From positions 1 through 31,697 of the IMG/VR virus record IMGVR_UViG_3300010354_000025: a DNA stretch of 31,697 bases; one strand, written 5' to 3'. A model generated the notes under the pieces. That model was given only the letters and a program-made list of their open reading frames with translations, was not told the origin of the DNA and did no database searches. This stretch comes from a virus. Both the position numbers and the translations under genes were made by a program. The first letter of the stretch is position 1; every line of letters starts with the position of its first letter. Shown piece by piece: positions 1 through 31,697 of the stretch.

Positions 1-123
1 CCATTCTCAAAGTCATAATCATCGTATGGAATATCACACCAATTCTCAGCATCAAAGATATTCAAAGATATGAGCATGGTCCATCCTGCGACCATATCCT
101 GACCTCTGTTTATGAATGGATCA
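1..123. repeat. Left copy of a 123-bp exact terminal direct repeat
   Basis: Bases 1-123 are identical to bases 31575-31697, the last 123 bases of the window. An open reading frame continues without interruption when the two ends are joined, so the repeat most likely is the overlap left by assembly of a circular or circularly permuted molecule. The non-redundant unit is then 31,574 bp. A true short terminal redundancy is possible, but its position inside a coding sequence and its odd length, like an assembler k-mer, favour the assembly explanation. Confidence 0.95.
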
Positions 124-464
124 GTAGATATCTCTGTGGTAACATCAGCGAAGTCAGTCCATCTGTACTGCTGTAACGTAGTCTTGATGTCATTACATAT
201 CAACAAGCAGTCATTATGCACCTCATTGATCTGTCTATACTCAGAATGATTGTACTTATCGCAGATTGTGATACCGATATTTACCTTGACATATCCTGCT
301 CCCATGCCTCCGGGCTGAACAGTTGCCACGCATAATGGATAGAATGCTCCATCTCTTGATATCGCATCCAAAAACTCTCCTTGAAAAAAACTACCGTTTA
401 GCTGCCTGTGTTGATCTGCGATCACTTTCAGCTCTGCCATTATCTGGTTTAGTGTCTTTTCCAT
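1..464 (-). CDS. Connector-like virion protein, 5' part (gene spans the contig joint)
   Basis: The reading frame starts at the ATG at 464-462 and is still open at base 1. When the ends are joined it continues to the stop at 31448, giving 196 residues (591 nt including the stop). The protein begins MEKTLNQIMAELKVIADQH, is rich in beta-type sequence with a GGMGAGY segment near residue 55, and has an acidic stretch (YDDYDF) before the end. No family is recognised with certainty. Its place directly after the portal and a head-tail adaptor-like gene, and before a fibre gene, suggests a head-tail connector or tail terminator protein. This is inference from position and size. The start is followed by A-rich upstream DNA rather than a Shine-Dalgarno site. 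Confidence 0.8.
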   Translation of the reverse strand, partial: MEKTLNQIMAELKVIADQHRQLNGSFFQGEFLDAISRDGAFYPLCVATVQPGGMGAGYVKVNIGITICDKYNHSEYRQINEVHNDCLLICNDIKTTLQQYRWTDFADVTTEISTDPFINRGQDMVAGWTMLISLNIFDAENWCDIPYDDYDFEN

Positions 465-519
465 TTAGGTATTTTTTTAATTTGTCAATTTGTTTCTGCG
501 TTACTTTGAATTGCTTCAT
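391..519 (-). CDS. Possible small overlapping ORF (42 aa) coupled to the upstream gene
   Basis: A 42-codon frame starts at the ATG at 519-517, whose last bases form the TGA stop of the upstream 171-residue gene (ATGA overlap). It runs through the 51-nt gap and then overlaps the first 74 bases of the connector-like gene in another frame. The product would start MKQFKVTQKQIDKLKKYL, a basic amphipathic helix, and end in a charged tail. The N-terminal half looks protein-like while the part inside the next gene is probably constrained by that gene. It may be a real small protein or only a device for coupling translation of the next gene. Not recognised as a known family. Confidence 0.4.
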   Translation of the reverse strand: MKQFKVTQKQIDKLKKYLNGKDTKPDNGRAESDRRSTQAAKR

Positions 520-1031
520 ACGATCCAATTAATAGGCTTGTATCCTGTGTGATCTTTACTTACACTTTCGTTACATTCGTTGTCGTTGCAGCATACAATA
601 TATTCAGGATATTTCACTCCATTGTCATCCTTGAGATAACCTATCAATCTCTCCTTGTAGAAATAAGCATCCTTGCGTAGCATATTACGAAGTGTTGCAG
701 TCTGCTCATCTGTGTTGGGAGTCATAGTCTCATCATCTTGTCTACCTACTGCTTTGTTAGTTAGCTTCTCATTTAGAAGTGTAGCAGCTCTGTAATCAAC
801 AAACGCCACTAAGCATGGCACAACGTAGTTATTCATTAGATCAAGGTAATCTTGAGTCCATGTGTTATTCTGTACATTCAAGAGCAATGCCTTGAATAAT
901 GGAGTACCGAGTGCAGGTTGCAGGTGCATATCCTGTGATCGCTTGATACATACGCTAAGAATCTTAGTGTCCGTATTGACATGGATAAGTCCGAGCTTCT
1001 TGAGATTTTCGACTGATAGTAAGTAGTTCAT
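516..1031 (-). CDS. Head-tail adaptor-like protein (171 aa)
   Basis: The product has 171 residues, mostly predicted helical in the first 130 positions, with four cysteines near the C-terminus (VCCNDNEC). It starts at the ATG at 1031, which overlaps the stop of the portal gene by one base. Small helical proteins directly downstream of the portal are normally head completion proteins that attach to the portal ring and form the connector. The sequence resembles the head-tail adaptor (DUF6712-like) proteins I know from Bacteroidota phages, but I cannot confirm the family. Translation is probably coupled to the portal gene upstream and to the small ORF downstream. Confidence 0.6.
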   Translation of the reverse strand: MNYLLSVENLKKLGLIHVNTDTKILSVCIKRSQDMHLQPALGTPLFKALLLNVQNNTWTQDYLDLMNNYVVPCLVAFVDYRAATLLNEKLTNKAVGRQDDETMTPNTDEQTATLRNMLRKDAYFYKERLIGYLKDDNGVKYPEYIVCCNDNECNESVSKDHTGYKPINWIV

Positions 1032-2956
1032 TATTTCTTAATTACAAGTTGTTGTACCCAAATATGACGGCAATATGGAGTGGTGACTCCTGTATCAGGA
1101 TTAGTGTACCATCCTCCTCTGTATTTCCAAACATCCCAATCAACTCTCTCTGTGATGTTATTGATATCTTCTCTGGTGTATAGTCTGTTAAGATCAAGCA
1201 AACGTATACAGAAATCTCTACTCTTAGTGATTACAGGAGGAACTCCTGGTCTTTGCTGATAGCTATACACTACCATGAATCTATCCATTGGAGCTTGATT
1301 CTTATCAATGAATTCACGACCTAAATTCTTTACCTCTCCATCTCCATATACTCCGAGATCAGTTAGCTTCTGAATAGTCTTAGCAATCATCTCAATACTT
1401 GCTCCTGTGGCTTTAGATATTGCTGTGCTATCCTCACCATTTGAAAGCATTGAGATAATATTCCTATCAAGATCAGTAAGGATCAGTTGAAGCTCTCCAA
1501 TAGTAGCGAACATCATCTCCTCACGCTTGAATACCTCATCTGATGGAGTATCCCATTCTATAACATCTGTGCGAAGTACATGATAGTCATTTGCATCAAA
1601 TCCATACTCTGAGAAGATACCTATCTCATCAGAACTGAATTGATGCTTTGTATCACAGCTATTAACCATTGATACAGGAAGCCCTACAATCTTACGAGCT
1701 TGTGCCTCCTCAATAGATGGAAATGCTGTCATTATCATGTGCATTGCAGCATCAGGAAGTATCTTACCTTCTTTAATGCTTGTAGCTATATCAATTAACG
1801 ATGCTATCTGTCCTGCACTCATGGTAGTATCAGCAGGTGATGGCTGAGTAGATGGAGCTGCCTCACGCATCCCGATTGGCTTCACATCTACCAGCTTCAC
1901 CACGCTTATCGAACCTGATAGTTTACCCATGTAATTAAGCATCCACTCAATCTGCTTTTGCCGAGCTTCAATGTATGTTTTCTTGTATATCTCAAAGAGA
2001 TCAGCAGTCTCAGCAGCGTTGAATGATCCGTTAGGAGCAATACCAAATAATGACGGAGCTACAACAGAATGAGCTACAAGGATGTTCTGCTGAACTGATT
2101 TCTCAGTCATCTGATATCTCTCATGCAAGTTATTTCCGCTCAATGGCAATACTGTTGGAGCTTCCTCTGCACTATTGCTGAATGTGATGATGATCTCACC
2201 TGCATCCTCAACAGATTGTGTCCTTCCCTTGATCTGTTCCTTTATTCTTCTCTCCTCTTCTGCTGTTTCAGGATATCCCGAAGCAAGGTTTATAAGTGTA
2301 CCTGCCTTAAATCCATTCTGTAACTCATACATATGGAATTTACTGATGTCTACATCAGTCTGAATAGCTGTTATTCCACCATAATATGGAGCTTTAGGAT
2401 ATACTCCTTTCTCTCCTTTAGCTTGTTTTGATGGCTCTTTATAATACAAGATAAATGATCCTACCCTGTTATCCTCATCGAGTGTAGGATATTGTCTGAA
2501 ATTAGTTGTTTCAGGAGTCTGTTGCAATGCTGACCAATCATCCGATACATAGTACAGTCTTTCATCTTCAGTCATTCTAATCGCATCGATAGCGATATAC
2601 TCCCATCTAACTACTCTTGATCCTTCTCGATTCCATGTGCCAATAACAGCCATAGCTCCGAATAGCTCAAAGTCAAATGCCATGCGCTGTGCTATCTCAT
2701 TCATATCGAAATCAGAGAAGCTGTTAGCAAGGAACTGAGTAGCATCACCTGAGACAGTCTCAATACCTCCTCCTGCGATATAGTAAGTCTTATTCTTTAG
2801 GATTCCTTGATGCCATGCGCTTCCTTGAAGTAGCTCTATCAAAAAAAATGGGTAATCGTTCTTTTTTCCCCATTTCATGAATCCTTTCTGTCTATCCTTC
2901 TCTTCAATAGGTCTCTGATAATCCTTACTGAACGATATTGTTGTCAGCTTATTCAT
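1031..2956 (-). CDS. Portal protein with a MuF-like C-terminal extension
   Basis: The 641-residue product resembles portal proteins of Bacteroidota siphophages: an N-terminal segment leading to FELFGAMAVIGTW near residue 95-107, and a central helix region with SVQQNILVAHSVVAPSLFG near residue 290, which in such portals is the clip/stem part. Portals form the dodecameric ring at the capsid vertex through which TerL pumps DNA. The protein is longer than a usual 400-500 residue portal. The last 100 residues contain SRDFC, GGWYTNP and CRHIW, spacing typical of the C-terminal part of MuF/gp7-type minor head proteins, so this may be a portal-minor head fusion. The gene starts 8 nt inside the upstream gene. 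Portal identity is well supported; the fusion is inference. Confidence 0.85.
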   Translation of the reverse strand: MNKLTTISFSKDYQRPIEEKDRQKGFMKWGKKNDYPFFLIELLQGSAWHQGILKNKTYYIAGGGIETVSGDATQFLANSFSDFDMNEIAQRMAFDFELFGAMAVIGTWNREGSRVVRWEYIAIDAIRMTEDERLYYVSDDWSALQQTPETTNFRQYPTLDEDNRVGSFILYYKEPSKQAKGEKGVYPKAPYYGGITAIQTDVDISKFHMYELQNGFKAGTLINLASGYPETAEEERRIKEQIKGRTQSVEDAGEIIITFSNSAEEAPTVLPLSGNNLHERYQMTEKSVQQNILVAHSVVAPSLFGIAPNGSFNAAETADLFEIYKKTYIEARQKQIEWMLNYMGKLSGSISVVKLVDVKPIGMREAAPSTQPSPADTTMSAGQIASLIDIATSIKEGKILPDAAMHMIMTAFPSIEEAQARKIVGLPVSMVNSCDTKHQFSSDEIGIFSEYGFDANDYHVLRTDVIEWDTPSDEVFKREEMMFATIGELQLILTDLDRNIISMLSNGEDSTAISKATGASIEMIAKTIQKLTDLGVYGDGEVKNLGREFIDKNQAPMDRFMVVYSYQQRPGVPPVITKSRDFCIRLLDLNRLYTREDINNITERVDWDVWKYRGGWYTNPDTGVTTPYCRHIWVQQLVIKK

Positions 2957-3284
2957 AGATGTTATTTATAATAGTTGTAGTATATTCATTGGATGGGCTG
3001 CCTACTTCATAAACGTGGGCTCTTCCCTCCTCACATAATGATGTAGCGAGTGCAGGATCGAGATTAGTAGGATTTGTTTGTTCGTATATTTTGTAAGTAT
3101 AGAATCCTGCATAAGGGAATGTGACATCAACACCATCTACAATGACAAATTCATCATATCGTGGAATGCCTGTGCTGATATTTGTCAGTATGCAGTAGAC
3201 TGTTTCATAGCTTTGCTCATGAATGAACTCAAAAAGCCAGTAAGGATTCGCTAATGTCTTTAACTCAGACACAGTAACAATCAT
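2949..3284 (-). CDS. Small virion-associated protein (111 aa)
   Basis: A start at the ATG at 3284 (MIVTVSELK) lies four bases after the stop of the upstream 61-residue gene and gives 111 residues. An upstream start at 3317 would add 11 residues that overlap the neighbour and look like read-through. The protein has a beta-rich pattern (EFVIVDGVDVTFPYAGFY) followed by an ALATSLCEEGRAHVY segment. Comparable short proteins sit between capsid and portal genes in other Bacteroidota phages, but no function is known to me. It is most likely structural, from its position. Its 3' end overlaps the portal start by 8 nt. Confidence 0.65.
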   Translation of the reverse strand: MIVTVSELKTLANPYWLFEFIHEQSYETVYCILTNISTGIPRYDEFVIVDGVDVTFPYAGFYTYKIYEQTNPTNLDPALATSLCEEGRAHVYEVGSPSNEYTTTIINNIYE

Positions 3285-3288
3285 ACTA

Positions 3289-3474
3289 TTACTCTGATTT
3301 CTTTCCAGTCTTAGCATCTTTCTTGATTATTTTAATCCTTGATTCTGAGAATTCAAAGATATGTAGCAGTCCTAGTTTCAAATATAAGTCCTCTTTACCC
3401 TCTTCAATAATGAAGTAAGTGTTCACAAGCTGACTCTTAACCTTTGCTCCGATAAATTGCTTTTTGATTTTCAT
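3289..3474 (-). CDS. Small basic protein of unknown function (61 aa)
   Basis: This is a 61-residue lysine-rich protein starting MKIKKQFIGAKVKSQLVN. It has a beta-like first half and a highly basic C-terminus (KIIKKDAKTGKKSE). It lies between the terminator that follows the tail-tube-like gene and the 111-residue gene, with only a four-base gap to the latter. The N-terminal pattern with alternating hydrophobic residues could form a small beta barrel, perhaps a head accessory protein, but I do not recognise a family. Confidence 0.6.
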   Translation of the reverse strand: MKIKKQFIGAKVKSQLVNTYFIIEEGKEDLYLKLGLLHIFEFSESRIKIIKKDAKTGKKSE

Positions 3475-3487
3475 AGTGCTAATTTAC

Positions 3488-3521
3488 AAAAAAAGGGAAA
3501 GGGATAAACCCTCTCCCCTTT
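3488..3521 (-). terminator. Intrinsic terminator after the tail-tube-like gene
   Basis: On the minus strand a G-rich arm (AAAGGGGAGAGGG) pairs with CCCTTTCCCTTT across a five-base loop, with one bulged base and one G-U pair, followed by a run of seven T. It sits just after the stop of the gene at 3540-4073 and before the next start at 3474, so it should end or thin out transcription between capsid/tail-tube and the portal group. Confidence 0.75.
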
Positions 3522-3539
3522 CAGACATGGAAACAATTA

Positions 3540-4073
3540 TTAAACAGCAGGAGATTGTTGTGTCAATAATGTAGCAATGATAGCAGGATCAACATCTGGA
3601 ACTTCATTGTTTTCCAATCCTGCAAGTACGATAACGTGACCATTACGATCAGATTTCAATACTCCAGAAGTGTACTCAGAAGCATCATTGATTTGTAGAC
3701 CTTCGTCAAGTCCTAAAGCAACGTATGTGCCATCTGCTTTCTCAACCAAACAAACTACCTCATTCTGTCCAAGAAGATGAATCTCAGCACGAAGCTCCTT
3801 TGTATCTGATGCCAAGATCATGTTCAAAGTTTGCTCATACCAAAGAGTACCATTCTCTTTATTGACACGAATAGGTGCTGTATAGGATGACAGATTACTT
3901 TTTAGCTTATACTGAAATACCTCACCTGTAACAGTCAAGGTAGTGACCTCGTTGTTAGTTAGTGTTGGTCCAGTAGCTATTGCCGATAGTGGGAATAAAA
4001 TAACTGACTTGATACCACCTTTACCGTTGGTACAAGTCCTGTCATTATATCCCGTAGTCATCAAACAAGCCAT
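3540..4073 (-). CDS. Tail-tube-like / major structural protein (177 aa)
   Basis: The 177-residue product starts MACLMTTGYNDRTCTNGKGG, has two cysteines near the N-terminus, and then alternates short beta strands (VTTLTVTGEVFQYKL, ELRAEIHLLGQNEVVCLVE), ending in a proline- and valine-rich tail. This pattern resembles the small beta-sandwich tail-tube proteins of Bacteroidota siphophages. The gene is flanked on both sides by strong terminator hairpins, which suggests its level is set apart from its neighbours, as expected for a protein needed in high copy. A capsid decoration protein is the main alternative, since it directly follows the major capsid gene. Confidence 0.55.
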   Translation of the reverse strand: MACLMTTGYNDRTCTNGKGGIKSVILFPLSAIATGPTLTNNEVTTLTVTGEVFQYKLKSNLSSYTAPIRVNKENGTLWYEQTLNMILASDTKELRAEIHLLGQNEVVCLVEKADGTYVALGLDEGLQINDASEYTSGVLKSDRNGHVIVLAGLENNEVPDVDPAIIATLLTQQSPAV

Positions 4074-4096
4074 TGATTTTTTATATTAAATGTTAG

Positions 4097-4120
4097 AAAA
4101 ATGGGAGACCGAAGTCTCCC
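4097..4120 (-). terminator. UUCG tetraloop terminator after the major capsid gene
   Basis: On the minus strand the sequence GGGAGAC-TTCG-GTCTCCC forms a perfect seven-base-pair stem closed by the very stable UUCG-type tetraloop, followed by ATTTTTCT. It lies 12 bases after the capsid stop codon. It may be a partial terminator or a 3' end that protects the abundant capsid message. Confidence 0.85.
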
Positions 4121-4132
4121 GTATTAATTCAA

Positions 4133-5104
4133 TTAGTTAGGAGAACCTGTTCCGTTCCACACACCGATCTGATCCAAGAAAGGTACTTGAACACCAGCTC
4201 TGAATTTAGATCGAACATAGATTACATCGTCATCTTGAGAGTAGAACAAATCGTAGTTATCGAAGTCAGAAGTCAAGTCAGTTCCGAAAACAAAGTGAGA
4301 TGCTTTACCAGTGTAGATGTTATCCAATCCGTTAAGACCAGGAACTTTTACTACTCGCATATCAGTACCAGGTACGATTACCTCATCCATAGTAGCGATA
4401 TCAGATGGAGAATAATGGAAGAAATTATCATCTACCAAGTTTTTCATCAAGAAGTTGAAATTCTCACGACCTGTAAAACAGATGAAGTCAGCAGACTCAG
4501 CAACAGCTTCAGGAGTATTCATGAAACACTCATAGAATACATCGTATGCGTTAGTAGCAGAGATTGAAGCAGTAGAAGAAGTGTTAAGATCAACACATCC
4601 GTTAGCAACAGTCAAGAACTGACGATATCCGTTCATCCATTGCATATTACCTGTACCTGTAACTTTGTTACCTTTCCAAATCAATTTGTCAAGCTCCAAA
4701 GAATGAAGTTGAAGAATGTAGTTAGTGATCTGAGCTTCGAAAGGAAGAGTCTTATCTTCAGCAGATGCGCCTGGTCTAAGAGCTAACTGAGTCCAGAAGC
4801 CATCCAAGTCTTTCTGACAAAAACGCTTCATGTAACCCAACGTCTCAACAGCGATAGCACGATCTGTGAAGACTGTATCTCCTGATGGAGTCATCTCGCA
4901 GTCACCTGCTTGATATACTAATGAATCATCAAGAAGTTTGATCTCTTGCGATCCTTTGATACCTTCTTGGATGGAGATGTAACGAAGTGTTTTAGCTTCA
5001 GTTACCGCACGAGTGATTAGGTCTTCTCTTTGCTCATCTACATAAGCAGCGAGTCCTGATACATCGTAGTCGAATTTTGATTTGATGAATTTTTTAAGTG
5101 ACAT
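4133..5104 (-). CDS. Major capsid protein
   Basis: The 323-residue product has the layout of an HK97-fold capsid protein of Bacteroidota phages: a short basic N-terminal arm (MSLKKFIKSKFDYD), an N-terminal helical part, a long central segment, and a C-terminal strand motif DDVIYVRSKFRAGVQVPF typical of these capsid proteins. It assembles the icosahedral head. It follows a protease gene and a scaffold-like gene, the normal order of head assembly genes, and it is followed by a perfect terminator hairpin. The start at 5104 is one base downstream of the scaffold-like stop. The capsid call rests on motif memory and context. Confidence 0.8.
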   Translation of the reverse strand: MSLKKFIKSKFDYDVSGLAAYVDEQREDLITRAVTEAKTLRYISIQEGIKGSQEIKLLDDSLVYQAGDCEMTPSGDTVFTDRAIAVETLGYMKRFCQKDLDGFWTQLALRPGASAEDKTLPFEAQITNYILQLHSLELDKLIWKGNKVTGTGNMQWMNGYRQFLTVANGCVDLNTSSTASISATNAYDVFYECFMNTPEAVAESADFICFTGRENFNFLMKNLVDDNFFHYSPSDIATMDEVIVPGTDMRVVKVPGLNGLDNIYTGKASHFVFGTDLTSDFDNYDLFYSQDDDVIYVRSKFRAGVQVPFLDQIGVWNGTGSPN

Positions 5105-5105
5105 C

Positions 5106-5834
5106 TTATTTATTTATTTGAGATTTTAAAAATACTTGTCGAGCTGTCAGGTTGCTCGTAACCCTTGAGAATTTCTCTCCTTCAGTTGTGCTGTTAGATG
5201 GTGCAGCCTTGAATGCTTCGAAATCATTTTTTATTGCACTCATCTCTGTGCGAAGTGATTCATTATCGTTTACGATAGTCTGCAACATTTCTCCTAAGCC
5301 TTCGATTACTTTAGAGAATGATTCCATCTTCGCATTCACGATAGATTCAACTTGCTCAGCACTCATGCTTTCTGCGCTTAACTCTTCAGTGTTGATAGCT
5401 GCGATTACTGCCGTAGCAATATCGTATGCTTGTCCCATTTCGATGTTAAGTATAGAAGCGATAACTTCTGTTGCCTTTTCCAAAGCAGCAGGAATTTCTT
5501 CTGAATCAATAGCTTCGAATGATGATGCTGCCTCAGTAGAAGTAGCTCTCTCATCAATGATCTCCACTACCATTCCATTGGCATCTGTGATGATGCTCAT
5601 CCCCTCGTATTCACCTCCAAGAGCGTGAGTGCCTTCAGGTGCAGGAATCTGCTCCCCATCAGCTACCACATACACCTGAGTGCCTACTGCGAGATCGCCT
5701 TCGTATGCAATGGCAGTACCATCCATCAATACTCCCTCTCCGAATGTAGTCTCTACGACTTCCTCAGTATTAGAAGAGAATAAAGATTTCATATCTGCTA
5801 TTGCATCCATTACTTTCTTGAAATTGTCATTCAT
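5106..5834 (-). CDS. Scaffold-like head assembly protein (242 aa)
   Basis: The acidic 242-residue protein has an N-terminal helix, then a lipoyl/biotin-domain-like beta module (residues about 30-90, with YEGDLAVGTQVYV and ADGEQIPAPEGTH), then a long acidic helical region likely to form coiled coil, ending in a basic tail. Proteins with this beta module followed by coiled coil lie between the protease and capsid genes in many Bacteroidota phages and are taken as scaffolds that shape the prohead and are cut by the protease. Only the arrangement is visible here; no cleavage site can be assigned. Confidence 0.65.
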   Translation of the reverse strand: MNDNFKKVMDAIADMKSLFSSNTEEVVETTFGEGVLMDGTAIAYEGDLAVGTQVYVVADGEQIPAPEGTHALGGEYEGMSIITDANGMVVEIIDERATSTEAASSFEAIDSEEIPAALEKATEVIASILNIEMGQAYDIATAVIAAINTEELSAESMSAEQVESIVNAKMESFSKVIEGLGEMLQTIVNDNESLRTEMSAIKNDFEAFKAAPSNSTTEGEKFSRVTSNLTARQVFLKSQINK

Positions 5835-5836
5835 GA

Positions 5837-6466
5837 TTACTTATTTATTTTATTATGTTTACTTGTTCTAATTGTGGAACTAAGATCAGTCAAAGCATTC
5901 AATATTTGGCTCATCATCTCAGTTTCAAGAGTGCGATTAGTCTCAGATAGATAGAATGATCCCTCAATACTGAATCCACTCCATTCGCCTGACTTAGCCT
6001 TCTCCCATACATCGTCATTCATAACCTTATAGCTCACAATCCATGATCCATCGTTCACATCATGAAATCGCTCTGGCTTAGAGAATCCTTTCTCTTCATC
6101 CACTTGATAGGAATGAATCATGTATATGCCATCTACCACCTTAGATGAATTATGCTCAAGATTCACGTTATTGAAGTTTGACCTTCTTGCATAGTCAACT
6201 ATGATATTCTTGATAGCATCCTTAGTGAATACTACATAGTACTCCTCATTGCTCTGCTCATCGTATCGATATATCGGAGTATCCGCAGAGATAGCTACCC
6301 CTGTAATTACTCTCTCTTCCTCATTGAACTGATAACGCTTAGCCTTGCTGAATGTCTGATAGCTTATTTCGTGAGCAGGATCAGATACAAGGCTATTGAA
6401 TTCAACAGTTGTATCTTCCTCATTGAGATCAATGTATATCTCGTAAATAGGTAATTCACGCTTCAT
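5837..6466 (-). CDS. XkdF-like prohead serine protease
   Basis: The 209-residue product contains segments typical of the XkdF/peptidase S78-type prohead protease: VITGVAISADTPIYRYDE at residues 53-70, NLEHNS with a candidate catalytic His105, WIVSYKVMNDDVWEKAKSG at 142-160, and GFSIEGSF with candidate Ser166. Such enzymes cut the scaffold and capsid N-terminus during head maturation. The gene stands first in the head module, two bases before the scaffold-like gene. Its start is only about 25 bases from the start of the divergent plus-strand gene, so a promoter for one must overlap the coding region of the other. Confidence 0.8.
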   Translation of the reverse strand: MKRELPIYEIYIDLNEEDTTVEFNSLVSDPAHEISYQTFSKAKRYQFNEEERVITGVAISADTPIYRYDEQSNEEYYVVFTKDAIKNIIVDYARRSNFNNVNLEHNSSKVVDGIYMIHSYQVDEEKGFSKPERFHDVNDGSWIVSYKVMNDDVWEKAKSGEWSGFSIEGSFYLSETNRTLETEMMSQILNALTDLSSTIRTSKHNKINK

Positions 6467-6491
6467 ATATTTTATTATGTATTTTTGTTCT

Positions 6492-7148
6492 ATGAAGTAC
6501 GTTTATCCATATAGAAAAGGCTCTCAGAATTTTGATGTATTACATCATTCAGTCCAATGGCTTAAATGCTTTGATCCCGAAGCTGAAGTTTATATCATAG
6601 GAGACCTTCATCCTGATGGATATTCAATACCAATTCAAACTCTACCAATTCGAGGATGCGATGTTACAAACAAAATACTTCATTTTGCAAGAATTTACTC
6701 AGGTACATTTTGCTATATGAATGATGATTTCTTTATTGGCAAGAACTTCCGCTTTGATAGAATACTTCACAGCAATGAGATGGAGATCAATCCGAAATAT
6801 GCTCCGACATATCAAGAAGCTATGCAGAACACTATTGACTTCTTGAAATCAAATGGGAAGACAACATTTAACTATGAATGTCATCAACCTGTACTTATGG
6901 ATTCTGATAAGCTCCTTGCTCTCTTCGATACTATCACATGGAAACAGCACAATCACTTTATCAAATCAATGTATCTGAATTACTATGGATGCTATCATGT
7001 ACAAGGTGAGAATCTAAAGGTAGCAAATGACATCCGTAAAGCATCTGAATTCATCACTAAATATGGATCATTCAGCACAGGAGATACTTGGTTTAATCAG
7101 AAAGCTCAGCGAGAATTTATTACCAAACGCTTAGCTTATTCTGTGTAG
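6492..7148 (+). CDS. Stealth-like sugar-phosphotransferase / glycosyltransferase
   Basis: This is the only gene on the plus strand. From the ATG at 6492 (MKYVYPYRKG) it encodes 218 residues; an ATG at 6477 would add five. The order of motifs fits Stealth proteins (hexose-1-phosphoryltransferases of capsule synthesis): an N-terminal strand and helix, EVYIIGD, then CYMNDDFFIGK with a paired aspartate as in Stealth region CR2, then YECHQPVLMDSDKL as in CR3. It is shorter than most family members, as are related phage copies. It overlaps the end of the tape-measure gene tail to tail by 29 nt and diverges from the protease gene. It probably alters a surface sugar, of host or virion, and behaves like a moron gene. 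A TATTTTTG box at 6480-6487 lies five bases before the ATG, which could mean leaderless transcription; no -33 box is visible. Confidence 0.65.
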   Translation: MKYVYPYRKGSQNFDVLHHSVQWLKCFDPEAEVYIIGDLHPDGYSIPIQTLPIRGCDVTNKILHFARIYSGTFCYMNDDFFIGKNFRFDRILHSNEMEINPKYAPTYQEAMQNTIDFLKSNGKTTFNYECHQPVLMDSDKLLALFDTITWKQHNHFIKSMYLNYYGCYHVQGENLKVANDIRKASEFITKYGSFSTGDTWFNQKAQREFITKRLAYSV

Positions 7149-9513
7149 CTACCTTATTCTGAGTACCTGTAATATCACTCTCTAAGACATAAACTGTTGT
7201 CATGCCTTCATTCGTCTGAGATACAAGTCCTGCTGTGCTTGTACTCTGTCCGAAGTTATTCATGTTCATTCCTGCTGATCCTAACTCCGATCCTGTTGCA
7301 CCTGCGCTGAATCCAGTTCCTGCTGCCCCCATAGATGGAGCAGTACCTCCTTGATATTTAGTAGCTGTGATAGCTGCTATCTGTGCAAGTCCAATACCCA
7401 CCGCAGCAGCGATACCTGCTATACCCGCAGGTGATGGAGGAGGACCAAACATAGCGATGGCTTTAGCAATAGCACTCGCAGTATCAATACCAACTTGAGC
7501 AATCCTTAAAGCCTTGTCTCTGTTGAATTGTTGTTTCTTTATCTTCTCAGTCTCATTGAATAGCTTTAATTCTGTTGCATATTTTGTCGCTGCATATTGC
7601 TTATCTAAAGCATCCTTTTGTTCAGCAGATAGATTGCCTTGCTCTAATTCTGTCTTATATTTAGCATCAAGTACTTTTAATTCGTCTTGAGTTTGCATCT
7701 CAAGAGCTTGAAGTCTTGCATTCTGTAAGTCATCAATAGCAGCATTGAAAGATGATATTTGATCCTTGATATATTGAGCAGTCTCAATGGCTCTATTCAA
7801 CCTTTCAGCTTGTAAATCCTGAGACATCTTAGCATATTTCTGCTCAATAGCATATATCTCTCCTTCTGTCAATTCTTTATTTGATAATTCCTGTGCTTTC
7901 TGAGAATCTAATAGTGCTTGTCTTGCTTCCCAATTTTTATCGTCTTGAATTATCTGCCCTTGTAAATATCCTTGAGCATCCCTGAATTCTTTATCTCTCA
8001 ATCTCTCAATGAATGCAGCTTCTCTTTCTAAAAGTTGCTGTTTACTCATTGTGCCTTGAGCAATTATTTCTAATTCATTAGATACTCTAATACGTTGTAA
8101 TTTCAATATTTCTAACGAACCTATTTCTATCGCTTTCTTTTCTTTATCTGCATTTTTTACAGCATTCTCTGTGTACTTTGTATTTCCATCGCTTAGAGTG
8201 AAAATATCAGTACTTGCTTTCAATGCTGACTTTCCATAGTTCTCTAATCGAGTAGTAGCTTTTGATAGTTCTAATTCATTTTCCTTAATTCTTTTATTTA
8301 CCTTTTCATATTCAATAGCTAATTGCTCATTAGCATATCCCAAGCCAGTAGATACTCTTACTCCAAATTCATCCGTTTCATAAGTCTGCTTTCTCTTTAA
8401 TGCTCCTTCTTTTACTAACTGATTCAATCTTAATTCATCTTGAGCAAGTTGCTGTTTGAGTTTAGATTGCTTTCTAAGATTAGCCACTATCAACTCCTCA
8501 CTTGATTGTAACTGAAACTTGGCAGTTTGATAAGCGAGATAGTTTTGTAATTCCTTATTCAACTGATTCTGAAATGCAGCCTCATCAGATAGATTCTTTA
8601 ATGTAGTTCCGTATTTCTTATTGATCTCAGATATCAGTCTTGATCTTTCTTTACTCCCTTCGTTACTGGCTTGAAGTTGCACTATCATTGTAGCAAATGC
8701 AGCAGATTCCTTAGATACGAAATCCATCCTCTTTGCTTCATTCTTGGCTCTCTGATCAGCTAACTTCTGCTCCTCTTCACTTACACCTGTGACCATTTCT
8801 TTCAATGCTCCAAAATTGGCGATCAAAGCAGTAATTCCCACAATCACAGCTCCGATACCTGTACCTAACAAAGCAAGTCTAAATAGCTTCAATGCGCCTG
8901 TGGACTCTCCGACAGCAACAGTATATAATTTCTCCCATGCAGTTCTTATCTGAATACCTAATATCGCATCAGAATTGAGATTATTAGCAACAGTTGTAAC
9001 GGCATTGACTACACCTTGTACAGCTTGTAGCTTTACCATCGTCTGCACTAATGCCTCACTCTCTACGCCTGTCAGAGCAATAGCTGATTCAAAGCCTTGG
9101 AAGATCGCTGCTCCTGTTTCGACTCCTGCAAGAGTAGTATCTAACTTAACAAAGTCAGATGAGAGTGCTGTAGTAGCAGCTTTCAAATCTCCTATCTGAT
9201 CCTTTAGCTGACCTGCTGCCTGAATAGCAGCCTGTCCAACAGGAGATTCCATTCCTGCCTGTGCAGCAATCGTTTGATACTGCTTCATGGTCTGAGTCAG
9301 CTCACGCATCGTAAGACCACCAGACTCAACTTTCTGATTAAGCTCCTTTAACTTCTGATCAAACGCATCAATACCCTTTCCCGATGCAGCAGTACTCTGC
9401 ACATCCTTGATGTCCTTATTCAGATCGCTTACAGCCTTATCAAAATTCTGAACATCTTGTACAGAATTTCCTGTATCAACTCTGAGTGAAAATACTGCTT
9501 CCTTAGTTGCCAT
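7120..9513 (-). CDS. Tail tape-measure protein
   Basis: The 797-residue protein is built of long charged helical stretches (residues about 1-150 and 240-690), interrupted by hydrophobic segments near residues 210-235 (LLGTGIGAVIVGITALIANFG) and 700-725 (PAGIAGIAAAVGIGLAQI), with a glycine- and serine-rich C-terminus. This is the classic design of a tape measure, which fixes tail length and is released during DNA entry. At the usual 0.15 nm per residue it would predict a tail of about 120 nm (inference). It starts at the stop of the fibre gene upstream, and its last 29 nt overlap the convergent plus-strand gene. Confidence 0.85.
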   Translation of the reverse strand: MATKEAVFSLRVDTGNSVQDVQNFDKAVSDLNKDIKDVQSTAASGKGIDAFDQKLKELNQKVESGGLTMRELTQTMKQYQTIAAQAGMESPVGQAAIQAAGQLKDQIGDLKAATTALSSDFVKLDTTLAGVETGAAIFQGFESAIALTGVESEALVQTMVKLQAVQGVVNAVTTVANNLNSDAILGIQIRTAWEKLYTVAVGESTGALKLFRLALLGTGIGAVIVGITALIANFGALKEMVTGVSEEEQKLADQRAKNEAKRMDFVSKESAAFATMIVQLQASNEGSKERSRLISEINKKYGTTLKNLSDEAAFQNQLNKELQNYLAYQTAKFQLQSSEELIVANLRKQSKLKQQLAQDELRLNQLVKEGALKRKQTYETDEFGVRVSTGLGYANEQLAIEYEKVNKRIKENELELSKATTRLENYGKSALKASTDIFTLSDGNTKYTENAVKNADKEKKAIEIGSLEILKLQRIRVSNELEIIAQGTMSKQQLLEREAAFIERLRDKEFRDAQGYLQGQIIQDDKNWEARQALLDSQKAQELSNKELTEGEIYAIEQKYAKMSQDLQAERLNRAIETAQYIKDQISSFNAAIDDLQNARLQALEMQTQDELKVLDAKYKTELEQGNLSAEQKDALDKQYAATKYATELKLFNETEKIKKQQFNRDKALRIAQVGIDTASAIAKAIAMFGPPPSPAGIAGIAAAVGIGLAQIAAITATKYQGGTAPSMGAAGTGFSAGATGSELGSAGMNMNNFGQSTSTAGLVSQTNEGMTTVYVLESDITGTQNKVATQNKLSVW

Positions 9514-10448
9514 TATCGAGGAGTTGTGAATTTCATTTTCATGTACATATAATCAATATCAACTGTACGAGCATTCGTTCCTGCTGACTTTTGTAGATAA
9601 TTTCCTGAACCAACTAAACGTGATGCACCAGTAGGTATATTGGTTGTGTGTGTGCCTACCAAAACTTCATTGATATAAAATGTTACTGATGTTCCTGCTG
9701 CATTTATATCTATTCGTAACTTTTGCAAGTTAGTAGTATCAATAGCAACAGATGACGTAGTATATGTTCTCGTACTATTAGATGCTGTAACTAATTGCCA
9801 GTTTCCAGTGGCTGCTGATCCTGTACTTACACCTTGAGAATCATATAAAAAGAATGCACCATCAGTTTGACTAATTGCAGCTGATGTATCCCAAAATCCG
9901 ACAATGTATTGAAATGTATCTGTACCATCAGATACAGCGTTAACTCTTGTTAATGATTCGAACCTAAAAGGATTAGTACCAAATTGATAGGATAATGAAT
10001 TGGTATTGAATCTGTATCCACCATTGGTATTTGTTGCTGTTGATAATCTTGCAATACCATAGGCAGATTGAATTGTAACAGTACCTGCATTTACAGAAGC
10101 TGCTGTCCATACATATTGTGGTCCTGTAATATTAAAATCCTCAATATATTCAAATCCCCAATCTCTTTGATTTGCAGGAGTAAGAGCAACAGGATGCCAT
10201 CCCCATGTGGCATTGTAATACTCATACCTATCACGAGTAGAGTTGTAGATCAATGTTCCTACTGTTGGTGATACCAAAGCATCTCGTTGAGTTTCTGTGT
10301 AGAAAGGAGTAATTAAGTCTTTTACATTCTGTCCTGTAACAGATCGGCTTACATATGCTCCTGCACCTGCATCCTGTGAAATCTCCAAGAGATCAGTCAA
10401 CGCAAGAGTTGCTGCCTTTGGTGTTAATTGTGAAATCTTCTTTGCCAT
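9513..10448 (-). CDS. Tail fibre / receptor-binding-like protein (311 aa)
   Basis: The product starts MAKKISQLTPKAATLALTD and LLEISQDAGAGAYVSRSVTG, an N-terminal module seen in many tail fibre and appendage proteins. A short YNSTRDRYEYYNATWGWHP linker follows. Residues about 110-311 are beta-rich with repeated aromatic and Ser/Thr residues (FRFESLTRV, FQYIVGFWDT, KLRIDINAAGTSVTFYINE), the pattern of a concanavalin/LamG-like jelly roll that could bind sugar. It sits between a large tail protein and the tape measure. Receptor binding is an inference from this architecture. Confidence 0.65.
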   Translation of the reverse strand: MAKKISQLTPKAATLALTDLLEISQDAGAGAYVSRSVTGQNVKDLITPFYTETQRDALVSPTVGTLIYNSTRDRYEYYNATWGWHPVALTPANQRDWGFEYIEDFNITGPQYVWTAASVNAGTVTIQSAYGIARLSTATNTNGGYRFNTNSLSYQFGTNPFRFESLTRVNAVSDGTDTFQYIVGFWDTSAAISQTDGAFFLYDSQGVSTGSAATGNWQLVTASNSTRTYTTSSVAIDTTNLQKLRIDINAAGTSVTFYINEVLVGTHTTNIPTGASRLVGSGNYLQKSAGTNARTVDIDYMYMKMKFTTPR

Positions 10449-10449
10449 G

Positions 10450-12846
10450 TTATTCTATTCTTCTTACTTCGTTAGTTATCTCAACAGCTCTATTCTCTCC
10501 ATCCTCTGTAATTCTCCAATATTTTGTTAGTATCGGAACGAATGGAGGAGCAGGATGATTGTTATTTGCGATCAAACCCTCACTCTTTATTATGCGAATT
10601 AGTTCTACGGATGTCGTGTCATCCTTTCCACTATCATAATTTTCAATCTTTTGTAATCTATATACTACTCCATCAATGTTGATCAGACTCTTGAAGTCCA
10701 ATAGATTGATCATATCAGGAGTGATATTAACATAGCAATTCAAAAGCTTACCATACTTACTTGATAGCTCCTTCATGAATTGATCGTGATAATAGAATAG
10801 TGTTGATGTAGTATATGCCGTTCCGTTGTAGTAGATGTAATCAGGAACACCCCAATTAAAGTCAAACGTAGGTGATGTCAAACTATCCAAGTGACCTACA
10901 TACGGATATGTTGACTCAGAGAATGCTACTCCATTCTCATCTACATGAGTCCAATCTGCTGTTGTCATTGGTCCAAGTTGTACTATGAATGGTTTCCCTT
11001 TCATAGGAGTGACTTCAGATGTGTTATCTGCATTGAATCTTACTTGAAATGTTCTCGGCACTATAATACCTGTGAATGTACTCTCAGATATAGGAATGTT
11101 TACAAGTAACTTCTGTGAGAATGGCAGTACGAAATTAGTTGAATCCTTACTGAACTGAGTCTGCGTATCGACAACAAATGATCCATATTGACTCTCAACA
11201 TCTTCTAAGTATGCTTTGTTATAATAGTCAGTATCATCAGCAAATTTGAAATTATAATACCTTGTACCAAGATTCACAGTAGGAGTGACTTTCATTGATC
11301 TGCTGTAATCTACTTTGTCGCTCCATTGCAGAGCATTGTTCGGTGTATCATAGAAGTCATTCAACGGCTCAATCTCCAATACAGTAGGATCAAGAGTAGA
11401 TGGCTTAACGTATAGATTGAAAGCAGTAGTTAATCCCTTTAATAATGTCGCTGCATCCATGTCAGGCAAGAATGAATTCAGGGATATAGATGCTCCAGGT
11501 ACAATCTCCTCAATAGTCTTGGTCATATCCACATTCACAGATAATGAATCTATGCGAATATCACAAGTGAATGTAGTTATAGCGTTGGCATCAAGAAAGA
11601 AAAATGCAGTCTCGAATACATCCATCTGACTCACGATTGTTATCTCATCATTGATCTCAAGATCAAAGTTCCTTGTTGTAGTAAATGCTATTGTAGCTGT
11701 GACATCACCTGTCGCACCTGTTAATGAGAAGTTGTAGATCGTATCTGTTGCAAGATATGATCCATTCTTGTAATATAGTAGATTGTATTTGAATAATACA
11801 TTTCCATCTGTTAATGTGCTACCTGCAACAGTAAAGTCAATAGTTACCTCATGCTGTCCTGAATACTCAAATTGATACAATCCATTAAGACCTGATTGGA
11901 ATTTGAATGGCTCCTCACCTATCATCTGAAGCTCTGGATCAGAAGTAGTGTTGACAAACAATGGAGAGTTTAAAGTTTGAGGATTGTTGTTAAGAATATA
12001 ATCTGCAAAGTCAGGCAATGTAGGTGAGAAGAAAGTTAATCCTGTTTCAATGATATATCCCGAAGCCTTATTTATTTCATCATTTGTAGCTGTAAAGTCA
12101 GCAGCAGTACCTGCATCAATATCATTGAAGTTGCCTCCTCCAAATGCTAAGAGTAATCTCTTGAAAGTCTGTGACTCTAAAAATGCAGAATCCCATGATA
12201 TACCGCAGTTATCGAATGCTCTCTTGAGAATATCATAAACGAATACTTGAGGAGCGATATGCTCAACATTGAATGTGCTTGGAGTTGATCTGTCAAAGCC
12301 ATAATCGATCAGTCCGTAATAGTATCCGATTCCATCCCAGTTCGCTCCTGTCTTATTACTTGTAGGAACACCATTGACTTGTATAGTGCCATTCCATGAA
12401 TCAACCTGATTATCTCTTGTCAAAGTATGGATGTACTCTGACCAATCCATCTCATTGATCCTCGTCTGTTGTAGCTTTGCGATATATTCTAACTGATCGC
12501 TGAACAGAATCAAGTTGATGCTCCAATCACCATTTAGATACTCGCATTCGCTTAGCTGTGCAAAGCCATTGAACTGCAAGATTCCCTTTTCATAATATCT
12601 CGCTGTTGCCTTAATCGTTGGATCGAAGTCAAAGGTACTGACATCTCCTGTGAATGGTGCAGTAACGGTTAGTTGAAAAGCATTGAAGAATAGATACAGA
12701 TTACCTTTAGTGCCTGGTACTGTTATAGTCTTAGAGTTGTTTCCCTTTCTTGCAGTTAAATCCTTCAGATCACTTATTCCATAGGTTAACGGAAATGGAA
12801 GTCTCTCATTCAGATCAACCTTGAAGTTATTTATATACAGCTCCAT
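10450..12846 (-). CDS. Large tail/baseplate protein (798 aa)
   Basis: The 798-residue protein begins MELYINNFKVDLNERLPFPL with a segment KDLTARKGNNSKTITVPGT, a start typical of large baseplate-hub-like proteins in Bacteroidota siphophages. The rest is mostly beta-rich with repeated domains and few charged helices; a segment near residue 440-500 (IVPGASISLNSFLPDMDAAT) resembles the inner part of a tail-associated hub. It probably forms the tail tip with the 405-residue protein encoded just upstream, whose stop overlaps this start codon. I cannot match it to a defined family, so the role is inferred from size, start and position. Confidence 0.6.
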   Translation of the reverse strand: MELYINNFKVDLNERLPFPLTYGISDLKDLTARKGNNSKTITVPGTKGNLYLFFNAFQLTVTAPFTGDVSTFDFDPTIKATARYYEKGILQFNGFAQLSECEYLNGDWSINLILFSDQLEYIAKLQQTRINEMDWSEYIHTLTRDNQVDSWNGTIQVNGVPTSNKTGANWDGIGYYYGLIDYGFDRSTPSTFNVEHIAPQVFVYDILKRAFDNCGISWDSAFLESQTFKRLLLAFGGGNFNDIDAGTAADFTATNDEINKASGYIIETGLTFFSPTLPDFADYILNNNPQTLNSPLFVNTTSDPELQMIGEEPFKFQSGLNGLYQFEYSGQHEVTIDFTVAGSTLTDGNVLFKYNLLYYKNGSYLATDTIYNFSLTGATGDVTATIAFTTTRNFDLEINDEITIVSQMDVFETAFFFLDANAITTFTCDIRIDSLSVNVDMTKTIEEIVPGASISLNSFLPDMDAATLLKGLTTAFNLYVKPSTLDPTVLEIEPLNDFYDTPNNALQWSDKVDYSRSMKVTPTVNLGTRYYNFKFADDTDYYNKAYLEDVESQYGSFVVDTQTQFSKDSTNFVLPFSQKLLVNIPISESTFTGIIVPRTFQVRFNADNTSEVTPMKGKPFIVQLGPMTTADWTHVDENGVAFSESTYPYVGHLDSLTSPTFDFNWGVPDYIYYNGTAYTTSTLFYYHDQFMKELSSKYGKLLNCYVNITPDMINLLDFKSLINIDGVVYRLQKIENYDSGKDDTTSVELIRIIKSEGLIANNNHPAPPFVPILTKYWRITEDGENRAVEITNEVRRIE

Positions 12847-14063
12847 TATCCGAGTTGGCTTACTTTAGTATATGTTCTGTCTATGGTCACAAGCTCTTGG
12901 ATCAATCCAAACTTTCTCCTTTGTTTCAATATGCTTGAACTATTAGTCACTACAACAGGCTCAAATCGTAGAGATGTCTGTCCTAACTCAGTCTCAAGAT
13001 ATACTCTTGGCGATTCATACAATGATCTTACAAGCCATTGCTGAACATCCTGATGAATCCAATCTGAATTTAGAATCAACTTATCCTGCATAAATTTACT
13101 CATAGTCATTTGATGACCATCAGTAATACTGCGAGAATATACATAGTAGTCCTCTTTAGTAGTCCATCTTCCTGTCGCTCTTGAGTATCTGTTAGCTTGT
13201 ATCTCTGTGCTTTCCTCAGATAGCAAGGTGAAGCTAAATGAATCCCATGCTCCGAATCTATTTAACCAATGCAGACGTATTCTTTCATAAGAGCTGCATG
13301 ATGTATCGTAATATATCTTATAGGCTTCTGATGTCCTTGTTGTAGGATTCAAAGTTTCATAAAGCCTTATAGTGTAATAGTAGCAGTTTGTAAAGTCTCC
13401 AATAACAAGAGATGTAAAATTCACCAATGCAGATGGTCCAACAGATACCAATGGCACAATCTCCGTTATACTCCATGTATCACTTGTTATCTGAGTGCCT
13501 GTGATATCATACAAGATAACTTCACCTGTTAATCCTGCTCCACGCTGATTGATAATAGCCAAAAACTTGGATTCATTATAAGCTACTAAATCACGTTTAT
13601 CTCTTGGAAAGTCAGTAAGGAATAATCTGTTTGCCCCTGAGTTTACATTGTATGTCGTATATGCATATTGATTTAAATATAACTCATCATACCTAAAAGC
13701 TCCATTCAAGAAATTAATTCCTGAAGATGCTACCATTGATGCAAGATAGATTACAGGCACAGCTCCATATTTCTCATATATCAAAATAGAGAATGTTTGA
13801 TCTGTATTTAATTCCTGTACTTGAATTGCTGGATTACAATATACAGATGTTAATATAGCTCTTCCAATAGTTGATATGTTGAATTTCCCCGATGCGCTAA
13901 ATTCAGGGTAGACCTCATGCGTTGAATGGATGTTTCCCTCTACGTATAGCTCAATCACAAAGGAGAAATTAACCTGTGCAAAATTCGTTGATTCGAATAT
14001 CCACTCTACATCATTGCAGATAGGCCAATATATTTGTGGCTCATCAAGTATTGTTATTGCCAT
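12846..14063 (-). CDS. Tail tip-associated protein (405 aa)
   Basis: The 405-residue product (MAITILDEPQIYWPICNDVE) is rich in beta strands and aromatic residues with little low-complexity sequence. The C-terminal part contains a basic segment LKQRRKFGLIQ. It lies between the tail completion-like gene, which it overlaps by 10 nt, and the 798-residue tail protein, whose start overlaps its stop. A role in the baseplate or distal tail is likely by position. No family is recognised. Confidence 0.55.
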   Translation of the reverse strand: MAITILDEPQIYWPICNDVEWIFESTNFAQVNFSFVIELYVEGNIHSTHEVYPEFSASGKFNISTIGRAILTSVYCNPAIQVQELNTDQTFSILIYEKYGAVPVIYLASMVASSGINFLNGAFRYDELYLNQYAYTTYNVNSGANRLFLTDFPRDKRDLVAYNESKFLAIINQRGAGLTGEVILYDITGTQITSDTWSITEIVPLVSVGPSALVNFTSLVIGDFTNCYYYTIRLYETLNPTTRTSEAYKIYYDTSCSSYERIRLHWLNRFGAWDSFSFTLLSEESTEIQANRYSRATGRWTTKEDYYVYSRSITDGHQMTMSKFMQDKLILNSDWIHQDVQQWLVRSLYESPRVYLETELGQTSLRFEPVVVTNSSSILKQRRKFGLIQELVTIDRTYTKVSQLG

Positions 14064-14581
14064 GTCTTAGTATTTTTGGTGAATGATACATCGAAGATAA
14101 GCCCTGTGATTTCTGCCAGATCATTTGCTATTCTATTCAACACATCATCTGTCATCACATTCGATGTTATGTTTCTTGGCTTGATTCCGTATTTGAATTT
14201 ACTTGCTGCTGCTGATGCGTAGGCATGACTCATATCATAGCCTTTCCATTGTTTTATAGCCATCGCATGGCTCTTAGTTACAAATGGTAGCTTGAATTCG
14301 TAATTTGTAGGAAACTTATTCTGTCCTATTGGATTGACTCCTTGATCTTGATAGTTGTAGTACTGATCTGATTCAACTGTGATCGTCAATGGACCAGTAA
14401 CATAGGCAACAGTAGCAGCAGCTAATCCTCCTGTGTTATTGACATTCTTAAAGATATACTCTTGGAAATTCTTTGTAAGCTGATTGCTCAGATCAAGAAT
14501 AAACTTCTCATAAGCATTCTCAGGCTGTGCAAGATCAGCTTGTGTAAACCCAAAACTTTCAAGGAAATCAAACTCAGCCAT
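14054..14581 (-). CDS. Tail completion-like protein (175 aa)
   Basis: The 175-residue product has an N-terminal acidic helix, a beta segment with DQGVNPIGQNKFPT, a helix with HAMAIKQWKGYDMSHAYASA, then KYGIKPRNITSNV. The series 'gap, hydrophobic strand, xxAIKxW, AYAxA, GIKP' is what HK97 gp10-type tail completion proteins show, though here the match is loose. Such proteins cap the tail end and join it to the head. It follows the gene at 14627-15358 after a 45-base gap. Confidence 0.5.
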   Translation of the reverse strand: MAEFDFLESFGFTQADLAQPENAYEKFILDLSNQLTKNFQEYIFKNVNNTGGLAAATVAYVTGPLTITVESDQYYNYQDQGVNPIGQNKFPTNYEFKLPFVTKSHAMAIKQWKGYDMSHAYASAAASKFKYGIKPRNITSNVMTDDVLNRIANDLAEITGLIFDVSFTKNTKTWQ

Positions 14582-14626
14582 TCTTAGATAATATGTAATC
14601 TTGTTCCGCTTTCAGCTTGAAGAAAT

Positions 14627-15358
14627 TCATCCAAAAAAGCGTCTTAACATACGGCTGCCTCGTAATCGTATCGACATCTTTACCCAAGCCTTCTGCCAAG
14701 CGGAGAAGTATCTTTGTCCAAGTGAACCATTCTGAATCTCTGATAGCTCCTTCATCAACTTCCTGTTCGTCTCCATCATCCTCGCTGTCTGTATTCCCAA
14801 TATAGCGAGATTCCGCCTCTTTGATTCGGACAAAAAAAAACTGAAGAAATTCAGGAACTCATCGCCCGGAAAGGATCGCTTGAATATCTCTTCCCTTTTC
14901 TTGTTAGGATTCAGTACCTTTCCTCTTGCATCCTCTTGGCAATATTCCATTCCTTCTTCAATGTAACAGATAGCCAATGCCTCAGCAGGTGACTGAGCTA
15001 AGTCCTCAATCAGCTTCAAGTCAATGATCTGTCCTGTGCTAATGTACTCGAAGTTTTTCTCGAATACATATCTCTTGCCTTCAATGGTCACTATGCCACT
15101 TGGCTCTGTTGTCTTGAAGTTAGCTAACATTTCAAGCAGCTTCTTAGCCAAGTCAAGGATGTCATCAATGTGAGCCTTTCTAACTTGACTCATGCTTAGT
15201 CCTGTGAATATGCTGATAAGCTGACAATGGAAATCAAGCATATTACTCAGCTCTTTATTGTTCTCTTGAATCACAGGAGCTAACATCAGCCACTTAGTCA
15301 ACTGATCTGGGGTGCATTCCTGTATCGTTGTAGGATATCTTGCTTCAATCTTTTTCAT
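14627..15358 (-). CDS. Hypothetical protein, possible tail assembly chaperone (243 aa)
   Basis: I place the start at the ATG at 15358, because it forms an ATGA overlap with the TerL stop; the frame is open further up and a start at 15412 would add 18 residues overlapping TerL. The 243-residue product (MKKIEARYPTTIQE) is helical and contains ISIFTGLSMSQVRKAHIDDI, a pattern found in phage proteins that I associate with tail assembly chaperones, and a conserved-looking AEALAICYIEEGMEYC segment with two cysteines. The C-terminus is strongly basic (RLRGSRMLRRFFG). The chaperone idea is weak because the gene is four genes away from the tape measure. Confidence 0.55.
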   Translation of the reverse strand: MKKIEARYPTTIQECTPDQLTKWLMLAPVIQENNKELSNMLDFHCQLISIFTGLSMSQVRKAHIDDILDLAKKLLEMLANFKTTEPSGIVTIEGKRYVFEKNFEYISTGQIIDLKLIEDLAQSPAEALAICYIEEGMEYCQEDARGKVLNPNKKREEIFKRSFPGDEFLNFFSFFLSESKRRNLAILGIQTARMMETNRKLMKELSEIQNGSLGQRYFSAWQKAWVKMSIRLRGSRMLRRFFG

Positions 15359-16557
15359 GCTCTTAATATCTTGTATTGTCCACGTTTGCTGTAATGCTTC
15401 CTGCAATGCCATGCAAGAGCCAATGAGATCACCCCATCGTCATGCAGTCCTATTGGAGCAGAGTATTGAACTGATCTCGTATTGGGATTGTAAATATATG
15501 TAAAATTCTCAAGCTCATCAATGAGCCATCCTTCATCAAGAATCTTGATCTCCTTCTGTTCAAATGCCAATGCCAAGTCCTCAATGATGACAGGCTTTGT
15601 CTTGGATGTTGTAGTGAATGGATATATCAGATTCCTCATCCTTGTGGATAGCATCTCATGAAAGATATCGCCTTGATTGTTGACCTCTATCAATGTTACA
15701 GCATTGTACTTGCGTATCTGTGCCTCTACCTTGTCAATAATCTTGTTCCATTCGTCATGTCTCCATCTGCCAACATAGACCATCTGACCTGCTTCGTTTA
15801 ATATAGTCAGTACTGTATAGTCATCTGCCCTACCGATGTCAAGACCTGCAAAGTTTTTGCCTTGTGTAGCCCATGTTCCTGTGCATGATCTGATATCTTT
15901 GAATAGTCCTGAAGCATTATCAATAAACTCTGCCATGTACTCCTGTCTAAAGATGTGATCTGGAAGCGATCTCTTTCTTTCGTCCAATTCCTTTGGATTG
16001 ATCATAGGATTGTCGTACGATGTGAAATGGAAGTACGCATACCTGTCATCATAGTTAGGCTGCATACAGATTCTGTGAAAGTGATTCCTGCCTTTTGGAG
16101 TTGATATGAATAGTACCTTCTTTCCTTTAACCAAGACTGTTGCACTCAACACCTCATCCCAAAGCTCAGGTCTTGTAAATGCCATCTCATCCACGATCAT
16201 GTAGTGGAATGTATTCCCTCTGATGTTATCTGGTCTCTCACCCGAGAAGAATTCAATCGTTGATCCAAAGCCACTCACGATAAGATCAGACTTGTTGAAT
16301 TGAAATAGTCCACTATTTGTCACAGCCCTTTCAAGGTCTGCGAATACTTTCTTTCCTTGCTTGTAAACAGGAGTCACCCATGCTATCTTACAACCTGGAT
16401 CATTGATCGCCCAATACAGAAGTTGGTTGATCCCGAGCAATGTCTTGCCAAATTGTCTGCCGATATTTAAAGCATAATACTTTTGAGAGCCTTGATTTAT
16501 GGCTTGATGGATCGCTCTCTGATTGTCATGTGGTTTATATCCTTTGATTGTTGCCAT
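15355..16557 (-). CDS. terL: Terminase large subunit (TerL)
   Basis: The 400-residue product has the full set of large terminase motifs. The ATPase part shows Walker A GRQFGKT (33-39), Walker B YMIVDE (119-124) and the coupling motif STPKG (152-156). The nuclease part shows AGLDIGRADD around Asp240, TLIEVNNQGD around Glu291, and GLHDDGVISLALA around Asp373/374. TerL drives DNA into the prohead through the portal and cuts the concatemer. It is shorter than the common 450-550 residues but nothing essential appears missing. The leader contains a strong hairpin (16570-16585) and lies below a terminator and a candidate promoter. Confidence 0.95.
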   Translation of the reverse strand: MATIKGYKPHDNQRAIHQAINQGSQKYYALNIGRQFGKTLLGINQLLYWAINDPGCKIAWVTPVYKQGKKVFADLERAVTNSGLFQFNKSDLIVSGFGSTIEFFSGERPDNIRGNTFHYMIVDEMAFTRPELWDEVLSATVLVKGKKVLFISTPKGRNHFHRICMQPNYDDRYAYFHFTSYDNPMINPKELDERKRSLPDHIFRQEYMAEFIDNASGLFKDIRSCTGTWATQGKNFAGLDIGRADDYTVLTILNEAGQMVYVGRWRHDEWNKIIDKVEAQIRKYNAVTLIEVNNQGDIFHEMLSTRMRNLIYPFTTTSKTKPVIIEDLALAFEQKEIKILDEGWLIDELENFTYIYNPNTRSVQYSAPIGLHDDGVISLALAWHCRKHYSKRGQYKILRA

Positions 16558-16569
16558 GTTTAAAAAATA

Positions 16570-16585
16570 GCAGAGTGCGCTCTGC
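16570..16585 (-). promoter_or_regulatory. Leader hairpin in front of terL
   Basis: GCAGAG-TGCG-CTCTGC forms a perfect six-base-pair hairpin (read on the minus strand as GCAGAG-CGCA-CTCTGC) followed by TATTTTTTA and, after two bases, by the terL ATG. It looks like a terminator or attenuator, or a structure that controls access to the terL start, where no Shine-Dalgarno sequence is present. Confidence 0.6.
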
Positions 16586-16630
16586 CATCGGATACCTAAG
16601 AGAAATCAAACTATGACTTTTAAACCGAGA

Positions 16631-16638
16631 CAAATATA
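16631..16638 (-). promoter_or_regulatory. Candidate -7 promoter box upstream of terL
   Basis: Minus-strand TATATTTG matches the Bacteroidota -7 element TAnnTTTG. It lies just downstream of the T-run of the terminator at 16638-16675 and about 75 bases before the terL ATG. I see no -33 TTTG at the expected distance, so the promoter is possible but weak, or needs an activator. Confidence 0.4.
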
Positions 16639-16675
16639 AAAAAAGAAATCGGAAGAACATAATCCCTCCGATCTC
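16638..16675 (-). terminator. Intrinsic terminator between terS and terL
   Basis: On the minus strand GAGATCGGA pairs with TCCGATTTC (nine pairs, one G-U) over a 13-base loop and is followed by seven T. It should end the early/middle transcript after terS, and marks off terL and the tail genes as a separate unit. Confidence 0.8.
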
Positions 16676-16718
16676 TACTTGTCTACTATAACCAAAAAAA
16701 CCGATGTAAATATAATAA

Positions 16719-17120
16719 TTATTCTTCGAAATCAAACTTTTCTACGTTTCGAGTTTCAAGTTGTTGGCGATCATGCATACCCAAAAAGTTCTTTCCGTAG
16801 AATATTCCTTTACCCTCATTAGCAACGATATGGATTGCAAGTGATTCAAAGTCTTCCTTTATCTTTTTAATTGTGTCCGATAATGGATGACTCTCATCAT
16901 TCAGCGCATTATAAAACTGACTCTTCTGATAGAATTCAAAATCTTGTTTTCTCATCCATATTCTAAGGAAGTGCCTAACATCGGGGATCATTCTTTCTTT
17001 GACTTCTTTAACTCCCGAGTTAGTAGCTATTTCTTTGGTAGCTGATTCACATTCATCAATATATTTCCAAGCTAACTTTCTAAGTTGTTCGATGTCAATT
17101 TGTTTGTATTGATTTGCCAT
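16719..17120 (-). CDS. terS: Terminase small subunit-like protein
   Basis: From the ATG at 17120 (MANQYKQIDIEQ) the product has 133 residues. The frame is open upstream through an ATT repeat that would give a run of nine asparagines, so the downstream start is preferred. The protein is helical: an N-terminal helix pair suggestive of DNA binding (IEQLRKLAWKYIDECE), a central DVRHFLRIWMRKQDFEFY segment, and a charged C-terminal tail ending NVEKFDFEE. Size, charge pattern and place directly before terL support a small terminase, which would recognise the packaging site. No helix-turn-helix can be proved from sequence alone. Confidence 0.7.
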   Translation of the reverse strand: MANQYKQIDIEQLRKLAWKYIDECESATKEIATNSGVKEVKERMIPDVRHFLRIWMRKQDFEFYQKSQFYNALNDESHPLSDTIKKIKEDFESLAIHIVANEGKGIFYGKNFLGMHDRQQLETRNVEKFDFEE

Positions 17121-17150
17121 AACTAATTTTTTAGTTCTTATAGTATATAT

Positions 17151-17177
17151 ATTATTATTATTATTATTATTATTATT
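17151..17177. repeat. ATT trinucleotide microsatellite, nine copies
   Basis: Nine tandem ATT units cover the end of the HAD-like gene, including its stop codon, and the gap before terS. Loss or gain of units would not shift the HAD frame before its stop but would change the distance to the terS start. Such a repeat may vary in length in a population. Confidence 0.95.
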
Positions 17178-17466
17178 TAAATAATACACCTACATTACCT
17201 AATTCTTTTATCACCTCAGGATTATTATCGTAGTGTTTATCTATGTTCAGTTGTTTTATTTTTTCGACTTTGGCTTTGTTTGATCCTGTGGCATATACTC
17301 TGCTCAGTAGGATTCCGACTTGTTCTGCTTTGTCGAGCATTCCTGATCTGCGTGACCTTGCAGAGACGATGTATACCTGATCACCTTTCTCAACGTATCT
17401 TTGTGCCAATTCAGTTCCTTTGGCAGTAGAGATAGTTCCGTCATAGTCAAAAGATATCTTAGCCAT
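17173..17466 (-). CDS. Small HAD-superfamily phosphatase-like protein (97 aa)
   Basis: The start at 17466 (MAKISFDYDGTIS) overlaps the end of the upstream gene by eight bases; a longer frame up to 17562 is an artefact of the overlap. All four HAD motifs are present in this very short protein: DYDGT (nucleophile Asp7, acid Asp9), IVSAR (Ser35), a lysine at about 64-66, and HYDNNP (Asp80). There is no cap domain. HAD enzymes of this type remove phosphate from small molecules or nucleic acid ends. It lies in the same run as sugar-modifying genes, so a sugar phosphate is one possible substrate, but similar mini-HAD genes next to terminase genes occur in other phages without such a cassette. Confidence 0.75.
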   Translation of the reverse strand: MAKISFDYDGTISTAKGTELAQRYVEKGDQVYIVSARSRRSGMLDKAEQVGILLSRVYATGSNKAKVEKIKQLNIDKHYDNNPEVIKELGNVGVLFK

Positions 17467-17911
17467 TGATGAAATCATTGATCTTCGACTTAGCCCATTC
17501 TTTGGCAGCTTTACCTCCCCATAGTAAATATGAGATGTATCCGCAATCTTCTGGAGTACCATTGTCGTAATACACTTCAGCTCTTGACAGGTAGTTGTAC
17601 ATCCGTTTAATCGTTTCTATTGAAATCTTCTCTCTGTTGGCAAGTTGCTGCGCTCTGACCTTTCCTACTTGAGTAGCGCATTTGTTGCCTTGCTTGTCGT
17701 TTAGTTCTATCCCTCGCTTGGCATTGTTAACTACCGCATCAGGATAGTCATTATATGAATCTTGGAACTCTTGCTTGGCACGTTCCCACGATGCCTTGCA
17801 TACAGGATAGCGTTGTGTCGATGGATATTCGTCTTTCATCTTCTCATCACCCATACATCGTTGTATGAATTCGTTTTCGTTTTCTCCCGATCTTGGTTTA
17901 GGTATTGGCAT
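17459..17911 (-). CDS. KCATQVGK-domain protein of unknown function (150 aa)
   Basis: The start is the ATG at 17911 (MPIPKPRSGENENEF), which shares a base with the TGA of the upstream gene; a GTG one codon earlier is also possible. Two modules are visible. Residues 1-47 (PKPRSGENENEFIQRCMGDE ... YPVCKASWE) form a small motif often found at the ends of phage portal and head-protease proteins. Residues 55-145 hold KCATQVGKVRAQQLANRE, TIKRMYNYLSRA and CGYISYLLWGGKAAKEW, a helical domain that I know from prohead-protease fusions and small phage proteins. Here it stands alone, next to the HAD gene and away from the protease. Its role is not known; a head or packaging accessory is possible. Confidence 0.7.
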   Translation of the reverse strand: MPIPKPRSGENENEFIQRCMGDEKMKDEYPSTQRYPVCKASWERAKQEFQDSYNDYPDAVVNNAKRGIELNDKQGNKCATQVGKVRAQQLANREKISIETIKRMYNYLSRAEVYYDNGTPEDCGYISYLLWGGKAAKEWAKSKINDFING

Positions 17912-18978
17912 CACTTACAATATTTAACGTAAAAAGTATAAGGTACTACATTCATCTTGGCAAGTATCCATATCAGAGCTCTGTATCTCTTGAATGAATA
18001 CTTAGCGTATTTTGATCTGTCATTCTTTCTGATATTGACAAGAGACATAGTCTTGTTTTCTATATCTCCGAGTTTAGATAGATCGAATTCTGACTTGACA
18101 TCGAATATCTTTCTTGCTTGTTTCTTGGTCAGCTTTCCTGATCTCACTTGAGCAGATAGATAAACGATACGTTTGTCGATGCCAAACTTAGTAGGTAATA
18201 GCCATGAGCCAACGAATTCTGTATAGACATTCTCACAATGCTTACCCCCATAATCTTGCCACTTGATGAGCTTCTTCATCTCTTGCTCCATAGTCTCTCT
18301 GTCGAATCCGTAATGGAATGGTCTGATGTTCTTGATGCCTTTGAAAGCGTAGTATATCTGATCCCAGAATGTGAATAGAGGATAGTTCTTCAGCTCTTTG
18401 CCTGTGTAATCTTTATAGACCGATTGAATGTATTTAGCATCCATATAAGTCCATCCTTTTGGAGTTGATCCTTCAGTACGGAAGTCATGACCATTGAGAA
18501 TATATTTGATGCCATACTGATGAGCAGTATCGTACATGAGTTTGGTCATAGCGATGTCATTCGGGATATCGGCATCAGGAACTCCTGCGTACAGGAATGA
18601 TTCATTGAGCTTATCATACTCCTGCTTGTTCACTCGATATATGATCGCATCTACTCCAAGAGTATTGATAAGTCCATTCATATTGTGAACAGCTTCTGGA
18701 GCATTCCAGTTGTTATCGAAATGGATGACTAATGGCTTCAATCCCCAATATCTCACAGCAGTATAGAGTAGTGTTGAGCTGTCAAGACCTCCACTGATCC
18801 CCATGATGCAGTCATACTTGCTATGAGTACCTGCTTTGCGAATCTTATGCAGCACAGAGTTAAGATCGAATGGTACTGCTTTAGCTTGTAGCTCATCATG
18901 TAGATCGCAGTATTCACATTGCTTCTCTGATATCTTAGCTATGTCCTCTGTAAAGAGACATCTTGGACATTCTTTCAT
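17911..18978 (-). CDS. N-acetyl sugar amidotransferase (WbpG/WbuX-type)
   Basis: The 355-residue product is a full-length member of the PP-loop ATPase family that amidates N-acetyl sugars of O-antigen and capsule. It has zinc-type cysteines at the N-terminus (C4, C7, C21, C24), the PP loop SGGLDSS (62-68), PDADIPNDIA (134-143), NGHDFRTEG (162-170), GWTYMDAKYI (175-184) and the diagnostic C-terminal run FGIDKRIVYLSAQVRSGKL. In bacteria it acts with a HisH/HisF-like glutaminase that supplies ammonia; no such partner is in this genome, so the host's would be needed. Start and stop overlap both neighbours by a few bases (ATGA with the methyltransferase). Such a gene in a small phage points to transfer from a host polysaccharide locus. 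Confidence 0.88.
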   Translation of the reverse strand: MKECPRCLFTEDIAKISEKQCEYCDLHDELQAKAVPFDLNSVLHKIRKAGTHSKYDCIMGISGGLDSSTLLYTAVRYWGLKPLVIHFDNNWNAPEAVHNMNGLINTLGVDAIIYRVNKQEYDKLNESFLYAGVPDADIPNDIAMTKLMYDTAHQYGIKYILNGHDFRTEGSTPKGWTYMDAKYIQSVYKDYTGKELKNYPLFTFWDQIYYAFKGIKNIRPFHYGFDRETMEQEMKKLIKWQDYGGKHCENVYTEFVGSWLLPTKFGIDKRIVYLSAQVRSGKLTKKQARKIFDVKSEFDLSKLGDIENKTMSLVNIRKNDRSKYAKYSFKRYRALIWILAKMNVVPYTFYVKYCK

Positions 18979-19514
18979 GATAGAATAATTTGAAAATAAT
19001 ACTCATTTGTTTGTATCCTTTGGATGTCATACTGTATGAAGTCCTCAGGTCTTATGTTACACCATATATGCTCAGGATCGCAATCCTCTGGCTCATCTAA
19101 TGGCATAGACAGCACAAGGTATTTACAATGCTTTAAGCATCTGTCAATCACATCGAATGGATTCTCCAAATGCTCTAATGTCTCAGCGATGATGATCACA
19201 TCATAGTCATCTGTTGGATCATCTGTACGAATGTCGAGAAGTTTGATATGATCTGCCTTAGATACTGCTTTGTTCAGAGCTATGATAGAGAAGTCTGAAG
19301 CTGTGTACTCGCAATCGAATTTCATCTTGAGATACTCAGCTCCTACACCTGTGCCACATCCGATCTCAAGGATAGTTTTGAATTCAATGTGCTTGAGTAT
19401 GTCTGCGAGTTGTTCATAGATTATGAGCCTGTCATATTCTATGCCCACACAATCGTAGTAGTTATCCCAAAAGTAAACGCTGTTGGTATTTGGTTTATCT
19501 GTTATCCTTCGCAT
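18975..19514 (-). CDS. Class I SAM-dependent methyltransferase (179 aa)
   Basis: The product has motif I ILEIGCGTGVG (48-58), an acidic residue after strand two (TASDFS, Asp74), DIRTDDP near 94-100 and the motif IV-like YDVIIIAETLEHL (104-116), followed by LVLSMPLDEP. This is the fold of small-molecule or sugar methyltransferases of the type found in polysaccharide loci (Methyltransf_11/23). The substrate cannot be read from sequence. It overlaps the glycosyltransferase by 13 nt and the amidotransferase by 4 nt, so the three should be made together. A DNA methyltransferase is unlikely since no NPPY/DPPY or PC motif is present. Confidence 0.8.
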   Translation of the reverse strand: MRRITDKPNTNSVYFWDNYYDCVGIEYDRLIIYEQLADILKHIEFKTILEIGCGTGVGAEYLKMKFDCEYTASDFSIIALNKAVSKADHIKLLDIRTDDPTDDYDVIIIAETLEHLENPFDVIDRCLKHCKYLVLSMPLDEPEDCDPEHIWCNIRPEDFIQYDIQRIQTNEYYFQIILS

Positions 19515-20230
19515 ATCTCTTGTTGTAAAGTATATATTTCGGGGAATGACTTGAAGAAATCATCCTCTGCTTTGTTTCCGAGTTTCTCTGATTGACCTCT
19601 CAATGATCCTGACCAATGATCTGCAAACTTATGCTTGTTATCCCATACATGAGTTGAGATGCTCAGTAGCTTTAGTTCAGGATCATCAAAGATTCCTATC
19701 TGTGCATCCATAGCTAATAACTTGAGCCACATGGACCAATCGAGTCCTGAGTTGAGTCTCTTGTCAAATGGCTGCCAATTCATCTTATTTAATGCTCTTG
19801 ATGACAATACTCTTCCAATACCTATTGGCTCGTATGATCGTTGTCCTTTGCCGTATCCGAACCAATTGACAGTTCTGATGTTGGTCTTTCCTATATCTGT
19901 GAAGTGACATCCGAGCTTTCCTACCATATCGTATTGTGATAGCATATTCTCTGCCTCTTGGATGTAGTTATCAGACACCCAATCGGATGACCCAACGAAT
20001 AGCACTCCATCAGGATTGTATTTCTTTGCTGCCATGAATCCTGCATTCCATTTAGTACCTAATGGATCGTTGGATATTGTTACCCATTCCACACCAAGTG
20101 ATTTTGCTATCTGCTCATCTCCTTTATCATGCCCCATACAGATGACAGTAACACCTGCATTCTGAAGCCTTGTGATAGTATGCTTCAATAATGGTCTACG
20201 ACCATATACAGGAATGGGAGCTACAATCAT
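19502..20230 (-). CDS. GT2-like glycosyltransferase (242 aa)
   Basis: The protein begins MIVAPIPVYGRRPLLKHTI, the first strand and helix of a GT-A fold family 2 glycosyltransferase. Further signs are the nucleotide-side segment GTKWNAGFMAAKK (58-70), the metal-binding region VLFVGSSDWVSD (76-87) in the place of the DxD motif, and RLNSGLDWSMWLKLL with an acidic residue that could be the base. No membrane segment is present, so it would act in the cytoplasm on an activated sugar. The canonical DxD is not exact, so the donor is uncertain. First gene of the overlapping sugar cassette; it overlaps the SAP-like gene by four bases (ATGA). Confidence 0.72.
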   Translation of the reverse strand: MIVAPIPVYGRRPLLKHTITRLQNAGVTVICMGHDKGDEQIAKSLGVEWVTISNDPLGTKWNAGFMAAKKYNPDGVLFVGSSDWVSDNYIQEAENMLSQYDMVGKLGCHFTDIGKTNIRTVNWFGYGKGQRSYEPIGIGRVLSSRALNKMNWQPFDKRLNSGLDWSMWLKLLAMDAQIGIFDDPELKLLSISTHVWDNKHKFADHWSGSLRGQSEKLGNKAEDDFFKSFPEIYTLQQEICEG

Positions 20231-20580
20231 GATTCGAGAGCTTTTATAAGATCTACTTTCTTAGGTGCTTGTCCCATGTCAAGTCCTCTCTCTTGAGCCA
20301 ATGCCTTAAGATCATTGTATTTCATCTCTTGGTAGTTATATTGCTTAACTCCTATGAACTGAATCTTAGCAGGTTTCACCTCTCTATTTCTTTCTTCTTG
20401 CATATATCTGAGAAGATCATTCATAGCATTTCGAATACAAGTACCGCATTTTTTATTCAGCTCAACACCTTTCTGAATGCGATACCATATTGCTAAATCT
20501 TCTTTCAGATTCTCATTCAGAGCAAACGATCTGCTCTTCTGAAATCGCATGGCTTGTATTTCTAATCCTTCTGATATCAT
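20227..20580 (-). CDS. Phage protein with CxxC motif and SAP/HeH-like C-terminus
   Basis: The 117-residue product contains KKCGTCIRNAMNDLLRYM (two cysteines, residues about 44-61), a basic linker, and a C-terminal EMKYNDLKALAQERGLDM followed by KKVDLIKALES, which has the helix-extended loop-helix pattern of SAP/HeH DNA-binding modules. Similar proteins are found in Flavobacteria phages near terminase genes. A role in DNA binding is likely from the SAP-like end. The start overlaps the stop of the 56-residue gene upstream as ATGA, and its own stop overlaps the glycosyltransferase start in the same way. Confidence 0.65.
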   Translation of the reverse strand: MISEGLEIQAMRFQKSRSFALNENLKEDLAIWYRIQKGVELNKKCGTCIRNAMNDLLRYMQEERNREVKPAKIQFIGVKQYNYQEMKYNDLKALAQERGLDMGQAPKKVDLIKALES

Positions 20581-20747
20581 TTCTTTAATATGTTTTTTAG
20601 TTTTTTTTCAAGGTTTGTGCCTGATATTTTCCTTCTGAGTAGTCTGCTGCTGTGTAGTTCAGCGAGTAGTAATGCTCCTATCATGGCATAGTATCTGTCA
20701 GTATCAGTCATGATACGTTCTTCTTGTTTTATCTCTTGCTCTCCCAT
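20577..20747 (-). CDS. Small basic helical protein (56 aa)
   Basis: This short gene runs from the ATG at 20747 (MGEQEIKQEERIMTD) to a TGA that overlaps the next start as ATGA. The product is charged, with one helix YYAMIGALLLAELHSSRLL and a lysine-rich end. The gap it fills would otherwise be a 150-base space in a tightly packed operon, and both ends overlap neighbours, which supports it as real. No function is recognised. Confidence 0.6.
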   Translation of the reverse strand: MGEQEIKQEERIMTDTDRYYAMIGALLLAELHSSRLLRRKISGTNLEKKLKNILKK

Positions 20748-20944
20748 ATCAATAAGATGTCAGATAGTAAGTAAGATATAAAAGCAAGTCCTATCAGATG
20801 ATAATCCATCCAGGCGAATAGTAATGCTGTTGACCAAAATGATAGACAGCTCTGACAGTTCAACGGCTTGATGTCAGGTAGATTAAAAGTCTGGACTATT
20901 CTGGAGATAGAAATGCCCATTAGAATAATTGCTAAACAAGTCAT
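20729..20944 (-). CDS. Small membrane protein with CQSCLSFW motif (71 aa)
   Basis: The product has two hydrophobic segments, residues about 1-16 (MTCLAIILMGISISRI) and 35-63 (FWSTALLFAWMDYHLIGLAFISYLL), joined by DIKPLNCQSCLSFW. The CxxCLSFW motif before a membrane helix is seen in small phage and bacterial membrane proteins of unknown role. A shorter start at 20920 would remove much of the first helix. It overlaps the regulator gene upstream by 62 nt and the next gene by 19 nt. Confidence 0.6.
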   Translation of the reverse strand: MTCLAIILMGISISRIVQTFNLPDIKPLNCQSCLSFWSTALLFAWMDYHLIGLAFISYLLSDILLIWESKR

Positions 20945-21386
20945 ATTTAAATTGTTTTATTGCTGAGTGAATAATTGATAATGATAGTCCTGTCTGATCT
21001 CTGATCTCTCTGTAAGTCATGCCGTAGATATGCATTCGAGTTACTTCTCTAATGAATAGCTCTTTATCATCTTTGACATCTTTATCCATGTATTCGTTTA
21101 GGTATTGTTTGTATTCTCCGTCTCTATCATTGTCATCGTCACCTTGCAAGGGTATGTCGTAGTCCAATGATATGATGTGCTTGGATGATTGTAACTGCTT
21201 ATTCCATTCGGAATGTCCCCATGTCCATTGGTTGTAGCAGTACTTAGCGAATACTCTTGGCAAATCTTCGGAAGATATTGACTTGTCATGTAATAAGAGA
21301 TATACATGGCTGACGAGGTCTCTGTATAGTGGAGAGTTGGAAGTGATTTTCTTTGCGATTTGATATGCTTCATCCTTCCAAAACAT
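20883..21386 (-). CDS. Sigma-region-4-like transcription regulator (167 aa)
   Basis: The 167-residue product has an acidic middle (QGDDDNDRDGEY) and a C-terminal helix-turn-helix, GMTYREIRDQTGLSLSIIH followed by KQFKYDL, which matches the sigma-70 region 4 pattern. The N-terminal half (YRDLVSHVYLLLHD) resembles the region 2-like part of short phage sigma-like proteins. It may direct host RNA polymerase to late promoters, such as that in front of terL. It starts inside the preceding gene (17-nt overlap). A promoter-recognition role is inferred. Confidence 0.65.
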   Translation of the reverse strand: MFWKDEAYQIAKKITSNSPLYRDLVSHVYLLLHDKSISSEDLPRVFAKYCYNQWTWGHSEWNKQLQSSKHIISLDYDIPLQGDDDNDRDGEYKQYLNEYMDKDVKDDKELFIREVTRMHIYGMTYREIRDQTGLSLSIIHSAIKQFKYDLFSNYSNGHFYLQNSPDF

Positions 21387-21582
21387 TCTTGCAATATGTC
21401 CACGCTTGATTGATAAATTGCTCTGATACCTTATTGCCTTTTAGAAATCTATTGAGCTGATGGTATGGTAGTCCTGAGTCCTCGCTAAGATGTCTCATCT
21501 TATAACGAGCTGAGAGCCTCCCTTGTAGAGAAGCCCTCAACTTATCGCTTAACTCAGAATGGTAGATCGTCTTTAAGCTCAT
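21370..21582 (-). CDS. Small helix-turn-helix protein (70 aa)
   Basis: The 70-residue product is basic and has a helix-turn-helix-like pattern in YKMRHLSEDSGLPYHQLNRF, with a following helix that ends at VLEG. Such small Cro-like proteins often act as regulators or adaptors. It is encoded in the same chain as the SSB-like gene (29-nt overlap) and the sigma-like gene. It has no other recognisable domain and could also be a structural DNA-binding protein. Confidence 0.6.
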   Translation of the reverse strand: MSLKTIYHSELSDKLRASLQGRLSARYKMRHLSEDSGLPYHQLNRFLKGNKVSEQFINQAWTYCKNVLEG

Positions 21583-21808
21583 CTAATGATTGAATTTTAG
21601 CTGTTGTAGATTGAATCTCTTCAGGCTTAACATAAGGCTCTTTGATGGCTGCACTAAAGTACTTTCCTGCTTGTGATCCTTCCTTAACCCATAGGGATAT
21701 CTCCCAGTTCTTACCATCAACATTGATCTTACCTCTGTAATCAGGTTGATTGTCTGCTGTCTTACGATCATTCTTAAAGATCGCCCCGCTGTTTGGTTTT
21801 TGTTCCAT
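21554..21808 (-). CDS. Compact single-stranded DNA-binding-like protein (84 aa)
   Basis: The core (residues about 10-60) has alternating strands YRGKINVDGKNWEISLWVKEG and KYFSAAIKEPY, like the minimal OB-like DUF736 proteins. The C-terminus ends DELKDDLPF, which copies the acidic, phenylalanine-terminated tail that SSB proteins use to recruit partners (usual end DDDIPF). It lies in the same run as ERF and exonuclease genes, where an SSB is expected. Size is half that of bacterial SSB, so the call rests on the tail, fold pattern and context. Confidence 0.65.
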   Translation of the reverse strand: MEQKPNSGAIFKNDRKTADNQPDYRGKINVDGKNWEISLWVKEGSQAGKYFSAAIKEPYVKPEEIQSTTAKIQSLDELKDDLPF

Positions 21809-21819
21809 TGTATATTTGA

Positions 21820-22020
21820 TTAATTATTACTACCCATAATACTCCTCCTAAGTCTAATCTCCTCCATTTTGTCCTCAAGTGCTTTAGCCACCTCATGATA
21901 TTGTTCATTTGTCAAAGGTAAGTCATTGAAAGTTAAAAAGGAAATCTCCCAGTAATAGAAGTTATTGTGCTTGTCATATAGTTCCGCTTGTCTTTTCATA
22001 GTTTCTTGTGTAATATTCAT
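21820..22020 (-). CDS. Hypothetical protein (66 aa)
   Basis: The product starts MNITQETMKRQAELYDKH and has aromatic (NNFYYWEISFLTF) and acidic helical (NEQYHEVAKALEDKMEEI) parts, ending in arginines. It overlaps the preceding gene by 47 nt; a start at the second Met (21999) would reduce this to 26. It sits in the recombination gene run, but no function can be assigned. Confidence 0.5.
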   Translation of the reverse strand: MNITQETMKRQAELYDKHNNFYYWEISFLTFNDLPLTNEQYHEVAKALEDKMEEIRLRRSIMGSNN

Positions 22021-22204
22021 TAGCCCAATCCTCTGCTGACATCTCGAATCCTGCTTCGAGAGTTGCTATCTTATGAGCATCAATAATTTGTTGTTTCTCC
22101 ATTTCTTTGGCTACGTTGATTACATTCTGTATAGCATTATTATTTAATTCTATACGATGTAATGTCAAATATTCAACCAACCATTCAACTGCTGTCTGTT
22201 TCAT
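21974..22204 (-). CDS. Hypothetical protein, TAVxWL family copy 1 (76 aa)
   Basis: The protein starts MKQTAVEWLVEYLTLHRIEL, continues with a helix NVAKEMEKQQIIDA, and has WANEYYTRNY near the end. It is clearly related to the 70-residue product at 24041-24253, which starts MKTAVQWLFEAYR and shares AEEMEKEKMI and a Y-rich C-terminus. Such MKxTAVxWL proteins are widespread in Bacteroidota phages and have no known function. The start overlaps the preceding stop as ATGA. Confidence 0.65.
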   Translation of the reverse strand: MKQTAVEWLVEYLTLHRIELNNNAIQNVINVAKEMEKQQIIDAHKIATLEAGFEMSAEDWANEYYTRNYEKTSGTI

Positions 22205-22383
22205 AATTCTTGTTTTAATCTTTCAATATACAGAGTAGCATCCATCAGCTCCTGTTGCAGATGATTGAGCCATTGTAAGGTAGTTAAATCTTCTCTATTC
22301 AAAGTCACTCCGTATTTAGCTATTCCAACATCTGAGCGATCCTTGTACTGCTTAACAACTGATTCTACTATTGTATCTTTCAT
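22201..22383 (-). CDS. Small MazG-like protein (60 aa)
   Basis: The 60-residue product reads QYKDRSDVGIAKYG, TLNREDLTTLQWLNHL and QQELMDATLYIERLK. The last segment matches the helix pair of MazG-like/dATP-dGTP pyrophosphohydrolase (DUF550) proteins, where the acidic pairs bind metal. Phage versions this short are common and may have lost catalysis. It lies one base after the exonuclease gene and overlaps the next gene as ATGA. Confidence 0.5.
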   Translation of the reverse strand: MKDTIVESVVKQYKDRSDVGIAKYGVTLNREDLTTLQWLNHLQQELMDATLYIERLKQEL

Positions 22384-22384
22384 C

Positions 22385-23017
22385 TTACTTGTTTGTTAGT
22401 TGTGAATAATACTGATAGTAATACTCTGTTGCTACCTTCAATCTTTCAAGCATATCAGTCTCAAGATCAAAGTCTCGTTCGTATCTGTTTACTGTGATTC
22501 GCTTTGCAGGATCAATATGATCTACTCTGTGAATGGATAAGTTATCCCATGGTGTAAGTAATCCATGTTCTCCTGTTGGATCAGTAGATACCATGCAATG
22601 TATGACTTCAAATGAATCATGTTCATACAGGTGCATATATGCCCTGCCTTGCCATTGATACATAGAATCCTCTGCCTCTTCAGATGTAGCAGGAAATGTC
22701 TCCAATGACCATGATGTTTTGATATCTATGATCAGATCATCAAGTAATATATCGCATTCTCCTGTCATTAGATTAGTTTCAATTCTTGTAGTATTCTTTT
22801 TGTAGTTCGTGAATCTCACAGCATTAACAAGAGCTATTGAGTCATTCTCTTGAAGTATACCTTTCTTGATATACTTGTTGTCAAGCTCGATATCATAACC
22901 ATAGAAATTCTGTTTAGCGAGTGATCTAATATAGCTCTTTGCTGTCTCTGAAAGTACTTCTGACTTGCTTCGAGCATTTGTCATTAGTTTACCGATGGAT
23001 GATGGATGCCATTTCAT
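22385..23017 (-). CDS. YqaJ/lambda-exo-like recombination nuclease
   Basis: The 210-residue product carries the PD-(D/E)xK signature of phage recombination exonucleases: KGILQEND with Glu57, GECDILLDD around Asp89, IDIKTSW with Lys100, and a downstream YQWQGRAYMHLY motif like the Q-x-x-x-Y of YqaJ. Such enzymes chew one strand from a DNA end so that an annealing protein can load. It lies directly after the ERF gene (four-base overlap), the usual exonuclease-annealase pair, and shares its transcript. Confidence 0.82.
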   Translation of the reverse strand: MKWHPSSIGKLMTNARSKSEVLSETAKSYIRSLAKQNFYGYDIELDNKYIKKGILQENDSIALVNAVRFTNYKKNTTRIETNLMTGECDILLDDLIIDIKTSWSLETFPATSEEAEDSMYQWQGRAYMHLYEHDSFEVIHCMVSTDPTGEHGLLTPWDNLSIHRVDHIDPAKRITVNRYERDFDLETDMLERLKVATEYYYQYYSQLTNK

Positions 23018-23544
23018 AACTGTGCTTCTTGTTCTGGAGTGAATGAATAGATAGCTCTAAGCTGATCAGCAGTATATGTACCATCTTTGATGGCTTGTAA
23101 AGCATTCTTAAAACCATCTGCTGATATCTGTGGCTTTGGCTTTTCGACTATCATTGTCTTAGATGCTTCAGCTCCATCATCATCCGTTGCAGCTAATGTA
23201 AGCAGACTTACCAATGAGTACCTGCGATAGTAGGAAATCGCTGATCCCATCTGCTGTGGATTAGTAAGTGCAGGAAGCCTCATAAATGATTCGATTAACT
23301 CTCCTGAATCTACATCAATGATCTGAGTGACCACAGAGTCCTCTTTTATCGGCTGTAAGATCATTAATCCGTTGTCAAGTAGTATTTGTTCACAAGCATC
23401 GAGAACTGCGTTCAAATCAGCGTATTTTGAGTGATGCGATTTCGCATTCTTGTGAACCTTGCCGATTTGCTGTTTTGCATTCCACAGCTTTCTGTACATT
23501 GGTACAGGTGAGGATTGCTCCTCTGTTTTCTTAGTTGTTGCCAT
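23014..23544 (-). CDS. erf: ERF-family single-strand annealing protein
   Basis: The 176-residue product has the ERF core: KYADLNAVLDACEQILLDNG (40-59), SGELIESFMRLPAL (80-93), NPQQMGSAISYYRRYSLVSL (95-114) and ATDDDGAEA (119-127). ERF proteins anneal complementary single strands in recombination-dependent replication and genome circularisation. It pairs with the exonuclease downstream. A candidate promoter lies just upstream at 23567-23600. The C-terminal 45 residues are variable, as usual in this family. Confidence 0.9.
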   Translation of the reverse strand: MATTKKTEEQSSPVPMYRKLWNAKQQIGKVHKNAKSHHSKYADLNAVLDACEQILLDNGLMILQPIKEDSVVTQIIDVDSGELIESFMRLPALTNPQQMGSAISYYRRYSLVSLLTLAATDDDGAEASKTMIVEKPKPQISADGFKNALQAIKDGTYTADQLRAIYSFTPEQEAQL

Positions 23545-23566
23545 TTGTTTGCGTTTTTAATTTGTA

Positions 23567-23600
23567 CAAATATAAATTAATTTTGCATATAAAAGTCAAA
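23567..23600 (-). promoter_or_regulatory. Candidate Bacteroidota promoter for the ERF/exonuclease genes
   Basis: Minus-strand TATATTTG (23567-23574) matches the -7 consensus TAnnTTTG, and a TTTG (23597-23600) lies 22 bases further upstream, slightly longer than the usual 19. The region overlaps the stop of the VRR-NUC gene and lies about 23 bases before the ERF ATG, so it could restart transcription of the recombination genes. Confidence 0.5.
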
Positions 23601-24044
23601 CCATTCAATGAATTCATCAAAATTCTTTGCGATTATATAGATTCCTCCTGCGTTTTCAATAGCCTGTTGATATGCTTTCTGAGCATCGGATTGCTTGTCA
23701 TTTATCTTGACCTCTATCTTAACTGATCTCCCTTTAATGGTAGCTGAGATATCTGCTGAGCCTGGAGTGCTACCTGACTTGGTCCACGTTCCCTTACCGA
23801 TAGTTCTGGTAACTCCATCCATATTGGTATATCTCTTTGCAGCTCGATAAGTACCCATAGTGTTGATTCTCTCTGCTTGATATCCTGACATCTGAATAAA
23901 TGATACGATCATCTTTGTAAGTCCATTTGCTGTCTTATCGCTCCATGCAGTCTTAGCTAAAGCATGATCAGGAACTAATGGATGTCTTTCTTTGAGATAT
24001 TCCCACTCAAGGAGCTGTATTCGTTTCTTGTTTTCTGTTTTCAT
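23577..24044 (-). CDS. VRR-NUC-type nuclease
   Basis: The 155-residue product shows a PD-(D/E)xK site of the VRR-NUC type: GSADISATI (Asp98), VKIEVKINDKQSDAQ (Glu111, Lys113, Gln118), then ENAGGIYIIAKNFDEF. These nucleases cut branched DNA or act in replication and packaging-end processing. It starts inside the previous gene (ATGA) and lies between the primase and recombination genes, which supports a role in replication intermediates. Confidence 0.8.
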   Translation of the reverse strand: MKTENKKRIQLLEWEYLKERHPLVPDHALAKTAWSDKTANGLTKMIVSFIQMSGYQAERINTMGTYRAAKRYTNMDGVTRTIGKGTWTKSGSTPGSADISATIKGRSVKIEVKINDKQSDAQKAYQQAIENAGGIYIIAKNFDEFIEWFDFYMQN

Positions 24045-24253
24045 TCTTCTGATTTAAAGGTTTGGTTGTAATAATCTTTTGGATATTTAAAATATCCTGA
24101 TCCTTCGCAATAATCTTCATACCAATCATTTGCAAATTGTATCATCTTCTCTTTCTCCATTTCCTCTGCTTTCTTAAACAATTCTAAGATATGATCCTTC
24201 ACTATCTCTTCTTTTCGATAGGCTTCAAAAAGCCATTGTACTGCTGTTTTCAT
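24041..24253 (-). CDS. Hypothetical protein, TAVxWL family copy 2 (70 aa)
   Basis: The start at 24253 (MKTAVQWLFEAYRKEEI) matches the N-terminus of its paralogue at 21974-22204; a start at 24268 would add five residues overlapping the primase. The product has an acidic helix FKKAEEMEKEKMIQFANDWY and a tyrosine-rich C-terminus. No function is known. Confidence 0.65.
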   Translation of the reverse strand: MKTAVQWLFEAYRKEEIVKDHILELFKKAEEMEKEKMIQFANDWYEDYCEGSGYFKYPKDYYNQTFKSEE

Positions 24254-24254
24254 G

Positions 24255-26486
24255 TTATTTGTTTTCAAATTCTTTTACCCATCTATGTATAGTTATTCTT
24301 GACACCTCAAGTATTTCTGCAACGTGTGACCTATTGAAGTCTGGATCATTTCGATACATTGCTTTTACTTGTTCCTTAGGTGACATGGATGAATTCATAG
24401 ACGATATCTGTCTTAACTTATTCTTTTCCTTCATATCTACCTTTACAAGTTTACTCATATTAATGAAATAATCTGACAGTATCTCAGCATCGAGAATGCT
24501 TTGCTTTTGAATAACCAGCATATTAGTATCATCATTGATTGCTGATCTTACTACCTGCAATATCATTGAGAATCTCGGAATATAACTCTTTTGCTTTGGG
24601 AGCATAGATTTCATGTACTCATTCTCCTCATCTGAATTTTGAATGTCTGTAAGTTTATCATGAATCCTCATCCATTCCTTTGATGCTTGATTATCAAACT
24701 GAGCTACCATATTTTCAATCTCTCCCTTATCATTGAATCTCAAGAATTTGTTTTGAAACAGATTCCTAATTCCATCTATGAATGCTCTATACCATTCAAT
24801 CAAATCAGGATTCATGTGGTTATTGTTGTAGTAGTTCACTTCAAGATCAGGATAAGAGATAAGAATCCTATCAACGAATCCGTTATCTTTATTGTTTCCT
24901 GTTGTGAATTCCTCAAATACTCCAGGCTGAATTCCTCCTATCACAGGGATGAATGGCTTATCAACAAAAGCATTCTTGCTTGTTTTTCTATTCAATGAAA
25001 TGCTTGTGCCTGACCACGATGACAGCCAAAACTCAAGATCAGAACCTTGTCGATATTTGTTCATATCCTTGAACCATCCTGCTAACTCATCCTTGAATAC
25101 TCCAACAGCATTAGGATTTTGTTCATGTAGATCAATGAGAGCTTCGAGAGTGATGTCATTTACTATGAACTGCTTGTTGTCAGGCTTCTCAATCTTCTCA
25201 TTATGTTCCTTTTCTTTCTTATCAAGAGCTTCGTACTCTCTCCATTTAGCGTATTGTTTCTGATAATCTTTCTGCTCTCTGATGTTAGCTTCTCTGAGTG
25301 GAAATATCATCTGATTCACAGATGGAGTCTTACCAATGCCAGGCTTACCTACTATTGCAATCCATAGAGTACATATCTCTTGCCATCCTGGCTTAACTTC
25401 AATGCGTATAGTATTTCCAATGATTAAAGATATCACCCACAAGAATGAGCATCCCATGTAATCAATCGACAATCCTAATGTCTCAGATGATTGAATTATA
25501 TATTGCTGTATCTCATTCGGAAATATCTCAATGGGAAATTTGATTCTATCTATCTTCTCCTTTGGTATTGGCTCTGCTGCTTCAATCTTAGGCATCTTAC
25601 GAGAGCCATATCCTTCGGAGTACAGCTCTGATGCTGCCTTAGTGAAGTCTCCATTGTGATATTTGTAAGAGTATATAGCAAATGGAGTCAATAGCTTCTC
25701 ATGAGGATATGTAGTACCTGTACTGAACAGATACATACATCCTGAATCCTTGTAGATATATCCAGAATGTGGAGATGTTGCTCCATTTCTTCTTATGATA
25801 TAACTTGACGCAGTATTTCGAACTATGGTAAACTCATCGAATATTAAATCCATAGCAGAATTTCTTGAGTTGAAATCCTCCCAAGGTGATATCTCAGTAT
25901 CTTTCTGTGGCTTGTATTCGCTTTTCTTAGGCTCATCTATCAAAGGCTCTGAAACATAGTTGTATGTGCGAGATATGGACCAAATGATCTCTCTTTCAGT
26001 TTCAGTAATGTAATCAATCTGATGATAGTTTCTATTTGTTATCATCTTATCATATAGCACAACGTATCCTCCTTTACCTCTGCTCTCTATGATTGCCTCT
26101 GATTTGTCTTTAAGCTTTGCAATCTTTACTGATCCTCTTGGCTCTTTACATTTGTAGATGATGTGATATCCTGCATTCATTGTACGAGCTATCACTACCT
26201 TATCCCTAAATCCTTCGATATTATCCTCAAGGAATGACAGGTACTCATCCCACCATGCTTTCTGCTCTGCAAGTCCAACAATTACTTTGAGATCAACATC
26301 AATACATTCAATATCGTTGATGCCTGTTACCATTCCCCAGATAGGAGCATTGATAGCTTCAATCTCATCAGGAGTATATGGTTTTGTTTGTCTATCCTTC
26401 CATTTGCCAATAGGAATCTTATTCTCATTGACAGGAATGATGCTTAATCCTTCAGACGCTAATTTTCTTAGATATGCTTTAGTCAT
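24255..26486 (-). CDS. Prim-pol / DUF3987 primase-helicase
   Basis: The 743-residue product joins two replication domains. The N-terminal prim-pol part has ECIDVDLK (60-67) with the catalytic DxD, AGYHIIYK (105-112) with the conserved histidine, and ESRGKGGYVVLY (134-145). The C-terminal part is a DUF3987 ATPase: IAIVGKPGIGKTPSV with Walker A at 380-387, GVFKDELAGWF with the Walker B-like acidic pair, and GNNKDNGFVDRIL with a sensor arginine. A helix-turn-helix (SHVAEILEVSRITIHRWVKE) ends the protein. It should make primers and unwind DNA at the origin, which lies directly upstream. No phage DNA polymerase is encoded, so host polymerase would extend. Confidence 0.88.
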   Translation of the reverse strand: MTKAYLRKLASEGLSIIPVNENKIPIGKWKDRQTKPYTPDEIEAINAPIWGMVTGINDIECIDVDLKVIVGLAEQKAWWDEYLSFLEDNIEGFRDKVVIARTMNAGYHIIYKCKEPRGSVKIAKLKDKSEAIIESRGKGGYVVLYDKMITNRNYHQIDYITETEREIIWSISRTYNYVSEPLIDEPKKSEYKPQKDTEISPWEDFNSRNSAMDLIFDEFTIVRNTASSYIIRRNGATSPHSGYIYKDSGCMYLFSTGTTYPHEKLLTPFAIYSYKYHNGDFTKAASELYSEGYGSRKMPKIEAAEPIPKEKIDRIKFPIEIFPNEIQQYIIQSSETLGLSIDYMGCSFLWVISLIIGNTIRIEVKPGWQEICTLWIAIVGKPGIGKTPSVNQMIFPLREANIREQKDYQKQYAKWREYEALDKKEKEHNEKIEKPDNKQFIVNDITLEALIDLHEQNPNAVGVFKDELAGWFKDMNKYRQGSDLEFWLSSWSGTSISLNRKTSKNAFVDKPFIPVIGGIQPGVFEEFTTGNNKDNGFVDRILISYPDLEVNYYNNNHMNPDLIEWYRAFIDGIRNLFQNKFLRFNDKGEIENMVAQFDNQASKEWMRIHDKLTDIQNSDEENEYMKSMLPKQKSYIPRFSMILQVVRSAINDDTNMLVIQKQSILDAEILSDYFINMSKLVKVDMKEKNKLRQISSMNSSMSPKEQVKAMYRNDPDFNRSHVAEILEVSRITIHRWVKEFENK

Positions 26487-26489
26487 GAT

Positions 26490-26547
26490 AAAAAGAATGC
26501 CCTCCCAAATCCGTACGAGCTGCGACCTCGTCTTTCATTGAAAGGGC
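26490..26547 (-). promoter_or_regulatory. Structured leader / terminator-like element before the primase gene
   Basis: On the minus strand GCCCTTTC pairs with GGGAGGGC (eight pairs, two G-U), enclosing an inner ACGAG/CTCGT hairpin; the outer stem is followed by ATTCTTTTTATC and then the primase ATG four bases on. This could be a terminator or attenuator, or a folded leader that limits primase translation. A role as single-strand origin is also possible. Confidence 0.55.
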
Positions 26548-26640
26548 AATAATGTTTTTGATATGAATTGTCGCAGTATTCATGTTTGCAATATTACTAA
26601 AAAAAATTAATGTACCAGTTTTATTTTCTATTTAACATAA

Positions 26641-26901
26641 TACTATATATATATAGATAGATAGATAGATAGATATTATATTATTAAATATTCAAATGTT
26701 ACACTTTTTCCCTTATCAACTGTAACATTGTTACACTAAATGTTACACTAAATGTTACACTAAAATCCTTGTGTTTATCAGCGTTTCAGAGCAAATGTTA
26801 CAATGTTACACTAATTTTTTTTTTTATTTTTTTTTTGGAGTTGAATTTTTTAATTTATTAGAATGTTACTGTAACACTGTAACAATGTTACACCTGTTAC
26901 A
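26641..26901. other. Candidate replication origin with TGTTACA iterons
   Basis: The non-coding region carries twelve copies of TGTTACA or its reverse TGTAACA (one with a changed last base) between 26697 and 26901. Three form exact 12-bp tandem repeats (TGTTACACTAAA at 26729, 26741, 26753). Two perfect palindromes, TGTAACA-N-TGTTACA, lie at 26721-26735 and 26878-26892, and a third, TGTTAC-T-GTAACA, at 26864-26876. Between them lie long T runs (26815-26836) and an (AT)n/(GATA)5 tract at 26644-26675, likely easy to melt. Such clustered iterons with AT-rich DNA beside primase and DnaA-like genes fit an initiator-driven origin. No consensus DnaA box was seen. Confidence 0.75.
26656..26675. repeat. 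GATA tetranucleotide microsatellite, five copies
   Basis: Five exact GATA units follow an alternating TA tract. Together they make an easily melted segment at the left side of the iteron region, and the copy number may vary. Confidence 0.9.
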
Positions 26902-27166
26902 AATAGAATTCCACCCAGTTTTGAATCTGATTAACGAATGAATAAGGCTGCTTAATGCATAGCTTATGACCTATTCTCTGGATCGGACATTCAAATTCAG
27001 CTCGAAGCTCTCTGATATCCTTCTCAATGATTGATCTGCTCCATTCATATTGCATGATATAATTTATCTTTTCCTGTATCTGATGGATGTTGTAATCCTT
27101 CTTTTGCAACATATATACAATGATGCTCATTCGTCTGATTTTATCTTTCATTTCGTACTTAGGCAT
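26897..27166 (-). CDS. Winged-helix-like DNA-binding protein (89 aa)
   Basis: The ATG at 27166 (MPKYEMKDKIRRMS) is one base after the methyltransferase stop; a TTG five codons earlier is a weaker choice. The product resembles the N-terminal helix-turn-helix of DeoR/WYL regulators: IVYMLQKKDYNIHQIQEKIN, YEWSRSIIEKDIRELRAEFE, CPIQ, then LCIKQPYSF. Its gene ends inside the last iteron, so it is a good candidate to bind the TGTTACA motifs, either as initiator or as repressor. This is an inference from position. Confidence 0.6.
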   Translation of the reverse strand: MPKYEMKDKIRRMSIIVYMLQKKDYNIHQIQEKINYIMQYEWSRSIIEKDIRELRAEFECPIQRIGHKLCIKQPYSFVNQIQNWVEFYL

Positions 27167-27167
27167 T

Positions 27168-27836
27168 TTATAAGTAATCAAAAATTGATATTTGTTTTTC
27201 GTCTTGTTTTTTAATTATTCCTAATGCGGTTTCAAGTATTGTTTTACCTATTTCATAATCTACGAGGTTACGAGCAATTTTAGCAAGTGGTTGAGAACCT
27301 TTATACTTTCTAAAATCATAATCGTGAAATTCAGAAAGCCTATTAACCTCATCATTTCCTTGACATACTCCAGCTTTTCTTGTTTCAATATTAGTATTAA
27401 TTATAAAATTAGTCCAATATAAATGCCTATCTATTTCAATACCATTTATTAATGGCTCATAGTATGGTATTACATTCTCAACCACATATTTTCCGTCAAA
27501 ATGATGCTTTAAAAAAATAATTTCTTCATATAAAGATAAATCAGGAAAAATAGGACTTTTCCCATTTCTACCGTGTCCCCAAAATCTTGCACGGCTATGG
27601 CTTGGACAAGGTGGGCTACTCCATATAAAATCGAAATCTTTATAATGATCAAGTAAGAATTGGTGAGCATCCGTAACTATTACGTTATCATTTGGAAATC
27701 TTTCCTGGTATAATCTTGCAAGTTCTTCATCCAATTCCACGGCAGTTACTTCTATTTGTATACCTGCTTCTTCAGCAACCTCATCCCATTTGTATCGATT
27801 GCCTCCTAAACAAGAATATAAATTTAATATCTTCAT
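27168..27836 (-). CDS. Compact DNA cytosine-5 methyltransferase
   Basis: The 222-residue product has motif I-like LNLYSCLGGNRYKW (4-17), an acidic VELDEELA for SAM, the catalytic SPPCPSHSRARFW (cysteine in the PC motif), YVVENVIPYYEP with the ENV motif, and a C-terminal motif X-like QPLAKIARNLVDY. The usual QxRxR motif is replaced by DRHLYWTN, and there is no room for a large target recognition domain, so it is shorter than the normal 300-400 residues. It may protect phage DNA from host restriction or methylate a short site. It lies next to the DnaA-like gene and could also mark the origin. Confidence 0.78.
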   Translation of the reverse strand: MKILNLYSCLGGNRYKWDEVAEEAGIQIEVTAVELDEELARLYQERFPNDNVIVTDAHQFLLDHYKDFDFIWSSPPCPSHSRARFWGHGRNGKSPIFPDLSLYEEIIFLKHHFDGKYVVENVIPYYEPLINGIEIDRHLYWTNFIINTNIETRKAGVCQGNDEVNRLSEFHDYDFRKYKGSQPLAKIARNLVDYEIGKTILETALGIIKKQDEKQISIFDYL

Positions 27837-27844
27837 ATCTTCGA

Positions 27845-28267
27845 TTACAGCAACTTTTTGAACTCCTCCTTAGTGATTATACCACTTATGCCACGAAATA
27901 CGTTCACATCAAGCGAAACAAAGCGAATTGATATATCTACTAAGCTGCCATGAATCGAATTTGTTCGAACGTGGATATTTTGATCAGCAAGATCATTCAC
28001 ATCTACGTTATAAATCTCACGATATAAGTCATCAATAGCTTTAAGATATTCAGCATCTTTTACCTCCATCCATTTCTTATGTTCTCTGATTCCATGAAGT
28101 ACTGTTGCGTGATCTCTTTCAACAATATCTCCTACTTGACTGAGCGATGGAATCTCCTCGTACAATTCAGCCATGATGAAATGTCGCTTATACAATATTT
28201 CTCTCTTTCTTGATCTGCTTGTGAGATCATACTTTTCTACTAACTCGATTAACTTTTGCTTTTTCAC
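27845..28267 (-). CDS. DnaA domain IV-like protein (140 aa)
   Basis: The start codon is GTG at 28267, overlapping the TGA of the upstream gene. Residues 16-60 (SRSRKREILYKRHFIMAELY ... LSQVGDIVERDHATVLHGI) carry the helix-turn-helix signature of the DnaA C-terminal DNA-binding domain, where the RDHATVLH segment makes base contacts. The AAA+ domain of DnaA is absent. The C-terminal half is a separate domain of unknown function. It could steer host DnaA, bind phage origin DNA, or block host initiation. It is a common type in Bacteroidota phages. Confidence 0.72.
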   Translation of the reverse strand: MKKQKLIELVEKYDLTSRSRKREILYKRHFIMAELYEEIPSLSQVGDIVERDHATVLHGIREHKKWMEVKDAEYLKAIDDLYREIYNVDVNDLADQNIHVRTNSIHGSLVDISIRFVSLDVNVFRGISGIITKEEFKKLL

Positions 28268-28410
28268 AACTTCTCTACTTTTTTAATTAACTGCTCCCAT
28301 ACATCAGCGCATCGTATCGCATGGCTTCTGTCATATGCCTTGACTATCTTATAGCCAAGTTGCCACCCTGAGTGACCTTTGAACTTATAGGTGATCTTCC
28401 ACATCTGCAT
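28264..28410 (-). CDS. Small basic protein (48 aa)
   Basis: This short gene starts at the ATG at 28410 (MQMWKITYKFKGHSGWQL) and ends at a TGA that overlaps the next gene's GTG. It overlaps the preceding 56-residue membrane gene by 26 nt. The product is basic with a beta-like start (WKITYKFKG), a central SHAIRCADVWEQLIKKVEKL helix, and no recognised domain. The close overlaps on both sides support it as expressed. Confidence 0.6.
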   Translation of the reverse strand: MQMWKITYKFKGHSGWQLGYKIVKAYDRSHAIRCADVWEQLIKKVEKL

Positions 28411-28555
28411 AACGAATATAAATTGCTACTGCTGCGATCACAGCAAGGTTGATACTTACTCCTATCCATCCTGATACATTCCAAAGAAAATACCAGTAAG
28501 CGATTCCTATGCACAAGAATATAGCTATAACTGAAATGATAAATAATACTCTCAT
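28385..28555 (-). CDS. Small membrane protein (56 aa)
   Basis: The gene starts at the ATG at 28555, which overlaps the TGA of the preceding gene (ATGA). The product is a small membrane protein: MRVLFIISVIAIFLCIGIAY forms one helix and WIGVSINLAVIAAVAIYI a second, with a charged end DVEDHL. It could be a lysis inhibitor, an anti-exclusion protein or another early membrane factor, but nothing indicates which. Confidence 0.62.
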   Translation of the reverse strand: MRVLFIISVIAIFLCIGIAYWYFLWNVSGWIGVSINLAVIAAVAIYIRYADVEDHL

Positions 28556-28683
28556 GACATCATCTCTTTAGACCTGCAAATCTGTAAGTACAATTCAACA
28601 TTAAACGATCCATTGCCATTCTTTCTCCACCAGTTCATCATGTGGCGAATCGGCAAATGAAATGGAGTGTAGTTATTCTCCAT
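28552..28683 (-). CDS. Small protein of unknown function (43 aa)
   Basis: A start at the ATG at 28683 (MENNYTPFHLPIRHMMNW) overlaps the end of the preceding gene by 11 nt; a longer frame to 28800 would lie mostly inside that gene. The product has a WWRKNGNGSF segment and a cysteine near the end. Family not known. Confidence 0.5.
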   Translation of the reverse strand: MENNYTPFHLPIRHMMNWWRKNGNGSFNVELYLQICRSKEMMS

Positions 28684-28846
28684 CTGTTTCTTCTCTTGTT
28701 TCTTCTTTTTCATAACCTGTTCCTTTACATTTTTCACATTTAACTTCAGTATAGCATCCACCACAGCACATCGATGCAGGTAGATCACAATGTGGACCAA
28801 TCATAACCGATCCTCCACCCTCGCACCATTCACACAGTCCAGGCAT
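28673..28846 (-). CDS. DnaJ-like zinc-finger protein (57 aa)
   Basis: From the ATG at 28846 (MPGLCEWCEGGGSVMIG) the product holds paired cysteines typical of DnaJ-type zinc fingers: CEWCEGGG, CCGGC, and CEKCKGTG, followed by an acidic tail. Such small zinc-finger proteins are common in phage early regions. The ATG at 28804 is in an ATGA overlap with the preceding gene, and would lose the first CxxC pair, so the upstream start is preferred. Confidence 0.65.
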   Translation of the reverse strand: MPGLCEWCEGGGSVMIGPHCDLPASMCCGGCYTEVKCEKCKGTGYEKEETREETDGE

Positions 28847-29040
28847 ATTCTTGAGATTTCTTGAGTTACTACTGCATAGCTCTTCATGAGCTGAGATATT
28901 TTGTCCTTGCAGACGTAGATACAATCATCAACATCATTCAATGCTGATAATCTTACAAGCTCATCATTCTCATTTGATAGCTTTTTCCATAGATTATCTC
29001 TAAGATATTCCATGCTTTTGAGTGTTTGCAACTGTTTCAT
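28801..29040 (-). CDS. Hypothetical helical protein (79 aa)
   Basis: The product starts MKQLQTLKSMEYLRDNLW and is largely helical with heptad-like leucines and two cysteines towards the C-terminus (ISRICLDCVNGARV). It starts at an ATG that overlaps the TGA of the tiny membrane peptide upstream (ATGA). No family is recognised; position in the early operon is its only context. Confidence 0.6.
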   Translation of the reverse strand: MKQLQTLKSMEYLRDNLWKKLSNENDELVRLSALNDVDDCIYVCKDKISQLMKSYAVVTQEISRICLDCVNGARVEDRL

Positions 29041-29111
29041 ATTGATTCTACTATTCCAATTAATACACTAAGTAAATAAACTGCTAAAGCGAATTTTAAG
29101 AATTTTTTCAT
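29037..29111 (-). CDS. Small membrane peptide (24 aa)
   Basis: The frame MKKFLKFALAVYLLSVLIGI plus four residues encodes one hydrophobic helix with a basic N-terminus, and its TGA overlaps the next ATG (ATGA). An A-rich leader stands before it. Short membrane peptides of this type occur in early phage operons. Its size makes proof impossible from sequence alone. Confidence 0.45.
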   Translation of the reverse strand: MKKFLKFALAVYLLSVLIGIVESI

Positions 29112-29135
29112 GTCGTTTGTTTTTCGTTTTGGTTT

Positions 29136-29300
29136 TTAATATGCTCTAAAATTTTTGACTTTTACGACATCGTTTTGCATACATTCTGCAAGATATTTCT
29201 TTGCCATTTTAATGGCATCTTGTTTTGATGTACACAATGTTATCTGTTCATCAATAACATTTCCTTTCTTGTCTAAAAATTGAAACTTGTACGGGTTCAT
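29136..29300 (-). CDS. First early gene, small protein (54 aa)
   Basis: The ATG at 29300 is the first start after the early promoter, about 35 nt below the expected transcription start, with an A-rich leader and no Shine-Dalgarno site. The product starts MNPYKFQFLDKKGNVIDE and contains the helix SKQDAIKMAKKYLAECMQ. It has the look of a small two-layer alpha/beta protein, perhaps a host-takeover factor since it is the first gene made. No family is recognised. Confidence 0.65.
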   Translation of the reverse strand: MNPYKFQFLDKKGNVIDEQITLCTSKQDAIKMAKKYLAECMQNDVVKVKNFRAY

Positions 29301-29339
29301 AATGTTGGTTTTTTTTTGTTTTGTGCCTTATTGACCTTA

Positions 29340-29370
29340 CAAAGATAGATGTAATTTACATATATGCAAA
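29340..29370 (-). promoter_or_regulatory. Early promoter of Bacteroidota type
   Basis: On the minus strand TTTG (29370-29367) is followed after exactly 19 bases by TATCTTTG (29347-29340), a full match to the -33/-7 consensus TTTG-N19-TAnnTTTG of Bacteroidota primary sigma promoters. Transcription should begin near 29333 and run into the early and replication genes. Confidence 0.85.
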
Positions 29371-29371
29371 T
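29354..29371. promoter_or_regulatory. Palindromic operator candidate inside the early promoter
   Basis: ATTTACATATATGCAAAT is an 18-bp palindrome with one mismatched pair. It lies between the -33 and -7 boxes, so a dimeric protein bound there would block the promoter. Which phage or host protein would bind is unknown. Confidence 0.5.
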
Positions 29372-29393
29372 TTATTTCAACATTTTTTTAATA

Positions 29394-29425
29394 AAATAAA
29401 AAAGCCCCCCAATTTCTGAGGAGCT
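29394..29425 (-). terminator. Intrinsic terminator at the end of the late operon
   Basis: On the minus strand AGCTCCTC pairs with GGGGGGCT (eight pairs with G-U pairs) over a seven-base loop and is followed by TTTTTTATTTT. It lies about 45 bases after the stop of the cell-wall hydrolase gene, just before the early promoter, and should separate the late operon from the early operon. Confidence 0.82.
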
Positions 29426-29470
29426 AAAACGCTATGAAAAAAGCAACAAACGCTGCAAATATAATACTAT

Positions 29471-29986
29471 TTATGCTTCATTGGTAGTAATTGTTCCATG
29501 TGCCTCAAGAAATATCTTCCTGACATTAGATGGCTGCTTAACTCTCCACGCTGTACGCCTTGCTTTATGTAATCTTGACTTAGCTATCCTTGTAACGCTT
29601 ACAGAGTTTCCTTGATTACCTCCGAGTACATGGTAGTACATTGCATCCTCACCTACATACAATCCTACATGACCGCCTCCATCTCTTCTGAATGTCAAGA
29701 TATCCCCAAGCATTGGCTCACTTACTGCCGTTCCATACGTTGACCATGATAATGCTCTAAGCGGAGCATCTACTACTTCTACTCCTGCCATCTTAGCACA
29801 ATATGCTATGAATAGACCACACCATGGAATCTCATCATTCGTATACCAAGAGATGTTAAGCTCTCTTGCCCATCGTATAATCTCAGGATTATGAGATGAT
29901 CCTACAATCTCCTTTACTCCGAGATGCTTTATAGCCTCTACAAGTATCTTTGGAGATCGCTCATCTTTCAGCCAATCGTAATACAT
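29471..29986 (-). CDS. Peptidoglycan hydrolase (TIGR02594/CHAP-like endolysin)
   Basis: From the ATG at 29986 (a GTG is one codon earlier) the product has 171 residues. Motifs of the TIGR02594 cysteine-peptidase family are present: IPWCGLFIAYCAK with catalytic Cys56, GGGHVGLYVGED with His106, and HVLGGNQGNSVSVT with Asn124. The enzyme should cut peptidoglycan at the end of infection. No signal peptide is visible, so it would depend on the holin encoded just upstream, whose stop overlaps its start. Confidence 0.85.
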   Translation of the reverse strand: MYYDWLKDERSPKILVEAIKHLGVKEIVGSSHNPEIIRWARELNISWYTNDEIPWCGLFIAYCAKMAGVEVVDAPLRALSWSTYGTAVSEPMLGDILTFRRDGGGHVGLYVGEDAMYYHVLGGNQGNSVSVTRIAKSRLHKARRTAWRVKQPSNVRKIFLEAHGTITTNEA

Positions 29987-30186
29987 CACTCTTTTGTCAG
30001 TTGACTAAGACCTGCCGTTACTGATCCAACAGCAACGAGATATCCTCCTACTGTGATTAGTGTAGCAGGTAGTGCAATGGGTGCTGCTATGATAGCTCCA
30101 CCTATAACTCCTGCTGCAATTCCTATTCTTTGGACTTTCTTCCAGAATGTAGGAGTCTTAGACTGCCATCTTTCTTTTAAGCTCAT
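29986..30186 (-). CDS. Holin-like membrane protein (66 aa)
   Basis: The likely start is the ATG at 30186 (MSLKERWQSKTPTFWKK), giving 66 residues and a 29-nt overlap with the upstream gene; earlier ATGs (30213, 30234, 30294) add only a basic extension inside that gene. After a basic N-terminus, the sequence IGIAAGVIGGAIIAAPIALP and LITVGGYLVAVGSVTAGLSQ form two membrane helices. This layout, and its place before the endolysin, match holins of Bacteroidota phages. Confidence 0.7.
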   Translation of the reverse strand: MSLKERWQSKTPTFWKKVQRIGIAAGVIGGAIIAAPIALPATLITVGGYLVAVGSVTAGLSQLTKE

Positions 30187-30427
30187 AGATTGTTTCTTTT
30201 GTGATGATGGCATAAGATGCCTGAAAAGTTTCATTTCTTTTTTCTTCTCTCTGCGAATTCGTACTCTTGTACGCACTCTCTTTAAGACATTCATATAGCT
30301 GTGCTTCTACTCGTTCAATTTTTTCCTCAGCATTCATTAATCGGTTATTCAACCAAAATATGCACATACAAAGCAATACAGAGATACCATGCTTTTTTAG
30401 TGCAGTTGTCATTATTACAGCATCCAT
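30158..30427 (-). CDS. Membrane-anchored coiled-coil protein (89 aa)
   Basis: The product starts MDAVIMTTALKKHGISVLLC with a hydrophobic segment (ISVLLCMCIFWL), followed by a charged helix NNRLMNAEEKIERVEAQLYE that could form coiled coil, and a basic end. One N-terminal membrane anchor and a periplasmic coiled coil are the features of an inner-membrane spanin, and its place beside holin and endolysin fits. No outer-membrane partner lipoprotein was found, so this remains tentative. Confidence 0.55.
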   Translation of the reverse strand: MDAVIMTTALKKHGISVLLCMCIFWLNNRLMNAEEKIERVEAQLYECLKESAYKSTNSQREEKRNETFQASYAIITKETIYELKRKMAV

Positions 30428-30449
30428 ACTATATTATGTTCTGATGTTC

Positions 30450-31448
30450 TCAGTATATTTTATTCAAGATAAAGATATCTGAGTATATACTATTCAATGC
30501 ACTATTCGAACTGAATTGCCCTGTGATATTAAGAGTATTTGATATAGTAGTATCGAATGTAGTATTATTGATAACATTCCAAGCAAAGCCTTCTTGAGTA
30601 CCTGAGGCCGCTTTTAAGATGTGAAACTGAGCCACGCTTACAATAGATGCCACACCTGCTGCTCCAATAGCTCTGATAGTAAACTGAGCTGTAAGATACC
30701 ATACTTGATTATTGATTACAGGCAAAGTCAATGCTCCTGAAGAAGCCAATACAACAGAACCTGTTTTTAATCTAATAGTAATAGTATCGTTATTCTTAGC
30801 AGACATAACTCCACCCATACTGACCTGAAATGAATCACCTACTGTGAAGCCATTTGCAGGAACAGATAAAGTACCTACACCGCCATCTATCAAAGTAGCT
30901 TCTGCCGTTGATGCTGTTAGCGTTGGACTGTTAGCAGTCTGAGCGAATAATCCGTATGTAGTTACTGTTGGTATTGTAGGCTTATTCTTGATATAATCAG
31001 AAGCAGCATTATCGTTTTGATTCCAATCAGATTGAAATTGATCTGTAACCTGTATCCATTGAGCAGCACCAGCAGTATTATCTATACATTTGTATGATCT
31101 ATTGTTATTGAGATTCTTATAATAGCTTCCTACTATATATCCCTTATCAACATCATAAGTAGCATCAGGATTGCTACCATTGATACTATTAGCGTAGACT
31201 ATCCTACCTGCTTGATTGATGTAATACTGTATACCTGCCTCCCACTCATCCTGATAACCTACTGCACATTCTCTCGCAATACCTCCTCCTTGACCATTAT
31301 CAATGAAGCCTTTTTTTAATGCTGCAAGATTGTCAAGTACAATAGCCGAATCACTTAATCTAATATTATTAGTGGTATCATTACCAATATCCGTTACCTC
31401 TTGAAGATTTGGAGTACTTGTCGTTATGTTTATATCAGTTATTGCCAT
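30450..31448 (-). CDS. Fibre / receptor-binding-like protein (332 aa)
   Basis: The 332-residue product starts MAITDINITTSTPNLQEVTD and has NIRLSDSAIVL, a linker with QSDWNQNDNAASDYIKNKP found in many phage fibre and appendage proteins, and a C-terminal part (from about residue 170) rich in Ser, Thr, Gly and beta strands that resembles a jelly-roll head-binding or receptor-binding domain. It lies between the connector-like gene and the lysis genes. A host-binding or virion-surface role is inferred from this layout. Confidence 0.7.
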   Translation of the reverse strand: MAITDINITTSTPNLQEVTDIGNDTTNNIRLSDSAIVLDNLAALKKGFIDNGQGGGIARECAVGYQDEWEAGIQYYINQAGRIVYANSINGSNPDATYDVDKGYIVGSYYKNLNNNRSYKCIDNTAGAAQWIQVTDQFQSDWNQNDNAASDYIKNKPTIPTVTTYGLFAQTANSPTLTASTAEATLIDGGVGTLSVPANGFTVGDSFQVSMGGVMSAKNNDTITIRLKTGSVVLASSGALTLPVINNQVWYLTAQFTIRAIGAAGVASIVSVAQFHILKAASGTQEGFAWNVINNTTFDTTISNTLNITGQFSSNSALNSIYSDIFILNKIY

Positions 31449-31697
31449 TATAGATTGATATTTATAGTGTTATTTTCTGTTGTATTCTGAGTGAATGTAT
31501 CCTGTAATATTCCATCTACATATACGTTATATGTAGTAGTCAAGTCACCACAGTTATCTGTTGGTGTTGGAGTGCCATTCTCAAAGTCATAATCATCGTA
31601 TGGAATATCACACCAATTCTCAGCATCAAAGATATTCAAAGATATGAGCATGGTCCATCCTGCGACCATATCCTGACCTCTGTTTATGAATGGATCA
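31448..31697 (-). CDS. Connector-like virion protein, 3' part (continues at the left end)
   Basis: This is the right-hand part of the gene whose start is at base 464. The frame enters from the window end, ends at the stop at 31448-31450 and shares bases 31575-31697 with the left-end repeat. Its last residues include NCGDLTTTYNVYVDGILQD and a TENNTININL end. The stop overlaps the start of the fibre gene. A start at 31669 inside this fragment is only an internal methionine. Confidence 0.8.
   Translation of the reverse strand, partial: DPFINRGQDMVAGWTMLISLNIFDAENWCDIPYDDYDFENGTPTPTDNCGDLTTTYNVYVDGILQDTFTQNTTENNTININL
31575..31697. repeat. Right copy of the 123-bp exact terminal direct repeat
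   Basis: Identical to bases 1-123. Removing one copy gives a closed circle of 31,574 bp in which the connector-like gene is intact. Confidence 0.95.

Follow-up and report, generated by a model that had tools for sequence, protein, structure and literature searches.

The gene at 6492–7148 and its neighbours

The window, by which is meant the whole stretch of 31,697 nucleotides of viral DNA that was analysed, is a contig, both ends of which interrupt a gene. The features with which this analysis is concerned are the following.

4133–5104, minus strand: putative major capsid protein, so named from its position and used as the bait for relatives
5837–6466, minus strand: head maturation protease (Peptidase_S78_2, XkdF-like, E 4e-12), the divergent neighbour
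6476–6490, plus strand: conserved predicted promoter element TATGTATTTTTGTTC, which holds the Bacteroidota -7 box TATTTTTG at 6480–6487
6492–7148, plus strand: gene for a Stealth-like, putative sugar-phosphate transferase of 218 aa, with NDD at residues 77–79, the probable catalytic His131, and Lys158 in the likely place of the CR3 Arg
7120–7148, both strands: 29 nt tail-to-tail overlap between the Stealth-like gene and the minus-strand 797-aa ORF
7120–9513, minus strand: putative tape-measure gene of 797 aa, the convergent neighbour

The CDS at 6492–7148 is the sole convincing plus-strand gene in the window, all of the other sizeable genes being on the minus strand. An earlier note on this DNA had called it the only plus-strand gene of the genome, which holds for the contig and is limited to it, because of these interrupted ends. 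Of the longer rival plus-strand ORFs, those for which relatives allowed a comparison (4187–4567, 5152–5628, and shorter ones) overlap minus-strand genes and mostly have in-frame stops in relatives, whereas the reading frame at 6492–7148 stays open. Coding on the opposite strand within the gene was considered and rejected, as the minus-strand ORFs there are only 35–38 aa or less. With hundreds of viral relatives and a dN/dS (omega) of 0.07–0.19 between close pairs, the ORF is, on these comparisons, far from a chance occurrence.

The ATG of the Stealth-like gene and the protease start codon, at 6466, are 26 nt apart. At the other end, the tail-to-tail overlap is as the earlier note had it and measures 29 nt, while the identity of the overlapping ORF as the tape measure is an assignment from its position, length, and coiled-coil-like sequence, for which profile searches of the 797-aa ORF gave no support. 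No named profile was found for the putative capsid protein either.

The plus-strand ORF contains two candidate starts, with the first ATG giving 6477–7148 and the second 6492–7148. In the relatives at loci L015–L025, the upstream ATG meets a stop codon immediately (ATGTAATTTTGTTTCATGAG), for which reason a start at 6477 was rejected. The stretch between the two ATGs is instead a conserved, noncoding promoter element. The stop in the relatives and the position of this element together indicate that the true start is at 6492, as the earlier note had it.

Distribution and inheritance

A search with the Stealth-like protein identified 31 viral relatives, and at least 345 were identified using their alignment. 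With the capsid protein as bait, relatives are sampled independently of the Stealth-like gene itself. In the first such sample, of 80 loci, the gene is present in all 60 that reach the site, the other 20 contigs ending before it, and in a second, more distant sample it is present in 52 of 52 informative loci, with 22 more ending short. In all of these 112 informative contigs, which include near-identical ones and are not 112 independent events, the gene is in the same place, adjoining the protease and antisense to its neighbours. Indeed, it was never found on the strand of its neighbours in relatives, an arrangement that the earlier note had named as one that would count against its reading. 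The sampled capsids range down to about 70% identity to that of the window and, at this depth, the Stealth-like gene is a core gene under purifying selection.

The GC content of the gene is 0.355, against 0.362–0.417 in its neighbours, and its GC3 is 0.315, against 0.199–0.431. Across 92 unique loci and the window, the mean amino-acid distance is 0.49 for the Stealth-like protein, 0.33 for the protease, and 0.22 for the capsid, the comparison with the capsid being a crude one. The rank correlation of these distances between the gene and each neighbour is 0.46–0.66, and that of the neighbours among themselves is 0.36–0.63. By these measures the gene behaves as an old, fast-changing resident rather than a recent arrival. 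A cellular origin was also sought; apart from proteins of this phage type, the profile matched only bacterial-genome proteins that are distantly Stealth-like, so that no cellular donor was identified.

Among 50,697 named phage records, neither the gene nor the capsid protein has a homologue, yet the lineage is represented by hundreds of metagenomic contigs. The terminase has many phage matches, all of them distant, and the nearest named portal, at 21% identity, is that of the Nonlabens phages P12024S/L. No integrase or repressor was recognised among the proteins searched. A Shine-Dalgarno-like motif is present in 1 of 25 genes; such motifs are nearly absent in the Bacteroidota too and, with the Nonlabens portal also considered, the host is probably a member of this group.

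A conserved predicted promoter 5' of the gene

In the window the -7 box ends 4 nt before the ATG. In the 50 distinct upstream sequences with this standard spacing, the element TATGTA-nn-TTTGTT at -16 to -3 from the ATG is virtually invariant: T-12 A-11, T-8 T-7 T-6, and G-5 do not vary, -10 and -9 do, TATG precedes the box with one exception (at -14), and TT follows it. When spacing is relaxed, TAnnTTTG lies within 25 nt of the ATG in 62 of 64 distinct upstream sequences, compared with 0.9% of random 25 nt windows. The full motif occurs a single time in the window, at 6476, and among 280 loci it occurs once in 181 and twice in 2.

The two exceptions among the 64 are L082/L084 and L115, which keep the -7 box beside the protease. 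In L082/L084 the motif remains there and a short plus-strand ORF lies between it and the Stealth-like gene; in L115 the box (TAAGTTTG) is likewise separated from the gene by a short plus-strand ORF. The layout would suit the insertion of a gene just after the promoter. The additional ORF in L115 (~2035–2350) encodes about 100 aa, and its counterpart in L082/L084 encodes a short hydrophobic protein.

The mapped promoters of F. johnsoniae have T-12 A-11 T-8 T-7 T-6 G-5 relative to the transcription start (PMC6847099). As the same letters lie at the same distance from the ATG of the Stealth-like gene, transcription is predicted to start on the A of the ATG, where the 5' end of the mRNA would thus be found. 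Leaderless messages make up only 5.5% of the mRNAs of F. psychrophilum (PMC9723704). The phage element is like the sigma-A promoters of the Bacteroidota (TTTG / TAnnTTTG) in the sequence of the -7 box and in its spacing of 4–5 nt to the start, and differs from them in having the predicted start on the ATG itself and extra conserved flanks, TATG- and -TT. The gene therefore appears, from the conservation of these letters, to have a leaderless message read by the host sigma factor and separate from the late genes. Both the promoter element and the predicted leaderless start are new in this analysis. E. coli-type sigma-70 promoters are in no excess over shuffled sequence, and a simple pattern scan showed no terminator for the Stealth-like gene.

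Relationship to the Stealth family

The earlier note had proposed a Stealth-like protein on sequence alone. Conventional profile searches bear this out only in part, as the sole Pfam match of the window protein is to Stealth_CR2 and is weak (E 0.0095; 16.6 bits against a cut-off of 39.4 bits). Among 37 members, 19 match Stealth_CR2 below the cut-off, the best with an E of 0.0021, and none matches Stealth CR1, CR3, or CR4. The gene has no NCBIfam match, and a sequence search of the PDB, with a profile query included, gave no significant match.

It is the predicted structure and the comparison of profiles with profiles that connect the protein to Stealth. The AlphaFold2 model (pLDDT 93.5, pTM 0.90) has as its top Foldseek matches in the PDB CpsY (8j2n, E 3e-7) and GNPTAB (7s6n, E 1.2e-6). 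In VIA-align the GNPTAB and CpsY entries listed all have a Z of 14.7–16.7, the next family reaching 9.6, and giant-virus proteins named 'Stealth' are among the best matches in a viral structure library. The fold is confirmed by the model as Stealth/GT-A-like, where a prediction without such similarity had been put forward earlier as a reason to abandon the idea.

The window protein matches phrog_7999, a family of 'unknown function', with an E of 5e-12. Four compact proteins from bacterial MAGs match this same family at ~1e-31 to 1e-50 and Stealth_CR2 at ~1e-6 to 1e-8. Comparison of the profiles aligns the phage clade with the compact set over the full length (probability 99.7%, E 1.4e-26), the compact set with canonical Stealth (97.6%, E 3.6e-12), and the phage clade with canonical Stealth directly (93.7%, E 1.8e-7). 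The Stealth-like identity proposed earlier is thus upheld by the fold match and by the links through phrog_7999.

With the Stealth family (GNPTAB, M. tuberculosis CpsY, and capsule polymerases) the phage protein shares a GT-A-like catalytic core and the order of its regions, with a VYP-type first strand at CR1, NDD ending CR2, and His-x-Pro at CR3. Unlike these proteins it is of only 218 aa, almost without spacers, and is encoded by a core gene of a phage lineage. In the collection of papers that was searched, nothing relevant on Stealth proteins in phages was found.

A tblastn search with two of the compact proteins identified homologues in phages of Mycobacterium, Gordonia, Microbacterium, and Streptomyces, annotated as hypothetical among the matches listed. 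The phrog_7999 proteins of these phages are of the same compact size as the window protein and homologous over the full length but, unlike it, they keep a CR3-like Arg and more of CR2 (LRYSLRS). Their genes are on the strand of all of their neighbours in two of three phages inspected, and the third is within a same-strand run. The 'hypothetical proteins' gp6 of Fionnbharth and gp170 of Gaia (Mycobacterium phages) and gp22 of TurkishDelight (Streptomyces phage), at L204, L205, and L206, align over their full length with the compact Stealth-like set. For phrog_7999, so far annotated as of unknown function and nothing more, the link suggests sugar-phosphate transfer by a Stealth fold as a function, and it extends this hypothesis to the mycobacteriophages, where testing is easy.

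Catalytic residues

In the human PTase the key residues are Arg322, NDD at 406–408, His956 as the base, Arg986, and Asn1151, and in CpsY they are Glu305, Asn322, Asp324, and Arg419; R419K is dead in CpsY, and the activity of R986K in the human enzyme is diminished or dead (PMC11418123, PMC10668966). The counterparts in the window protein of the catalytic NDD of the human PTase and of its His956 are, by alignment, NDD (77–79) and His131 (PMC11418123), and His131 is also aligned with the CR3 His of canonical Stealth members. His131, Asn77, and Asp79 are, with many other residues, invariant in the 37-member alignment. NDD is found in 124 of 131 distinct proteins, partial copies included. In one sub-lineage (L030 7998–8645 and related loci) it is replaced by NKD, in which the last Asp is kept.

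Other parts of the active site differ. Where the compact set has an invariant Arg, the phage clade has Lys158, likewise invariant, although the alignment with canonical members is ambiguous here by about 3 residues. The metal-binding Asn of CR4 (CLND/CIND) is absent, with FSTxD at that place, and the donor-sugar Glu is not kept, the position being that of Asn60 or Lys61. By motif, membership of the Stealth family is therefore incomplete, with part of the chemistry probably shared, and these three changes mean that activity, or phosphotransfer over plain glycosyl transfer, is not assured. The probable natural change of Arg to Lys, a substitution that inactivates known Stealth enzymes when made at this site, makes the protein a test of mechanism.

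Proposed role of the gene

The explanation that best covers all of these observations, and which is given an even chance of being right as a whole, is that of a core, vertically inherited Stealth-type enzyme with its own promoter that decorates a host surface glycan. The protein would be a minimal and divergent Stealth enzyme, in which a GT-A-like fold binds a nucleotide-sugar through the NDD motif and a metal and the conserved His acts as the base, so that sugar-1-phosphate is moved onto a sugar hydroxyl. The gene would be its own transcription unit, with a promoter for the host housekeeping sigma factor giving a leaderless mRNA from the ATG, so that the enzyme could be made upon entry of the phage DNA, ahead of the late minus-strand operon and without depending on it. 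Later read-through of that operon would cover the gene with antisense RNA. Such an enzyme would most likely serve to decorate host surface glycans during infection, for instance to mask receptors from further phages. From sequence and model we infer promoter activity, transcription start, and timing, as well as catalytic activity, donor, acceptor, and purpose, the best reading being the transfer of sugar-1-phosphate onto a host surface glycan, which is favoured as acceptor in view of the gene's separation from the late genes. Against this purpose, conservation in every member exceeds what is usual for a superinfection gene.

The gene is non-structural, has its own host-type promoter, is on the opposite strand, and has been kept in every sampled member of the lineage, which would suggest that a sugar step at the surface or on the virion may be indispensable there.

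The main rival is modification of the virion, by addition of a phospho-sugar to the phage's own capsid or tail glycoprotein. Actinophages use glycosyltransferases of their own to modify their capsids and tail tubes, and glycosylation of the virion is documented in mycobacteriophages (PMC12363180). All sampled members of the lineage have the gene, always between head and tail genes, and in TurkishDelight its homologue is flanked by the genes for the major tail protein and the head-to-tail adaptor, with an annotated glycosyltransferase close by; this conservation and neighbourhood keep the alternative a serious one. It is nonetheless rather unlikely, since the gene is set apart from the late structural genes by its strand and its own host-type promoter, and the divergence of the protein is about double that of the capsid.

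A more elaborate form of the host-glycan reading would make the opposite-strand slot a switch that is on early and off late, driven by a leaderless host-sigma promoter, through which a Lys-for-Arg Stealth enzyme would remodel a host surface glycan directly on entry until late read-through from the structural operon silenced it by antisense RNA. This is put forward tentatively and is unlikely to hold in full. The same doubt attaches to its further suggestion that the promoter slot has taken up additional small genes in at least two lineages.

It is improbable that the Stealth fold is catalytically dead or repurposed, for example as a protein that binds a glycan or nucleotide-sugar and so blocks a host enzyme. 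The Lys at the probable CR3 Arg site, the loss of the CR4 Asn and of the donor Glu, and the NKD of one sub-lineage would fit such a protein, but the invariance of His131, Asn77, Asp79, and many other residues, under strong purifying selection, argues against it.

Least probable by far is the earlier proposal of a moron, recently gained by horizontal transfer and accessory to the phage, since, for all its resemblance to phage morons and lysogenic-conversion surface genes in standing alone on the opposite strand at a module joint and in having a promoter to itself and probable glycan chemistry, the gene is not sporadic, with no case of absence in the 112 informative capsid-sampled contigs, and its GC, GC3, and distance correlations are like those of its neighbours.

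The amidotransferase cassette and other loci

A cassette at 17911–20230 encodes a WbuX-like N-acetyl sugar amidotransferase, a SAM methyltransferase, and an unidentified protein of 242 aa. The assignment of the amidotransferase (17911–18978) is from a WbuX-like match with an E of 1.9e-50 that is below the cut-off. Of 16 long relatives, 11 have it, and searches did not find it in the other 5, all of which keep the Stealth-like gene; the two are therefore not obligate partners.

In many of the more distant relatives (e.g. L026, L029, L145–L155, and L157), homologues of 17173–17562 and/or 17459–17914 are flanked by a scaffold-like gene and the S78 protease, while the copies in the window are at 17.2–17.9 kb, an apparent relocation of the genes at 17173–17914. 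The ORF at 27168–27836, which matches only the first ~80 residues of the C-5 cytosine DNA methylase profile (PF00145), is possibly a truncated or split gene.

Follow-up and report, generated by a model that had tools for sequence, protein, structure and literature searches.

A GT-A-fold glycosyltransferase and an N-acetyl-sugar amidotransferase homologue flank an exchangeable gene in a candidate phage glycosylation locus

Introduction

Why does a small tailed phage carry a homologue of the enzymes that amidate N-acetyl sugars, and what might it decorate with the product? The substrates of the amidotransferase family are glycan sugars; its enzymes are marked by an SGGxDS PP-loop and a tetracysteine with zinc at the cysteines, and are proposed to use ATP-to-AMP chemistry. 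LpNASAT is a solved member of the family with both motifs (PMC10607449). An earlier note on this DNA had read five overlapping genes as a sugar-modification cassette containing such an enzyme. Phage glycosylation loci are known, and the amidotransferase is new in the phage records searched: neither an amidotransferase (AMT) homologue nor a match to the accompanying glycosyltransferase (GT) was present in 50,697 phage records, and no phage example of an N-acetyl-sugar amidotransferase was found in the literature searched. Here we ask which of these genes belong together, what they may make and where the product may be placed.

Results

Gene order and borders of the locus

The window (the whole stretch of DNA analysed, 31,697 nucleotides) has a GC content of 37.7% and a terminal repeat of 123 bp, indicating a closed circle and a phage genome of ~31.57 kb. 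Nearly all of its genes lie on the minus strand, and no tRNA genes were found in it. The earlier note was confirmed in the layout of the five ORFs, which lie on the minus strand where it had placed them and overlap at every joint (Table 1). The overlap is 13 nt between the GT and methyltransferase genes (19514/19502), 4 nt between methyltransferase and AMT (18978/18975) and 4 nt between AMT and the KCATQVGK-domain gene (17914/17911). At the last joint, with the HAD-like gene, the overlap is 8 nt if the inner HAD ATG is used (17466, MAKISFDYDG) and 104 nt if the outer one is. The overlapping run is longer than five genes, because the SAP-domain gene also overlaps GT, by 4 nt. This SAP-domain gene is kept beside both filled and empty slots in relatives. 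At the other end, nearly all relatives have the same gene on the terminase side, for whose product family searches gave no match. The locus is co-directional with the terminase and structural genes and lies just upstream of them, and no integrase was seen in Pfam scans of the window proteins.

Table 1. Features of the window that bear on the locus
Feature	Coordinates	Strand	Basis
GT, glycosyltransferase of GT-A fold, invariant first enzyme of the locus	19502..20230	-	predicted structure, Foldseek, co-occurrence with AMT
Methyltransferase, SAM-dependent class I, exchangeable middle slot	18975..19514	-	Pfam Methyltransf_23
AMT, N-acetyl-sugar amidotransferase homologue, PP-loop ATPase and tetracysteine	17911..18978	-	TIGR03573, motifs, clade
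KCATQVGK-domain protein, optional passenger	17459..17914	-	phrog_2859
Mini HAD-like protein counted from its inner start, optional passenger	17173..17466	-	phrog_8630 nucleotidase
SAP-domain gene, fixed upstream border, outside the sugar unit	20227..20580	-	weak Pfam SAP, E 0.0079
Fixed downstream border, position of small terminase	16719..17120	-	nearly all relatives; inner ATG start
Large terminase, marker for the tree of relatives	15355..16557	-	tblastn, tree
Stealth-like gene, distant possible member	6477..7148	+	weak Pfam support
Tail-fibre-like tip domain, lying within this stretch	30450..31448		

GT and AMT are inherited as a pair around an exchangeable gene

Relatives were collected from IMG/VR with AMT and, independently, with three terminase queries. 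They are contigs of one phage group with a common gene order. Each distinct SAP-to-terminase interval was counted once, giving 113 complete intervals. GT and AMT were both present in 85 of these and both missing from 28, and no interval held one gene alone. Searching with AMT skews the 85:28 ratio but leaves the lack of single-gene cases unaffected; the terminase-based searches could have shown GT-only or AMT-only genomes, and none turned up. This arrangement is far from chance. The large terminase matched 1660 phage records (tblastn), and no named phages with a related GT, AMT, capsid or Stealth-like protein were found.

The co-occurrence of GT with AMT that the earlier note had proposed to check thus holds throughout the relatives, whereas the methyltransferase, the third enzyme of its set, is found in 20 of the 85 GT-AMT intervals. 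Its cassette of five genes was not borne out. The KCATQVGK-domain gene occurs in 30/85 AMT-bearing intervals and 0/28 others, and the HAD-like gene in 11/85 and 4/28; cassette-less relatives L146, L151, L159 and L160 have a HAD-like gene. Since both genes vary independently among the intervals, they are independent passengers outside the sugar unit. The KCATQVGK protein belongs to a family of unknown function (phrog_2859, E 1.7e-11), and a nucleotidase function is weakly suggested for the HAD-like protein (phrog_8630, E 2.6e-4). The conserved unit is GT, an exchangeable gene and AMT.

Between GT and AMT, the 85 intervals carry type c (44), the methyltransferase (20), type a (8), type b (4), type d (2) or nothing recognised (7). 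No family matched types a, b and c, which are the commonest proteins of the middle slot. A GT-B identity for types a-c was rejected, since neither family searches nor PDB or profile comparisons supported it; the C-terminal part of type d gave weak GT4-like matches. Of the 28 cassette-less relatives, 19 have an empty slot, 4 have a single GT2 protein there and 5 have a GT2 protein plus a protein of 293 residues. The GT2 proteins that fill the slot include those of L141, L158 and L164 (Pfam E 5e-5) and of L161 (E 1.4e-9). A terminase tree covering 61 genomes requires at least 25 changes of slot content, whole-locus replacements included; the tree was quickly built, and terminase recombination could inflate this number. 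The terminase proteins of relatives L018 and L112 are identical, but their middle genes differ.

GT has a GT-A fold and the window's middle gene encodes a class I methyltransferase

The AF2 model of GT was confident (pLDDT 92.7) and showed a GT-A fold. In Foldseek searches its best solved relatives in the PDB were glycosyltransferases (AvpGT, E 2.7e-9, TMq 0.63), and its best viral structural relative was a phage GTA-type protein with 55% identity (E 1.7e-34). The candidate DxD-type site reads GSSDW, is invariant and has a single acidic residue. The protein had been called GT2-like; the predicted structure supports a glycosyltransferase of GT-A fold, but Pfam Glycos_transf_2 (GT2) gave no match. 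The middle-slot protein of the window matches Pfam Methyltransf_23 (48.9 bits), a class I family. Median dN/dS was 0.18 for GT, 0.155 for the methyltransferase and 0.15 for the type c middle protein.

AMT is a divergent homologue of the WbuX/WbpG family

The best family for AMT was TIGR03573 (WbuX/WbpG; 172.2 bits, E 1.9e-50), with residues 1-293 aligned to model positions 1-314 of 344, and the same family was the best match for 17/17 phage AMT sequences tested. The WbpG/WbuX-type assignment made earlier therefore stands at family level, but the score falls short of the curated cut-off of 203.2 bits, and for this reason we regard AMT as a divergent homologue rather than a filed member. The PP-loop residues S62, G63, G64, D66 and S67 and both CxxC pairs (C4, C7, C21 and C24) are invariant in the 17 phage AMTs, and the PP-loop SGGxDS and the four cysteines also occur in the nearest cellular homologue found. 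Where the tetracysteine consensus CXXC-Xn-[GN]XCXXC has [GN], the window AMT has K (EKQCEYC). An AMT profile gave marginal matches only to PDB sequences, among them LpNASAT (8wex, E 0.13), and the AF2 model was poor (pLDDT 47.5) and was left out of the fold search. Median dN/dS was 0.072 for AMT and 0.077 for the terminase, so AMT is under constraint as strict as that on the terminase even though the genes around it are exchanged.

The PP-loop part also matched enzymes of tRNA and queuosine type, at E 0.023 for QueC (14.6 bits, cut-off 22) and E 0.0017 for TilS (18.3 bits, cut-off 93.6). Both are far behind the WbuX match, and AMT does not group with these enzymes, as the cassette idea had required.

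Cellular kin of AMT lie in polysaccharide loci, often with a glutaminase not found in the phages

The closest cellular relative found was in a Bacteroidia MAG (L082), at 36-38% identity. This homologue passes the TIGR03573 curated cut-off (285.8 bits), and its neighbours are HisH, HisF, flippase-like and glycosyltransferase genes, which make up a polysaccharide locus. A TIGR03573 member above the cut-off was present in 45/297 Bacteroidota genomes. The phage AMTs form one clade beside the Bacteroidota enzymes (SH-aLRT 100, in a tree with long branches).

HisH and HisF lie within ~1.5 kb at no fewer than 19 of 30 Bacteroidota TIGR03573 loci, whereas no HisH/HisF-like glutaminase was found in the window or in 20 relatives. 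The missing glutaminase partner described earlier is thus real. The further claim that host help is needed was inferred, and free ammonia could serve.

Fibre tip, Stealth-like gene and host

The tail-fibre-like tip domain was scored in 29 near-complete genomes: 17/19 with AMT have it, against 0/10 of those lacking AMT. Lysis-type genes differ between AMT-bearing and AMT-lacking phages as the fibre tip does. On the core tree the link between fibre and cassette amounts to two independent contrasts (sign test p 0.5), and we treat it as a lead only. The tip domain is 23% Ser+Thr. The link could mean that the cassette acts on the host surface met by the fibre, or that the fibre tip is the acceptor. 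Fibre-tip type as a partner of the middle slot was rejected (partial Mantel r -0.12, p 0.94).

The Stealth-like gene, which is found in most of these phages, resembles the Stealth-type sugar-phosphate transferases as a distant possible member, but its Pfam support is weak (9/19 members, best E 0.0023). Of 22 genomes, the empty-slot relatives L146 and L151 lack it and the remaining 20 have it. As part of the system it was rejected, because it is retained in another clade with an empty slot (L381, L382, L386, L392 and others).

A Shine-Dalgarno-like motif precedes 1/30 start codons, compared with 14% at random positions, a scarcity that we take to fit a Bacteroidota host. The host is probably a member of the Bacteroidota. 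No prophage or isolate of this phage group was found, and when genome contigs were scanned for a host carrying the phage, the only outcome was the Bacteroidia polysaccharide-locus homologue.

Discussion

A candidate glycosylation locus that may act on the virion

The evidence for a glycan locus comprises gene content, homology, motifs, the strict pairing of GT with AMT, the exchange of slot content (with other glycosyltransferases as alternative content), purifying selection (dN/dS 0.07-0.18) and the GT-A fold, and from the genes we infer a substrate, a product, an order of steps and an acceptor. GT would take an N-acetylated sugar from a nucleotide sugar of the host and transfer it. AMT would then activate the N-acetyl carbonyl with ATP, and ammonia, either free or from a host glutaminase, would replace the oxygen to leave a positively charged acetamidino group, with a mass change of ~-0.98 Da. 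The enzyme of the middle slot, here the methyltransferase and elsewhere other proteins, would cap or extend this product, so that its exchange may create different glycan types among close relatives. The acceptor would be a protein of the phage virion that receives the sugar in the cytoplasm while late genes are expressed, a timing suggested by gene order only. Our leading interpretation, to which we give a little less than even credence, is that the SAP-to-terminase interval is an exchangeable phage glycosylation locus that makes a cationic acetamidino sugar, with a virion protein as its most likely acceptor. We hold more tentatively the fuller statement that lytic phages use this swappable locus to put a cationic acetamidino sugar on their own virions and that exchange of the middle gene switches the glycan type between phages that are nearly identical in other respects.

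A virion acceptor is slightly favoured over a host surface glycan because the locus lies head-to-tail with terminase and structural genes and has no membrane component, and because no integrase was seen in the Pfam scans; no membrane-segment-like stretch was found in any cassette protein (maximum KD19 at most 1.55). Glycosylated mycobacteriophage capsids provide a precedent (PMC11256854).

Other acceptors and other chemistries

The same enzymology could instead modify the host surface polysaccharide, acting on a lipid-linked O-unit at the cytoplasmic face that a host flippase exports, and the altered receptor would block superinfection or stop progeny from sticking to debris. We consider this somewhat less likely than a virion acceptor. 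The cellular relatives of AMT sit in polysaccharide loci and build surface polysaccharide, which fits a host-surface acceptor equally well, and the joint change of the fibre tip and lysis-type genes suggests that the cassette varies together with a module related to the surface. Acetamidino groups are recognition features for the Campylobacter phage protein Gp047 (PMC4690887), and wbpG is among the genes needed for killing by a Pseudomonas tailocin (PMC8319346). Against these points, the locus has no flippase, membrane glycosyltransferase or ligase and shows no sign of lysogeny, the fibre link comes down to the two contrasts on the core tree, and fibre-tip type does not track the type of middle-slot gene.

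Instead of a decoration, the locus might yield a sugar metabolite that is small and diffusible or resembles a cofactor; we consider this improbable. No acceptor came to light and no family matched middle types a-c, which would leave room for such a product, but in relatives the slot can be taken by GT2-type glycosyltransferases, and glycan sugars are the substrates of the amidotransferase family (PMC10607449).

Glycosylation or hypermodification of the phage's own DNA against restriction, one of the purposes raised earlier, is very unlikely. AMT groups with WbuX and not with QueC, and in close relatives the slot is empty or refilled by glycan-type glycosyltransferases; the window proteins scanned included no base-hydroxymethylating or thymidylate-synthase-like gene. 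Some DNA-modifying phages do carry glycosyltransferases, and the empty-slot relative L386 has, by inspection, a thymidylate-synthase-like ORF.

A role of the PP-loop protein in tRNA or cofactor modification, as an enzyme of QueC, TilS, LarE or NadE type with unrelated neighbours, can be virtually dismissed, since its weak PP-loop matches to these four are exceeded by tens of orders of magnitude by the WbuX match over residues 1-293, the tetracysteine is conserved and the gene co-occurs strictly with GT.

Relation to known systems and significance

The phage AMT shares with WbpG, WbuX and LpNASAT the SGGxDS motif, two CxxC pairs of zinc-type cysteines, a length of ~350 residues and the linkage to a glycosyltransferase. 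It differs from them in its sub-cut-off score, its separate clade, the lack of HisH/HisF, its place outside an O-antigen locus and, in the window, the replaced [GN] before the second CxxC. The proposed virion glycosylation resembles that of the mycobacteriophages Che8 and Rita (cited in PMC11256854) in its phage-encoded glycosyltransferases, tailed phage and proposed virion acceptor. It differs in that our phage looks lytic and probably has a Bacteroidota host, that the set includes an amidotransferase and moves as an exchangeable cassette, and that the virion glycan is a prediction from the genes. As in the GtrABC loci of seroconverting prophages, phage glycosyltransferases vary between relatives at a fixed place; in contrast to those loci, there is no GtrA-like flippase or membrane glycosyltransferase, and no lysogeny genes were seen.

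The relatives with the full cassette, with another glycosyltransferase and with an empty slot are ready natural comparisons for the role of phage-made glycans. If the acceptor is the virion, virion glycosylation would extend beyond mycobacteriophages, and to a charged sugar.

Genes that track the presence or absence of the amidotransferase

Two features follow the distribution of the N-acetyl-sugar amidotransferase homologue (AMT) among related phages. The C-terminal 180 residues of a fibre-like protein were found in 17 of 19 AMT-bearing but in none of 10 AMT-lacking near-complete genomes. Conversely, homologues of two small proteins of contig L230 were present in all of these AMT-lacking genomes (10/10) and in none of the AMT-bearing ones (0/19).

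Features outside the cassette
Feature	Location	Strand	Remarks
Fibre-like protein	window 30450-31448	-	C-terminal 180 residues track AMT presence
Stealth_CR2-like gene	window 6477-7148	+	weak family match; YMNDDFF motif
Two small proteins, lysis lipoprotein-like and holin-like	L230:2989-3468 and 3990-4454		by inspection
Short C5-cytosine-methyltransferase-like protein	window 27168-27836	-	222 aa; Pfam match

Other genes of the window and its relatives

The Stealth_CR2-like gene, a single plus-strand gene flanked by the head protease and tape-measure genes, is kept across nearly all relatives and is missing from L146 and L151, which lack the cassette. The resemblance of its product to Stealth_CR2 is weak (9/19 relatives match, best E 0.0023), and the protein also matches phrog_7999 (E 5e-12). 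The Pfam match of the C5-cytosine-methyltransferase-like protein spans just the first quarter of the model, and no counterpart was detected among the 20 relatives compared. By eye, a thymidylate synthase-like ORF was read at 650-1429 of L386, a relative whose cassette slot is empty, and a ParB-like plus DNA methyltransferase-like ORF (383 aa) at L093:6396-7547, an insertion separating the gene for the KCATQVGK-domain protein from the terminase.

An ATT repeat run (17121-17180) lies in the gap between the mini HAD-like gene and the next gene. At the exchangeable position between the glycosyltransferase and AMT genes, the unrelated proteins of L016, L017 and the window begin alike (MRRI/MRRV) because the gene start overlaps the glycosyltransferase end. 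This joint seems to be preserved while the middle gene is exchanged.

Follow-up and report, generated by a model that had tools for sequence, protein, structure and literature searches.

The probable replication locus of the window

The window analyzed here is the whole of IMG/VR record IMGVR_UViG_3300010354_000025 (31,697 bp), from a virus of bacteria. Because a 123-bp direct repeat at the record ends closes it, the record corresponds to a circle of 31,574 bp. Nearly all of its genes lie on one strand, and they include those for TerL (terminase), a portal protein, an Erf-type annealing protein, and an exonuclease. The following features were mapped around a cluster of short repeats and the replication gene beside it:

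24255..26486, minus strand: gene of a 743-aa PrimPol - MCM-like AAA+ (DUF3987) - HTH replication protein, the proposed initiator
24261..24380, minus strand: codons of the C-terminal three-helix HTH (residues 703-742), the proposed iteron-reading domain
24261..24299, minus strand: recognition helix (residues 730-742), including R730 and R735
26643..26675, plus strand: TA/GATA repeat tract adjoining the array
26697..26901, no strand: iteron array, 11 copies of TGTAACA/TGTTACA in both orientations (exact motif count and shuffles)
26721..26735, no strand: 15-bp perfect palindrome TGTAACATTGTTACA, TGTAACA-T-TGTTACA
26729..26764, plus strand: triple 12-bp tandem repeat, unit TGTTACACTAAA
26760..26795, minus strand: spacer block TTTGCTCTGAAACGCTGATAAACACAAGGATTTTAG, counterpart of CTCTGAAACCCTTATAAACACT in many relatives
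26811..26869, no strand: AT-rich core (A/T runs) between iteron groups, the probable melting region
26864..26876, no strand: 13-bp perfect palindrome TGTTACTGTAACA, TGTTAC-T-GTAACA
26878..26892, no strand: 15-bp perfect palindrome TGTAACAATGTTACA, TGTAACA-A-TGTTACA
26897..27181, minus strand: 94-aa HTH-like ORF adjoining the array, present in the window's own clade only
27845..28267, minus strand: DnaA domain-IV-like protein (PF08299, E = 1.4e-9), a candidate accessory factor

The motif TGTTACA/TGTAACA was found 18 times in the whole window, against 4.5 expected. The densest 205 bp contained 11 copies, whereas no 205-bp segment contained more than 3 in 100 dinucleotide shuffles of the window; the remaining seven copies were single and dispersed. 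The original prediction had counted twelve motifs in the cluster, one more than the exact copies at 26697-26901. Its three perfect palindromes (15, 13, and 15 bp long) were all recovered, as were the triple 12-bp tandem repeat, with three copies of TGTTACACTAAA from 26729, and the T-rich and GATA/TA tracts at 26815-26837 and 26643-26675, respectively. The array had also been called non-coding, which is correct for 26487-26896, but its last motif shares bases with the 94-aa ORF's stop codon. Its placement between a DNA-binding protein gene and the primase-helicase gene agrees with the flanking 94-aa HTH-like ORF and 743-aa gene. A cluster of TTATNCACA DnaA boxes was not found in the array. With TGTAACA as its word and only one DnaA-box-like TGATAAACA, located in the spacer, the array is unlike a classic DnaA-box origin, as had been proposed; the spacer block TTTGCTCTGAAACGCTGATAAACACAAGGATTTTAG is at most DnaA-box-like. 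The skew turn sought at the array was absent from the circle (detrended cumulative GC skew minimum at 9,482 and maximum at 24,095), a result that says little because almost all genes are on one strand. Rfam gave no match at gathering thresholds and only chance-level matches at relaxed thresholds.

The 743-aa protein showed Prim-Pol (6.9e-8) and DUF3987 (9.4e-56) domain matches; earlier work predicted a helicase function for DUF3987, in fusion with primases (PMC5862659). In fold comparisons, the N-terminal domain matched the pRN1 prim-pol (1rni, Z = 14.8), and residues 290-690 matched MCM AAA+ rings (Z approximately 15.6, approximately 275 residues at 4 A). The three-helix HTH at residues 703-742 was taken from a structural model with pLDDT of approximately 72 to 86 in this region, and Pfam matches to the C-terminal tail were weak, nearly all of them to HTH families.

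On the other side of the array, the 94-aa ORF is adjoined by a C5 DNA methylase-like gene (222 aa, 27168-27836), which matches the first 80 or so family residues only and, at the DNA level, is approximately 69% identical to the Flavobacterium phages hemulen and stinky. A pattern search with the 94-aa protein as query found no relatives.

Arrays in related phages

The main set consisted of 177 loci, window included, obtained from DUF3987-protein searches of viral and genome contigs; with fresh loci from further viral-contig searches, used in a later test, more than 200 relatives were compared in total. Statistics were calculated on a dereplicated set (n = 84 loci or proteins), and the 7-bp words were brought into a common frame partly by eye. 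Only three loci came from genome contigs, one each labelled Psychroflexus, Bacteroidetes, and Sphingomonadaceae, and from these few labels the phages, a widespread and uncultured group, probably infect Bacteroidetes. Among named phages and plasmids, matches to the helicase or primase domain were partial and distant (less than 33% identity over approximately half of the protein or little more).

The exact 36-bp repeat of the window had no match elsewhere in IMG/VR. The resulting view that the array was not conserved was overturned once arrays were sought de novo, by counting the densest 7-mer at each locus: most of the 177 loci have one comparable array adjoining the DUF3987 gene, built from another word. 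The cluster sought beside the DUF3987 genes of related phages is thus present in equivalent form, with different words. These include TGTAACA, TGTCCCA, TGTGCAC, TGTAAAG, TGTGTAA, TGTAAAC, TGTGAAA, TGTAACC, TGTGCCC, TGTCGCA, TGCGCAA, TTTAAAC, TTCAATT, and TTCAACC, among others. In the closest relatives of the window, the word TGTTACA is gone; TGTAACA recurs in six loci (L128, L148, L151, L152, L154, and L155) with proteins only approximately 50% identical to that of the window. Absence of the motifs from close relatives that keep the same genes had been named as grounds against an origin. This test would have misled, because close relatives without TGTTACA carry an equivalent array of another word.

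The array was located 5′ of the DUF3987 gene in 51 of the 84 dereplicated loci and directly 3′ of it in the other 33, and the primase-helicase was its only constant neighbor across loci. The common layout was outer iterons, spacer, inner iterons, A/T core, inner pair, spacer, and outer iterons; in the window, the first iteron group abuts the core without a spacer. A 40-bp block of 85–100% A+T separated the iteron groups in every array compared. Cores were 40–60 bp long and arrays spanned approximately 190–270 bp, except at L017, where one outlying site extends the span to 372. Arrays were weak or undetected at L013-L016 and L103-L105. This anatomy, conserved beside a replication gene in many relatives, gives good support to the original prediction of an iteron-type origin of the plasmid-like initiator kind.

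Some loci have dense repeats of other, non-iteron types: AGCGTTG in a longer unit near 2775 of L124 (21 copies) and GCTAACC near 7075 of L091 (13 copies). Short HNH/NUMOD-type homing-endonuclease-like ORFs, recognized by eye, are located between array and DUF3987 in L006, L073, and L075; they recall nucleases directed at origins, Odn among them. Between array and DUF3987 start, the leader (26499-26574, minus strand) contains a potential H-type pseudoknot, paired by eye, with arms 26570-26574/26522-26526 (GCGAC/GTCGC) and 26543-26547/26499-26503 (GCCCT/AGGGC). Pseudoknots above threshold, with different stem letters and followed by a T-run, were found in 41 of 50 5′-class leaders (15% of shuffles) and pseudoknots also in 13 of 32 leaders of 3′-class genes (12% of shuffles). 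The leader pseudoknot had no Rfam match and is perhaps an attenuator-like RNA.

Co-variation between iteron words and the HTH

The iteron word co-varied with the last 40 or so residues (the HTH) of the primase-helicase. When tails were sorted by word, VSR accompanied TGT and TGC words, and VSL or VSV accompanied TTT and TTC words. In the dereplicated set (n = 84), G at base 2 was always found with R or K at residue 730 (61/61) and T with L, V, or I (22/22). Bases 6-7 followed residue 735: AA with N (19/19), AC with K (33/35), and CA with R (10/10). The window, with TGTAACA, R730, and R735, agrees with this pattern.

Three tests asked whether the pattern goes beyond shared ancestry. In a branch co-change test, using a tree built from residues 1-690 and ranking all 743 columns, column 730 was first for base 2, where residue and base changed on a shared branch in 10 of 11 cases (P = 2.6e-11, against 6.6e-4 for the following column), and column 735 was first for base 6 (8.6e-8) and base 7 (2.4e-6). 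The test weakened when 13 hand-framed loci were removed and another tree model was used: column 730 was then second for base 2, and column 735 lost first place for base 6, probably in part through ties in the parsimony reconstruction. In cross-validation, each locus was predicted only from proteins less than 70% (or 60%) identical to its own. Column 730 was the best of 743 for base 2 (82/84 correct, baseline 61), and column 735 was the best for base 6 (75, baseline 64), for base 7 (68, baseline 42), and for bases 6-7 jointly (62, baseline 35, next column 47). Columns 730 and 735 still led without the hand-framed loci. By parsimony, the T2 state was gained or lost 10 times, with base and residue class in agreement in 84 of 84 loci. 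For base 4, cross-validation over the 743 columns singled out no column; R731 accompanies G4 in the table only.

For the third test, a rule leading from residues to word was fixed before new loci were examined and was applied to 40 of them, each less than 97% identical to any training protein. A success required the named word to reach 75% or more of the count for the most frequent 7-mer. The rule fitted 28 of the 40 loci, compared with a mean of 10.8 and a maximum of 19 in 5000 permutations. Of the 12 failures, some arose because the counted word was shifted in frame, and others were real exceptions (TGGGTAA and TGCACGG); words like TGGGTAA are outside what the rule can express. Four loci with the array 3′ of DUF3987 (L194, L197, L201, and L202) have out-of-frame words (TGGGTAA; TGCACGG/CCGTGCA) and proteins with phenylalanine 734, possibly a further step of the code.

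Paired replacement of array and HTH

Two pairs of loci resemble each other closely except at array and tail. L152 and L153 share approximately 90% DNA identity across the 2.1-kb gene body and much of the flanks, with divergent islands at the array region (0.29–0.51) and at the last 120 or so nt of the gene (0.19); array and HTH codons, 2 kb apart, have both been replaced. In L147 and L172, where the array is 3′ of the gene, a single contiguous replaced patch spans tail and array, and the core proteins are 99% identical. These comparisons suggest that HTH and iterons evolve as a matched pair that has been exchanged many times, with the rest of the protein nearly unchanged.

Discussion

Taken together, the comparisons indicate that viral DNA replication very probably starts at this stretch. 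We hold with high confidence that the array is a replication origin whose iterons are bound by the phage's own PrimPol-DUF3987 protein through its HTH, and that the two form an often exchanged matched pair. The C-terminal HTH would bind the 7-bp iterons, with R730, which opens the recognition helix, reading G2 of TGTAACA and R735 reading CA at positions 6-7. Once HTHs fill the iterons flanking the A/T core, the AAA+ modules would assemble as a helicase and melt the core, the PrimPol domain would prime synthesis there, and the host replisome would then take over. We infer binding, melting, priming, origin activity, and the role of the host replisome from comparison among loci and from the named protein families.

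An array in front of a gene might instead serve only as an operator, through which the protein controls transcription of its own gene while replication starts elsewhere. Arrays of the window's class are upstream of the gene, and a promoter-like box (TAnnTTTG) follows the array in most leaders of this class; we nevertheless regard this explanation as improbable, because 33 of the 84 loci have the array 3′ of the gene, an array 200–260 bp long is remote from the promoter box, and an AT core surrounded by some twelve sites and conserved spacers is the anatomy of an origin rather than of an operator. An additional operator role is another matter: the array could also act as one, because it is upstream of the gene in the window arrangement. 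Single-locus arrays of short repeats are also known from centromeres and immunity systems, and a partition, packaging, or stoperator-like immunity site would look similar in this respect. No ParA/B or repressor family was found among the neighboring window proteins scanned, however, and the co-varying partner is a primase-helicase, so a site of this kind is the least credible of the explanations considered.

The original prediction had named the small protein next to the array (89 or 94 residues) and the DnaA-like protein as candidate binders. In the window's clade, both genes are just upstream of the array, and TGT resembles part of the DnaA box. The DnaA-IV-like gene adjoins the array in most of the window's wider clade, and this adjacency first prompted its consideration; elsewhere, it is off the fetched locus or kilobases away, and it was found in 109 of the 177 loci. 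Of the first 80 loci, just 17 had a member of the 94-aa family. No column of the DnaA-IV-like protein stood out in tests that were small (best P = 2.4e-3 for the word and 5.8e-4 for base 7), and the central block was not associated with the gene in a small test (P = 0.27); the TTATAAACA block, considered as a DnaA-IV site, likewise showed no association. Near the DnaA-IV-like genes of Olleya phage Harreka and a Rhizobium phage, no array was found. Because both proteins are rare or distant while the DUF3987 C-terminal HTH co-varies with the motif, neither is a likely binder, and the chance that one of them is the iteron reader and initiator appears very small. The DnaA domain-IV-like protein is possibly an accessory factor and not the reader of the iterons.

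The proposed origin recognition by the primase-helicase has parallels in known systems. In PICI/SaPI origins, an AT-rich region next to rep lies between two sets of iterons (PMC6092414). The window array likewise has iteron sets around an AT-rich region beside the initiator gene, and allelic Rep variants are a further likeness to the pri-rep-ori modules of SaPI and E. coli PICI. Those elements, however, are satellites, and satellite islands have no structural genes of their own, whereas TerL and portal genes are present in this circular 31.6-kb record. Here, moreover, the initiator combines PrimPol, MCM-like DUF3987, and HTH, the array is 5′ or 3′ of its gene, and the numerous words make up a graded code. 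In P4 alpha, as reviewed in PMC4234260 (citing Ziegelin and Lanka 1995 and Yeo 2002), primase, helicase, and an iteron-binding domain are contained in one polypeptide. The 743-aa protein has the same primase/helicase/DNA-binding layout, with origin binding predicted, but P4 alpha combines a Toprim primase of bacterial type with a winged helix, whereas the phage protein has an archaeal-type PrimPol, an MCM-like AAA+ module, and a small three-helix HTH; a Toprim-type primase domain was not found in it, a Prim-Pol/AEP domain being present instead. The pRN1 protein ORF904 shares the PrimPol class at the N-terminus and a C-terminal DNA-binding domain, but its helicase is of SF3 type, in contrast to the MCM-like AAA+ module here, and pRN1 has a stem-loop as its origin, with no iterons (PMC4234260). 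In the PLE satellites of Vibrio cholerae, the DNA-binding domain of the initiator RepA co-varies with the origin iterons and is swapped as a module, and a phage nuclease selects for this (PMC8263062). PLEs have two specificity groups, iterons of approximately 30 bp, and a RepA_N initiator, whereas these phages have about 20 words, each 7 bp long, and another initiator.

Iteron origins and all-in-one initiators are thus already known, mostly from plasmids and satellites with few specificity groups each; here, one conserved initiator carries about 20 words. With about 20 words and approximately 31 word changes on the tree, single residues can therefore be matched to single bases, and an exchangeable, partly readable recognition code in an iteron origin is the best reading of these sequence comparisons. 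A limited literature search found no phage origin for which such a residue-level code has been described. We would give roughly even chances to the broader view that this Bacteroidetes-phage group diversifies its origin specificity under conflict with co-infecting relatives, satellites, or origin-directed nucleases, and that swaps of the HTH-iteron cassette together with residue-wise shifts have produced about 20 mutually exclusive replication addresses with a readable code. The loci provide a natural data set on how an HTH changes its target, and in uncultured phages the origin would be predictable from the protein alone. Mutual exclusion versus tolerance of related phages through origin specificity also becomes testable.
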